IMG/VR virus record: IMGVR_UViG_3300009098_000016
Coordinates: 1 to 36,715 of that record
Length of the DNA: 36,715 nt
Reading direction: 5' to 3' (one strand)
Source of the DNA: a virus
In this document: positions 1 to 36,715 of the stretch, piece by piece
Layout of the letters: each line of letters begins with the position of its first letter
Numbering within the stretch: the stretch's first letter is position 1
The notes under the pieces: generated by a model
What the model was told of the DNA's origin: nothing
Seen by the model: the letters and a program-made list of their open reading frames with translations, nothing else
Database searches by the model: none
Position numbers and translations under genes: made by a program

Positions 1-123
1 ACCGCCTACACCGACTGCGTCACCTGCCGGCGACCCATCTGCCACCGCGGGTGCGTCGCCGACCACCACTGCGGCGGGCAACAGCAAACCCAAGACGTCC
101 TACCCAGCAACCAACTCGTCTAA
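1..123 (+). CDS. C-terminal end of a cysteine/histidine-rich protein (5' cut off)
   Basis: Frame 1 is open from the window edge to TAA at 121-123 and gives 40 residues. They contain CxxC, a further CxxxC and an HHC group, a spacing typical of a small zinc-binding knuckle. The N-terminus lies outside the window, so the parent protein cannot be named. Its 3' end overlaps the convergent gene ending at 100 by 24 bp. Confidence 0.5.
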   Translation, partial: TAYTDCVTCRRPICHRGCVADHHCGGQQQTQDVLPSNQLV

Positions 124-324
124 AACGGTCACCGGCAACGGGGCACCCTCACAACAACTCGCCTTCTGACGGCACCCCGGATTCGGGCACAACCAGCGGC
201 ACGCGATCGGATCGAACACCTCACCACACGCATCGCAAACCAAACCCGTCACAAAATCCGGTGGACGGCGGACCTGCTGGATCTTCTCGATCGGTTCGTC
301 GTCTACGTAAAAGTCGTCGCTCAT
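100..324 (-). CDS. Small zinc-ribbon-like protein
   Basis: A 74-aa protein of unknown function. The acidic N-terminus is followed by a CDACG knuckle and, about 15 residues on, a second cysteine group (CPNPGC and CC), so a zinc ribbon is likely. ATG at 324 is chosen over an upstream in-frame ATG because GGAG sits 7 nt before it and the ATG overlaps the TGA of the preceding gene (ATGA), implying translational coupling. No catalytic motif is visible. Confidence 0.6.
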   Translation of the reverse strand: MSDDFYVDDEPIEKIQQVRRPPDFVTGLVCDACGEVFDPIACRWLCPNPGCRQKASCCEGAPLPVTVLDELVAG

Positions 325-545
325 TCCAACTGCTCCAGCCTGCATTGTCGGCCGCCACAGTCAGGGCACGAAACTGATTCACAGTCATCATGCACGAGTG
401 CCCAATGCTCCCAATGGCGCGGATCGATCCGCTCGGATAGTCCAAGTAGTCGGATAGACGCAGCGCAGGAAAGCCACCGTCGCCCTACGCAACGGAACCC
501 GCGCGGGTTATCTGCCAGCTCGTACGTGCGTTGCCAGGTCTTCAC
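321..545 (-). CDS. Small cysteine-containing protein of unknown function
   Basis: A 74-aa product starting at GTG 545. Its C-terminus has a CPDCGG knuckle and further cysteines. Its stop overlaps the next start as ATGA at 321-324, which supports it being real. The reading frame stays open further upstream, but that part runs through the tRNA-Pro gene, so a longer start is unlikely. The ribosome-binding site is weak (GGTGG), so the exact start is uncertain. Confidence 0.45.
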   Translation of the reverse strand: MKTWQRTYELADNPRGFRCVGRRWLSCAASIRLLGLSERIDPRHWEHWALVHDDCESVSCPDCGGRQCRLEQLE

Positions 546-633
546 GCAGGAGAGCCACCCGGCGCACCGGAAGACGGCCCGGGCGATCGCCGTACGGGCA
601 GGGTCAGCTTCGCAGCTGAGCAGTCGAGCCACG

Positions 634-706
634 TCAGACAGGTGGGACTCGAACCCACGATCATCGCGTCCCAAACGCGAGGGCCTAGCCGCTAGCCGAC
701 TGTCTG
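634..706 (-). tRNA. tRNA-Pro (anticodon UGG)
   Basis: A complete 73-nt cloverleaf read on the minus strand. The acceptor stem is 7 bp (CAGACAG/CTGTCTG), with C1-G72 and A73, the usual bacterial proline identity. The D arm is GGCT/GGCC with A14, GG18-19 and A21. The anticodon stem is TCGCG/CGCGA with loop TTTGGGA (U33, anticodon TGG, G37). The T arm is GTGGG-TTCGAGT-CCCAC. CCA is not encoded. It lies between small leftward genes and is probably phage-borne. Confidence 0.93.
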
Positions 707-715
707 CCAACAACA

Positions 716-817
716 TCACCAGCTCGGCAACACACCCGCGATCGTCAACGCCAGCAGCAAAACCAACAACACCAACACCACCGTCAACGCGAGCTGAACA
801 TCATCAAGAAGGTTCAC
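716..817 (-). CDS. Tiny single-pass membrane protein
   Basis: GTG at 817 gives a 33-aa peptide whose last two thirds are an uninterrupted run of Leu, Val and Ala, enough for one transmembrane helix, ending in PSW. The frame extends to an ATG at 916, but the added part is not hydrophobic and looks less natural. No strong ribosome-binding site is seen. It lies just upstream of the tRNA on the same strand. A holin-like or regulatory membrane peptide is possible but unproven. Confidence 0.4.
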   Translation of the reverse strand: MNLLDDVQLALTVVLVLLVLLLALTIAGVLPSW

Positions 818-916
818 GGCACGTGACGATAGCCGTTCGCCGATAGCGAACCAAACGTGGTACTTATTTGTTTCACTAGCAGGAACTATCTCGCGGCACT
901 GAAAAGCCTTGCTCAA

Positions 917-1180
917 TCAGAAAAGAGGCTCGACGAAGCGATCCTGAAACTCAGAACGTGATGTCGAAACACCATATAAATGCCGCTCGCGGTAACAGGC
1001 AATAGCTGAACCACTACAGGCAATTACAAACGCGCCGTGACCACAGCTACGACCAGTAGTAGTCCCGCGCCACGGCGTCGACCCGACAGCGGGTCCGTAA
1101 TCAACCGACATCGGCCCGTTAACGCCCTGAAACGCACCGTAATTGAGTGACATCGGCCAGTCACAATTGCATTTCCACAT
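917..1180 (-). CDS. Possible small protein, unknown
   Basis: An open frame from ATG 1180 to TGA at 917; it can be extended to 1360. It contains a tandem motif, MSLNYG then MSVDYG, separated by a GVNGP segment, and several later cysteines. The SLNYG and QGV(N/D)GP pattern recurs in the rightward protein at 3354-3575, which argues for relatedness rather than chance. No good ribosome-binding site is present. It may be a degraded copy. Confidence 0.3.
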   Translation of the reverse strand: MWKCNCDWPMSLNYGAFQGVNGPMSVDYGPAVGSTPWRGTTTGRSCGHGAFVIACSGSAIACYRERHLYGVSTSRSEFQDRFVEPLF

Positions 1181-1183
1181 TGT

Positions 1184-1454
1184 GGAGAGAGATTTCCGGC
1201 GACTGGTCCCCGCTTTACGCCCGTCGGCTCTAAAAACGGTCACCCTACGTAGCGGCACGTGCGGTAATGGTTGGTGACGGCGAATTACCACCGTTTGGGG
1301 GGCGGCCATTGGGGTGGCGCGTTCGGGTGAAAACGGTGTGTGGTGGATCAGCGACTCCAAATTACCACTGGTTGGTCTAGTGGGTTGAACTTCACCCGTT
1401 TGCTAGCGGGTTTGTGCTGGTCACGGCCCTATATCGGGGACATTCGGGCTAGGC
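1184..1454. other. Gene-poor leader region
   Basis: No convincing coding frame was seen here beyond the open N-terminal extension of the leftward frame. The rightward promoter of the left-arm block must lie here or just downstream. Candidate elements are TTGAAC near 1385 and TATATC near 1430, but their spacing is not canonical, so no promoter is called. Confidence 0.3.
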
Positions 1455-1680
1455 TTAGGGCCTGTCCCGACCCCGACCGGAAAGGCGGTCCGACCCTCAC
1501 GCGTTGCGCGTGATCACAAGTGGTGCGCCCCCGCATTTATCGCGGGTGAGCCAACGAGCCGAGGACGCTAGGAAGCGCGCCCGGGAAGCTGTCCGCGAGG
1601 TATGCCCCTTAGGGGCGGTAGCGCGTAGCTCCGACCGGGTGTCGCGGGTACAGGGTGCGGCAGCCACGTCATAGATCGAA
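1455..1680 (+). ncRNA. Hairpin-rich candidate structured RNA
   Basis: A non-coding stretch with several short perfect hairpins in a row: CACGCG/CGCGTG around 1498-1512, CCGC/GCGG around 1531-1545 and GCCCC-TTA-GGGGC around 1603-1615. It runs directly into the tRNA-like fold at 1681. The density of stems without coding potential suggests an RNA that is structured or processed. RNase P RNA, tmRNA and group I core motifs were looked for and not found. No family is assigned. Confidence 0.35.
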
Positions 1681-1728
1681 GGTTCCGCGATTAGCGGGAG
1701 GCTGCCGGATCGAATCCGGCCGGAACCG
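1681..1728 (+). ncRNA. Miniature tRNA-like element A (acceptor plus T arm only)
   Basis: A perfect 7-bp acceptor stem (GGTTCCG 1681-1687 with CGGAACC 1721-1727) encloses a 16-nt linker and a perfect T arm, GCCGG-ATCGAAT-CCGGC (1704-1720). There is no anticodon arm; the linker contains GCGGGAG, resembling a D loop. A related copy lies at 6630-6678, with the acceptor pairs changed but still complementary. It sits 39 nt upstream of the start codon at 1768. Possible roles are an RNase P cleavage site in the leader or a tRNA mimic. Confidence 0.6.
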
Positions 1729-1767
1729 CTCTGTAATCAATCAAGTCTAGCGCGAAGGATGATCGGT

Positions 1768-1911
1768 ATGACGTTCTGTTACTCCACCTACATATCCGTC
1801 GACACATTACGTTCCGAGTGTTGTGACGCGGAGGTCACTCGCACTGTTGACGGTAACGGTGCGTGTGAGTGCGACACGTGCGGCAACCTTTGTTTCGTTT
1901 ACGAGATCTAG
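1768..1911 (+). CDS. 47-aa zinc-ribbon microprotein
   Basis: ATG at 1768 has AAGGA 8 nt upstream; the frame ends at TAG 1909-1911. The peptide has seven cysteines, including an ECC, a CEC and a DTCGNLC group, arranged as two knuckles, so a compact zinc-binding fold is likely. It is the first gene after tRNA-like element A. Its codon use (GGT, CGT, GTA-type third positions) matches the following rightward genes. Function unknown; DNA-binding or host-takeover microproteins often look like this. Confidence 0.6.
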   Translation: MTFCYSTYISVDTLRSECCDAEVTRTVDGNGACECDTCGNLCFVYEI

Positions 1912-1924
1912 GGAGTTATGGATC

Positions 1925-2119
1925 ATGAGTCAATCAATGACGAACCTATGTGGTCGCGACCTAGGCGACGGTACGCGATGCGACAACGTTAACGGACCTT
2001 GGCACTGTGGTCCGTGCGGTAACGGCCCGTGGGTGGTGACCGTGGGTACCAGCGCAGCGGTTAAGCAGCTGGACGCGGTGTTGCGTACAGCGCTGGAAAC
2101 GATCAGGCCATGCGACTAG
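1925..2119 (+). CDS. Small cysteine-rich protein
   Basis: A 64-aa protein. ATG at 1925 is preferred because GGGAG lies about 10 nt upstream and the preceding gene ends at 1911. The N-terminal half has cysteines spaced as C-x9-C and then WHCGPCG, again a zinc-ribbon layout; the C-terminal half is a short predicted helix. Its last bases overlap the start of the secreted-protein gene at 2110, indicating co-translation. No function recognised. Confidence 0.6.
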   Translation: MSQSMTNLCGRDLGDGTRCDNVNGPWHCGPCGNGPWVVTVGTSAAVKQLDAVLRTALETIRPCD

Positions 2120-2658
2120 CTCACCGGGTGTGGCTTGGTGTCGCAGCGGCGGTGATGGTGGCCGGCATCGCGCATGCCGAGTTGGCGGGGCCGCCGCAGC
2201 ACGCGGTTACGCCGGTGCAGGTGATAGCAGCACCGGCACCGGCTGAGGCTTACCTGTGTGCCGTGCGGTGCCCCGGTTATGTGGAGCCCGCGGACGGGCC
2301 GACCACGATGGCTGAGGCACGGGCGATGGCTGAGGCGCAGCGCGCGGACGCCGGGTACTGGACGGCCCATAAGGGCGTGGGTGTGGTGCCACCTAACGGC
2401 CCGGTGATCGTGACCCAGTACGTACCGGTACCGGCGGCTGGTCAGCAGGCCACGGTGCAGCCAAAGGCGAGCAAGGCGACCAGCACGCGGGCTACTGCGC
2501 AACCTAAGGCAGCGAAAGCGCCTAAGGCACCCGCGGCATCTAAGGCGCCGAAGCAGGCGCAGCCGAGCACGACGGTGACGTCGAAGCAGTCCACTCGAAC
2601 TACCGCTACGGGCACCGTGACGGTGACTAACAGCACGACCACAACCACGAAGGGTTAA
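2110..2658 (+). CDS. Exported Ala/Lys/Thr-rich protein
   Basis: A 182-aa protein with a clear signal peptide: basic MRLAHR, a hydrophobic stretch and AHA before the likely cut near residue 24. The middle part has two cysteines (CAVRC). From about residue 115 it is low-complexity, with repeated KA, PKA, SKAP and then Thr/Ser runs ending TTTTTKG. Such tails are found on surface-exposed, often glycosylated actinobacterial proteins. It overlaps the preceding gene by 10 bp. It may act at the lysogen's surface, for example in superinfection exclusion, but this is inference. Confidence 0.65.
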   Translation: MRLAHRVWLGVAAAVMVAGIAHAELAGPPQHAVTPVQVIAAPAPAEAYLCAVRCPGYVEPADGPTTMAEARAMAEAQRADAGYWTAHKGVGVVPPNGPVIVTQYVPVPAAGQQATVQPKASKATSTRATAQPKAAKAPKAPAASKAPKQAQPSTTVTSKQSTRTTATGTVTVTNSTTTTTKG

Positions 2659-2660
2659 CC

Positions 2661-2837
2661 ATGCCTGACATGACGAATAACCAGGTGATTGCGCTTAGCA
2701 ACCTCTGCGAGCGGTACGGGGTCGACTTCGATCCGGCTAACTTCCTGCCCCGCTTCGACCTACCTGCTGGGTATGTGGCCGGATGGGTCGGGACGTTGTA
2801 TGTGGGGTGTGATCCGGATGGCGCGATCTCCTCTTGA
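2661..2837 (+). CDS. 58-aa hypothetical protein
   Basis: ATG 2661 follows AAGGG by about 6 nt and begins 2 nt after the previous stop. The protein is acidic with a YGVDFDPANFLP segment and a hydrophobic, Gly-rich C-terminal half. No known motif. It overlaps the next small gene by 20 bp. Confidence 0.55.
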   Translation: MPDMTNNQVIALSNLCERYGVDFDPANFLPRFDLPAGYVAGWVGTLYVGCDPDGAISS

Positions 2838-2955
2838 CCCGTATTGCCGTACGTGCGGGCTACTGCACCATCCGTTTGAGCGGCTCGAATCGATTGTGGC
2901 GGCGTGCCTTAACGGTGTGTTCGCTGCGGGTACGTGGCTTACCCACGCTAAGTGA
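2818..2955 (+). CDS. 45-aa hypothetical protein with CxxC-HH motif
   Basis: ATG 2818 has GGGG about 10 nt upstream; a GTG at 2809 is an alternative start. The N-terminus carries CRTC followed by HH a few residues later, and one further cysteine lies near residue 30, so metal binding is possible. It overlaps the preceding gene by 20 bp, as is common in this block. Function unknown. Confidence 0.45.
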   Translation: MARSPLDPYCRTCGLLHHPFERLESIVAACLNGVFAAGTWLTHAK

Positions 2956-3036
2956 CCTAGCTAGTTCCCAGCTGTCCGATGGGGCGGACGGTTGGATTGC
3001 CTGCTATGGCAACTACAGCGCGAAAGGAAACGAGGC

Positions 3037-3357
3037 ATGCAAGCATATATGAAGGTGGTAGATAGCGGGTGGGCACCACCTACGTTCATCGTTACGCGGT
3101 TCGATGACGCTATCAAGTATCACGTGATGATAGGTGGCTCGAACGTCGGTAGCGTGATGCGTTATCACGCGGACAATTGGTACGCGACTCCGGACGATTG
3201 CACGGGCGGACCGTGCTCTGCTGACGCCGCCCGCTATAGGTGGGCTGGTGGGTTCCGTACACGTCGTGAGGCTGTAGCGCACCTACGGGGGCATGCAAAC
3301 GCCGGTAGCGCGTGGTGGGCCGAAGCGGCATCACCGGAATGGCAGGCACGGCCATGA
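3037..3357 (+). CDS. 106-aa hypothetical protein
   Basis: Start at ATG 3037, with AAGGA 9 nt upstream inside the motif AGCGCGAAAGGA shared with other leaders of this block. The middle of the protein alternates beta-like stretches (FIVTRF, YHVMIGGSNVGSVMRY); the C-terminus has RTRREAVAHLRGH, probably a helix. It resembles a small alpha/beta domain with a closing helix, but no family is recognised. Its TGA overlaps the next ATG (ATGA at 3354). Confidence 0.6.
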   Translation: MQAYMKVVDSGWAPPTFIVTRFDDAIKYHVMIGGSNVGSVMRYHADNWYATPDDCTGGPCSADAARYRWAGGFRTRREAVAHLRGHANAGSAWWAEAASPEWQARP

Positions 3358-3575
3358 GGACGACTGTCCGCGCTGGCCTAGCCGCTGTGCTGGCCGCTGG
3401 CATTGCCGCCACGGGGCTGTTCACGGGCGCGGTGCACGTGTACGGCCTGGACGCGCACTCGTTGAACTACGGGGTCACGGCTAGCGGGTACGGGTTCGAG
3501 ATTCAGGGTGTCGACGGCCCCGGGTGGTTCCACTGCGGGCACAGCGTCGGCCCGATACCAGGAACGGACTGCTGA
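3354..3575 (+). CDS. Small exported protein
   Basis: A 73-aa protein starting in the ATGA overlap at 3354. A hydrophobic Ala/Gly-rich segment at residues 5-25 after MRTTVR is a signal peptide or membrane anchor. The exported part contains SLNYG, QGVDGP and two cysteines (FHCGHS and the terminal DC), which could form a disulfide. Similar SLNYG/GVNGP motifs occur in the leftward frame at 917-1180. Confidence 0.55.
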   Translation: MRTTVRAGLAAVLAAGIAATGLFTGAVHVYGLDAHSLNYGVTASGYGFEIQGVDGPGWFHCGHSVGPIPGTDC

Positions 3576-3577
3576 CG

Positions 3578-3940
3578 ATGAAAACAGATGAGGCCCGCGC
3601 GATGGGTATGGCTTACGTGTGGGGCCGCCAGGATGCGGGCGAAAGTGAACGTGACACCGGGTTCAGTATCCACTTTGGTGAGGCGTACGCGTTGCGGGCT
3701 GAGGCTTACAACACGGAGCGCACGTGGTCGATGATCCCGCTGCAGTCCGCGTGGGATGAGTGGCAAGCGACGAAGTGTCTCACGTACAAAACCCGCGACG
3801 GGTACCGGGAGATCGGTTTAGGGCATCCGGAAGGGCACCCTAGCGACCTACGGGTTATCGAGACGGTGTCCGCTGGCCCTGAATTCTGGGAACGCCCCGA
3901 ATACACACGCAGGGCCGGTCCGACCCGCGTAACGCTGTAA
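3578..3940 (+). CDS. 120-aa hypothetical protein
   Basis: ATG 3578 starts 2 nt after the preceding stop, with AGGAACGGA upstream. The N-terminal half is helical and rich in aromatic residues (MGMAYVWGRQDAGE, FGEAYALRAEAY, WDEWQ). This resembles small phage proteins of the type that carry an AYxxGRxDA motif, but no function is established. The C-terminus is polar with several Arg and Pro. It lies directly before the ATPase gene, probably in the same transcript. Confidence 0.6.
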   Translation: MKTDEARAMGMAYVWGRQDAGESERDTGFSIHFGEAYALRAEAYNTERTWSMIPLQSAWDEWQATKCLTYKTRDGYREIGLGHPEGHPSDLRVIETVSAGPEFWERPEYTRRAGPTRVTL

Positions 3941-3970
3941 CGCGTAATGCGGAATGTGAAGGGAGGAACG

Positions 3971-5104
3971 GTGAGTACGCAGGTACAAACGGTAACGACG
4001 ATTGAGCGTCCGTTACAGGATGTGACCAGTCAAGCACTTGACGCGGTACAGGGCGAATTCGACAAATATCTAGTGTTCCCGTCGCCTGAGGCACGGGACG
4101 CTGTTGTTCTGTGGACGTTGCACACGTACGTGTTCGATCAGTTCGGTTCGACACCGCGGTTGTCTATCCGGAGTACGGGGCCGGGTAGCGGTAAGTCCCG
4201 GGTGCTGGAGCTGATCGCGGAACTGGCACCTAAGGCGGTGTCCGCGGTGTATTTAGAGCCCGCTGTGATGTGGCGGTTGATTAACGCGGGTGCACCGACG
4301 CTGTTGCTAGATGAGTGCGACACGGTTTTCGGTAAGGCCGGTAGCGGGACGTCGCACGTTGGGTTGCGGTCCATTATCAACGCTGGGCACCGTGCGGGTT
4401 CGACGGTACCTAGGTGTGTTGGCAGTGAGGACGTTAAGGAATTCCGGGTGTTTTCACCGGTCGCGCTGGCGGGTATCGGGCGGCTACCGGACACGATCGC
4501 CACGCGGTCTGTGGAGATCGTGATGCGCAAACGGCGTGACGGTGACCCGGTCGTTAAGCCGTTCCGGTTGAAGTTGGCCGGTGACAGTCTGAAAGTCACG
4601 GCCGGTCTACTCAGCTTCTGGGCTACCCGGGCGGCGTTGCCGTTGTCCGTGGCGATGCCGGACCTACCGGTCGAAGACCGCGCGGCCGACGTGTGGGAAC
4701 CGCTGGTAGCGATAGCGGACCTAGCGGGCCCCGTGTGGGCCGCTAGGGCACGGGCGGCGTGTACCCGGCTGGTAGCTGAGGCCAGTAGCCGACCGGTCGC
4801 GAGTGTCGGTGTCCGGTTGCTGACGGATATCCGGGCGGTGTTCGACACGGAGGTACTGGTACCAGCGGACCTAATCCAGCGGCTGCACGGGGTCCCTGAA
4901 AGCCCATGGGAGGGCGGTCAGTTCACTAGCCGCCAGATGGCACGGGTGCTAGCGGAGTACGGCGTGCGGGCCACCACGGCGCGGGTAGCGGGCACCCCGT
5001 GCCGCGCGTACCTACGTGACGCGTTCACCGCGGCGTGGGCGATGTACCTGCCAGCGGAACGCGTCGCAGAGCAGGCGCAAGTCGAAGCAGAGGCAGTGAT
5101 CTAG
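3971..5104 (+). CDS. DUF3631-type P-loop ATPase
   Basis: A 377-aa protein. GTG 3971 is chosen because GGGAGG lies 5 nt upstream; the frame also opens at 3947 with no ribosome site. Walker A is GPGSGKS at residues 70-76 and Walker B is LLLDECD at 111-117, followed by VALAGIG and a TRS(V) arginine segment. This layout is typical of DUF3631 proteins, the ATPase part of mobile-element primase/helicase-like proteins. A substrate-free primase domain is not seen here, so it may work as a stand-alone helicase-like factor. Upstream and downstream genes are closely packed and co-directional. Confidence 0.75.
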   Translation: MSTQVQTVTTIERPLQDVTSQALDAVQGEFDKYLVFPSPEARDAVVLWTLHTYVFDQFGSTPRLSIRSTGPGSGKSRVLELIAELAPKAVSAVYLEPAVMWRLINAGAPTLLLDECDTVFGKAGSGTSHVGLRSIINAGHRAGSTVPRCVGSEDVKEFRVFSPVALAGIGRLPDTIATRSVEIVMRKRRDGDPVVKPFRLKLAGDSLKVTAGLLSFWATRAALPLSVAMPDLPVEDRAADVWEPLVAIADLAGPVWAARARAACTRLVAEASSRPVASVGVRLLTDIRAVFDTEVLVPADLIQRLHGVPESPWEGGQFTSRQMARVLAEYGVRATTARVAGTPCRAYLRDAFTAAWAMYLPAERVAEQAQVEAEAVI

Positions 5105-5107
5105 ACG

Positions 5108-5129
5108 GGGTGCGCTATCCGGCGCACCC
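5108..5129 (+). promoter_or_regulatory. 8-bp leader hairpin
   Basis: A perfect stem, GGGTGCGC (5108-5115) and GCGCACCC (5122-5129), with a 6-nt loop, begins 4 nt after the ATPase gene stop and 29 nt before the next start. There is no T-run, so it is not a typical terminator. It may protect or separate the messages. Confidence 0.4.
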
Positions 5130-5157
5130 ACAACAGCGCGAAACGAAGGGCAGTGCA

Positions 5158-5367
5158 ATGCGTGGCATAGTAGGAATTATGGCTATCGGTATGGCGGCCA
5201 TATACACGATAGGTTTGGCCATATACGCGATAGCTTCGGCGCTTCACCACTGGTATGTGACGGTGCCCGCTGTGATCGTGATCACGGTACTCGTGCTGCA
5301 CTACCAGTCTAAACAGCGCAAGCCGCCGGCGAATACATCACAAGCCCGCTGGTCGAATCGGCGATAA
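5158..5367 (+). CDS. Small membrane protein with two helices
   Basis: A 69-aa protein from ATG 5158, with GAAGGG about 8 nt upstream. Two hydrophobic segments cover residues about 4-27 and 33-50, separated by HHWY, followed by a basic, polar tail (QSKQRKPP..RWSNRR) probably in the cytoplasm. No family recognised; a small holin-like or anchoring protein cannot be told apart by eye. Confidence 0.6.
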   Translation: MRGIVGIMAIGMAAIYTIGLAIYAIASALHHWYVTVPAVIVITVLVLHYQSKQRKPPANTSQARWSNRR

Positions 5368-5389
5368 CGGCAGGACGGTCGGGGACGGC

Positions 5390-5569
5390 ATGACTAGACG
5401 ACGGATATGCGCCCGTGAGGGTTGCACCAACGAGATCCCACTACGGGTCGATAGGCGGACCGGGCAAACGGTCCCACCCAACGAGGACAAACAATTCTGT
5501 TCACCGCGTTGCCGTAAAGCTGACTGGCGGAAACGGCAACGCGACGGACCGGCGAAAGAAAAGGACTGA
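5390..5569 (+). CDS. 59-aa zinc-finger protein
   Basis: ATG 5390 with GGGGACGG directly upstream. Cysteines are arranged CAREGC near the N-terminus and FCSPRCRKADWRKRQR in the second half. The FCSxxCRKAxWRxRQ pattern is widespread in small actinobacterial and phage zinc fingers that probably bind nucleic acid. The protein is strongly basic. It lies between a membrane protein and the DUF932 gene in the same direction. Confidence 0.6.
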   Translation: MTRRRICAREGCTNEIPLRVDRRTGQTVPPNEDKQFCSPRCRKADWRKRQRDGPAKEKD

Positions 5570-5574
5570 TCACA

Positions 5575-6624
5575 ATGTCGCAGGAAACACTGAACTGGTT
5601 GAACACGCACGTGCTAGTCGGTATGACGGACGCGCGTGGCAACGCGTGGCATTACCGGGCAAGTGAGCAAGGCGCCGAGTCGAACCATTACGCGGGTGCG
5701 ATCCCGATTGAGGATGTTAACCGGCGGTTATTCGGTTGGGATGCTGTGCCTAGGCGCGTCGGTGTTGAGCTGCCCGCCACGTTCGACGACATGACCCACA
5801 TATCCGACGACGGCCTACCGATGCGGTGGACGGTGCAGGATGACCGCCAGGCCATCACGGCGTCGGATAGCGGGCACGTGTTCGAATTCTTCAAAGACGG
5901 TTACCGGTCCCACCAGTACCAGGAGTGGTTACTGCGCAACGTGGGCACGATTCTCGATGGTGACCTAGGTATTAGCTCCGCTGGGTTGCTCCGTAACCGT
6001 GGCGTGGCGTGGGTCGAGGTCTCCGTGCCCGACACTATCCAGGGGCCCGCTGGTGTGGCATTCAGGCCCAATCTGGTGGGGTGTACGTCGCACGACGGGA
6101 AGCTGTCGACCACGTATAAGCGCACGATCACCGCGACGGTGTGCGACAACACCCTGGCCGCTGCGCTGGGTGAGCACGGTCAGACAGTGAAAGTGAAGCA
6201 CTCACGTTATTCAGGGTTGCGGATCACTGACGCGCGGGTAGCGCTGGCCATGGTGGACGAAACGGCGGACGCGTTCTCCGCGCAGGTGAGGCGACTCACC
6301 GATTGGAAGGTAGGACCGCTACAGCTCAAGACGGTGATTAACGCTCTCGTGCCTGTGCCTGATGAGTCCGGGAGGGCACAAACGATCGCCCAGACTAAGC
6401 AGGCCGACATTCGTAAGCTACTGGCCACTGACCTGCGTGTGCAGCCATGGGCCGGTACAGCGTTTGGTGTGCTCCAAGCGTTCAACACGTGGGAGCACCA
6501 TATTAAGGGCACCCGTGGTGGGGAAGGTGGCCGGGCGGAACGCAACATGCTGTCAGCACTGGACGGCAGCACTGACAAATCTGACGCGCTAGTCCTTAGC
6601 GTGTTGGCGGCTACAAACGTTTAG
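5575..6624 (+). CDS. DUF932 / TIGR03299 phage/plasmid-like protein
   Basis: A 349-aa protein from ATG 5575. Its layout fits the DUF932 family: N-terminal MSQETLNWLN; a central segment with FRPNLVGCTSHDGKLSTTYKR, where family members read the nominal TS.DGS-type core; a CDNTL motif; and a C-terminal NTWEHHIKG plus RAERNML segment. Members are found on actinobacterial phages and plasmids near replication or transfer genes; the biochemical role is unknown. It follows the zinc-finger gene by 5 nt and is followed directly by tRNA-like element B. Confidence 0.78.
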   Translation: MSQETLNWLNTHVLVGMTDARGNAWHYRASEQGAESNHYAGAIPIEDVNRRLFGWDAVPRRVGVELPATFDDMTHISDDGLPMRWTVQDDRQAITASDSGHVFEFFKDGYRSHQYQEWLLRNVGTILDGDLGISSAGLLRNRGVAWVEVSVPDTIQGPAGVAFRPNLVGCTSHDGKLSTTYKRTITATVCDNTLAAALGEHGQTVKVKHSRYSGLRITDARVALAMVDETADAFSAQVRRLTDWKVGPLQLKTVINALVPVPDESGRAQTIAQTKQADIRKLLATDLRVQPWAGTAFGVLQAFNTWEHHIKGTRGGEGGRAERNMLSALDGSTDKSDALVLSVLAATNV

Positions 6625-6629
6625 CAGTG

Positions 6630-6678
6630 GGCCCCTGAACATGGCGTGAGGCTACCGGATCGAATCCGGCCGGGGTCA
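6630..6678 (+). ncRNA. Miniature tRNA-like element B (acceptor plus T arm only)
   Basis: It starts 6 nt after the DUF932 stop. GGCCCC (6630-6635) pairs with GGGGTC (6672-6677), including one G-T pair, around a 17-nt linker and a T arm of CCGG-ATCGAAT-CCGG with an A-C mismatch at its base. The linker shares GCG(G/T)GAGGCT with element A, and the T arm is almost identical. Two acceptor pairs are T-A in A and C-G in B, a compensatory change. The gene at 6718 begins 39 nt downstream. Confidence 0.6.
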
Positions 6679-6717
6679 CTCTTTCGTTTCACCGATCTAG
6701 CGCAGGAGAAAGTAATC

Positions 6718-6936
6718 ATGGATGAGCAAACGCATCTAGACGGGTTCAGGGTCGGCGACCGAGTAAGGCTATCGCCCCTCGCAAAAGTGGATTTGCGCGA
6801 CACGGGTGCATGGGTGCAAGACGCTAGCGGAATCGGACTAGTGATCGAATCACCGACGAAACATTGCTATGTCGAGGTGCAATGGAAGTACGGAACCGCT
6901 GCCTACCGGCCTGAACACTTAGAAAGGGTAAAGTGA
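6718..6936 (+). CDS. SH3-like small protein
   Basis: A 72-aa protein from ATG 6718, with AGGAGAAAG upstream. GDRVRLSP near residue 12, GIGLVIES and EVQW..YRPEHLERVK give the strand pattern of a small SH3/KOW-like barrel, as in many phage and ribosome-associated proteins that bind nucleic acid. Its leader matches that of the gene at 1768 (tRNA-like fold, then TCTAGCGC, then AGGA), which suggests common control. Ends in a GTGA overlap with the next gene. Confidence 0.6.
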   Translation: MDEQTHLDGFRVGDRVRLSPLAKVDLRDTGAWVQDASGIGLVIESPTKHCYVEVQWKYGTAAYRPEHLERVK

Positions 6937-7202
6937 CCATGGAGTACTCAGAGCACTCAGAGCGTGGCGCGTACGTCACCCATCAGGTATCCGTGTGGAT
7001 CTGTAACGACGGTGACCTAATCGAGGCAGCACGGGCCGCGGTGCGAGTAGGCGACCTCGCCAGGTGGGTGAAACAAACCATCCGCAGTGCCCCGAGGTAT
7101 TCGAGCCCATGGCATGTGGGGCAGGAGCTAGCCGCCAACGATTACGACCGTGTGGACTGGCAATCCGTCGCTGATGACCTGAGGCCCGAGGAGTCGAGAT
7201 GA
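6933..7202 (+). CDS. 89-aa hypothetical protein
   Basis: The start is either GTG 6933, which overlaps the previous TGA and has AAAGGG 4 nt upstream, or ATG 6939 at 10 nt. The protein is helical, with the segments VWICNDGDLIEAARAAV, DLARWVKQTI and WQSVADDLRPEE. No family recognised. It ends overlapping the next ATG (ATGA at 7199). Confidence 0.55.
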   Translation: MTMEYSEHSERGAYVTHQVSVWICNDGDLIEAARAAVRVGDLARWVKQTIRSAPRYSSPWHVGQELAANDYDRVDWQSVADDLRPEESR

Positions 7203-7411
7203 ACAACCGCACGCCGTTCGGCAAACCACTACAGATGCCGCAACCCCCACCGCTACGGGCGTACGCGATGTACGACGCTGGCGACCCCTGCCTCGACCAC
7301 AGTGTCGCCTACACCGGCAGCATTCCCTGCACGGGCGTATTGCGCTGCCACCTATGTGGCTGTTGCTGGAATGAGGACGGTAAGTACCTCGAACCCGAAC
7401 CGACAGATTGA
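7199..7411 (+). CDS. 70-aa cysteine-containing protein
   Basis: ATG 7199 with GAGGAG 6 nt upstream, overlapping the preceding stop. The N-terminus is proline-rich; the C-terminal part has C, C and then CHLCGCCW, which would complete a zinc site. It is the last gene of the left rightward block and ends 4 bp before the terminator hairpin. Confidence 0.55.
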   Translation: MNNRTPFGKPLQMPQPPPLRAYAMYDAGDPCLDHSVAYTGSIPCTGVLRCHLCGCCWNEDGKYLEPEPTD

Positions 7412-7414
7412 CGG

Positions 7415-7460
7415 ATCCCGTAGTACGTGGCCTAGCCGCCGTGTGCTGCGGGATTTTTTT
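7415..7460 (+). terminator. Rho-independent terminator of the left rightward block
   Basis: ATCCCG (7415-7420) pairs with CGGGAT (7449-7454). The stem can extend inward to about 12 bp through G-T pairs (TAGTAC with GTGTGCTG), closed by a loop of about 14 nt and followed by seven T (7454-7460). It stands 4 bp after the last rightward gene. Confidence 0.85.
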
Positions 7461-8132
7461 GTGCCCTGGCACCGGAGCCGCTGAGTGCCACGGTGAGGCT
7501 AGATCTTTCCGGGTGGCTATGGTCGCATGACCTGGACCGACTTAATCCCGCAGCGTGCATTGTGCGGCCAGCACTGCGGGATTTGGCCGTGAGGCGTGCC
7601 GTGCGTGCCGTCAGCCGCGACCGGCTGATCAGCGGAAAGTAGTCGGTCGGTCGCTCAGCGTGGGTTTGCGATCGTGAACGTTTGCGGGTGCAAAGTGACG
7701 GACCGTGTCGATCTTGGAACTCTCCGTGACTAGGCCATTCGGCCTAAGATCAACTGGCATTTGGTCTAGTCGTGTGTCGATCTTGTGACGCGGAGCGACT
7801 GGGCCAAACGGCCTAAGGTCAACGATCTTGGTGTGTGGTCAAGATCGTTGATCTTGCCTCGCGCGTGCAAATTGCATGTGTGTGCACACCGTGACCGGCC
7901 GTCACGCGCAGTAGAGCTAGGGCGTTTGGCCTAAGATCCACATCGCATTCGGCCTATCGGCATTCAGCCTAAGGTCAACTCGCATTCGGAGTAGTCACTG
8001 GCCGTGTCGATCTTGGGACGCAGGGTTACTAGGCCATCCAGGTGAAGATCAACGATCTTGGGAGGCAAGATCGACGATCAAGCCCTCGCGCGTGCAGATT
8101 GCACGTGTGTGTGTATACACGTATTAAGTCCG
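7461..8132. repeat. Repeat-rich non-coding region (candidate origin, partition or end site)
   Basis: No coding frame is credible over 670 bp. GTGTCGATCTTG occurs at 7705, 7774 and 8004. The motif (A/G)GCCTAAG(A/G)TC occurs at 7741, 7810, 7928 and 7966. Inverted pairs are AACGATCTTG/CAAGATCGTT (7821-7830/7840-7849) and CGATCTTG/CAAGATCG (8053-8060/8066-8073). A 27-bp element starting CTCGCGCGTGCA occurs at 7858 and 8085. Genes converge on this region, so ordinary promoter arrays are unlikely. Protein binding for replication, partition or packaging is the likely use. Confidence 0.7.
7544..7583. terminator. 10-bp inverted repeat, possible backup terminator
   Basis: AATCCCGCAG (7544-7553) and CTGCGGGATT (7574-7583) are perfectly complementary with a 20-nt loop. 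The stem resembles that of the terminator 130 bp upstream. There is no long T-run, so it is a weak terminator at best, or a structural element of the repeat region. Confidence 0.45.
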
Positions 8133-8459
8133 TCACCACCGGCGGGACGTCTGATCGCCACCAGCTAGCCACGGTGAAACCCGCTTGCTAAGCCTCACCC
8201 TATTGCCCTCGACACTGTTACACCGCCGATGAGCAGGCACCAGATTCGCCGGATCCAACGGGTCACCGCCCTCAGCCAAACCAACAATGTGGTGAGCGGT
8301 ACCAGCCAACGGATGCAGATGCAGCACCTTCGTCATCTCATAGTTGATCGGCTGACCACACAACCAGCACGGCGTGTTATTCATCGCACCAGCGTGCATG
8401 CACTCGGCTTGAGCCCGCCGCCACCGGGAACCTTGACGACCAGGACCCTTGCTAACCAT
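8133..8459 (-). CDS. HNH endonuclease
   Basis: A 108-aa protein. A CWLCGQPI knuckle is followed by the HNH core: AHHIVGL with the paired histidines, then D-P-ANLVPAHRRCN with Asn, His and the second zinc Cys, ending RVRLSKRVSPW. Small stand-alone HNH proteins of this size are common in actinophages, frequently beside terminase genes and cos ends, where they nick DNA during packaging; here no terminase follows. It faces the repeat region at its 3' side. The start at ATG 8459 has only a weak GGCAACG upstream. Confidence 0.85.
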   Translation of the reverse strand: MVSKGPGRQGSRWRRAQAECMHAGAMNNTPCWLCGQPINYEMTKVLHLHPLAGTAHHIVGLAEGGDPLDPANLVPAHRRCNSVEGNRVRLSKRVSPWLAGGDQTSRRW

Positions 8460-8488
8460 CGTTGCCTACTCGGTTAGACTCCCAGCCC

Positions 8489-8600
8489 CGTTTTTTGGTG
8501 GGTGCGTGAGAGTATGTGATTCCAAGCGGTGGTCTGGGCAAAATAAAGAATGCCTTTTTTGGTACCAGACAAAATAAAGCATGCCTCTGGCTTTTTTGGT
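8489..8600. repeat. AT-rich direct repeats with T6 tracts
   Basis: CAAAATAAAG(A/C)ATGCC followed by TTTTTTGGT occurs at 8539-8563 and 8570-8600, the second with 6 extra bases. A third TTTTTTGGT stands at 8490-8498. This is the most AT-rich patch of the area. It lies between the divergent HNH and endonuclease VII-like genes, so it could hold promoters or binding sites for an AT-seeking protein such as Lsr2. Confidence 0.5.
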
Positions 8601-8701
8601 TGGAGGACTACTACTGACTACTACTCTACCGTGCAGTGACTGCGGTGGGTTGTAGTACCTGCCCATTTGGTGTCATCTGCACCTCCGATAGGTTCCAGCG
8701 C

Positions 8702-9067
8702 ATGACAAATCGCGCGAACCCTGAGGTGTACGAAGGCCGAGAGTGCAATCGATGCGGGTCGACCATTCGACTCACGTCAAACAAGCAATGCAGGCGCTGC
8801 AACATCGTCTGGTCGAGAAGGAATGCAGCCACGCGAATCGAGCGGAACCGACGCCGTGGCACTCCCTGTGACAGTTGCAGTGATCCCATGGACCAGCCGT
8901 GCTGCGACGTAGATCCAGTCACTGAGAAACCTCGTGGCTGGTTGTGTCACTACTGCAATAAGGGCCTCGGCATGTTCAAAGACGATATCCGTCGCTTGGA
9001 GCTTGCGATTGCGTACCTGAGGTCCCGAGGTAAGTCCGTTGATGAACCTGTTAGCGCGAGAGGATGA
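8702..9067 (+). CDS. Recombination endonuclease VII-like protein
   Basis: A 121-aa protein. CNRCG and CRRC form the first zinc knuckles, CDSC follows, and the C-terminal RGWLCHYCNKGLGMFKDD plus a helix matches the endonuclease VII (T4 gp49-type) family, which resolves branched DNA. The expected histidine-bearing core is partly replaced (CCDVDP), so activity is not certain. ATG 8702 is preferred; the frame opens from a GTG at 8636 without a ribosome site. Its stop overlaps the next start. Confidence 0.75.
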   Translation: MTNRANPEVYEGRECNRCGSTIRLTSNKQCRRCNIVWSRRNAATRIERNRRRGTPCDSCSDPMDQPCCDVDPVTEKPRGWLCHYCNKGLGMFKDDIRRLELAIAYLRSRGKSVDEPVSARG

Positions 9068-9270
9068 CTATAATGACCCGTGATCCTGATTGGATCCTGA
9101 AGCAGGATTGGCTAACGCATTGTTTCGCGTGTTCGTCGGTTACTAGTGGCATTTTGGATGAGTGTCCGGTGGATCCGTCTCATTCAGTGAATGTGATCGA
9201 CGGGCAGAGCCCGGATTTCCAGGCGTGGGTGTTGGCTCGTCGTGCTGCGGCTGCGGCCCGCCGGAATTAA
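9064..9270 (+). CDS. 68-aa hypothetical protein
   Basis: ATG 9064 overlaps the preceding TGA and follows the motif TAGCGCGAGAGG, like the leaders of the left block. An HCFACSSV knuckle and a DECPVD cysteine suggest metal binding; the C-terminus is an Ala/Arg helix (ARRAAAAARRN). Function unknown. It converges with the gene ending at 9279. Confidence 0.55.
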   Translation: MTIMTRDPDWILKQDWLTHCFACSSVTSGILDECPVDPSHSVNVIDGQSPDFQAWVLARRAAAAARRN

Positions 9271-9278
9271 CGCGTACC

Positions 9279-9527
9279 TCAGTTCACGGGTACGGCGATG
9301 GTGGTCCAGTAGGCCAGCTTCTTGCGCAGGATGGGCGCGCACATCGTGATCTTGCCGTTCTCGACGACGTACCCGGCGCAGAGATAGCGGGTAGTGACTT
9401 GGTGGAGACCATCGGTTAGGGTGCCGGTGGTGGTGGTCGACCTCGCGTGAACGGGAGGCAGCGCACTCGGCGGGGTTTCGGGTGCGGGCACAATGTCCGA
9501 TGTGAGTGCAGGTTTGTAGTCCACCAA
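9279..9527 (-). CDS. 82-aa hypothetical protein
   Basis: Start GTG 9527 with GGGAGG 9 nt upstream. The N-terminal half is Pro/Thr-rich and probably flexible. The second half reads RYLCAGYVVENGKITMCAPIL and then a hydrophobic strand, resembling a small beta-rich domain with two cysteines. No family recognised. Confidence 0.55.
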   Translation of the reverse strand: MVDYKPALTSDIVPAPETPPSALPPVHARSTTTTGTLTDGLHQVTTRYLCAGYVVENGKITMCAPILRKKLAYWTTIAVPVN

Positions 9528-9551
9528 CTGTCCTCCCGGCCACCACCGCTA

Positions 9552-9827
9552 TGCGGCGTAGCTCAGTGCGTAGAGCGCTCGGTGCATGGCAAGCGAACGG
9601 TTCCGGTACCAACCCGCTTGTGGTGGGCCGGGAGCTGCATCCAGCGCCGTCCGCGGCGACCCATCGCCGCAGCCGCCTCGGGATCGGCAAGCAGGGTCGC
9701 TACGGCTTCGAGTTACCGCCGCTACCTCACGACCGTTGACCAACTCGCTGCGATGACCAGCGGACCCAGAGTATGCCCCGGTTCTCTGACCGGCGGGAGG
9801 ACGCAGGTTCAACTCCTGCCGCCGCAG
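9552..9827 (+). tRNA. tRNA split by an insert of about 200 nt (possible intron-containing or broken tRNA)
   Basis: The 5' half (9552-9583) has acceptor TGCGGCG, TA, and D arm GCTC-AGTGCGTA-GAGC. The 3' half (9789-9827) has a T arm GCAGG-TTCAACT-CCTGC and acceptor CGCCGCA, an exact 7-bp match, followed by G73 and then CTTTTT. TCGGT (9579-9583) can pair with ACCGG (9789-9793) as the anticodon stem. The anticodon is uncertain; U1-A72 with G73 recalls tRNA-Gln. The insert lacks a clear group I core. Confidence 0.4.
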
Positions 9828-9832
9828 CTTTT

Positions 9833-10237
9833 TCAGTGAGTCACTGGTAGGTGTTCTTCCACTACGACCGGCGGTGGTGCTGGCGCTGGTTCCACGATCA
9901 CTTGCGGGGCGGGTACCACGGTTTTGGTGATGATGATCGGTGGGGGCGGTGGTTGGGTCACGATCGACGTGACTGCCACGGGTGGTGGTGTCGTTGTCGT
10001 CGGTGCCGGGGTCGTTGTCGGCGCTGGAGTTGTGGTCGGTGGCGGCGTGGTCGTTGGCTTGGGATGACATTTCGTTTCGTCATCGTCGCCGCCGACAGCT
10101 TCTTTCGAGTGGTCGTGGCGTGTGCAGTCATCGCCACCACGACCACCGCCACCTGCGTTTGCGGGTGATGCGCTGGTTACGAGGATTCCCGCGGTGACAA
10201 CACTGGCGGCGAGTAGCGCAGCGTAACGAGGACGCAA
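9833..10237 (-). CDS. Secreted Pro/Thr-rich protein
   Basis: A 134-aa protein starting at TTG 10237, with AAGGAG 7 nt upstream. A signal peptide (MRPRYAALLAASVVTAG..) ends at SPANA near residue 28, followed by a Gly-rich DDC..H.H segment. Residues about 60-134 are a Pro/Thr repeat region (TTTPPPTTTPAPTTT-like), then a PPPP/IIIT/PAP part. This is typical of a surface-exposed stalk. It belongs to a run of small exported proteins at the end of the leftward operon. Confidence 0.65.
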   Translation of the reverse strand: MRPRYAALLAASVVTAGILVTSASPANAGGGGRGGDDCTRHDHSKEAVGGDDDETKCHPKPTTTPPPTTTPAPTTTPAPTTTTPPPVAVTSIVTQPPPPPIIITKTVVPAPQVIVEPAPAPPPVVVEEHLPVTH

Positions 10238-10256
10238 GTCGGGTCTCCTTGAAGAT

Positions 10257-10334
10257 TTAGAGCAGTTTCGCTTGGAGGATGACGAGGGCGAAGGCGATCT
10301 CGAATGCGAGCAGTTTCGAGTAGATCTCGATCAT
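10257..10334 (-). CDS. 25-aa hydrophobic microprotein
   Basis: ATG at 10334 to TAA at 10257 gives a 25-residue peptide, MIEIYSKLL and then a run of mostly Ala, Ile, Leu, Phe and Val ending QAKLL, enough for one membrane helix. The ribosome-binding site is weak. It fits exactly between the genes ending at 10356 and starting at 10237. Chance is not excluded. Confidence 0.3.
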   Translation of the reverse strand: MIEIYSKLLAFEIAFALVILQAKLL

Positions 10335-10355
10335 CTGCGGCACCCGTTATGTGTT

Positions 10356-10553
10356 TTAGAGCAGGTTGCTGAGGTCGAGGACGTCGACGCAGGTGAGCAC
10401 GTTAATCGCGTGGGGTGAGGAGCAGTCGTCGTAGTAGTGGTGGTGTCGCCAGGTCTGGTCGTTATCGGTGTTGGCGAGAGCGGTTGCACTACCAGCGAGG
10501 GCCATACCGGCGGTCGCGGCGAGGATTGCTGCTGAAGCTGCGAGCTTGCGCAT
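10356..10553 (-). CDS. Small secreted protein
   Basis: A 65-aa protein from ATG 10553. Its signal peptide (MRKLAASAAILAATAGMALAG) has an Ala-x-Ala site near residue 27. The mature part is only about 38 residues, with a HHHYYDDC segment and two cysteines, likely one disulfide. Size and layout recall small secreted proteins of actinomycetes, such as chaplin-like or bacteriocin-like peptides, but the specific motifs are missing. Confidence 0.55.
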   Translation of the reverse strand: MRKLAASAAILAATAGMALAGSATALANTDNDQTWRHHHYYDDCSSPHAINVLTCVDVLDLSNLL

Positions 10554-10566
10554 GCGATTGGGTCTC

Positions 10567-10788
10567 TCAATCGTGTCGGAAGTAGTTGGTGGTTCGTCGT
10601 CGTCGCGGTGATGTGGTGCCTGGGTCCAGTGACGACGGTGATACTAGAGGTTGGCCGTCTTGGTCTTGTTGGGGCCATAACCCGAGGGCGTCGAGTAGGT
10701 GCCGTAGGTCGTCGGCGTTTACCGCGTAGCAACTTACGGTGCGTCGGGCTTTCGCTCGGGTTGTTGGGTGTTCGGTGATCGCGGCCAC
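10567..10788 (-). CDS. 73-aa hypothetical protein
   Basis: GTG 10788 with GAGGG just upstream. The central helix NADDLRHLLDALGLW is followed by a polar, Arg-rich tail. The frame lies neatly between neighbours on the same strand. Nothing recognisable. Confidence 0.4.
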   Translation of the reverse strand: MAAITEHPTTRAKARRTVSCYAVNADDLRHLLDALGLWPQQDQDGQPLVSPSSLDPGTTSPRRRRTTNYFRHD

Positions 10789-10800
10789 GATCCCTCTTTG

Positions 10801-11085
10801 TTAGTGCACCAGCAGGAGGATGAGTCCGGCGGCGAACCCGGTGGCGATGGTGAGCACGAGGATCACGATGGTGGCGATCCCGGCTATGAGTTGGATCGTT
10901 CGGGTCACGTATCCGCGGTGTCTGGTAACGGTGAACGACCCGCCTTCGACTGTTGTGGGGGCGTCGAGTGGCGGGTCGGAGTTCTTGGGTGGCTGGACAG
11001 CTTTCGTCAGCCTGGCTGAAAGTAGCGTTCGGTCTGATTTAACGCAACTGTGTTGGTGCTGGCGTGTTTTTACCGGTGGTGGCAT
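10801..11085 (-). CDS. Tail-anchored membrane protein
   Basis: A 94-aa product if started at ATG 11085, where no ribosome site is seen; a later GTG is possible. The first 65 residues are polar. The C-terminus is one long hydrophobic helix (about 25 residues, Ile/Leu/Val/Ala) ending LLLVH. A TATAGT at 11153-11148 (minus strand) could be a -10 element. Confidence 0.45.
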   Translation of the reverse strand: MPPPVKTRQHQHSCVKSDRTLLSARLTKAVQPPKNSDPPLDAPTTVEGGSFTVTRHRGYVTRTIQLIAGIATIVILVLTIATGFAAGLILLLVH

Positions 11086-11201
11086 TTGTCACGTGGTGGT
11101 GTGCGGTTAATGGTGTTTGACGGTGCGCGGTGAATTATGGTGTGTCGACTATAGGTGTTTTGTGTGTGTGGTGTTGGGAATTAAGTTCAGGCCGGGGTGG
11201 T

Positions 11202-11963
11202 TCAGGACGCTTTGTGGTGCCGGTAGCGGTCTTCGAGGGCGTGTAGGACGTCGCGGATGCGGTACAGCGGTGGGTGTTGGTCTGGTGCGGAGGTTAACCG
11301 ACCGCGTAACGCGTAGCCGCGGATCATGCTAGAGGTGCACCGAACCCCAACGATGCGCAGAAACGCGCTGATCTCCACGGACGTCCCGAGGTGATCACGG
11401 GCGACGTTGTTCATCCAGGTTTGCCGGGCAGCGATGTCGTGGCGGGCGCCGCAGGCGGTACAGGTAGCGAATTTGTTCCCCGGTAGGCCCCACACTTCGG
11501 TGACGCAGGTACCGGTGGAGCAGGGCCCCAGGAACAGCCGGCGGTCGTCGGGTCGGTCGATGGCCCTGCGGGCTTGGTGGATGGCGTCAGTGACCTCGTC
11601 AACGAGCCCAGCGGCGGCGGGGTGTATTCGGATAGCCGCAATGCTGCGGAGCAGCCAGCGGGCCAGCTGGGCGGTCGCAACGGGCCTGCTGGTGTTGATG
11701 CGGCAACCGAGTTCGGTCGCCCAGGCGTCGAGGGTGTGGTGCAGGACCCAAACCACTTCGGCGACGTGGGTTTTAAACGGTAATGGGTCCTCGCTACCCC
11801 TGGGTCCGCGGTTCGTGGGATCGGTGAGCTGGTCTTGCCGTGATCTGGTGATGTCTAAATCGACCAGCAGGGCGGGGACGTCGCCCAGTTCGATGCGTAA
11901 CGCGATCCCGCAGGTGTCGCACAGGTACACGTCGGTGGCCGCGCCGCATTTGCAGTAGTTCAC
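11202..11963 (-). CDS. Zinc-ribbon plus HTH-like DNA-binding protein
   Basis: A 253-aa protein. GTG 11963 is chosen because it overlaps the TGA of the upstream gene (GTGA). The N-terminus has a CKCG...CDTCG ribbon; a second cysteine pair (CTACGARH) lies near residue 180. The C-terminal third (VEISAFLRIVGV..SSMIRGYALRGRLT..YRIRDVLHALEDRY) reads as a helix-turn-helix of MerR/excisionase style. Probably a phage DNA-binding regulator; targets unknown. Confidence 0.65.
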   Translation of the reverse strand: MNYCKCGAATDVYLCDTCGIALRIELGDVPALLVDLDITRSRQDQLTDPTNRGPRGSEDPLPFKTHVAEVVWVLHHTLDAWATELGCRINTSRPVATAQLARWLLRSIAAIRIHPAAAGLVDEVTDAIHQARRAIDRPDDRRLFLGPCSTGTCVTEVWGLPGNKFATCTACGARHDIAARQTWMNNVARDHLGTSVEISAFLRIVGVRCTSSMIRGYALRGRLTSAPDQHPPLYRIRDVLHALEDRYRHHKAS

Positions 11964-12196
11964 GGTGTCACCGGCGGTGGGATCGCGGAGACGCGGCGTT
12001 GTTGGTGCCAGCGGCGCAGCATCGCCCACGCTGAGTGCGCGGCGCGTTTCGCGTCAGGGTGTGAGGTGCGGGTGTTTTCGTGACAGAGAACGACACCGCC
12101 GGGCGCTAGGAAATCTGTTGGGGCGTCGTCGATAACGCACCAGTCGGTACCGACTGTGGGGCCGCTGGCGACCCGGTATTGCGGGCTGATGCTCAC
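11960..12196 (-). CDS. 78-aa hypothetical protein
   Basis: Start GTG 12196; the ribosome site is weak. The stop overlaps the next start (GTGA). It has a DWCVIDDAPTDFLAPGGVVLC segment followed by a basic helix with HPDAKRAAHSAW. No family recognised. Confidence 0.5.
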   Translation of the reverse strand: MSISPQYRVASGPTVGTDWCVIDDAPTDFLAPGGVVLCHENTRTSHPDAKRAAHSAWAMLRRWHQQRRVSAIPPPVTP

Positions 12197-12243
12197 TCGG
12201 GTGCGCGCATGGCCCCACAGTAGGGCCTAGGTCGCTAATAGCA

Positions 12244-12280
12244 CTCGACCCGCACCCCGAATTAACGAGGGCGGGTCGAG
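12244..12280 (-). terminator. 10-bp inverted repeat downstream of the Lsr2-like gene
   Basis: CTCGACCCGC (12244-12253) and GCGGGTCGAG (12271-12280) are perfectly complementary around a 17-nt AT-containing loop. It lies 50 bp beyond the end of the Lsr2-like gene in the direction of transcription. No T-run follows, so termination may be partial. Confidence 0.5.
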
Positions 12281-12331
12281 GTGTAGCGGGTTGCGTAGGC
12301 TTCAGGTGTGGCAGCAGTCTAGTCCAATGAA

Positions 12332-12805
12332 TCAGCCGCTGAACGCTGGTACTGGCACGGACGCTGGTTCCCACCCGATTTCAGCGACGTCAACGGTGCC
12401 GGTTTCGACGGCGGGCGGGGCGCCGTTCTTCGCGGCCATGGCCTTGTCGTATGCCTGTTCTACGGCCACGGGCAGGCGACCGTACTCGCTGATGTTGAAC
12501 TCATCCTGGTCCGCGGCCCATGTCCTGATGGCCTTGATGCGTTCCTTGCGGGCCGCGGCATCTTCTTTGCCCTTCTTGGCGTTGCCGCCAGATGATGCCC
12601 TGTACTGGCTGTTGGTTGTCTTGGATCCGGCTTTGCGGGCCACCGCGAGGTAGCGGTCCAGTGACGCCCGTAGCTGGTCGGCGTTGTCCGCGGACAGGTC
12701 GATTTCGTAGTCGACGCCGTCGAGGCCGAAGTCGACCAGTTCGACGTCAGCACCGTGTTGTCCGGTTAGGTCGTCGATCCTGTGGATGACTACCTTCTCT
12801 GCCAT
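12332..12805 (-). CDS. lsr2: Lsr2-family nucleoid-associated protein
   Basis: A 157-aa protein with GGGGGG upstream of ATG 12805. The N-terminal half (residues 1-60: VELVDFGLDGVDYEIDLS, NADQLRASLDRYLAVARKAG) matches the Lsr2 dimerisation domain. The C-terminal domain (IKAIRTWAADQDEFNISEYGRLP) matches its DNA-binding part. Host Lsr2 silences AT-rich foreign DNA and uses an RGR minor-groove hook; here the equivalent reads Y108-G109-R110. A 37-residue Pro/Ala/Val tail beyond the usual end is added. It may block or replace host silencing. Confidence 0.88.
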   Translation of the reverse strand: MAEKVVIHRIDDLTGQHGADVELVDFGLDGVDYEIDLSADNADQLRASLDRYLAVARKAGSKTTNSQYRASSGGNAKKGKEDAAARKERIKAIRTWAADQDEFNISEYGRLPVAVEQAYDKAMAAKNGAPPAVETGTVDVAEIGWEPASVPVPAFSG

Positions 12806-12880
12806 GCGCGTGCCCCCCTTTGGGAATGTTGGGATGTTATCAAAGCGTGTCGTTGGGTCTAGTGGTGACTGGGTGGGTCG

Positions 12881-12994
12881 TTACCACCACTTGCCGAACA
12901 GGTAGATCACACCGAGTATGAACAGCGCGGTGATCAGGTCGTCGACTACGTGCGACCAGTTCACGATGGTGTTGGGGATGTCATCGTTGTCCAT
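12881..12994 (-). CDS. 37-aa membrane microprotein
   Basis: ATG 12994 to TAA 12881. An acidic MDNDDIPN start, an amphipathic middle and a hydrophobic DLITALFILGVIYLF helix ending GKWW. It overlaps the end of the upstream gene, as the operon's genes commonly do. The ribosome site is weak but the sequence looks natural. Confidence 0.5.
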   Translation of the reverse strand: MDNDDIPNTIVNWSHVVDDLITALFILGVIYLFGKWW

Positions 12995-13713
12995 TGCTGG
13001 GCGGTCACGATCCGGCGTAGCACCCACGCACCGGGTACGTGTTCGGCTAAAGCCAGCGCCTCGTCGATGGTGGTGCAGTCGTCGACGAGGCAGATCGCAC
13101 CGTCGACGGGGTTGGTGGCGTTAACGAACACGGCGTATTCGCACCATTCGTCTGCACCGATGGTGACGTTAACTGTGCACGACGCGGCGGTGTTCGTGTC
13201 GGGCGTTGTTTCGGTTTCGTCGTCTGGGGTCCACGGTTCGCTGTTGGTGCCACGGAGCACCACGACGCCGGGACCGACCCTGGCCAGGTCTGCTACTACG
13301 CCTTCAGCGAGATCGCGGGCTGCTTCGTCGGTCATCCACAGTGGGCACGCGTTGACGATGAGATCGCTAAGGAGGTCACCATCGGTTTTCAGGGTTTGTC
13401 GTTCGGCGTCGAGCTGCTCACGGGCCACGACGCACTTGTCCCGCCAGTGGTCCCGTTGCTTACGGAACCCGGCCACATCGATTTGGGCGTTTTTCAGCTC
13501 GTCGTCAAGTGCGCGGCGGCTGGCGATGCTGGCTTCGTGGTAGTCGCCGACATCCCCAGGGATTTTGGCCAGTTCCTGGCGCAGCACGTAGTAGTCGTTG
13601 CGTGCGTCGTCACGTTCCTCGCGTAGCTCGTCGCGTTCCCTGCGTGCCCTATGGGCTTGGTCTTGCCAGTAGTTCAGTAGCGCCTCCAGCTGTTTCACTC
13701 CGTCGTCGCTCAT
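12961..13713 (-). CDS. Coiled-coil protein of unknown function
   Basis: A 250-aa protein; ATG 13713 has AAAGGG 8 nt upstream and overlaps the previous stop (ATGA). Residues about 5-125 are a charged heptad-like stretch (RARRERDELREERDDARNDY and onwards), a clear coiled coil. The C-terminal part is a small domain with three cysteines and a helix (TTIDEALALAEHVPGAWVLRR). Probably oligomeric. Function not recognised. Confidence 0.6.
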   Translation of the reverse strand: MSDDGVKQLEALLNYWQDQAHRARRERDELREERDDARNDYYVLRQELAKIPGDVGDYHEASIASRRALDDELKNAQIDVAGFRKQRDHWRDKCVVAREQLDAERQTLKTDGDLLSDLIVNACPLWMTDEAARDLAEGVVADLARVGPGVVVLRGTNSEPWTPDDETETTPDTNTAASCTVNVTIGADEWCEYAVFVNATNPVDGAICLVDDCTTIDEALALAEHVPGAWVLRRIVTAQQWTTMTSPTPS

Positions 13714-13949
13714 GTTGTGTCCCTTTGGCGGGCGTAAACACTGATGATGGTGACGATCAACGCGATGAGCCATCCGATGGGCCACGCCAACCACCACTGA
13801 CTGCTGTCGGCGACCATGACGAGGATCACCGCGATCAGTGGCGCCCCGGGGAGCAGGAAAATCACAAACCAGGATTCCGGCGGTGGTTTTTTCTTCGCAG
13901 TGGTGGGTAGCAACGGGTCTGGTGGCCAGTCCCGTCCGTTGACTTTCAC
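13710..13949 (-). CDS. Small two-helix membrane protein
   Basis: A 79-aa protein; GTG 13949 has GAGGAAAG upstream and shares GTGA with the previous stop. It has a polar, Lys/Pro-rich N-terminus, then two hydrophobic helices (about residues 28-48 and 53-73) separated by SSQWW, then a short basic tail. Confidence 0.6.
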   Translation of the reverse strand: MKVNGRDWPPDPLLPTTAKKKPPPESWFVIFLLPGAPLIAVILVMVADSSQWWLAWPIGWLIALIVTIISVYARQRDTT

Positions 13950-14176
13950 TTTCTTTCCTCGTCGGTGAGAACCGCCAGCATCACCGCACGGTTCTTCGCG
14001 TCCCACAAGTGGTTCAGTGACGTGGTCAGTAGCTGGTCGTCGGGCAACATCCCCACGAGTGTTTCGGCTAGGTCCGCGAAGAGCGCGGACACGTGCTGCA
14101 ATGGTGGCGTCAGGTGCGTGTATCGGAACATCCGCATTGCGGCGATGGTGGCCGGGTGACGTCCAGTCAAGTCCAT
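13946..14176 (-). CDS. Acb2/Tad1-type small protein, candidate inhibitor of cyclic-nucleotide immunity
   Basis: A 76-aa protein from ATG 14176 with AAAGGGAG upstream. The pattern HPATI, FRYTHL (F17, Y19, H21), an LQ..S..F..LA helix, LPDD (44-47) and DAK (59-61) near the C-terminus resembles small actinophage proteins annotated with the Acb2/Tad1 hairpin domain. Known Acb2 and Tad1 proteins sequester cyclic-oligonucleotide or cADPR-type signals of CBASS and Thoeris defence. Assignment is by remembered pattern, not by search; the ligand is unknown. Confidence 0.6.
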   Translation of the reverse strand: MDLTGRHPATIAAMRMFRYTHLTPPLQHVSALFADLAETLVGMLPDDQLLTTSLNHLWDAKNRAVMLAVLTDEERK

Positions 14177-14192
14177 TGGTTTTCTCCCTTTT

Positions 14193-14699
14193 TCACGCGG
14201 CGGCCAGCGCGGACTGTTGTTGTTGTGTGAAGTGCACGATTTGTTCGACGGTGTCCTTGATTTGGGTTTCCACTGCTTGTGTGGTGGCGTGTCGTTGCGC
14301 GGCGTCCAGCGCGGTACCCCACGTGCGTGCCGCCCCGGGCATTAAGGTGCTGAAAATTTCACCGTCCGGGGTTTTAGAGATCCACACGAACGCGGCGCCG
14401 TCTTGGATTAGTTGGGCTATGTTGAGGACTTCAACGGCTTGGCTTGTGAAGCTGTAGCCGTGTTCGCGTAACCGTTGCGCGAGTTCCGCGATGCTCGCCT
14501 TGTTGCCCAGCTTCGCCACCAGTTGCAGTGGTATACCGAGGGCCGCTAACGCGTACCCGACCATGCACCGAGGCTCCAAGGTGCCGTCGACTTCGTCGGT
14601 GTACATGCACTGAGTCCACTGGTAGACGTAAGGCGCACCTTTACCACTCACTGCTTGACGGAGCCCATTTAGGGCATCACGTTCGTCGAAAACAATCAT
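14193..14699 (-). CDS. Paralogous unknown protein, copy 1
   Basis: A 168-aa protein from ATG 14699, inside an overlap with the upstream gene. It shares with the proteins at 16914-17417 and 19188-19670 the order: DALNGLRQAV; YVY; a cysteine and P.C(I/M)VGYAL; LG(I/V)PL.L; LA.RL...GY..T; VL..AQ..QD; and (T)WG.AL.AA. No catalytic motif or membrane segment is seen; the fold is predicted helical. Three copies around one ATPase suggest partners of it, but this is inference. Confidence 0.65.
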   Translation of the reverse strand: MIVFDERDALNGLRQAVSGKGAPYVYQWTQCMYTDEVDGTLEPRCMVGYALAALGIPLQLVAKLGNKASIAELAQRLREHGYSFTSQAVEVLNIAQLIQDGAAFVWISKTPDGEIFSTLMPGAARTWGTALDAAQRHATTQAVETQIKDTVEQIVHFTQQQQSALAAA

Positions 14700-15193
14700 T
14701 CCGTTGGTGTTCCTTTCTGGTCTCCGCCGATGGTGAGTCGGCGGTCGGCGGTTCCGTTGAGGATCGTTGCGACTGTGCCTGGTTTCCACCCGAGGGCTTT
14801 TTCCAACCGGGCTAACGTGGCAGCGTCATACCGGGATCGTCGAAAATTTTCGATCCGCAGCATGGTTTGCTCACCTGGGCCCCCGGCTTTGAATACATCT
14901 GGTTGGCTCATGCCGAGCCAGTTCCGGCGAGCCTTCACGCAGGCTGCTAAAGCTTTCCAGTCAAGACCCTCACCGCGGGTTGGTCGCAAATCCGGTTGTT
15001 GTTGGTTTTGTTCTCCTGTTGTGTCGTAGGTGGCGAAGACCACCTGCAGGGTGCCGGCGGCGACACCCATCGCGGCGATGGTCTGCCCGCGGTGGGTGGG
15101 TTCTTGTGTTTCGACGTCGATCGCGGCGTGCAGGGCGCTCGTCGCGTACGCGATCGCGTTTCGTATCTCCTCGCCGCTGGTGTAGCTGTTCAT
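14696..15193 (-). CDS. Xre-type HTH protein
   Basis: A 165-aa protein; both its start and stop overlap neighbours (ATGA). The N-terminal half is helical. The C-terminal half (about 80-155) reads VKARRNWLGMSQPDVFKAGG..TMLRIENFRR..YDAATLARLEKALGW, a full helix-turn-helix of the Xre class. It is placed directly before paralog copy 1 and may regulate the cluster. Confidence 0.7.
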   Translation of the reverse strand: MNSYTSGEEIRNAIAYATSALHAAIDVETQEPTHRGQTIAAMGVAAGTLQVVFATYDTTGEQNQQQPDLRPTRGEGLDWKALAACVKARRNWLGMSQPDVFKAGGPGEQTMLRIENFRRSRYDAATLARLEKALGWKPGTVATILNGTADRRLTIGGDQKGTPTE

Positions 15194-15588
15194 TGTTGGT
15201 CACACGACTCGTCGCCTGGGTGGCGGATCATGCGGATACCGGGCTGTTGGATCACCGGATGCGGATTGCGAGTGATCCGGTCTTTAGTTTTCACCTGACG
15301 CGGTGGTCGACATGAGATCAACGCAGCCTCAGTTAACGAAAACCCGATCGGTCCGACCGGCTCGCCCGCATCCCACCGTCTGATGAAACCGACCGCTGTG
15401 GGTGGGGTGCGGAATTTGAACCGCAACTGCCGGTCCTTATCGAGATAGGAAATGGTGTCTTTGGTGACTTTGATGTACCGGGCGGCGGGGACTCGCCGCA
15501 TGATCGCGGCTGCGATAGCGCAGCGGGTTGTGATACCGCGTTGCGCTATCGAGATCTCCTCGTCGTCGACCACTATGTCCGTTCTCAT
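15190..15588 (-). CDS. 132-aa hypothetical protein
   Basis: ATG 15588 with GGAGGAACC upstream. It is mixed alpha/beta, with CAIAAAIMRRVPAARYIKVTKD, FIRRWDAGEPVGPIGFSLTEA and a basic C-terminus rich in His/Pro/Arg. No family recognised. Overlaps both neighbours by 4 bp. Confidence 0.6.
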   Translation of the reverse strand: MRTDIVVDDEEISIAQRGITTRCAIAAAIMRRVPAARYIKVTKDTISYLDKDRQLRFKFRTPPTAVGFIRRWDAGEPVGPIGFSLTEAALISCRPPRQVKTKDRITRNPHPVIQQPGIRMIRHPGDESCDQQ

Positions 15589-15947
15589 GGTTCCTCCGTT
15601 GGCCCGTAACGGGCACTGACCCGTAGCGAATTGTTGGTGGCCGCTAACTCGTCGGCGGCGTATTGCGCTTCGAGTACCGCTGTCATGTCGCCCACGGCGG
15701 GAACTTCGGTGGGTTGGTCGGAGCGGTGCAGGATCCGCCAGTGGTGCGCACCCCAACGCGCCACCAGCTGGATCCCGACCTCAGCTTTGCCGCCACCTAA
15801 ATCCTCGATGTAGGACTCCCAGCGGGCCTCGCGGACCGCTCGCGCTTCCCGCCATCCCGCGATCAGCGTGGTCAGGCACCACACGGCGGCCACGACGAAA
15901 GCGACCAGTACCAGCGCGAGCACCGGGTAAAGCAAGACCCGTCCCAT
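15585..15947 (-). CDS. Membrane-anchored small protein
   Basis: A 120-aa protein from ATG 15947. Residues 5-28 form one N-terminal membrane helix; a basic helix and a soluble domain with AHHWRILHRSDQP follow. It directly follows the SPFH-like lipoprotein gene in transcription (1 nt between stop and start), so the two probably act together at the membrane. Confidence 0.6.
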   Translation of the reverse strand: MGRVLLYPVLALVLVAFVVAAVWCLTTLIAGWREARAVREARWESYIEDLGGGKAEVGIQLVARWGAHHWRILHRSDQPTEVPAVGDMTAVLEAQYAADELAATNNSLRVSARYGPTEEP

Positions 15948-15948
15948 G

Positions 15949-16893
15949 TCAGCCGCCTGAAACGATCACGGGTGAGCCTTGCGGGATGGGAATGATCCGG
16001 ACTTTGCCGTCTTTGATGGCTTCGTTCACGGCCAGTTTCTGCTGGTAATCGAGGTAGCCTTGGATACCACCGGGGAACTGCTCCGCGGCACTGCGGTCGG
16101 TGTCGGCGGTGGCTTTACGCAGACCAGCGGCCTGGTTGTTTTCGATCTCACCGTTCATCACATCCGGCAGGGTGGGTTGCAGGAGCTGCACGTTGTCGAT
16201 GATGAAATGATCCGCGCCGGATTGTTGGATGACCCTGTTCGGCAAGTCCGCGGCGACTGCTTGCTGCCATGCAGCGTTCGCCACCGGGTCGCCGTAAAGC
16301 TCCTGCCACGTGTAACGCAAACCAGCGTCGTTCGCTGCCTTGCTGATGGGGTCACCCACATAGCGACGCACAACCTCATCCCACCCAGCGGGTTGGGGGT
16401 CACCACCGCTAGTGGCGAAAGCGTTGTTATGCCTCCCGATGTTGTCGTGGAACCTCTGAAATAACCCTCCTGGCCAGTCGCGGTCGAACACCTGCTTATC
16501 ACCCGTCGCGGTTTTGACGGTTCTGTATTCCTTGTAGTCGGTGCAATCAGTGTTCAAGCGGAATGTGACGGTGCCGCGTACGGTGAGCTTGACCCCAGCA
16601 CTGGTTGGTGTGCTTTTAGTTGACACCAGCAACGGTGGTGCGTCCGCGCCTGGCGCGTCGGAGAACGTGAACGTGCGTTGGCCTTGCGGGTAGTAGAAGT
16701 GTTGCATCCCGGGACTGGTGACGTCTCGAACACCGGGCCCGATGCACTTGTCGAACGCTTGGGACGAGAACCAGCCACCGGAGTACCGCAAAACGGCTTG
16801 GCTGGTGTCTGGGTCGGCTACCGCGCACGCACCGGCCAGCGTTGCGCAACCCACCAACGCGGCCAAGGTGAGCACGGCCCTACGGGTATTCAT
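15949..16893 (-). CDS. SPFH/Band 7-like lipoprotein
   Basis: A 314-aa protein; ATG 16893 has AAGGGAAC upstream. The signal peptide ends in a lipobox (LAGAC, Cys23), so it should be a lipid-anchored exported protein. The body fits an SPFH-type domain: TFTFSD, a strand-rich part with TVRGTVTFRLNTDC, a long helical section and the closing ..AEQFPGGIQGYLDYQQKLAVNEAIKDGKVRIIPIP, which matches the coiled coil and final beta strand of Band 7 proteins. Such proteins cluster in membranes. It may alter the lysogen's envelope. Confidence 0.68.
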   Translation of the reverse strand: MNTRRAVLTLAALVGCATLAGACAVADPDTSQAVLRYSGGWFSSQAFDKCIGPGVRDVTSPGMQHFYYPQGQRTFTFSDAPGADAPPLLVSTKSTPTSAGVKLTVRGTVTFRLNTDCTDYKEYRTVKTATGDKQVFDRDWPGGLFQRFHDNIGRHNNAFATSGGDPQPAGWDEVVRRYVGDPISKAANDAGLRYTWQELYGDPVANAAWQQAVAADLPNRVIQQSGADHFIIDNVQLLQPTLPDVMNGEIENNQAAGLRKATADTDRSAAEQFPGGIQGYLDYQQKLAVNEAIKDGKVRIIPIPQGSPVIVSGG

Positions 16894-16913
16894 TTGTTTT
16901 TGTTCCCTTCGAA

Positions 16914-17417
16914 TTAGACGGTGGCTAGTGCCGCGTCGGTGGTGAGCGCTTCAGCGGTCGCGATCACGTCATTGATCACGGCGGTGTCGATGTTTGGCTG
17001 TTCTGTGTCGTCGGCGCCCCGGGCGACCATCAATGCGGTCGCGAGCGCTTCGCCCCACGTGTGCCTACCCGCTGCTGCGCAGTCTGCGCACATACACAAA
17101 GGAGCTTTATCTTGGACTGATTGTGCGGCGACGAGGACGTTCATGGCGCCGGTGGTGAAGTTGTAGCCGTGGTGGACCAGCCGGGACGCAAGCGCGCCGA
17201 CAACCTGCGCATTGCAGCCCGATTCGTAGATCAGGCGCAGGGGCACACCCATGCACCCCAGGGCGTAACCGACGATGCAGCTGGGTTTGAGTTCGGAGGT
17301 GCCGTAAACGTCGGTGACGTAAATGCATCTGCCCGCGGGGTAGATGTAGCTCTCGCCGCGGGCGGCGACGGCTTGGCGCAGTCCGTTCAGGGCATCGCGC
17401 TCAGTGAATGTGATCAC
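16914..17417 (-). CDS. Paralogous unknown protein, copy 2
   Basis: A 167-aa protein from GTG 17417 with GAGGAG upstream. It aligns along its length with copies 1 and 3 (DALNGLRQAV, SCIVGYAL, GVPLRLI, GYNFTTGAMNVLVAAQSVQD, TWGEALATA). Distinctive here is a CMCADCAAAGRH insert before TWG, which could bind zinc and is missing in the other copies. Function unknown. Confidence 0.65.
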   Translation of the reverse strand: MITFTERDALNGLRQAVAARGESYIYPAGRCIYVTDVYGTSELKPSCIVGYALGCMGVPLRLIYESGCNAQVVGALASRLVHHGYNFTTGAMNVLVAAQSVQDKAPLCMCADCAAAGRHTWGEALATALMVARGADDTEQPNIDTAVINDVIATAEALTTDAALATV

Positions 17418-17691
17418 TGTGTCTCCTCTGTGTCATTTCCTTGGTGAATCGTGCCCGGTATTTTTCGGCGGCGGCCCACAGGGGGTCGGTCGGGTCGAAT
17501 CGGTGCCACGTGCCCCAACAGTCAGGGCAGGCGTAGAACAGTGACCCGTCGTAGACGCCACGGATCTCAATGGCGAGCCCGCGGGCGTATCGCGTACCGA
17601 CACCGGGATGCTGGAATCGTTCGGGGACTGGTTCACCGAGGAGGTCCGCACCGCAATGCGGGCAAACCTCCTCGGTGGGTGAATCAGGCAT
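17401..17691 (-). CDS. Zinc-ribbon protein
   Basis: A 96-aa protein. ATG 17691 lies inside the end of the AAA+ gene; a GTG at 17709 is an alternative. CPHCG near residue 10 and CPDCWG near residue 60 form a two-knuckle zinc ribbon. The C-terminus is a basic helix ending in HSDHIH. Co-translated with its neighbours. Confidence 0.6.
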   Translation of the reverse strand: MPDSPTEEVCPHCGADLLGEPVPERFQHPGVGTRYARGLAIEIRGVYDGSLFYACPDCWGTWHRFDPTDPLWAAAEKYRARFTKEMTQRRHSDHIH

Positions 17692-19150
17692 CGACGGTTT
17701 GACGTGCACCGTTGCGTGACGGACTGGGCGCTGGCACCAGCGTCGCGTTCAACAGTCCCGGTTGGGTCACGCGCATACCAGCGGCGCCGCCGGTGACAAG
17801 GTTCTGCACGACCCTGTCCAGGGTGGGCAGTGGCGGTGGTTCAGTGGCGTCTTGGTGCAACTTCAGCTGCGGGTGCAAACTGCGGGCCGCGCCCACCAGG
17901 TCTTCGGTTGTTAAGACGTAGTCGGTGCGCCCGTTGCTGCGGTGGATCGCGAACGACCGGGCCCGGTCGGCGGTGGCGCGGATGAACGCGGGCAGGAAAC
18001 CGTCCATTTCGGCGTGCACCGAATCGAAGTCAACGTCGGCGGCGAGTTTCCCGGGGGCGACGACCACGCGAATGAGTTGCTCCGTCGCGGGCCGGTCAAG
18101 TCCCGCGATCTCCAACACGTAATCGAGGCGACCTGGCCGCAGCATCCCCGGTGGGACTTTACTGATGTGATTAGTTGACAACGCGACGATAACCTCACCG
18201 TGTTTCGACGTGATCCCATCGAACGCGTCGAGCATCCGCGATACAGCTTTAGCGTTGCTGGTGGTGGTATCGGTATCGACGTCTTCGACCCACACCACAG
18301 CGGGTGCGTAAAGCCGGGCGGTGGTCAGGACATCTTCGACGCGGTCACGACCCGGCCTGGCCATGATGAACGTCCACCCAGCGCGGACAGCGACCTGCGC
18401 GGTCATCATCCCGATGCTGGTTTTACCGGTCCCGTACGGTCCGTAAAGCAGCACCGCGCGCTTCAGTGGGATGCCTTCGTTGCGGAACGACTGCGGGTGG
18501 CGCAACGGTGAGAACAACGCCGCATCCAGGGACGCTTGGACACCGGACGCGAACACGATCTGCGTCGGGTCGAACTGGTCGAGGTCTTCGATGAACGTCA
18601 ACTCGTCAGCACCAGCAACAGCCTGACCACGGTAGATGGACGCGTTCGCGAGTTGCTCCGCGACGTCAGCGAAGAACTCCTCGACCTCTTTAGCGTATTT
18701 GCGCTTCGCTCGAATGTGGATCTCGAAGATCATGCCGTAGTCGTCGTGCTCGGTGGCGCCGAGATACACTTCGCCGCCGTCGATGACGGGGATCTGGATG
18801 AGACCCCACGGTGCCTGCACGGTTCGCCCACCGGGACCGGTCGGGACCTCCAGCACCTGCGGTGGGTTGTTCCCGAACATGGTTTGGATGGCTTTGCCCA
18901 TGACCAGGCCGTACCGGGTTTTCAGGACGATCGCGGTGGCCACGGCACCGTCGTGGGGCCGGTAGTTGTATTGCTTACGGAACTCGGAAACGGTGTCCTG
19001 TTCGCGGCGTTTCGCCTCCAAGATCCGCATAAGTTCGGTGTACGTGCACCCCCTCGGTACGGTGATCAGCTTCTTGTCGTCTTTACGGAACTCGATTTCA
19101 TCTCCGGTGATCAGATCGGAGTCCACTGCACTTATGGTCCTTTTTGACAC
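17684..19150 (-). CDS. AAA+ ATPase
   Basis: A 488-aa protein. GTG 19150 has GAAGGAAAG upstream; the open frame continues to 19432 but that part overlaps paralog copy 3 and is not coding-like. Residues 1-200 form a family-specific N-domain. The AAA+ module follows with Walker A GPYGTGKT (237-244), Walker B VVWVEDVD (285-292), sensor Asn327 and an RPGRLD arginine segment (338-343), as in the classical AAA (FtsH/Cdc48-like) clade. No protease motif is present, so a remodelling or unfolding role is more likely. Confidence 0.8.
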   Translation of the reverse strand: MSKRTISAVDSDLITGDEIEFRKDDKKLITVPRGCTYTELMRILEAKRREQDTVSEFRKQYNYRPHDGAVATAIVLKTRYGLVMGKAIQTMFGNNPPQVLEVPTGPGGRTVQAPWGLIQIPVIDGGEVYLGATEHDDYGMIFEIHIRAKRKYAKEVEEFFADVAEQLANASIYRGQAVAGADELTFIEDLDQFDPTQIVFASGVQASLDAALFSPLRHPQSFRNEGIPLKRAVLLYGPYGTGKTSIGMMTAQVAVRAGWTFIMARPGRDRVEDVLTTARLYAPAVVWVEDVDTDTTTSNAKAVSRMLDAFDGITSKHGEVIVALSTNHISKVPPGMLRPGRLDYVLEIAGLDRPATEQLIRVVVAPGKLAADVDFDSVHAEMDGFLPAFIRATADRARSFAIHRSNGRTDYVLTTEDLVGAARSLHPQLKLHQDATEPPPLPTLDRVVQNLVTGGAAGMRVTQPGLLNATLVPAPSPSRNGARQTVDA

Positions 19151-19187
19151 GGGTATCTTTCCTTCAGATATGTGGGGTGGGCGCGGA

Positions 19188-19670
19188 TCAAGCGGTTGGG
19201 GTGTCGCCGGTGCCGTTGCCGGTAGGGGTCTCACCGGGGATGGTCGCGGCGGCCTTCTCGGCGGCACGCAATGCCGCACCCCAGGTTGCGTCACAGTTCG
19301 GGGGGGGATCATCGAACCGCAACACCTGGTCTTGGACGATTTGTGCGGACCGGAGAACAAACGCCGCATCGGTGGTGATGATGTAACCGACCTGCGCGAG
19401 CCGGCCCGCCAACGCCACCACTTTGATGGCATCGCATCCAGCGCCGGCTATCAACGGCAACGGGACACCCAGGTGGTGTAGGGCGTAACCCACGATGCAC
19501 TGCGGCTGGAGTTGACCGTCAACACGCCACGCGTACACACACGTGCCCGTGGGGCCGCCAGCCGGGGGCTTGTAAACGTAGTCCGGTCCCTTCTCGGCGA
19601 CCACGGCACGCAAAGCTCGTAGCGCGTCGTCGACAGTGATGGTCAGGACAGCTTCGGTGGGCGAAGTCAT
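19188..19670 (-). CDS. Paralogous unknown protein, copy 3
   Basis: A 160-aa protein from ATG 19670 with AGGAA upstream. It shares with copies 1 and 2 DALRALRAVV, YVYK, QCIVGYALHHLGVPLPLI, LA.RL..VGY.ITT, VLRSAQIVQD and TWGAALRAA. It is the most divergent at its ends, with an added MTSPTEAVL start and a Gly/Thr-rich tail. It is directly upstream of the AAA+ gene in transcription. Confidence 0.65.
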   Translation of the reverse strand: MTSPTEAVLTITVDDALRALRAVVAEKGPDYVYKPPAGGPTGTCVYAWRVDGQLQPQCIVGYALHHLGVPLPLIAGAGCDAIKVVALAGRLAQVGYIITTDAAFVLRSAQIVQDQVLRFDDPPPNCDATWGAALRAAEKAAATIPGETPTGNGTGDTPTA

Positions 19671-19703
19671 CTTTGATGCGTTCCTATCTCTTCGTGGTTG
19701 ATT

Positions 19704-19976
19704 TCACTCGGCGATCAGGTAATAGCCCAGTGAGTTGTCCAGCTTCGAGCAGCCAGCGCGGTAATGACCCCAACCGACTCTCGCAGCCATGTGATGTTCG
19801 TGTTCAGCACCGCAATGAGGGCAGTCAACTACCGCAACCACCCAATGCAATGGCACAGGCGGTGGGTACAACTGTTCGGCGATTTCCCCGCTGGCAGTGA
19901 CCCGCCGGTAAGGATCTATCCAACACGGCACAATCGGATAGCTGTCACCCATATAGAAACGCGGTTGGTCGTCCAT
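19704..19976 (-). CDS. 90-aa protein with CPHC-HEHH site
   Basis: ATG 19976 with CGAGG upstream. After an aromatic N-terminus, CPHCGAEHEHH and a later cysteine suggest a zinc site. The rest is short strands. Function unknown. Confidence 0.55.
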   Translation of the reverse strand: MDDQPRFYMGDSYPIVPCWIDPYRRVTASGEIAEQLYPPPVPLHWVVAVVDCPHCGAEHEHHMAARVGWGHYRAGCSKLDNSLGYYLIAE

Positions 19977-19998
19977 CGTGCTGCCTCGTTGATGGTTC

Positions 19999-20217
19999 CT
20001 ACTTTTCTGCGAACGAAATCACGTCAGCTGGGACGCTGCGTTTCGCTTGGCTCGTGACCATGAGCTGAGTTCGCACTGTTCGAAGGATCTCCCTGGCCTG
20101 CGCGGCAATCGCATCACCTTGACCCGGCTGAATTGCACCACTCTGGAGATCAATCATGGTGGTCCATAGGACTTCCTTCAGATTGACGGCAGTCAATTCT
20201 TTATTGTTAGCTGCCAT
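19999..20217 (-). CDS. 72-aa conserved-looking phage protein
   Basis: ATG 20217 with AAGGAGGG 5-10 nt upstream. The protein is all-helical: LKEVLWTTMIDLQSGAIQPGQGDAIAAQAREILRTVRTQL. Small proteins of this pattern recur in phage early operons, but no role is known. Confidence 0.6.
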   Translation of the reverse strand: MAANNKELTAVNLKEVLWTTMIDLQSGAIQPGQGDAIAAQAREILRTVRTQLMVTSQAKRSVPADVISFAEK

Positions 20218-20705
20218 AGTTCCCTCCTTCGCTGTTGAGCTGAACGTGTGTAGTAGCCCCGTGCTTTACGGCGCTCGTAGCCGCTGGCCCTTGAACGGAT
20301 TTCCCGCTCCAAGTCCAGAAGTAGTAGGTACGCTTCGGCGTATTCGCCGTATTCTTCGGCACGTGACTTCCGGTCGTAGTCCGCCTTGTAAGCCCGGTAC
20401 TCAGGTCGCCGGCAGTATTCGACATGCCCACTCATATTCTTTTGCCGGCGCTCGCGTTCTTTAACAGGGTCACGGGTGCGCTGGTAATACGCCGCTTTCT
20501 GCGCGCGTAGCTCGGTGGCCTTCTCCACGCGGCGCCGAGCATCGTAGATACGTTTCGCGTTCTTTTTTTGATCCAGCGGGACACGGCGCGCCATTCCGGA
20601 GCAGGCACGGTCGCAGTAAAGTGGCTTGCCTTCGCGGACTGCCCGCCTGACACTGCTTTGTGATTGCCGCACCACGTCGCCACAAAATGAACAGAAGGCG
20701 ATCAT
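20193..20705 (-). CDS. Zinc-finger, highly charged protein
   Basis: A 170-aa protein; ATG 20705 overlaps the preceding TGA. C5, C8, C31 and C35 (CSFCG ... YCDRACSG) form a zinc finger like that of phage proteins that recognise nucleic acid. Residues 45-170 are an unusually Arg/Lys/Glu/Tyr-rich helical region (RIYDARRRVEKATELRAQKAAYY and similar). Likely a nucleic-acid-binding protein; no nuclease motif was found. Confidence 0.6.
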   Translation of the reverse strand: MIAFCSFCGDVVRQSQSSVRRAVREGKPLYCDRACSGMARRVPLDQKKNAKRIYDARRRVEKATELRAQKAAYYQRTRDPVKERERRQKNMSGHVEYCRRPEYRAYKADYDRKSRAEEYGEYAEAYLLLLDLEREIRSRASGYERRKARGYYTRSAQQRRRELWQLTIKN

Positions 20706-21316
20706 GACGCGCCCGCTAGCGTGGGCCATTTAACGACAGCGAGAGCCGCACCGTGATGAGATCGAACAGGAACCGGCCACTGAAGGCGTTGCGCCGCAAC
20801 GTGCGCAAGAGCAAGCGCGTCGCACTCGTTGTGGCGTAATTCACTGGAAGTGCACGGCAAACCAGGCCACATTTGGTGCATGGCGGCAACAACGTGACGT
20901 TTTTCGACAGGTTTTTTCGACGAACCACCGGACCCGGTGGCCCATTTTTTTAGGGTACTCGGGGCGATCGTGGCGATGGGGATATCAAGGTGATGGAGGA
21001 TACCAATGATTCGATACCAGACCGCGGCGCGTTCCAACGGGTTCCCGCCGAATGAATCGTAGGATGGCGCTTCGATGATCGCTAATTGGCCACCGTCAAC
21101 GGGGATCACCGTTTTCACACCAGCGGCTACCGCTTCAATTCGGCGGTGCTGGCCGATGAACGAATCATCAGTTAGGGCGGTGGAGATAACGAACGTCCGG
21201 GCCCGGACAGTGGCCCCGACTCGTTCAATTATCGCCACACCAGTTCTAGCGAGAGCCGAATCGATCCCAATAACGTAGGGTCGGTCCGAGTCAATTCGCA
21301 GCAGCTCGCTATTCAT
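20702..21316 (-). CDS. RuvC-like Holliday-junction resolvase
   Basis: A 204-aa protein; ATG 21316 overlaps the previous stop. The RNase H-like fold motifs are in order: IGIDSALARTGVA with catalytic D19, LAIIEAPSY with E82, the TLKKWATGSG loop and HNECDALALAHVA with D166. This spacing is that of RuvC-type resolvases used by phages to resolve recombination or replication branches. It belongs with RecT/YqaJ and the endonuclease VII-like protein in DNA metabolism. Confidence 0.82.
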   Translation of the reverse strand: MNSELLRIDSDRPYVIGIDSALARTGVAIIERVGATVRARTFVISTALTDDSFIGQHRRIEAVAAGVKTVIPVDGGQLAIIEAPSYDSFGGNPLERAAVWYRIIGILHHLDIPIATIAPSTLKKWATGSGGSSKKPVEKRHVVAAMHQMWPGLPCTSSELRHNECDALALAHVAAQRLQWPVPVRSHHGAALAVVKWPTLAGAS

Positions 21317-21567
21317 TTGTCTGGTACCCATCGCAGCACTGCGGATCGTAATCCCGGTCCCCGCATTTCGGCGAGACCCCGAAGACATTGAACCAGTGCG
21401 AACGACAAATCGACATCGGTGGCGCTGCCTGGAAGCGTAACAGACGCGTTTCGGGCCGTTCCATCGGCCTCGATCAGACCGACGTTCACTTCGATGGTCG
21501 GTTCTTCGTCTTCGTCGTCAGCGGTCGCCAGAAACGGCGGAATGATGCTGGTGCTAACTCCGGTCAT
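21313..21567 (-). CDS. 84-aa acidic protein
   Basis: Starts in an ATGA overlap at 21567 and ends in one at 21313. Acidic DDEDEEP segment, then strands (TIEVNVGLIEADG, ASVTLPGS) and a helix. Unknown function; tightly coupled to the resolvase gene. Confidence 0.55.
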   Translation of the reverse strand: MTGVSTSIIPPFLATADDEDEEPTIEVNVGLIEADGTARNASVTLPGSATDVDLSFALVQCLRGLAEMRGPGLRSAVLRWVPDK

Positions 21568-21773
21568 CTGATGTCCTTCCGCCCCGTTTCGGTTAGCGCT
21601 GCCTTTGAATGATTCATGTTTTTTAGTCGAGCCCAGTGGGCTGGCGCGTTTCTTAGAACGTCACCGGTTTTCGAGTTGACGCACAGCTGGCCTTTAATTG
21701 CGTGGCAATAGTCGCAAGGTTCGGATTGGGCCAACGCTTCCGCCCGGAGTTGTTCGAATAATAAATCTTTCAC
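21564..21773 (-). CDS. Phage zinc-finger domain protein
   Basis: A 69-aa protein; GTG 21773 has GGAGG upstream. C20, C23, C31 and H46 follow the pattern CxxCxAxxGxxC...HxxR seen in small phage zinc-finger proteins. Likely nucleic-acid binding. It is the first gene after the candidate origin. Confidence 0.65.
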   Translation of the reverse strand: MKDLLFEQLRAEALAQSEPCDYCHAIKGQLCVNSKTGDVLRNAPAHWARLKNMNHSKAALTETGRKDIR

Positions 21774-21877
21774 GTGGCCTCCTTCCTTTTTTGCGCGCAC
21801 GCGTTCTGGTGGTTACTGATCAACTCCAGTTTCGTAAACAACCACGGACTCAGGTTGAGTTGATCTTCCGTAGGCAA

Positions 21878-21934
21878 CCCCCGGAGCGAAGCGGAGGGGG
21901 GCGGCAGGCGACTACCGGAGCGAAGCGGAGGTAG
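21878..21934 (+). repeat. Two hairpins with an identical GGAGCGAAGCGGA loop
   Basis: CCCCC/GGGGG (21878-21882/21896-21900) and CTACC/GGTAG (21912-21916/21930-21934) each enclose the same 13 bases. The loop holds GCGAAGC (21886-21892 and 21920-21926), a sequence known to form an extraordinarily stable DNA mini-hairpin. The flanking stems differ but stay complementary. Confidence 0.7.
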
Positions 21935-21954
21935 GAGGGGTTTACGTAGTTGGT

Positions 21955-22065
21955 AAGGGTGGACACCAGTGTCTACCTTTGAGATCTTGTAAAGGGGGTC
22001 ACCAGTGTCCACCTTTGGCCTCCTGCGCGGACGCTCAAAGGGGGTCACCAGTGTCTACCTTTGAG
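21955..22065. repeat. Three iteron-like direct repeats (candidate replication origin)
   Basis: Copies at 21955-21983, 21991-22018 and 22034-22065 share AAGG(G/T)GG(T/A)CACCAGTGTC(T/C)ACCTTTG. Copy 3 is bounded by CTCAAAGG and CCTTTGAG, an 8-bp inverted pair. Core CACCAGTGT is spaced 36 and 46 bp. The last codons of the upstream HTH gene lie inside copy 3, recalling lambda O, whose gene contains its own origin. Confidence 0.7.
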
Positions 22066-22367
22066 TCCCGGAACACGGGCACCTCGAATATGGTCCGGTG
22101 GCCCTTGTTGGCGAACACGAACTTTCCCTTCTTGTCAACTCCGGCGGGCACGCGAACCTCGTAACCACAGGCCGCGAGTTGCGTCAGAACCCGCGTGAGG
22201 TGACGGTGGTCGAGTCCCGTCCTGCGGATTAGCGCATCCCTCCCAGGACTGCATCGGCGGGTTGTCCCGTCAGCGAACTCGGCGATGACCACAAGTAGTA
22301 AACGTTCCGCCGGTGTCAGCTCGGCGGGCGCGTGGTCGAGCACTTCGATAACCAGCCGAACGCTCAC
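22035..22367 (-). CDS. Winged-HTH replication initiator-like protein
   Basis: A 110-aa protein from GTG 22367. LTPAERLLLVVIAEFADGTTRRCSPGRDALIRRTGLDHRHLTRVLTQLAACGYEV is broken here by position: the helix pair and recognition helix cover residues about 17-70, and a wing-like strand pair follows (VPAGVDKKGKFVFANKG). This is the HTH type found at the N-terminus of phage replisome organisers. The gene ends inside iteron copy 3. Origin binding is inferred from this position; it could instead be a local repressor. Confidence 0.6.
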   Translation of the reverse strand: MSVRLVIEVLDHAPAELTPAERLLLVVIAEFADGTTRRCSPGRDALIRRTGLDHRHLTRVLTQLAACGYEVRVPAGVDKKGKFVFANKGHRTIFEVPVFRDSKVDTGDPL

Positions 22368-22394
22368 CGTTAACGCGCCGCCCCCTCGCCGATG

Positions 22395-22652
22395 TCATAC
22401 GGTCCATGCGAGCAATTCACTGGGTGTGGCGTTGTCGTCAACCATCCCGGCTAGCACGAGTATCAATGCGGTCCGCCAATACGGATGGTCATCGGTAGCG
22501 GTGCGCGCACTAGCGATGGCAGCGGTAATTTCGGTCGCGTTGCCTTCCCGGACCGCGCCGACTAAACGCAGCGCGGCCGGGAGGACAGCATCACCAACGG
22601 GGTGGCCCGTCAAGGTCGACGGCGGACTCCGACCGGAGTTTGCAGCGTCCAC
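22395..22652 (-). CDS. 85-aa helical protein
   Basis: GTG 22652 with GAGGA upstream, starting 1 nt after the preceding stop. Helical repeats (LPAALRLVGAVREGNATEITAAIASARTA, WRTALILVLAGMV) without known motif. Probably a small adaptor or unknown early protein. Confidence 0.5.
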   Translation of the reverse strand: MDAANSGRSPPSTLTGHPVGDAVLPAALRLVGAVREGNATEITAAIASARTATDDHPYWRTALILVLAGMVDDNATPSELLAWTV

Positions 22653-22653
22653 T

Positions 22654-22950
22654 TCAGTCCTCGTCGTCGTCGACGCTGAAAAGGTTCGGTTCGCCAGTGG
22701 GCTTCGATGGGCCCTCTTTCACGTCCATTTCCAGTACCGACATTGTGGCTTCCCGACGAAGTTCACCGTCTTTCATTCGTTTCACACCGCGACCGGTGCA
22801 CACGACTTTGATGAGCAGTGTCATCACGTCGTCGATGTTCGGTGGTTCAGCGATTTCATCGAGCCCGACACCAACGACTTTCAGGCGGGCGGTGGCGAAA
22901 CCGTCGAGGGGTTCCTGCTGCTCCATGATGGACAGTGAATTCGCTGGCAT
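22654..22950 (-). CDS. 98-aa conserved-looking phage protein
   Basis: ATG 22950 with GAGGAG 7 nt upstream. The motif GVKRMKDGELRREATMSVLEM, preceded by DDVMTLLIKVVCTG and followed by an acidic tail (VDDDED), resembles a small protein common in mycobacteriophage early regions, with no assigned function. Confidence 0.6.
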   Translation of the reverse strand: MPANSLSIMEQQEPLDGFATARLKVVGVGLDEIAEPPNIDDVMTLLIKVVCTGRGVKRMKDGELRREATMSVLEMDVKEGPSKPTGEPNLFSVDDDED

Positions 22951-22960
22951 GGTGTTCTCC

Positions 22961-23209
22961 TCAGTTGTTGGGGACAAGCGATGAGGCGTCGTCTGGGACT
23001 TCAGCGGTGAGCGGTTTCTTGAATGCGTCTCGGAGGTCGTCCAGGGCGCACATGAACAAGCTCATTGTGACCAAGCTGACTAGCGCGTCGGTGTAGTTCT
23101 CGGCGCGTAACGCTTTAGCGGTCCTGGTTGCTTCCTTCGCCACCAAATCGAGTGCTGAAGCGAAACGGGCACGCTCCTCGAAGTCCAGGTTAATATCTGT
23201 AATGCTCAT
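22961..23209 (-). CDS. 82-aa helical protein
   Basis: ATG 23209 overlaps the VWA gene stop. All-helical: FEERARFASALDLVAKEATRTAKAL, then DALVSLVTMSLFMCALDDLRDAFKK. No family recognised; co-translated with the VWA gene and possibly its partner. Confidence 0.5.
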   Translation of the reverse strand: MSITDINLDFEERARFASALDLVAKEATRTAKALRAENYTDALVSLVTMSLFMCALDDLRDAFKKPLTAEVPDDASSLVPNN

Positions 23210-23847
23210 TTGATCGCATCCTTGCGCTGGTCGGTGGTGAAAGCAGCCGACTGCCCGGAAGCGGCTGCAAAGACATAGGAGTTCATTGAGCCAACAGCTG
23301 ATCGGGTGCCGTGGTCGGTGGCGGCGTAAGTCATTGTGCTGTCGGCGCGGATACCCATCTTGGCTGCGGTTTCGATGGCGTCCTGGTTCGCACCCAAATA
23401 AACGATGTTCCAGCCGTAATCCTTTTCTTGACGCTGCACCATCGTTTTGATCTGAGGCCACGTGAATTCGCTGGACGCGTTTTCGACACCATCGGTCATG
23501 ACCGCGAGGACCACCACACCGGGACGGTCGTCTTCGGGTAGCGCCGCTAGTTCCTCACCGAATTCGAGGATGGAACGGCCCATCGCGTCAAGTAGTGGCG
23601 TACCACCCCGCGGACTTAGGTGAAACGCCGCCATCCCAGCGGGGTCCATCGATGGGCACACCGTGTCGTACCGGGTTTCGGATTGGTACCAGTCGAACTG
23701 CGCGATCCGGATGGTGCGTTTACCAGTGCTCTTGGCTTGGTCGGCGATGAATCCGTTGATCGCTTCTTCGGCTGATGTGCGGATCAAATCCATCGACCCG
23801 CTGCGGTCGATGACGAGCATCACCGCGCAATAGTCAGGGTTAGTCAC
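23206..23847 (-). CDS. von Willebrand factor A domain protein
   Basis: A 213-aa protein consisting almost wholly of a VWA domain. The metal-ion site is complete: DRSGS (14-18), T83 in RGGTPLLDA, and D119 in VMTDGVENAS. GTG 23847 overlaps the upstream stop. VWA domains mediate metal-dependent protein contacts; single-domain versions occur in phage and tellurite-type or defence operons. It is coupled to the ParB-DUF5131 gene, so the two may work together. Confidence 0.8.
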   Translation of the reverse strand: MTNPDYCAVMLVIDRSGSMDLIRTSAEEAINGFIADQAKSTGKRTIRIAQFDWYQSETRYDTVCPSMDPAGMAAFHLSPRGGTPLLDAMGRSILEFGEELAALPEDDRPGVVVLAVMTDGVENASSEFTWPQIKTMVQRQEKDYGWNIVYLGANQDAIETAAKMGIRADSTMTYAATDHGTRSAVGSMNSYVFAAASGQSAAFTTDQRKDAIK

Positions 23848-25307
23848 GTGTTTCTCCCTCGGCGGGGCGTCGGGTATTCATTCGTAAGTAGCATTCCGGG
23901 CGAATCTGGCGCCGGTTTACCGAGCAGGTTCGGTTTCATGTGAACCTTGCAACCGGCCTCATGGGCCTGGTCGTGGATCCGTGCGACCCAGTCGAACGGT
24001 GGCGAGAACGCAGGCACCGTGCCTTTCCCTGGCTGGTGGGTTTCGCTTTGCGCACCGATGACGACCCAATCGAACATGGAAAGGTCGGTGAACTCCAGGG
24101 GCTCGCGCAACGGTTCGAGGGACAGCCATTTGACTGCTGCGTCGATGTCTCGGAACGCGTCCTCGGCAATACGCACGCGTTTTTGTTCGTCGACTGAGGT
24201 GCCGACCCACGCGCCGGGTGGCATGTCCAAGCCGCTGTAGCGAGTCGGAAATTTCGTGAGCAGCAGGTAGTCCCACTCCGGGCTGGCGAGCATCGACGCG
24301 TGCACCTGAGTGATCCACTCGTCGGGTACCCACCGGCCGTAGAGGTCAGCCATCGAGCACACGAACACTCGCCGGTACTCAGGGTCGTCGCGGTGAGCGG
24401 CGGGGATGGTGGTGTGCGCGGGCGCGTCGAGGCGTTCGTGATGAAATAGCGGGGTGAACCCAGCTGGGTAGCGGTCCTTCAGTCGGTCGCTCACTGCTCC
24501 TTCGCGGGCGTAGCAGTACTCGCAACCGTGAAGACACCCGGTGACTGGGTTCCACGACCACGCAGCCCAAGAGATCCCGTCACCTTTAGTCGGATTGAAT
24601 GTTGCTTTCCCTTTCGGCTGGGGGTAGGGGACGTCGATGCCGTCGTGGGTTTTCAGTGTGAGCATGACGGGCCCGGGCTTTTCGGTTGGTTTATCTTCCC
24701 GTAGGGCCGCGATTCGCTTTTTCCGTTGTTTGTCCGCGGCATCGAGCGCGACGTCGCCAGCGAGGACCTTCTTGTAGAGGTCGGGCGCATCACGTTTCAC
24801 CGCCTTAGCTTGCTGCACACCACGCCCGGATCCGCCGGAGATCTTCGCGGCCTTCTCCCGAGACTTCCGCGCAATGGCTTGTTCCGTAGTAGACCGACTT
24901 TGTGGCAGATCTGCCACAAAGTCATTGAACGGCCGCAAGTCGCTACGGCGGCCTTGTGTTTCCTTCGCCGCCTTGGCGTAGAACTGTTCGTATTCCAGTC
25001 CGATGGCGTTGCGTTGACTCGGGTTGAGGTGTCGGCGGGCAATGTTTTTCGACACGATCAGATCGAGAATCTGCTGCTCGGTGCAGGAGGCCGGTAACGT
25101 CTCGAACACCGGGTCGACGGTCGCCTCCAGGCACGCTCGGTACCGGTTCCGGCCGTCGATCAGCGTCTTCTTGTCCGCCGATAGCGTGATGGGGTCGTTG
25201 AGGCCGTTTAGCTTGATGTCAGCTACCAGTCGGTCGAACTCTTCGCCCTCCACGAGGGGGAACACGTCAGCAAAGGGATGCACCCGGTAGGGCCCGTACT
25301 GCTGCAC
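23844..25307 (-). CDS. ParB-like domain fused to DUF5131 (Gp37/Gp68) radical-SAM-like protein
   Basis: A 487-aa protein; GTG 25307 has AAAGGAG upstream. Residues 8-200 are ParB-like, with the DGRNR box at 51-55, an RRHL/ERY-type second box, and an HTH-like middle. From about 240, KGDGISWAAWSWNPVTGC leads to CLHGCEYC (258-265), a CxxxCxxC cluster-binding motif, then the DUF5131 body (FVCSMADLYGRW, LLLTKFP, WVGTSVDEQ, WLSLEPL). DUF5131 proteins are frequent in phages; their reaction is unknown. Fusion to ParB suggests DNA or nucleotide-dependent targeting. Confidence 0.8.
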   Translation of the reverse strand: MQQYGPYRVHPFADVFPLVEGEEFDRLVADIKLNGLNDPITLSADKKTLIDGRNRYRACLEATVDPVFETLPASCTEQQILDLIVSKNIARRHLNPSQRNAIGLEYEQFYAKAAKETQGRRSDLRPFNDFVADLPQSRSTTEQAIARKSREKAAKISGGSGRGVQQAKAVKRDAPDLYKKVLAGDVALDAADKQRKKRIAALREDKPTEKPGPVMLTLKTHDGIDVPYPQPKGKATFNPTKGDGISWAAWSWNPVTGCLHGCEYCYAREGAVSDRLKDRYPAGFTPLFHHERLDAPAHTTIPAAHRDDPEYRRVFVCSMADLYGRWVPDEWITQVHASMLASPEWDYLLLTKFPTRYSGLDMPPGAWVGTSVDEQKRVRIAEDAFRDIDAAVKWLSLEPLREPLEFTDLSMFDWVVIGAQSETHQPGKGTVPAFSPPFDWVARIHDQAHEAGCKVHMKPNLLGKPAPDSPGMLLTNEYPTPRRGRNT

Positions 25308-25309
25308 GA

Positions 25310-25555
25310 TCAGTTCTCCTTTCCGTGAAGTTCGCAGTGGCATGGATGGCATACGGCGATTATGTTCTGGGGGACGTCGAATTCACCCCATGGCGGGTAG
25401 CGCAGGTGATGTGGTTCGGTTGGTCGCCGCGTTTTGCAGCGCTCGCACCGTCCGCCGGCGCGTTTGAATACTTCAGCCCTGATCTCCAGAAACCGGGGAT
25501 GGTTAAGGTATTCACGGTAAGTTCGATATGGTTCATACGGCGTCTGGGTGACCAT
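25310..25555 (-). CDS. HNH endonuclease
   Basis: An 81-aa protein; ATG 25555, or GTG 25558, overlaps the previous stop. FLEIRAEVFKRAGGRCERC is followed by PHHLRYP (catalytic HH), IIAVCHPCHCELHGKEN with the third His and the second CxxC. A compact, complete HNH nuclease. It may nick DNA in recombination or be a small mobile nuclease; flanking genes are intact. Confidence 0.8.
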   Translation of the reverse strand: MVTQTPYEPYRTYREYLNHPRFLEIRAEVFKRAGGRCERCKTRRPTEPHHLRYPPWGEFDVPQNIIAVCHPCHCELHGKEN

Positions 25556-26442
25556 CACGCCAATCCCATCTCCCGGAGTTCTTGGCGTGTGTAAAACAGG
25601 GTCTGTTTCGTTGCCTCGAACGCCTCTCGGTCAGTGCGATACCAGCTCATCGCCACGGTGCGTCCCACGGTATTGAAAGCGGTGCGGACAACGCTCTCAG
25701 TTTTGCTGCGCCATTTACACGGTTGACTAATCAGGTACGCCCACTGGGCGTCGTCCCGTTCGATCGCCGTTAAGAGCAAGTCCCGGTACGGTGGTAGCGC
25801 ACGCTCTTCACGCTCAACAAGTGCGAACCATTCGTCACGCTCAGGCCGTTTTGTGCGCTTCAACCCAACAGGATTGCATCCCATCGACGATAGGCTCCGG
25901 GACGCCCACGCGCGATCTTTGAGTTCCTGGGCGAAGGTCGGGCGCATGGCCCACTCGGTAATGGCGTTCGGGTCGTTGAGGACGAGAACAGCGTCACGTT
26001 TACTGACGAATGACGAGTCAACATCCCACCCGCTGGCATTCCGTACCGCTAGCTCAATGAGCGAACCGCTCACAGTTTCCGCCGTCCACAGGCCGACGTC
26101 CTGGCGTGTGTAGCCCAGTTCGGGGAGCTGCTCATCAAGTTTGGCCAGCAATCGGTCATGCGTCGCCCGCTGAATCTCGGACATGGTTATACGCGCTGGG
26201 ATTAAAAGGTTCTTAGCATGACTCGCGAGGATCCCCGGTGAGCATCCCGTCGTCCAAGTTGTGTCGTCGGCCGCGACCCCGTCCCCGGCTGTCTGATCGA
26301 ACCAGACAGCTCGGCTGATGACGTCCCCGTATTTTTTGTTCAGCCCGGCTACCGCACCGACCTCTTGTCCTACGACGTTGCGCATCAGCGCGTGTTTCGC
26401 CACGGTTCGCCAGCTGCGACCGACGTCTAGTCGCTTAGTCAT
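25555..26442 (-). CDS. 295-aa hypothetical protein
   Basis: ATG 26442 overlaps the end of RecT by 8 bp; the open frame further upstream is the shadow of recT. Segments include RNVVGQEVGAVAGLNKKYGD, GYTRQDVGLWTAETVSGSLIELAVRN and a C-terminal helical part with WRSKTESVVRTAFNTVGRTVAMSWY. No known motif was identified. Its position between recT and nucleases suggests DNA metabolism. Confidence 0.6.
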   Translation of the reverse strand: MTKRLDVGRSWRTVAKHALMRNVVGQEVGAVAGLNKKYGDVISRAVWFDQTAGDGVAADDTTWTTGCSPGILASHAKNLLIPARITMSEIQRATHDRLLAKLDEQLPELGYTRQDVGLWTAETVSGSLIELAVRNASGWDVDSSFVSKRDAVLVLNDPNAITEWAMRPTFAQELKDRAWASRSLSSMGCNPVGLKRTKRPERDEWFALVEREERALPPYRDLLLTAIERDDAQWAYLISQPCKWRSKTESVVRTAFNTVGRTVAMSWYRTDREAFEATKQTLFYTRQELREMGLA

Positions 26443-27580
26443 CTCCGGGGCCGCCGAGTTCGGCGAGAGTGTGAATGAGGTCGCCGTCGTCTTTGTGGTT
26501 TTGGAGGAAATCGTTGATCGTGGTGACTTCACTGCCGGTGAGCTGGTCGAAACTTGTGACAGGCGTCGCGGGGGGCATCTTGAGGATTCGACTGACAATG
26601 CGCAGCCGCATTGCCCGGTCGGATCCGTTGACCCCACCGTCGCGCAGCAACGCGAATAGGCGGTTCCGCTGGGTTTTCTCGGCTGGTCCGCTGTCGCCGG
26701 ACACGGTCTCGTCGACCACGCACGCGTTAACGGCCGGTTCGGATGTTGGAGGCTCTGCCGCGAGGGCGGCTTTGACGCGCTCACCGGCGGTGGCGATGCG
26801 TTCCAGCAACTGCCCATCATTGGGTCGTAGTCCGCGAGCGAGTTTCCAGATCTCGCCGAGCGCGGGCCGGTCCTGACGGTTCTCGGCGTTGACGATCATT
26901 GTGTCCCAGTCGGGGTCTTGGTCCTGTTGTCGCTGCGGGGAATCAATGACCATCGGGTTCCTCGGGTTTTCGAGGTGCCCCATCTCCTCGTCGGTGTAAA
27001 TGCCGCCCAAATCTTGCGGAAATAAACGGCGACGGGCGGCTGATTCCGCGCACTTCGCCAACTGCCCCGCTGCTTTTGTTTTCCAAATATGATTCGGTTC
27101 GCCGTCGAATTTCGTTTGGACGTATTCGCGGTAGTGCGCGATGCCTTGGACGGGATTAGCGTGGTCTTTGCGCATCACGGTGAAGCGGGCGGCTACTGGT
27201 GGGTTGTCGTTGTCGGTCCACACGTCGCGCCACACGCCATCGGGCCCACACCATTCCGCTGCGGGGTTTCCTTCGCCGGCGTACCGGTTGTCCCGTTCGC
27301 AGAACACCCGGAACCCGTCAACCCCGGTTTGGATGGTCCACTTTTTCCCGGTCGGTGAGTCCCGGTCCTTACGTGCGATCAGATAGATCTGTCGGGCGAA
27401 GGGGTCCAAGCCGACGCGTTGGCACACGTGGAGGAAAACTTGCTGGTCGCCGGGTGGTGCGTCAGCGATCCCGATTTGGTCGAGCGCGGCGCGTTGTGCT
27501 GGTGTCCAGTCGATTTGGTCCCCGCGGAGCGCCAACGTGCCACTTTGGCCGGTTTGGGTGGCCACTTCGGTACCGGTCAT
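26435..27580 (-). CDS. recT: RecT-family single-strand annealing protein
   Basis: A 381-aa protein from ATG 27580. LDPFARQIYLIARKD, KWTIQTGVDGFRVFCERDNRYAGE, PVAARFTVMRKD and WKTKAAGQLAKCAESAARRRLFPQDL are the conserved core of the RecT/Bet family that anneals complementary strands in phage recombination. The region after about residue 230 is a variable tail. It follows the YqaJ exonuclease gene, its usual partner, with a tiny open frame between them. Confidence 0.9.
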   Translation of the reverse strand: MTGTEVATQTGQSGTLALRGDQIDWTPAQRAALDQIGIADAPPGDQQVFLHVCQRVGLDPFARQIYLIARKDRDSPTGKKWTIQTGVDGFRVFCERDNRYAGEGNPAAEWCGPDGVWRDVWTDNDNPPVAARFTVMRKDHANPVQGIAHYREYVQTKFDGEPNHIWKTKAAGQLAKCAESAARRRLFPQDLGGIYTDEEMGHLENPRNPMVIDSPQRQQDQDPDWDTMIVNAENRQDRPALGEIWKLARGLRPNDGQLLERIATAGERVKAALAAEPPTSEPAVNACVVDETVSGDSGPAEKTQRNRLFALLRDGGVNGSDRAMRLRIVSRILKMPPATPVTSFDQLTGSEVTTINDFLQNHKDDGDLIHTLAELGGPGDD

Positions 27581-27660
27581 GCGACACACCCGTTCGAGTT
27601 CGGTAAGGCGACCTTTTCGAAAAACCGCTGCTTGATGGGAACTCGCTTTCTTCCTGTCAT
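27577..27660 (-). CDS. 27-aa overlap-coupled ORF, possible HNH remnant
   Basis: ATG 27660 overlaps the YqaJ stop and the TGA (27579-27577) overlaps the RecT ATG, so both ends are ATGA junctions. The peptide reads RKRVPIKQRFFEKV..PNSNGC-VA. RF(F/W)xKV...NGCW is the typical start of small phage HNH endonucleases, so this looks like the N-terminal stub of one. It may now serve only to couple translation of the two recombination genes. Confidence 0.45.
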   Translation of the reverse strand: MTGRKRVPIKQRFFEKVALPNSNGCVA

Positions 27661-28658
27661 GCCGACTCCCATCCGCGGACGATCCGAATGTGGCGGTGTG
27701 TACCGCGTTTTACGTAGGCTTCCCAAATGTCGGGGTGGTCGTATTCCAGCGCGGGCATCACCCTTGGGGGGTTCTGCTGGGTTTTCAGTGTCATCACCGG
27801 CCGGTCACCGACTAGTAGGGCCTCGGCGTCCCCGGCCATCACTTTCAGTGCCTGGTCGATTTCCTTTTTCCGTTTCGTGGCTTCGGCTTCGAGTTTCAGC
27901 ACTTCGGCGCGTTCGGCGAGCAGTGTGCGTAAATGCGCCGGCCATTCCGCTGTTTTCGTGGTGCCTGGTTGTTCTGTGGGCCACCGCAACGCGATCTCTT
28001 CGTCAGTGATCGTGTCCAGGTCGATTGGTGGTGGTTGGTCACCGACAACGTGCGTTTCCCACCACAGCGACACACGTTTGCGCATCCGGTCGATCAGGGC
28101 GTCGTCACGTTCCAGCGGCCCACGAATTTGCGGTTCTTGGTCGATGGCGTACGCGCAAAGCCATAGGTGCGTGCGGCCGGTGACCATCAGCTGCCATTGG
28201 CCTTGGACGTAAGCATTCCGCGCGATCCCACCGTCACGCCATTCTTTACCGACTTTCGCGAAAGCGCCTAAGGTTTTCACCTCAAGGCAGCCGCCGTCGT
28301 CGGTGAGCCGATCGGGGGTGGCCCGTAGGATTGGGGTTTCCCGGTTGGCGACGAGGCCGCATCGCCGGACTCCGACTTTGGTTTCTTCCGCGAAGTAATC
28401 CACTACGTGGCCCTCAAGCCAATTGCCGCGTCGCATCGCTTCGGTTTGTTCCTGATGTTGTGCCCTACCCGTTTTGTCCAGCCAAAGTTCGTACTCGGTT
28501 CCGTAGGCTGATACTCCCATCAGCAGTGGGACGTCGCTGCCACCGATTCCTTTGCGGCGTTCGTCGAGCCACTGGTCGCGTGGTGCGTCAGCGGGTAGAA
28601 CGAGTTGACCATCGGGCATGGCCCACGGATTAACGGGTTTGACTTTGGGTGTGGTCAT
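27657..28658 (-). CDS. YqaJ-type recombination exonuclease
   Basis: A 333-aa protein; ATG 28658 overlaps the previous stop. The N-terminal RRKGIGGSD (GIGGSD at 37-42), LEGHVVDYF with E82, TPDR with D116, CLEVKT with E126 and K128, and YVQGQWQLMVTG form the full PD-(D/E)xK YqaJ/lambda-exonuclease active site. The C-terminus has a coiled segment (EVLKLEAEATKRKKEID). It degrades double-stranded ends to give single strands for RecT. Confidence 0.9.
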   Translation of the reverse strand: MTTPKVKPVNPWAMPDGQLVLPADAPRDQWLDERRKGIGGSDVPLLMGVSAYGTEYELWLDKTGRAQHQEQTEAMRRGNWLEGHVVDYFAEETKVGVRRCGLVANRETPILRATPDRLTDDGGCLEVKTLGAFAKVGKEWRDGGIARNAYVQGQWQLMVTGRTHLWLCAYAIDQEPQIRGPLERDDALIDRMRKRVSLWWETHVVGDQPPPIDLDTITDEEIALRWPTEQPGTTKTAEWPAHLRTLLAERAEVLKLEAEATKRKKEIDQALKVMAGDAEALLVGDRPVMTLKTQQNPPRVMPALEYDHPDIWEAYVKRGTHRHIRIVRGWESA

Positions 28659-29095
28659 TGTGGTGCGCCCACGATCATGTTGAGGCTGGTGGCGACGATG
28701 TCGAGGAGCGCACACACGTTGTCAGTGAATTCTTCGTCGTTGGCGATGGATTCGTATAGTGCGGCGCATGCTGGTTCGTCGAGGGCGGCCCTCGCGGCAA
28801 TGAACCGACCTGCCCACCGCAGCGGCGGTGGTACGTCGTCAGCGAAAAGCGTGGTGTCACCGGACGGGTCGACCCACATGGGTAGGACCATTGCGTCTTG
28901 CTGTGGTTTGGCGTCTTGGTGGATCAGGAGGGTGTCAGCTAAGCCGAGCAGGAACAGCTGGATGCCTTCGCCGCCTTCGTAGTTGTCGTGCAGCTCTTGA
29001 ACGGCTTCACCAGCTCGGGACCAGTCTTTGACTCTCGCGTAGGCCAGTGCTTTCGCGCCGGTCCGTATCGCGGCGTCGCGTTGTTCGGAGTTCAT
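28655..29095 (-). CDS. 146-aa helical protein
   Basis: ATG 29095 with GGAGGTG upstream; both ends overlap neighbours. All-helical: AIRTGAKALAYARVKDWSRAGEAVQELHDNY, RFIAARAALDEPACAALYESI, then a hydrophobic C-terminal helix. The helical hairpins look TPR-like. Function unknown. Confidence 0.55.
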   Translation of the reverse strand: MNSEQRDAAIRTGAKALAYARVKDWSRAGEAVQELHDNYEGGEGIQLFLLGLADTLLIHQDAKPQQDAMVLPMWVDPSGDTTLFADDVPPPLRWAGRFIAARAALDEPACAALYESIANDEEFTDNVCALLDIVATSLNMIVGAPQ

Positions 29096-29307
29096 GCTGA
29101 GAACACCTCCGCGGCGTGCACCGCTGCTGCGCGTAGCTCCGTCCAGATCCGGTGGACAACACCAGCGGTGCGGTGGTGGCGGCCACGGCACCGCGTACCA
29201 GCTCGGAGGGTTCCGTGGCCTTCCCGGGTGAGGATTTCGTTGACGGCCATCAGGCCGCGTTTAGGTACCCGCCGTTTGATGGTGATAGGTCTTTTGATGG
29301 CTTTCAT
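29092..29307 (-). CDS. 71-aa basic protein
   Basis: ATG 29307 and the stop each sit in ATGA overlaps. The first 20 residues are very basic (KAIKRPITIKRRVPKRG) and the rest carries many Arg/His, with an HxxHR-like cluster; nucleic-acid binding is plausible. Confidence 0.5.
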   Translation of the reverse strand: MKAIKRPITIKRRVPKRGLMAVNEILTREGHGTLRAGTRCRGRHHRTAGVVHRIWTELRAAAVHAAEVFSA

Positions 29308-30173
29308 GCGGCGTTACCCCATTCCGGCAAACGGTTAGTCTGGCGCCGTTTGTTGTGTAGATTGACGAGGATTTCGGCCATGGCGTCGGAGATGAGGCCA
29401 CCTCGAATGTCTCTGAGCTGTTTGGCTTTGCCGATCAGGTTCAGTGGGCCGCCTTCGAGTTTCCCGAGTTCGGTGATGAGCTTCGGGTGGTCCAGGTGCG
29501 GGTGTTTGCGCAGCAGCGCACCTAACCCGGATACGATTTCAGCGCGGAGACCATTCGATTCGTGTCCCCACGCGTGGGTCGCGACCCGAAGTAGTGCATC
29601 GCACGTTTCAATGTCTTTACCGGGGGGTTTGTTGTAAACCTTCTCCAACGCACCGACCGCATAGAATGAGCCTTGGGCTTGTGCTTTGCGGATGGTCCAG
29701 CCGTGTGATTGGAGTAGCTCGTTCAGTGTGCAGGCAACGGGATCACCTTCAACGATACGAACCCGGAATTTATCCAAAACTTGGATTTGGCGTGTGTTGT
29801 TGAGTCGGCGCCACATCGCTGCTTCGTCAGCGCGGGACAACCCTTTCCAGAGCACGCATCGCACGGGGATGGTGTCTTTGCCGATGACGCGCATCGCTGC
29901 GATACGGTGCTGGCCGTCAACGATGTGCTGCGTACCGTCGGGGCGTTCGCTAACGGTGATCACGTTCAGTGAGTCGACTTCGAAGTCGGCTGCGATTTGC
30001 GCGACCCGAACCCCATCGAGGGGGCGTTGCACAGTGTGGTCGACGGTGAGCAACGCCGGCTCGATTTCCATCACGACGGACGTTGCCGCGGGGTTTTTTG
30101 ACACGGGTCGTCTCGCTTCGAGTTCCATAGCTGAAGACGGCGGTGCCTTAGCCTTGGTCGTTGGGGCGGTCAT
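29304..30173 (-). CDS. ParB-like nuclease-domain protein
   Basis: A 289-aa protein; ATG 30173 overlaps the previous stop. Residues 35-120 match the ParB/sulfiredoxin-like domain, with PLDGVRVAQIAADFEVDSLNVI, DGQHRIAAM (86-94) and IPVRCVLWKG; the rest is helical. This is the DGQHR subtype common in actinophages (DUF6551-like), not a partition ParB. ParB folds bind CTP/ATP or act as nucleases; the activity here is unknown. A second ParB-like gene precedes it. Confidence 0.75.
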   Translation of the reverse strand: MTAPTTKAKAPPSSAMELEARRPVSKNPAATSVVMEIEPALLTVDHTVQRPLDGVRVAQIAADFEVDSLNVITVSERPDGTQHIVDGQHRIAAMRVIGKDTIPVRCVLWKGLSRADEAAMWRRLNNTRQIQVLDKFRVRIVEGDPVACTLNELLQSHGWTIRKAQAQGSFYAVGALEKVYNKPPGKDIETCDALLRVATHAWGHESNGLRAEIVSGLGALLRKHPHLDHPKLITELGKLEGGPLNLIGKAKQLRDIRGGLISDAMAEILVNLHNKRRQTNRLPEWGNAA

Positions 30174-31018
30174 CCGCTACGCTCCTTGAGCAGTAGTTGC
30201 AGTTGTCGGATTGCTTTGGCTCGCCGGGACAGGTCGCTCCTCCACTGGGCGGCCTGTTTTGGTGTCAGGGCCGGATCAAGACCCTCAGCGCTGGCTAAAA
30301 CCATCGCTAGACCATCGAGTGAGTCGGCGAGAACTCGCAACGTGGTTTCTTGGACATAGCGATAGCGGGCTTCGCGCCGGGTGATAGGCGCGACTGGATC
30401 GTCGAATGGACCACCTGGGCGACCCAACTCCCTAGCGTTGGCGCCTTCTTTGACGCGGGTAACGAAAATGTTTTGCTCGGCCGGTGAAAGTAATGCGACA
30501 CGGGCCGCGGTGGTGAGTTGCACGCTTTCGTTCGCGGTGAGTTCTTTCAACGCCGGGATACCGGATCGGACTACCCTTTTGGCGCGGTCCAGGGACCCGA
30601 TACTGACCCCGAGGAGTCGTTCAGCTTGTTTACGGGTGGGCGGTAGATGTACCCGGTCTGATATTGAGATCGAGGTGCGGCCTTTGGGGCGGTCGGCGAG
30701 TTCAGCGGCGATCATCGCCCGGTGCGAGTGGGTGAGTTTGCGGCGGTGCAGGTTCGCGCCGATCGAGAACAGCCACGGGTCACCGCGGTGGACCACGAAC
30801 CGTGGGTCGGTTCCGGTTTCCTGGCAGGCCCGCCACCGGCTACGACCGTCGAGTAGCGCACCGGATGGGGTCCGCGCTATCGGTGTCGTCAACCCGTTTT
30901 TGCGGATGTCCGCGACCAGGCTGGCGTAGTCCTGGTCACTCATCAGCGGGAACAGCTCAGCCGCGGGGTGTACCGGCAGGGCCGTCCCGGCCCACGCTGG
31001 GGGCAATGTCGTGGTCAT
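30170..31018 (-). CDS. ParB-like protein
   Basis: A 282-aa protein; ATG 31018 overlaps the previous stop. HPAAELFPLMSDQDYASLVADIRKNGLTTPI, DGRSRWRACQE and the LHRRKLTHSHRAMIAAEL box form the ParB N-terminal domain. An HTH (RKQAERLLGVSIGSLDRAKRV) and a helical C-terminus follow, close to the architecture of partition ParB proteins and to the ParB half of the DUF5131 fusion. No ParA is seen in the window, so a role in DNA metabolism or regulation is more likely than partition. Confidence 0.78.
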   Translation of the reverse strand: MTTTLPPAWAGTALPVHPAAELFPLMSDQDYASLVADIRKNGLTTPIARTPSGALLDGRSRWRACQETGTDPRFVVHRGDPWLFSIGANLHRRKLTHSHRAMIAAELADRPKGRTSISISDRVHLPPTRKQAERLLGVSIGSLDRAKRVVRSGIPALKELTANESVQLTTAARVALLSPAEQNIFVTRVKEGANARELGRPGGPFDDPVAPITRREARYRYVQETTLRVLADSLDGLAMVLASAEGLDPALTPKQAAQWRSDLSRRAKAIRQLQLLLKERSG

Positions 31019-31296
31019 GCGGCCCGCCACACGAGGTAGGCCAGGGAACCGACCGCGAGGACCGTGCCGACACCGATCAGTAGGCACGCGGCGAGGACGG
31101 TGACCGCGTTGAGTACCAGTGCCAAAGCGACACCCAGCGCGGCACCCACGCCGATGGTCGCGACCACCAGGGCAACAGCTGACGCGAACGCGTGCTGGTT
31201 GACGTGGTCATCTAGCACTAGTTCTTCTAAGGAGCGGATCTCGTCGATCCATGCGGCGAAACTGGGGTCGTCGTCGGGTGGGATGTGTGCGCGCAT
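31015..31296 (-). CDS. Small membrane protein, two helices
   Basis: A 93-aa protein; ATG 31296 or GTG 31299 overlaps the previous stop. An acidic soluble N-terminus (about 35 residues, SLEELVLDDHVNQHAF) precedes two long hydrophobic helices rich in Ala, Val and Gly. Unknown role. Confidence 0.6.
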   Translation of the reverse strand: MRAHIPPDDDPSFAAWIDEIRSLEELVLDDHVNQHAFASAVALVVATIGVGAALGVALALVLNAVTVLAACLLIGVGTVLAVGSLAYLVWRAA

Positions 31297-31709
31297 CACG
31301 CACCACCTGTTGCGGCGACCGCCCGAAGGTGCGCTGCGGTGGTAGTCCAGATCACTGCTTCGTCGAGTGGTCGCGCGGCGAGGGACTGCAAGAACGCGAC
31401 GCGGGCCCCGTACTGGACGATGGTTTTCACGGTGACCGTGAGCCCATCAGTCGTCCCCGAAACCGTGAGGCGAGTAACTCCAGCGACGTCATCCAGGTCG
31501 GTCACTTCGATGGTCGAGTCAGCCAGCGCGTCGGCGGCGTCCGCGATGGTGGTCAGCGCTTGGAAACCGCCGGGAATACCAGAGGTCAGCTCGGCTTCTA
31601 GGTCGTCGGCGTATTCGAGGTAGTCGATGGGGATGTTGGGATGGCGCGTTAACCAGTCCGCCAAGGCGGTGATGGCGGTGCGGAAGCTGGTCGCGGTGGT
31701 GGTGGGCAT
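31296..31709 (-). CDS. 137-aa hypothetical protein
   Basis: ATG 31709 lies 6 nt after the preceding stop. Helical N-terminus (FRTAITALADWLTRHPNIPIDYLEY), then strands (STIEVTDLDDVAGVTRLTVSGTTDGLTVTVKTIVQYG). No family recognised. Confidence 0.55.
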   Translation of the reverse strand: MPTTTATSFRTAITALADWLTRHPNIPIDYLEYADDLEAELTSGIPGGFQALTTIADAADALADSTIEVTDLDDVAGVTRLTVSGTTDGLTVTVKTIVQYGARVAFLQSLAARPLDEAVIWTTTAAHLRAVAATGGA

Positions 31710-31715
31710 CGCGGT

Positions 31716-31994
31716 CTACCCGGCTAGCGCTTTGATGGCGTGGGGCCGGTCACCGCCGTTGCGTCTGGCTTTCGCGCGTTGTTCGCGGACTTTGGCTGCT
31801 TCGGCGCGTTGCCGGGCGAGGTAGTCGTTGATCTCTTCGGGTTCGATCCATGACTTACCGCCGTGCCTGATCGCCGCGAGCCTGCCGTCAACGATCATGC
31901 GGTAGATCGAGTTCTCTGACAGTGCGAGAGCCTTCGCGGCCATAGGCACGGTCATCAGCCCAGCTAGGGGGTTGTATGTGGTGGCGTCGTCCAT
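31716..31994 (-). CDS. Excisionase/AlpA-like HTH protein
   Basis: A 92-aa protein; ATG 31994 has AGGGAGGG upstream. TVPMAAKALALSENSIYRMIVDGRLAAIRHGGKSWIEPEEINDYLARQRAEAA is split here into a MerR-like winged HTH (residues about 14-60) and a basic helical tail (REQRAKARRNGG). This is the layout of excisionases and of AlpA-type regulators. It is the first gene of the long leftward operon, where a phage would place such a switch; the integrase lies 2.8 kb away. Confidence 0.75.
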   Translation of the reverse strand: MDDATTYNPLAGLMTVPMAAKALALSENSIYRMIVDGRLAAIRHGGKSWIEPEEINDYLARQRAEAAKVREQRAKARRNGGDRPHAIKALAG

Positions 31995-32147
31995 GACGCG
32001 ATAGCCCTCCCTCATCTAGGGCGCTACCAGGCACTAGTGGGTGAGGGGTTCGATCCCGGAGGGGCCACCGCGCGTGCGCGTGCTGGTGTGGTGACTACTC
32101 CGGGTTGATCCTTGGTTAACGCTCCGTGTCTGGTAGCGACAGGAAGA

Positions 32148-32176
32148 GGATCACGGCACGACACGCCGTGTGTCAA
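32148..32176 (-). promoter_or_regulatory. Candidate leftward early promoter
   Basis: On the minus strand, a perfect TTGACA (32176-32171) stands 17 nt before TGATCC (32153-32148). The -35 is ideal and the -10 poor. It precedes the first gene of the leftward operon by about 150 bp and overlaps a palindrome that could hold a repressor. Confidence 0.45.
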
Positions 32177-32205
32177 GTTTCGACAAAAAGTCGGTTAATT
32201 GTGCT
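32161..32205. promoter_or_regulatory. Candidate operators in the divergent control region
   Basis: ACACG-C-CGTGT at 32161-32171 is a perfect 11-bp palindrome touching the leftward -35. CGAC-aaaaa-GTCG (32181-32193) is a second short inverted repeat on the rightward side. Both lie between the excisionase-like gene and the Cro-like gene, where a lysogeny repressor should bind. Confidence 0.4.
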
Positions 32206-32269
32206 ACAAGCTGACACGCGCTGAGAGTGTGTGAGACTGTGTGGTGGACAGCGCGAGAGGACGGCAGGC

Positions 32270-32647
32270 ATGGCCGTAGAGCAGCTACAGGAGCTGAAGG
32301 ACAGGTACGCTCCCGGCGAGAGCGTCGCGGAGCTGTGCCGCAAAGCCGGTGTGCCATACAACCGGGTGGCCTACTACCTGCGGCCCGACTTCCAGCTACG
32401 TAAGCCGCCCACGTGGACCCGGATGACCGAAATCGCAAAGGTCTTCGGGTGCGACAAGAACGAGGTCAAGCGAGCCTTTGACGCCGCCATGGCAGCCGTG
32501 GACCCCGGGTACTTCGGGGATAGCGGCGACGACCTACCGGCCGATGGTGAAGATAGGCTGATCACGGCCTGGCGGAACCTCAGCAAGGATGACCAAGCCC
32601 GGGTAGTTGTGATCGCCGAGGCCCTAGGCGAGATAAGCGGCAGATAG
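32270..32647 (+). CDS. Xre-type HTH regulator, Cro-like position
   Basis: A 125-aa protein; ATG 32270 has GAGAGG 9 nt upstream. ELKDRYAPGESVAELCRKAGVPYNRVAYYLR and PTWTRMTEIAKVFGCDKNEVKRAF give the helix-turn-helix (residues about 15-65). An acidic linker and a C-terminal helix (LSKDDQARVVVIAEAL) follow. It is transcribed away from the leftward operon, next to a repressor-like gene facing it. A Cro- or immunity-type regulator is the likely role. Confidence 0.7.
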   Translation: MAVEQLQELKDRYAPGESVAELCRKAGVPYNRVAYYLRPDFQLRKPPTWTRMTEIAKVFGCDKNEVKRAFDAAMAAVDPGYFGDSGDDLPADGEDRLITAWRNLSKDDQARVVVIAEALGEISGR

Positions 32648-32650
32648 CAG

Positions 32651-32661
32651 CCCCCCCCCCC
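32651..32661 (+). repeat. Run of eleven C
   Basis: A homopolymer of 11 C begins 4 nt after the Cro-like gene stop. It is the longest homopolymer noticed in the window. It could vary in length during replication or sequencing. Confidence 0.85.
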
Positions 32662-32745
32662 AACCGAGTAACGCGCCAGGTTAAAGTCCGCGTTAAGATC
32701 CGCAGTGGCGCAGGACGCCATGCGGAATCAGGGTGGGGGTGTGCA

Positions 32746-32979
32746 GTGGAGCCGGTAGACAGACCCACCGTGCTGCTGGAACTCGACCCCGACATCACCG
32801 CTGGCCTGAAACAGGCCCTGCTGCGCAAAGTGGGGGGCACCGACGTCAACGGCATAGTGATCGTCGCTGAAACCGACACCGCGGTCGCTGTCCTCACCGC
32901 CGACTGGGTATCACCCGAAGTTCAGGCGTACATGATCAAAGTCGCCTACGGTGTCGTGGTGGACGGCAAGACGACCTAA
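32746..32979 (+). CDS. 77-aa hypothetical protein
   Basis: GTG 32746 with GGGGG 6 nt upstream. Alternating strand-like segments (TVLLELDPDITAGLKQALLRKVGG, GIVIVAETDTAVAVLTADW, MIKVAYGVVVDG) suggest a small alpha/beta domain. Its 3' end overlaps the convergent repressor gene by 4 bp. Function unknown. Confidence 0.55.
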   Translation: MEPVDRPTVLLELDPDITAGLKQALLRKVGGTDVNGIVIVAETDTAVAVLTADWVSPEVQAYMIKVAYGVVVDGKTT

Positions 32980-33560
32980 CAGCTGCTGCCGTTGTGGTCG
33001 TGCTGCTGGTCGGCTTCACTTGCGATCCGCGCCGCGACATCCTTAGGGATGATCAGACACCGGAAACCCCAGGCAACACGAACACCCACCCGATCTCCAT
33101 CGTGATATTGCGGTGCGGATCCGTGAGGGACAGCGCCATCACCATCGGGTGACGCACCGAATCCAGGGAGACTCTGGACGGCCTGGAGGGGCGCGCCACG
33201 ACCCATGGCCATCGCTGCCATCGCCACCAGGATCCTACGGAGATGATCGGGCATCTCGGGGGAATCCCACATTTCGAGCAGCTCCGCCTTCAACTGCTCC
33301 CGCGAGGAGTCGTCGGCGACCAACACCGGCTTAGGCTCGGACTGCGGGGCATACCCCACCATCGTCAGCGCTTCGTTGACGTCGATCCCACAGGCTCTGG
33401 CTACCGCAACAACCTTGGGCATCTGCGGCTGCTTGGGAGGGTGAGGTCCCTCCCAATGCGCGATCGTTTGCGCCGACACGCCGGAAAGCTCGGACAGATT
33501 GGCTCGCGTCAAGCCCCTAAGTCTGCGGCAACGCCGCACTTCCCGACCTAAATCCCGCAT
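32976..33560 (-). CDS. Xre-family repressor (candidate lysogeny repressor)
   Basis: ATG 33560 gives 194 aa; GTG 33584 is an alternative. Residues 1-60 are a classical Xre HTH (REVRRCRRLRGLTRANLSELSGVSAQTIAHWE, with the recognition helix around SAQTIAHW). A linker and an MG-rich helical part follow, then a C-terminal strand region (GDRVGVRVAWGFRCLIIPKDVAARIA). No self-cleavage Ser/Lys pair of the LexA type was recognised, so it may not be SOS-induced. It is the best candidate for maintaining lysogeny. Confidence 0.7.
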   Translation of the reverse strand: MRDLGREVRRCRRLRGLTRANLSELSGVSAQTIAHWEGPHPPKQPQMPKVVAVARACGIDVNEALTMVGYAPQSEPKPVLVADDSSREQLKAELLEMWDSPEMPDHLRRILVAMAAMAMGRGAPLQAVQSLPGFGASPDGDGAVPHGSAPQYHDGDRVGVRVAWGFRCLIIPKDVAARIASEADQQHDHNGSSC

Positions 33561-33584
33561 CGTCACCAGGCGAGTGTCGCACAC

Positions 33585-33793
33585 CTTCGGGGCTCAGTGG
33601 GGTGATGGTCATCGGATGTAATTGCGATGGTTCTAAATTAGTTCTAATCTTGATCCTTCGCTGGTCACGAGGGGCGTTCGAGACCCAGCGAAATGTCCGT
33701 TTTGCAACTCCCAGTTTTGGAGACGACACAGGGAACTCCAACGCGGGCCGACCTAGAACCACACCCCCCTTCACGGGGAAAGGGGCACCACCG
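33585..33793. promoter_or_regulatory. AT-rich divergent intergenic region with repeats
   Basis: GTTCTAA occurs at 33630-33636 and 33640-33646, separated by 3 bp; ATTAG-TT-CTAAT forms a palindrome there. CTCC-cagtttt-GGAG lies further right, near 33710. Both the repressor gene and the gene at 33794 start from this region, so the repeats may be operators. No promoter can be fixed with confidence. Confidence 0.4.
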
Positions 33794-33997
33794 GTGACAC
33801 CACTGTTCGAGCTTGGCGACAGAACGCAACGCTCGCGCATCGAACTGGGCGACGGCGACGCTGACCACCCGTGCGTACTGCGACTACGGCGGGGAACGCC
33901 CATCACCGCCAGCGTCGTCCGCGAACTCAACGACCTACTCGCAGACGAAGACGACACGAGACCCAGCACCGACCCGGCGACGGAGGGCGCACACTGA
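33794..33997 (+). CDS. 67-aa hypothetical protein
   Basis: GTG 33794 with AAAGGGG upstream. Strand-rich first part (TPLFELGDRTQRSRIELGDGD..CVLRLRRG), then a helix and an acidic Asp/Glu/Thr tail. No family recognised. Confidence 0.5.
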   Translation: MTPLFELGDRTQRSRIELGDGDADHPCVLRLRRGTPITASVVRELNDLLADEDDTRPSTDPATEGAH

Positions 33998-33999
33998 CC

Positions 34000-34248
34000 A
34001 TGGCGACCAACGGCGTTCCAGAACAAGCCAGCCTCCTGATGTGGGTGGTGTACGCCCACGTCAGCCCATACCCGCGTAGCTACCAAGCCCGGCAAGTCCG
34101 GGTCACCCGCGACGGCCCAGTGGAAACCGGCGAACACGCTGTCGGTCCGCTCGACGTACTCCGTGGGTACCTCAGTGAGCACCAGGGCCTAACCCGGCTA
34201 GACCGGTCGCCCGACGATCACCCGAGCATCGTGGAAACCTGGCTATGA
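34000..34248 (+). CDS. 82-aa hypothetical protein
   Basis: ATG 34000 lies 2 nt after the previous stop, with GGAGGG upstream. WVVYAHVSPYPRSYQARQVRV..GPVETGEHAVGPLDVLRGYLSEHQGLTRL resembles small actinophage or actinobacterial proteins without known role. Converges with, and overlaps by 6 bp, the next leftward gene. Confidence 0.55.
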   Translation: MATNGVPEQASLLMWVVYAHVSPYPRSYQARQVRVTRDGPVETGEHAVGPLDVLRGYLSEHQGLTRLDRSPDDHPSIVETWL

Positions 34249-34548
34249 GCGGTCATCTAGGTCGGTTTGGCTTGGTTCGTAGTCCACCTCGGTAAGTACG
34301 TGCGCTACCGCTTCGGTGTGGGTTTCGCCCCAGGTCTCGCGGCGGTCCCGGTAGAGCCCGAGGAGTCTGATTAGTTCTTCGACGGGCATCGATACCCATC
34401 GGTCCGGTAGTGCGCTGGTGCAGCGCTTGCCTTGGGCGATGGCTTCTTTCACGTCGGGTGCGCCGAGGCTGGATAGGTCAAGGAGTTCCCGGAACCGGGC
34501 GCGTTCCTCGGCGGCGATCACGCGGGGCGGCAGGTTGGCTTCGGTCAC
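34243..34548 (-). CDS. 101-aa hypothetical protein
   Basis: GTG 34548 with AGGG upstream. Helical with an acidic C-terminus; AEERARFRELLDLSSLGAPDVKEAIAQGKRC and MPVEELIRLLGLYRDRRETWG are the notable segments. No family recognised. Confidence 0.5.
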   Translation of the reverse strand: MTEANLPPRVIAAEERARFRELLDLSSLGAPDVKEAIAQGKRCTSALPDRWVSMPVEELIRLLGLYRDRRETWGETHTEAVAHVLTEVDYEPSQTDLDDRS

Positions 34549-34557
34549 GGATTCACC

Positions 34558-34776
34558 CTACGAACGCCCTCGAATCGCCGGGTCGTCAGGCGGGTGCTCG
34601 TTTTCCCAGACTGTCGGGTCTCCGCCCAGCGCTACCCAGACCCGCTTCTGATCTTCACGGGAACGCGCACCTCTGAGTCCAGACATCCAGCGTTGCTCCG
34701 CCGGGACGAGCCGCAGCGGCTCGGGATTGATCACAAGTCGCCGAACAGCTTGATCATCGTCCATGTCAGGGATCAT
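34558..34776 (-). CDS. 72-aa protein coupled to the integrase gene
   Basis: ATG 34776 overlaps the integrase stop (ATGA). Acidic start (MIPDMDDD), central basic helix (RWMSGLRGARSREDQKRVW). Too small and without an HTH to call an excisionase; directly downstream of int, so perhaps a helper. Confidence 0.5.
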   Translation of the reverse strand: MIPDMDDDQAVRRLVINPEPLRLVPAEQRWMSGLRGARSREDQKRVWVALGGDPTVWENEHPPDDPAIRGRS

Positions 34777-35879
34777 CCTAGGTTCGCTTGTGAATCACTA
34801 GGCCCGAACGCATGATTGACTACAGCGGCTAGGCGTCCTGCTCCAGCGTGGCGCACATAACCCATCGTGGTCTCGATGTTGCGGTGCCCGAGGATCTCCA
34901 TGATCTCAAACGGATTGGCGCCTGCCTCGGCCAGGATGGTGGCGCAACCGTGGCGCAAGTCATGCCAGGTGGGTTTTTCGCCGTCGATCGCAGCCAGTTT
35001 CAGTGCGCGATCCCACTCGTCACGGATCCTGGTCGGGCGTAGGTGCTGACCAGTGCGCGGGTTGGCGAACACAGGGGCGAGTTTGCCTGCCACCGCCTGG
35101 TCGCGGACGTGGTGATCTAGCGCTGCGACAACACGAGGACTCAGCGGCACATTGCGGATGGTTTTGGATTTAGGGTAACGCCGCAAACGGCCATCAACGT
35201 CGATGATGTCGATGACTGTGACCTTGCTGTGGAGCAGGTTGAGGTTACACATCCGCAGTCCGCAGATCTCGCTGATGCGTAGTCCTGCGTCGTGGCTAAG
35301 TAGCGCTGCTGGCCACAGCCATCCGGGCAACGCGGCCAGCAGTAACATCAACTCCTCGTCGGTGAGGATCCGGGGCTGGTGCTCGTGCGGCTTCGGACCC
35401 TTGATCCCGAGGGTGGGGTCGTCGGGGCGGTAGCCAGCTTTGATCGCGGCGCGCATGGCGTGGCGCAGCACCGTCAGGCGCACGGTGCGGGTGCCGGTGC
35501 CTTTGCCGTCGTCACGCAGCTCGGCGAGGTAACCGCGGACCATGATCTCGGTGATCTCGTCGACGCGCTCAGTCGACCAACGTGCGGCCAGCGCCCGGGC
35601 GTGGCCCTGGTAGCCACACCGGGTGGACAGCTCGGCGTCGAGGACGCCGAGCTGCGCCCACCCGGTGACGTGCTCAGCGAAGCTGGGGATGCCTCGCCGC
35701 TGGCGGGCAACGTCGATCCCAGCGGTGGTGTAGCTGGAGTCCTCATCGCGTTCTTCTTGTTTCCACCACGCGTCGGCGTCGGACCAGCGGATGAACGTCT
35801 TGCTCCAGCGGCGCCCGGTGATCGCGTTGCGGGCAACGCCGCGATGGTTACCGGACGGCAAACTTTCTACCCAACCCAT
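34773..35879 (-). CDS. int: Tyrosine integrase
   Basis: A 368-aa protein; ATG 35879 with GAGAGG upstream. A small N-terminal arm-binding part, a SAM-like core-binding domain (about 65-155), then the catalytic domain: R201 in DAGLRISE, a Lys in the beta hairpin, HDLR (H306, R309), GHRN (H332) and Y341 in TTMGYVRH. All catalytic residues are present, so it should integrate and excise. It points away from the non-coding stretch to its right, where attP is expected. Confidence 0.92.
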   Translation of the reverse strand: MGWVESLPSGNHRGVARNAITGRRWSKTFIRWSDADAWWKQEERDEDSSYTTAGIDVARQRRGIPSFAEHVTGWAQLGVLDAELSTRCGYQGHARALAARWSTERVDEITEIMVRGYLAELRDDGKGTGTRTVRLTVLRHAMRAAIKAGYRPDDPTLGIKGPKPHEHQPRILTDEELMLLLAALPGWLWPAALLSHDAGLRISEICGLRMCNLNLLHSKVTVIDIIDVDGRLRRYPKSKTIRNVPLSPRVVAALDHHVRDQAVAGKLAPVFANPRTGQHLRPTRIRDEWDRALKLAAIDGEKPTWHDLRHGCATILAEAGANPFEIMEILGHRNIETTMGYVRHAGAGRLAAVVNHAFGPSDSQANLG

Positions 35880-35909
35880 GATCTTGGAACCTCTCGCTAC
35901 GTAGCGCAC

Positions 35910-36525
35910 GCGCGGCGTTCCAGTGGGGAAACCTAGAGCGGTAGAGGTGGGCGTGTCCAGTCAGATGGTGATCTTCTGGGGCAAGTGGTTCCCCACGGCC
36001 TCGTTTGCGAGTTTCGTGCCGCGTCTTGAGTACGGCACTTGACCTGCTCAAACAGTCCATCCGAGACTAGCTACGACCACGACAACCGCGTTTAGGCTCC
36101 TTATAGCGGGCCGGGTGCGCTGACCTGGTGATTTACCGGTCCGAGGCTGTCACCTGCACCGTTGACTGTCAAGCAGCACCACATAGCGTCACCATGTGCC
36201 ATGCGGGTGTCACGCAGCGTCCGACAGTGAGGCACCCGCCCCATGGTGTCCCCATTGCTGTTGTATGCTGGCGTCGCTCCGCAATGGAGTTGCTCATCGA
36301 GATGCGGCAGGGCAAGTCAGGCTGACCACTTAGGTAAGAACTTGAGATAGCGCACTGGGCTGGGTGCGGGTGCGGGTGCTTGTTCCCTGTTCTTGAGGTC
36401 TCTGATGCCGTGCCGGCGAGTTCGTTCCGGTCCCCCCACCAAATCCAGCTGAAGTGATCAAGCAATGACCGACGGCAGCTTGACGTCGGAACACCCACGC
36501 GACTCTCATCGAGCGAGGAATCCCA
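35910..36525. other. Mostly non-coding region beside int (candidate attP region)
   Basis: No convincing gene is seen. GTGGGGAA (35923-35930) and TTCCCCAC (35989-35996) are inverted copies that could be arm-type sites or an operator pair. TTGAC-T-GTCAA at 36162-36172 is an 11-bp palindrome and could be part of a promoter. No tRNA gene fragment is recognised that would mark a core site. A rightward promoter for the gene at 36526 should lie here. Confidence 0.35.
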
Positions 36526-36715
36526 GTGAACCTGACCTGTCCCTACTGTGATGCCCACATCGACGCCGCCGCCAGGGTGGCCCGCGGCAGTGTTCCTGAG
36601 ATGTCCGATGAGGTGACCCGCGTCGCCGAGCTGCCCACCACAGCGGCCACAAAGGACACAGCGGCGCCCGAATACGAATACGCCGAGCACGTGCGCCGCA
36701 TCGTTGACGATTTCC
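36526..36715 (+). CDS. Start of a rightward gene (3' cut off)
   Basis: GTG 36526 has GAGGAA 5-6 nt upstream and an open frame to the window edge, 63 residues. A CPYC knuckle stands at residues 5-8; an Ala/Glu/Thr-rich linker follows and then EYAEHVRRIVDDF, probably a helix. The partner cysteines of a zinc site may lie outside the window. The product cannot be named. Confidence 0.55.
   Translation, partial: MNLTCPYCDAHIDAAARVARGSVPEMSDEVTRVAELPTTAATKDTAAPEYEYAEHVRRIVDDF

Follow-up and report, generated by a model that had tools for sequence, protein, structure and literature searches.

An anticodon-less tRNA-like RNA family at gene borders in phages of distant hosts and its putative link to RNase P

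The viral DNA analysed here (36,715 nucleotides, hereafter the window) contains two copies of a small RNA element that resembles the top half of a tRNA, the anticodon arm being absent. The element almost certainly belongs to a widespread family of RNAs for which Rfam has no model. Both copies are real, chance being excluded by a covariance model made from 24 relatives of equal length and zero window sequences: in the window it found only these two, the next-best match reaching 9.9 bits (E 1.8). Among the relatives, double-sided changes keep the stems paired from one phylum to another, which shows selection on structure, and the elements are cis-acting, strand-specific and situated between a stop codon and the next start. 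They most likely form a putative tRNA-mimic punctuation mark in polycistronic mRNA, serving as a site for RNase P or for mRNA stability.

The two copies and the fold of the family

The first-pass annotation of the window had noticed two miniature tRNA-like elements, and their existence at these places was confirmed by the sequence as well as by the window-free model, for which relatives of equal length were taken because MAFFT misplaced the P1 strand where the joint varied in length. The copies and their parts are as follows.

1681..1727, plus strand: element copy 1, model match of 40.1 bits, E 7.6e-10, followed by G73 C74 at 1728-1729
1681-1687/1721-1727, plus strand: P1 of copy 1, with the joint at 1688-1692 and the P2 mini-hairpin at 1693-1703
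1704-1708/1716-1720, plus strand: T-like arm P3 of copy 1, loop 1709-1715 (ATCGAAT)
6631..6677, plus strand: element copy 2, model match of 41.0 bits, E 4e-10, followed by A73 C74 at 6678-6679
6631-6637/6671-6677, plus strand: P1 of copy 2 (6/7 pairs), with the joint at 6638-6642 and P2 at 6643-6653 (GGC-GTGAG-GCT)
6654-6658/6666-6670, plus strand: T-like arm P3 of copy 2 (4/5 pairs), loop 6659-6665

The fold of the family is a three-way junction of P1, P2 and P3, in which the 7-bp acceptor-like P1 stacks gaplessly on the 5-bp T-like P3 with its 7-nt loop to give a 12-bp stack, as in the top half of a tRNA, with about 97% of the cells paired. An acceptor and T-arm geometry without anticodon arm had been proposed for the window copies, and the 7-bp stack on a 5-bp arm supports it. 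The linker of 16-17 nt is not unpaired and holds a third covarying helix: it consists of a joint of 4-7 nt and the 3-bp P2 mini-hairpin with a GYGAN loop, which occupies the place of the D and anticodon arms and whose middle pair switches from G-C to C-G among relatives. In the window copies, where merely 16 nt separate P1 from P3, these mini-hairpins read AGC-GGGAG-GCT (copy 1) and GGC-GTGAG-GCT (copy 2). P1 ends at exactly 7 bp, since -1 and 73 are usually unpaired. The T-like loop was left free in the search, and U55, C56 and R57 are nearly invariant in it; since position 54 is mostly A and position 58, which is A or G, is sometimes G, it is no standard T-loop (U54-U55-C56-R57-A58). The corresponding loops of two Rhodococcus phages are TTCCGAGT in REQ1 and TGCGAGT in Madraxi.

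Copy 1 has a perfect acceptor-like helix of 7 bp (GGTTCCG at 1681-1687 with CGGAACC at 1721-1727), flush with the 5-bp arm GCCGG/CCGGC and its loop ATCGAAT. The acceptor of copy 2 is weaker, with 6 pairs, and the family register has one C.U and one A.C mismatch; the register first proposed, from 6630, gives 6 pairs including one G.U and then a mismatch. Two acceptor pairs had been said to switch from T-A to C-G and to stay paired, and this holds in either register (1683-1725 and 1684-1724 in copy 1, 6633-6675 and 6634-6674 in copy 2). The fold of copy 1 has an energy of -23.6 kcal/mol (z -2.33), and this copy was also picked by an independent descriptor (1 match in the window versus 0.2 in shuffles); copy 2 alone is of unremarkable stability (z -0.94). 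The support for the window elements is comparative rather than energetic.

Covariation and distribution of the relatives

In the smaller of two sets of relatives, 97.5% of cells are paired and 11 of the 15 pairs show double-sided changes. The covariation score of this smaller set is 0.77, versus 0.20 when shuffled and at most 0.21 when slid; a larger set gave 97.1% of cells paired, double changes in 13 of 15 pairs and a score of 0.72 versus 0.19. These covarying pairs bear out the selection on structure first suggested by the two copies, and a covariance-model search, the kind of test that the first-pass annotation had proposed, returned numerous homologues with covarying stems, which lie ahead of small genes in phages.

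Viral contigs and Streptomyces genomes yielded approximately 150 relatives, besides those of two Synechococcus phages, S-CBP42 with five copies and S-CBP2 with two. All five copies of S-CBP42 lie in a 2-kb early region upstream of the RNA polymerase gene, and they have at least three distinct P1 sequences, each self-complementary as a stem. The model had no match in P-SSP7, Syn5, P60, SS120-1, S-SRP01, Fryberger, Trogglehumper and REQ1, and a weak one only in Madraxi (17.6 bits). Three matches given by the Python descriptor had unusual loops (AGCGTGG, GGCGCTT and GGCGAGC), were judged to be chance and were left out. The exact pattern of GAGGCT plus the T arm was too strict and had zero matches in viral contigs, and blastn of copy 1 against phages returned just genuine tRNAs and further weak matches, most of which resemble tRNAs. 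Searches for related loci gave three relatives with the DUF932 protein encoded next to copy 2 and none with the ATPase protein.

Against all 4227 Rfam families, tRNA-Pro alone reached the gathering score in the window, and the loci of ten relatives matched nothing. The best sub-threshold scores were those of M23 (17.9 bits, threshold 41.2) and of YrlA (RF02553; 15.2 bits, E 3.3, threshold 69), the latter at chance level, which lends no support to a kinship of the Y-RNA kind suggested earlier. ARAGORN left the elements uncalled in the window, S-CBP42, S-CBP2, REQ1, Madraxi and L003, and a literature search, with subscription journals mostly outside its reach, found no description of such an RNA family. 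The window also carries a tRNA-Pro and a split tRNA-like locus.

Position between genes

The genes, ribosome-binding sites and comparable leaders around the two copies are listed here.

5575..6624, plus strand: DUF932 gene (PF06067, Pfam E 3.6e-32; phrog_1221, PHROGs E 1.2e-76)
1768..1911, plus strand: small Cys-rich ORF downstream of copy 1, from the ORF listing
6718..6936, plus strand: 72-aa ORF downstream of copy 2, from the ORF listing
1755..1759, plus strand: Shine-Dalgarno AAGGA inside the string TCTAGCGCGAAGGA, with the ATG at 1768
6704..6708, plus strand: Shine-Dalgarno AGGAG inside the string TCTAGCGCAGGAG, with the ATG at 6718
2968..2996, plus strand: ordinary hairpin, from fold and sequence, at the equivalent leader site of the gene at 3037
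5107..5129, plus strand: ordinary GC hairpin (fold z -2.29) at the equivalent leader site of the gene at 5158

Neither of the two downstream ORFs has a family match in Pfam or PHROGs. The distance of 39 nt reported from each element to its start codon is exact (1729-1767 and 6679-6717), taking for copy 1 the Shine-Dalgarno-supported ATG at 1768; a second in-frame ATG lies upstream at 1759. The DUF932 stop codon precedes copy 2 by 6 nt. The AGGA ribosome site that the elements had been suggested to expose sits outside them, and this special role is not supported. The hairpin at 2968..2996 is followed by the same kind of Shine-Dalgarno string (CAGCGCGAAAGGA) and that at 5107..5129 by a Shine-Dalgarno-like one (CAGCGCGAAACGAAGG).

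At the viral loci, where relatedness inflates the flank statistics, a stop codon is found within 25 nt upstream in 79% of cases in the sense orientation versus 16% in antisense and 10% at random, and a Shine-Dalgarno with a start 25-60 nt downstream in 59% versus 7% and 7%. A start usually follows, with a narrow spacing of 31-50 nt in most cases and usually about 40 nt. The description of the elements as belonging to mRNA leaders is incomplete in that the tighter anchor of most relatives is the upstream stop, 5-15 nt before the element, which makes them intergenic. Streptomyces chromosomal copies have a nearby downstream start in only 20% of cases, and in a marine group the upstream TGA stop sits within P1 itself (CTGAGT). 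The genes downstream of family members share no common function. The site orthologous to the position after DUF932 is occupied by plain hairpins in Trogglehumper, L003 and L005 and by a terminator-like hairpin in L004.

RNase P and the rival explanations

In tRNA, the G1-C72 pair, R73 and C74 are contacts of RNase P, and a U at -1 is its usual preference and no requirement. Among 65 non-cyanophage elements, R73 is found in 60, C74 in 62 and G1-C72 in 53; C75 (15/65, the position being T, G or C) is unconserved and U at -1 occurs once. The cyanophage elements are without R73-C74. In the RNase P RNA, the GGU of L15, which pairs with the substrate 3' end, is present in Streptomyces, Micromonospora, Rhodococcus and a Bacteroidetes and missing from Cyanobium, the sole cyanobacterial genome examined. 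Bacterial RNase P RNA cuts hairpins made of an acceptor and a T-stem-loop at the correct site (PMC11143913).

That the elements are RNase P substrates, as the first-pass annotation proposed, is a live mechanism, with cleavage putative. For the family as a whole we consider an RNase P mechanism possible, at rather less than even confidence, and we hold with the same reserve that cis-acting anticodon-less tRNA-like RNAs punctuate the polycistronic transcripts of phages and prophages through a putative RNase P cut. The host tRNA-processing machinery, RNase P first, would recognise the 12-bp stack; the cut would fall directly 5' of P1, only some bases past the stop codon, and split the message; the downstream mRNA would then start with a structured 5' end resisting RNase E/J, its Shine-Dalgarno lying about 30 nt further. 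In this role the elements would be to phage transcripts what RNase III sites are to T7 early mRNA and what punctuating tRNAs are to mitochondrial transcripts. Weighing against this reading are the unconserved C75, the near-absence of U at -1, the non-standard loop with A54, the other hairpins at the site after DUF932 and the scarcity of close downstream starts among Streptomyces chromosomal copies. A broader version is a shade more doubtful: phages of Actinobacteria, Cyanobacteria and others may use these mini-tRNAs to bring in host RNase P, possibly along with further tRNA enzymes, for the cutting and capping of polycistronic mRNAs. The 3' end would then be matched to the RNase P RNA of the host, with R73-C74 if that RNA has GGU and without it otherwise.

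It is somewhat unlikely, and still a serious contender, that the element is a structural barrier, its junction blocking exonucleases or insulating cistrons and its tRNA likeness being convergent packing. Since plain hairpins occur at the orthologous site after DUF932, a generic stability role would suffice there; the element alternates with plain or terminator-like hairpins at this site, two further window leaders bear plain hairpins ahead of a similar Shine-Dalgarno string, and the tie to the upstream stop persists without a close downstream start. A barrier, however, leaves unexplained the invariant U55 and C56, the GYGAN loop of P2, the exact stack of 7+5 bp and R73-C74, which lie outside the helix. 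Distinctly unlikely is a protein-binding site or ligand-free regulatory RNA controlling downstream translation, for instance an operator recognised by a protein that binds tRNA (EF-Tu, CCA enzyme or synthetase) or a translation-coupling device: the conserved loops resemble recognition sites, the start spacing is narrow, and the marine-group stop inside P1 would make folding hinge on ribosome release, but the downstream genes have no shared function, chromosomal copies are often without a start nearby, and P1 is without G3-U70, the known AlaRS signal.

The multiple copies per phage and the tRNA-like ends would also suit a source of trans-acting mimics, in which a stable 47-nt RNA, once excised, lures away or inhibits tRNA enzymes or the defence nucleases that cleave tRNAs; this is improbable, the copies being pinned to gene borders, instead of forming a gene of their own between a promoter and a terminator, and single in many genomes. 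The nearly palindromic CCGGAT-CGA-ATCCGG recalls a DNA operator, with inverted repeats for a repressor or other DNA-binding protein, an option of very low probability which is contradicted by loops conserved on a single strand and an orientation that tracks the genes, while the P1 sequence varies freely provided pairing holds. Least probable of all are decayed tRNA genes or attachment sites made of tRNA 3' halves: the 3' half does resemble a tRNA 3' end and the window has its tRNA-Pro and split tRNA-like locus, but cross-phylum double changes keep the pairing, several copies per genome stand at borders, and an attP would require just the 3' strand. As identities of the element, Y RNA, tRNA pseudogene, attachment site and DNA operator were all considered and rejected.

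An Rfam-absent family repeated at gene borders in phages of distant hosts suggests a general organisation of phage messages. Should the mark prove to be one for RNase P, prokaryotic viruses would have a form of tRNA punctuation, RNase P would have a natural substrate of minimal size, and a comparison of hosts with and without GGU would put the contact at the 3' end to a natural test. The cultured phages S-CBP42, S-CBP2, REQ1 and Madraxi make the family directly testable.

Model RNase P substrates (the acceptor plus T-stem-loop minihelix) and natural ones (his operon mRNA, P1/P7 C4 antisense RNA and phage M3 RNA) have in common with the family the 12-bp acceptor/T stack, G1-C72, R73, C74 and an occurrence in phage transcripts; the family differs by a three-way junction with its own P2, A54 instead of U54, unconserved C75 and U-1, repetition at gene borders and a cleavage that is here putative. 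Mitochondrial tRNA punctuation and the MALAT1 mascRNA likewise place a tRNA or tRNA-like fold between or at the end of messages as a processing mark, but are full tRNAs or tRNA-like RNAs that keep an anticodon-like arm, whereas the family lacks the arm and is carried by phages and bacterial mobile DNA. The YrlA Y RNA and plant-virus TLS share tRNA mimicry without full tRNA function; in the family no Ro-binding stem was seen, and its position is internal to mRNA and not at the 3' end. The ESAS/SAS of cluster K mycobacteriophages, which are fixed-sequence DNA inverted repeats upstream of phage starts, are also repeated 5' of starts, whereas the family varies in sequence and keeps the pairing. 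Finally, the RNase III sites of T7 early mRNA are paralleled in the T7-like S-CBP42 by several early-region copies, each between cistrons, with a compact junction in place of a long double-stranded hairpin.

A three-helix RNA family

A covariance model built from 24 equal-length relatives, with the window sequences left out, recognises two places in the window at 41.0 and 40.1 bits, with no other window match below E 1.8. These two copies and two landmarks of the window are:

1681-1727, plus strand, copy 1 of the element
6631-6677, plus strand, copy 2 of the element
633-706, minus strand, tRNA-Pro (TGG), near the left end
34776-35909, minus strand, integrase

The element consists of an acceptor-like stem of 7 bp (P1), a joint usually of 4-7 nt, a mini-hairpin of 3 bp with the loop GYGAN (P2) and a T-like arm of 5 bp with a 7-nt loop (P3), and zero bases separate P2 from P3 and P3 from P1. 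The first-pass annotation had described a 16-17-nt linker ahead of the T arm; this linker contains the P2 helix, and the whole element is therefore a three-way junction. The covarying relatives that the same annotation had proposed to look for do exist: in the 24 model sequences, 97.5% of cells are paired and double-sided changes occur in 11 of the 15 pairs, with a covariation score of 0.77 (0.20 for shuffles, 0.07-0.21 for slid partners). The larger alignment (77 distinct rows) gives 97.1% paired, double-sided changes in 13/15 pairs and a score of 0.72 vs 0.19, values which lean towards the model since its rows were fitted to it.

Viral stretches matching the 16-mer CCGGATCGAATCCGGC numbered 87 and were mostly due to chance, with about 20 presenting a 7-bp flush helix of differing sequence and a GYGA hairpin ahead of the T arm; leaving the T stem free in the pattern added dozens of convincing copies, a marine group among them. 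To learn which loop bases are truly conserved, a free-loop pattern was run and its matches counted only with a paired P1. The loops were ATCGAAT (45), ATCGGAT (8), ATCGACT (7) and single variants, and thus only U55, C56 and R57 are almost invariant within the loop. No Rfam family covers the element and ARAGORN makes no call on it. We consider it almost certain that these elements form an RNA family. Some copies at matching loci (L032:2946-2989, L068, L261:1490-1550 and L258:5546-5608) have an enlarged P2 or joint, which suggests that P2 tolerates the insertion of extra hairpins.

Placement at gene borders

The window is the record of a 36.7-kb IMG/VR virus, and its DUF932 gene has homologues in actinophages of Rhodococcus, Gordonia, Mycobacterium and others; together with the integrase, these point to a temperate actinobacterial phage. 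Both elements are carried by an operon on the plus strand (1.7-7.4 kb): copy 1 lies ahead of the first small ORF, and copy 2 starts six nucleotides past the DUF932 gene stop. The distance of 39 nt from the element end to the start codon, already noticed on first reading, holds in both copies with SD-supported starts, and both present CTCT past the element, then TCTAGCGC and an AGGA-type ribosome site. The two T-A to C-G changes reported between their acceptor stems are real; in the family register, copy 2 has one mismatch in P1 and one in P3. A 79-kb relative of the window (L003) has one copy, at 4019-4063, ahead of another gene and with a similar GATCTAGCTAAGGA string.

In 79% of the 90 distinct viral copies, the 25 nt upstream include an ORF stop on the element's strand; the figure is 16% for the opposite strand and 10% for random positions. 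An SD together with a start codon 25-60 nt downstream of the element is present in 59% vs 7% and 7%, the starts clustering at 31-50 nt. The 65 bacterial-genome copies keep the upstream stop (58% vs 14%), a close downstream start being less common (20% vs 11%), so that the position just after a stop codon is common to both sets. This strand-specific placement argues for an element acting as RNA and counts against a DNA operator, and a cis role at the mRNA level is very probable. In the marine contigs, the upstream TGA stop falls within P1.

Repetition inside one genome is clearest in the T7-like Synechococcus phage S-CBP42 (KC310805), whose five covariance-model matches all lie within a 2-kb early region ahead of the RNA polymerase gene; a stop codon is found about 10 nt ahead of most copies, 36-51 nt separate four of them from a downstream annotated start, and three different P1 stems are each complementary (CCACCTA/TAGGTGG, CCAGCAG/CTGCTGG, CCACTTG/CAAGTGG). 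S-CBP2 has two copies, 10-13 nt past stops. In the cyanophage group, S-CBP42 included, a further small hairpin, either TGGCC...GGCCA or TGCC...GGCA, lies directly 3' of the element.

Among bacteria, 23/150 Streptomyces genomes carry between one and three copies, frequently in clusters. Outside this genus the element is rare: it occurs in 2/198 genomes of the actinobacterial phylum sample (one, G109, also in the Streptomyces sample), and in 1/146 cyanobacteria and 1/200 genomes from the phylum of a gammaproteobacterial match, in both cases the centre genome itself. Genes for DUF6284 and DUF2637 proteins and small unknown ORFs are among the neighbours of the copies. Such a patchy distribution is typical of mobile DNA.

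A probable role in message processing or stability, possibly through RNase P

In the actinophages REQ1 and Madraxi, the same ~90-nt gap past the DUF932 gene holds an acceptor-plus-T-arm fold, the descriptor's only match in 50 kb of each (chance expectation 0.4-0.65 for any place in 50 kb). In both phages P2 is divergent and the loop is more tRNA-like than the element's; the sequences past the stem are ACCA and ACAA. The orthologous site carries plain hairpins in Trogglehumper, L003 and L005, and a terminator-like hairpin in L004. Element and hairpin can therefore partly stand in for each other, which favours a function in processing or stabilising the message over one in aminoacylation. A possible tRNA remnant in Mycobacterium phage Rey (L006) is the lone T-arm-like sequence at 1001-1028, which lies past tRNA-Asn and precedes a hairpin of its own.

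The element ends resemble those of tRNAs: of the 65 distinct elements from outside the cyanophages, 60 have a purine at position 73, 62 have C at position 74 (p < 1e-12 for both positions, values inflated by relatedness) and 53 have G-C as their first pair; C74 occurs in only 8/31 cyanophage-type copies. The RCCA end of tRNA precursors pairs with GGU of the L15 loop of bacterial RNase P RNA (PMC4919922), which alone cleaves acceptor plus T-stem-loop hairpins at the right site (PMC11143913). In RNase P RNAs from genomes where the element pattern was found, L15 reads GGGU(A/G)G in Streptomyces, Micromonospora, Rhodococcus and a Bacteroidetes, and this motif is absent from L15 of Cyanobium, the only cyanobacterial genome compared. 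The apparent match between element end and host L15 is suggestive, not proof, given one cyanobacterial genome, an unconserved C75 and an avoided U-1.

Family, fold, covariation, strand-specific position and conserved tRNA end features are direct observations, and upon them a tentative mechanism can be built: RNase P, which we hold possible but somewhat doubtful as the enzyme, would recognise the element, cleavage would fall a few bases past the stop codon, and the downstream message would be left with a structured 5' end. The reading closest behind it is a stability element shaped like a tRNA and read by no tRNA enzyme. tRNA-like structures in RNAs and non-tRNA substrates of RNase P are both known kinds. 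The family, its fold and its repeated use at gene borders in phages were absent from Rfam and the open literature searched.

Other features of the window

The tRNA-Pro and the integrase near the right end possibly mark an attachment site or a host-derived end. The 300 nt 5' of copy 1 (1381-1680) are gene-poor and GC-rich and are predicted to fold strongly (-135 kcal/mol, without shuffle test); a non-coding RNA or a structured leader may lie here. Iteron-like repeats at 7694-8053 (GTCGATCTTGG..., CTAGGCC-TTCGGCCTAAGATCAAC) separate convergent operons and are a possible replication origin or terminator cluster. One further locus has two halves:

9552-9829, plus strand, split tRNA-like locus, halves about 200 nt apart

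Neither ARAGORN nor Rfam gives a call there, and the insert matches no known intron family. With a 5' half TGCGGCG-TA-GCTCAGTGCGTAGAGC, a 3' half GCGGGAGGACGCAGGTTCAACTCCTGCCGCCGCA and a 7-bp acceptor, it looks like a tRNA split by a ~200-nt insert.
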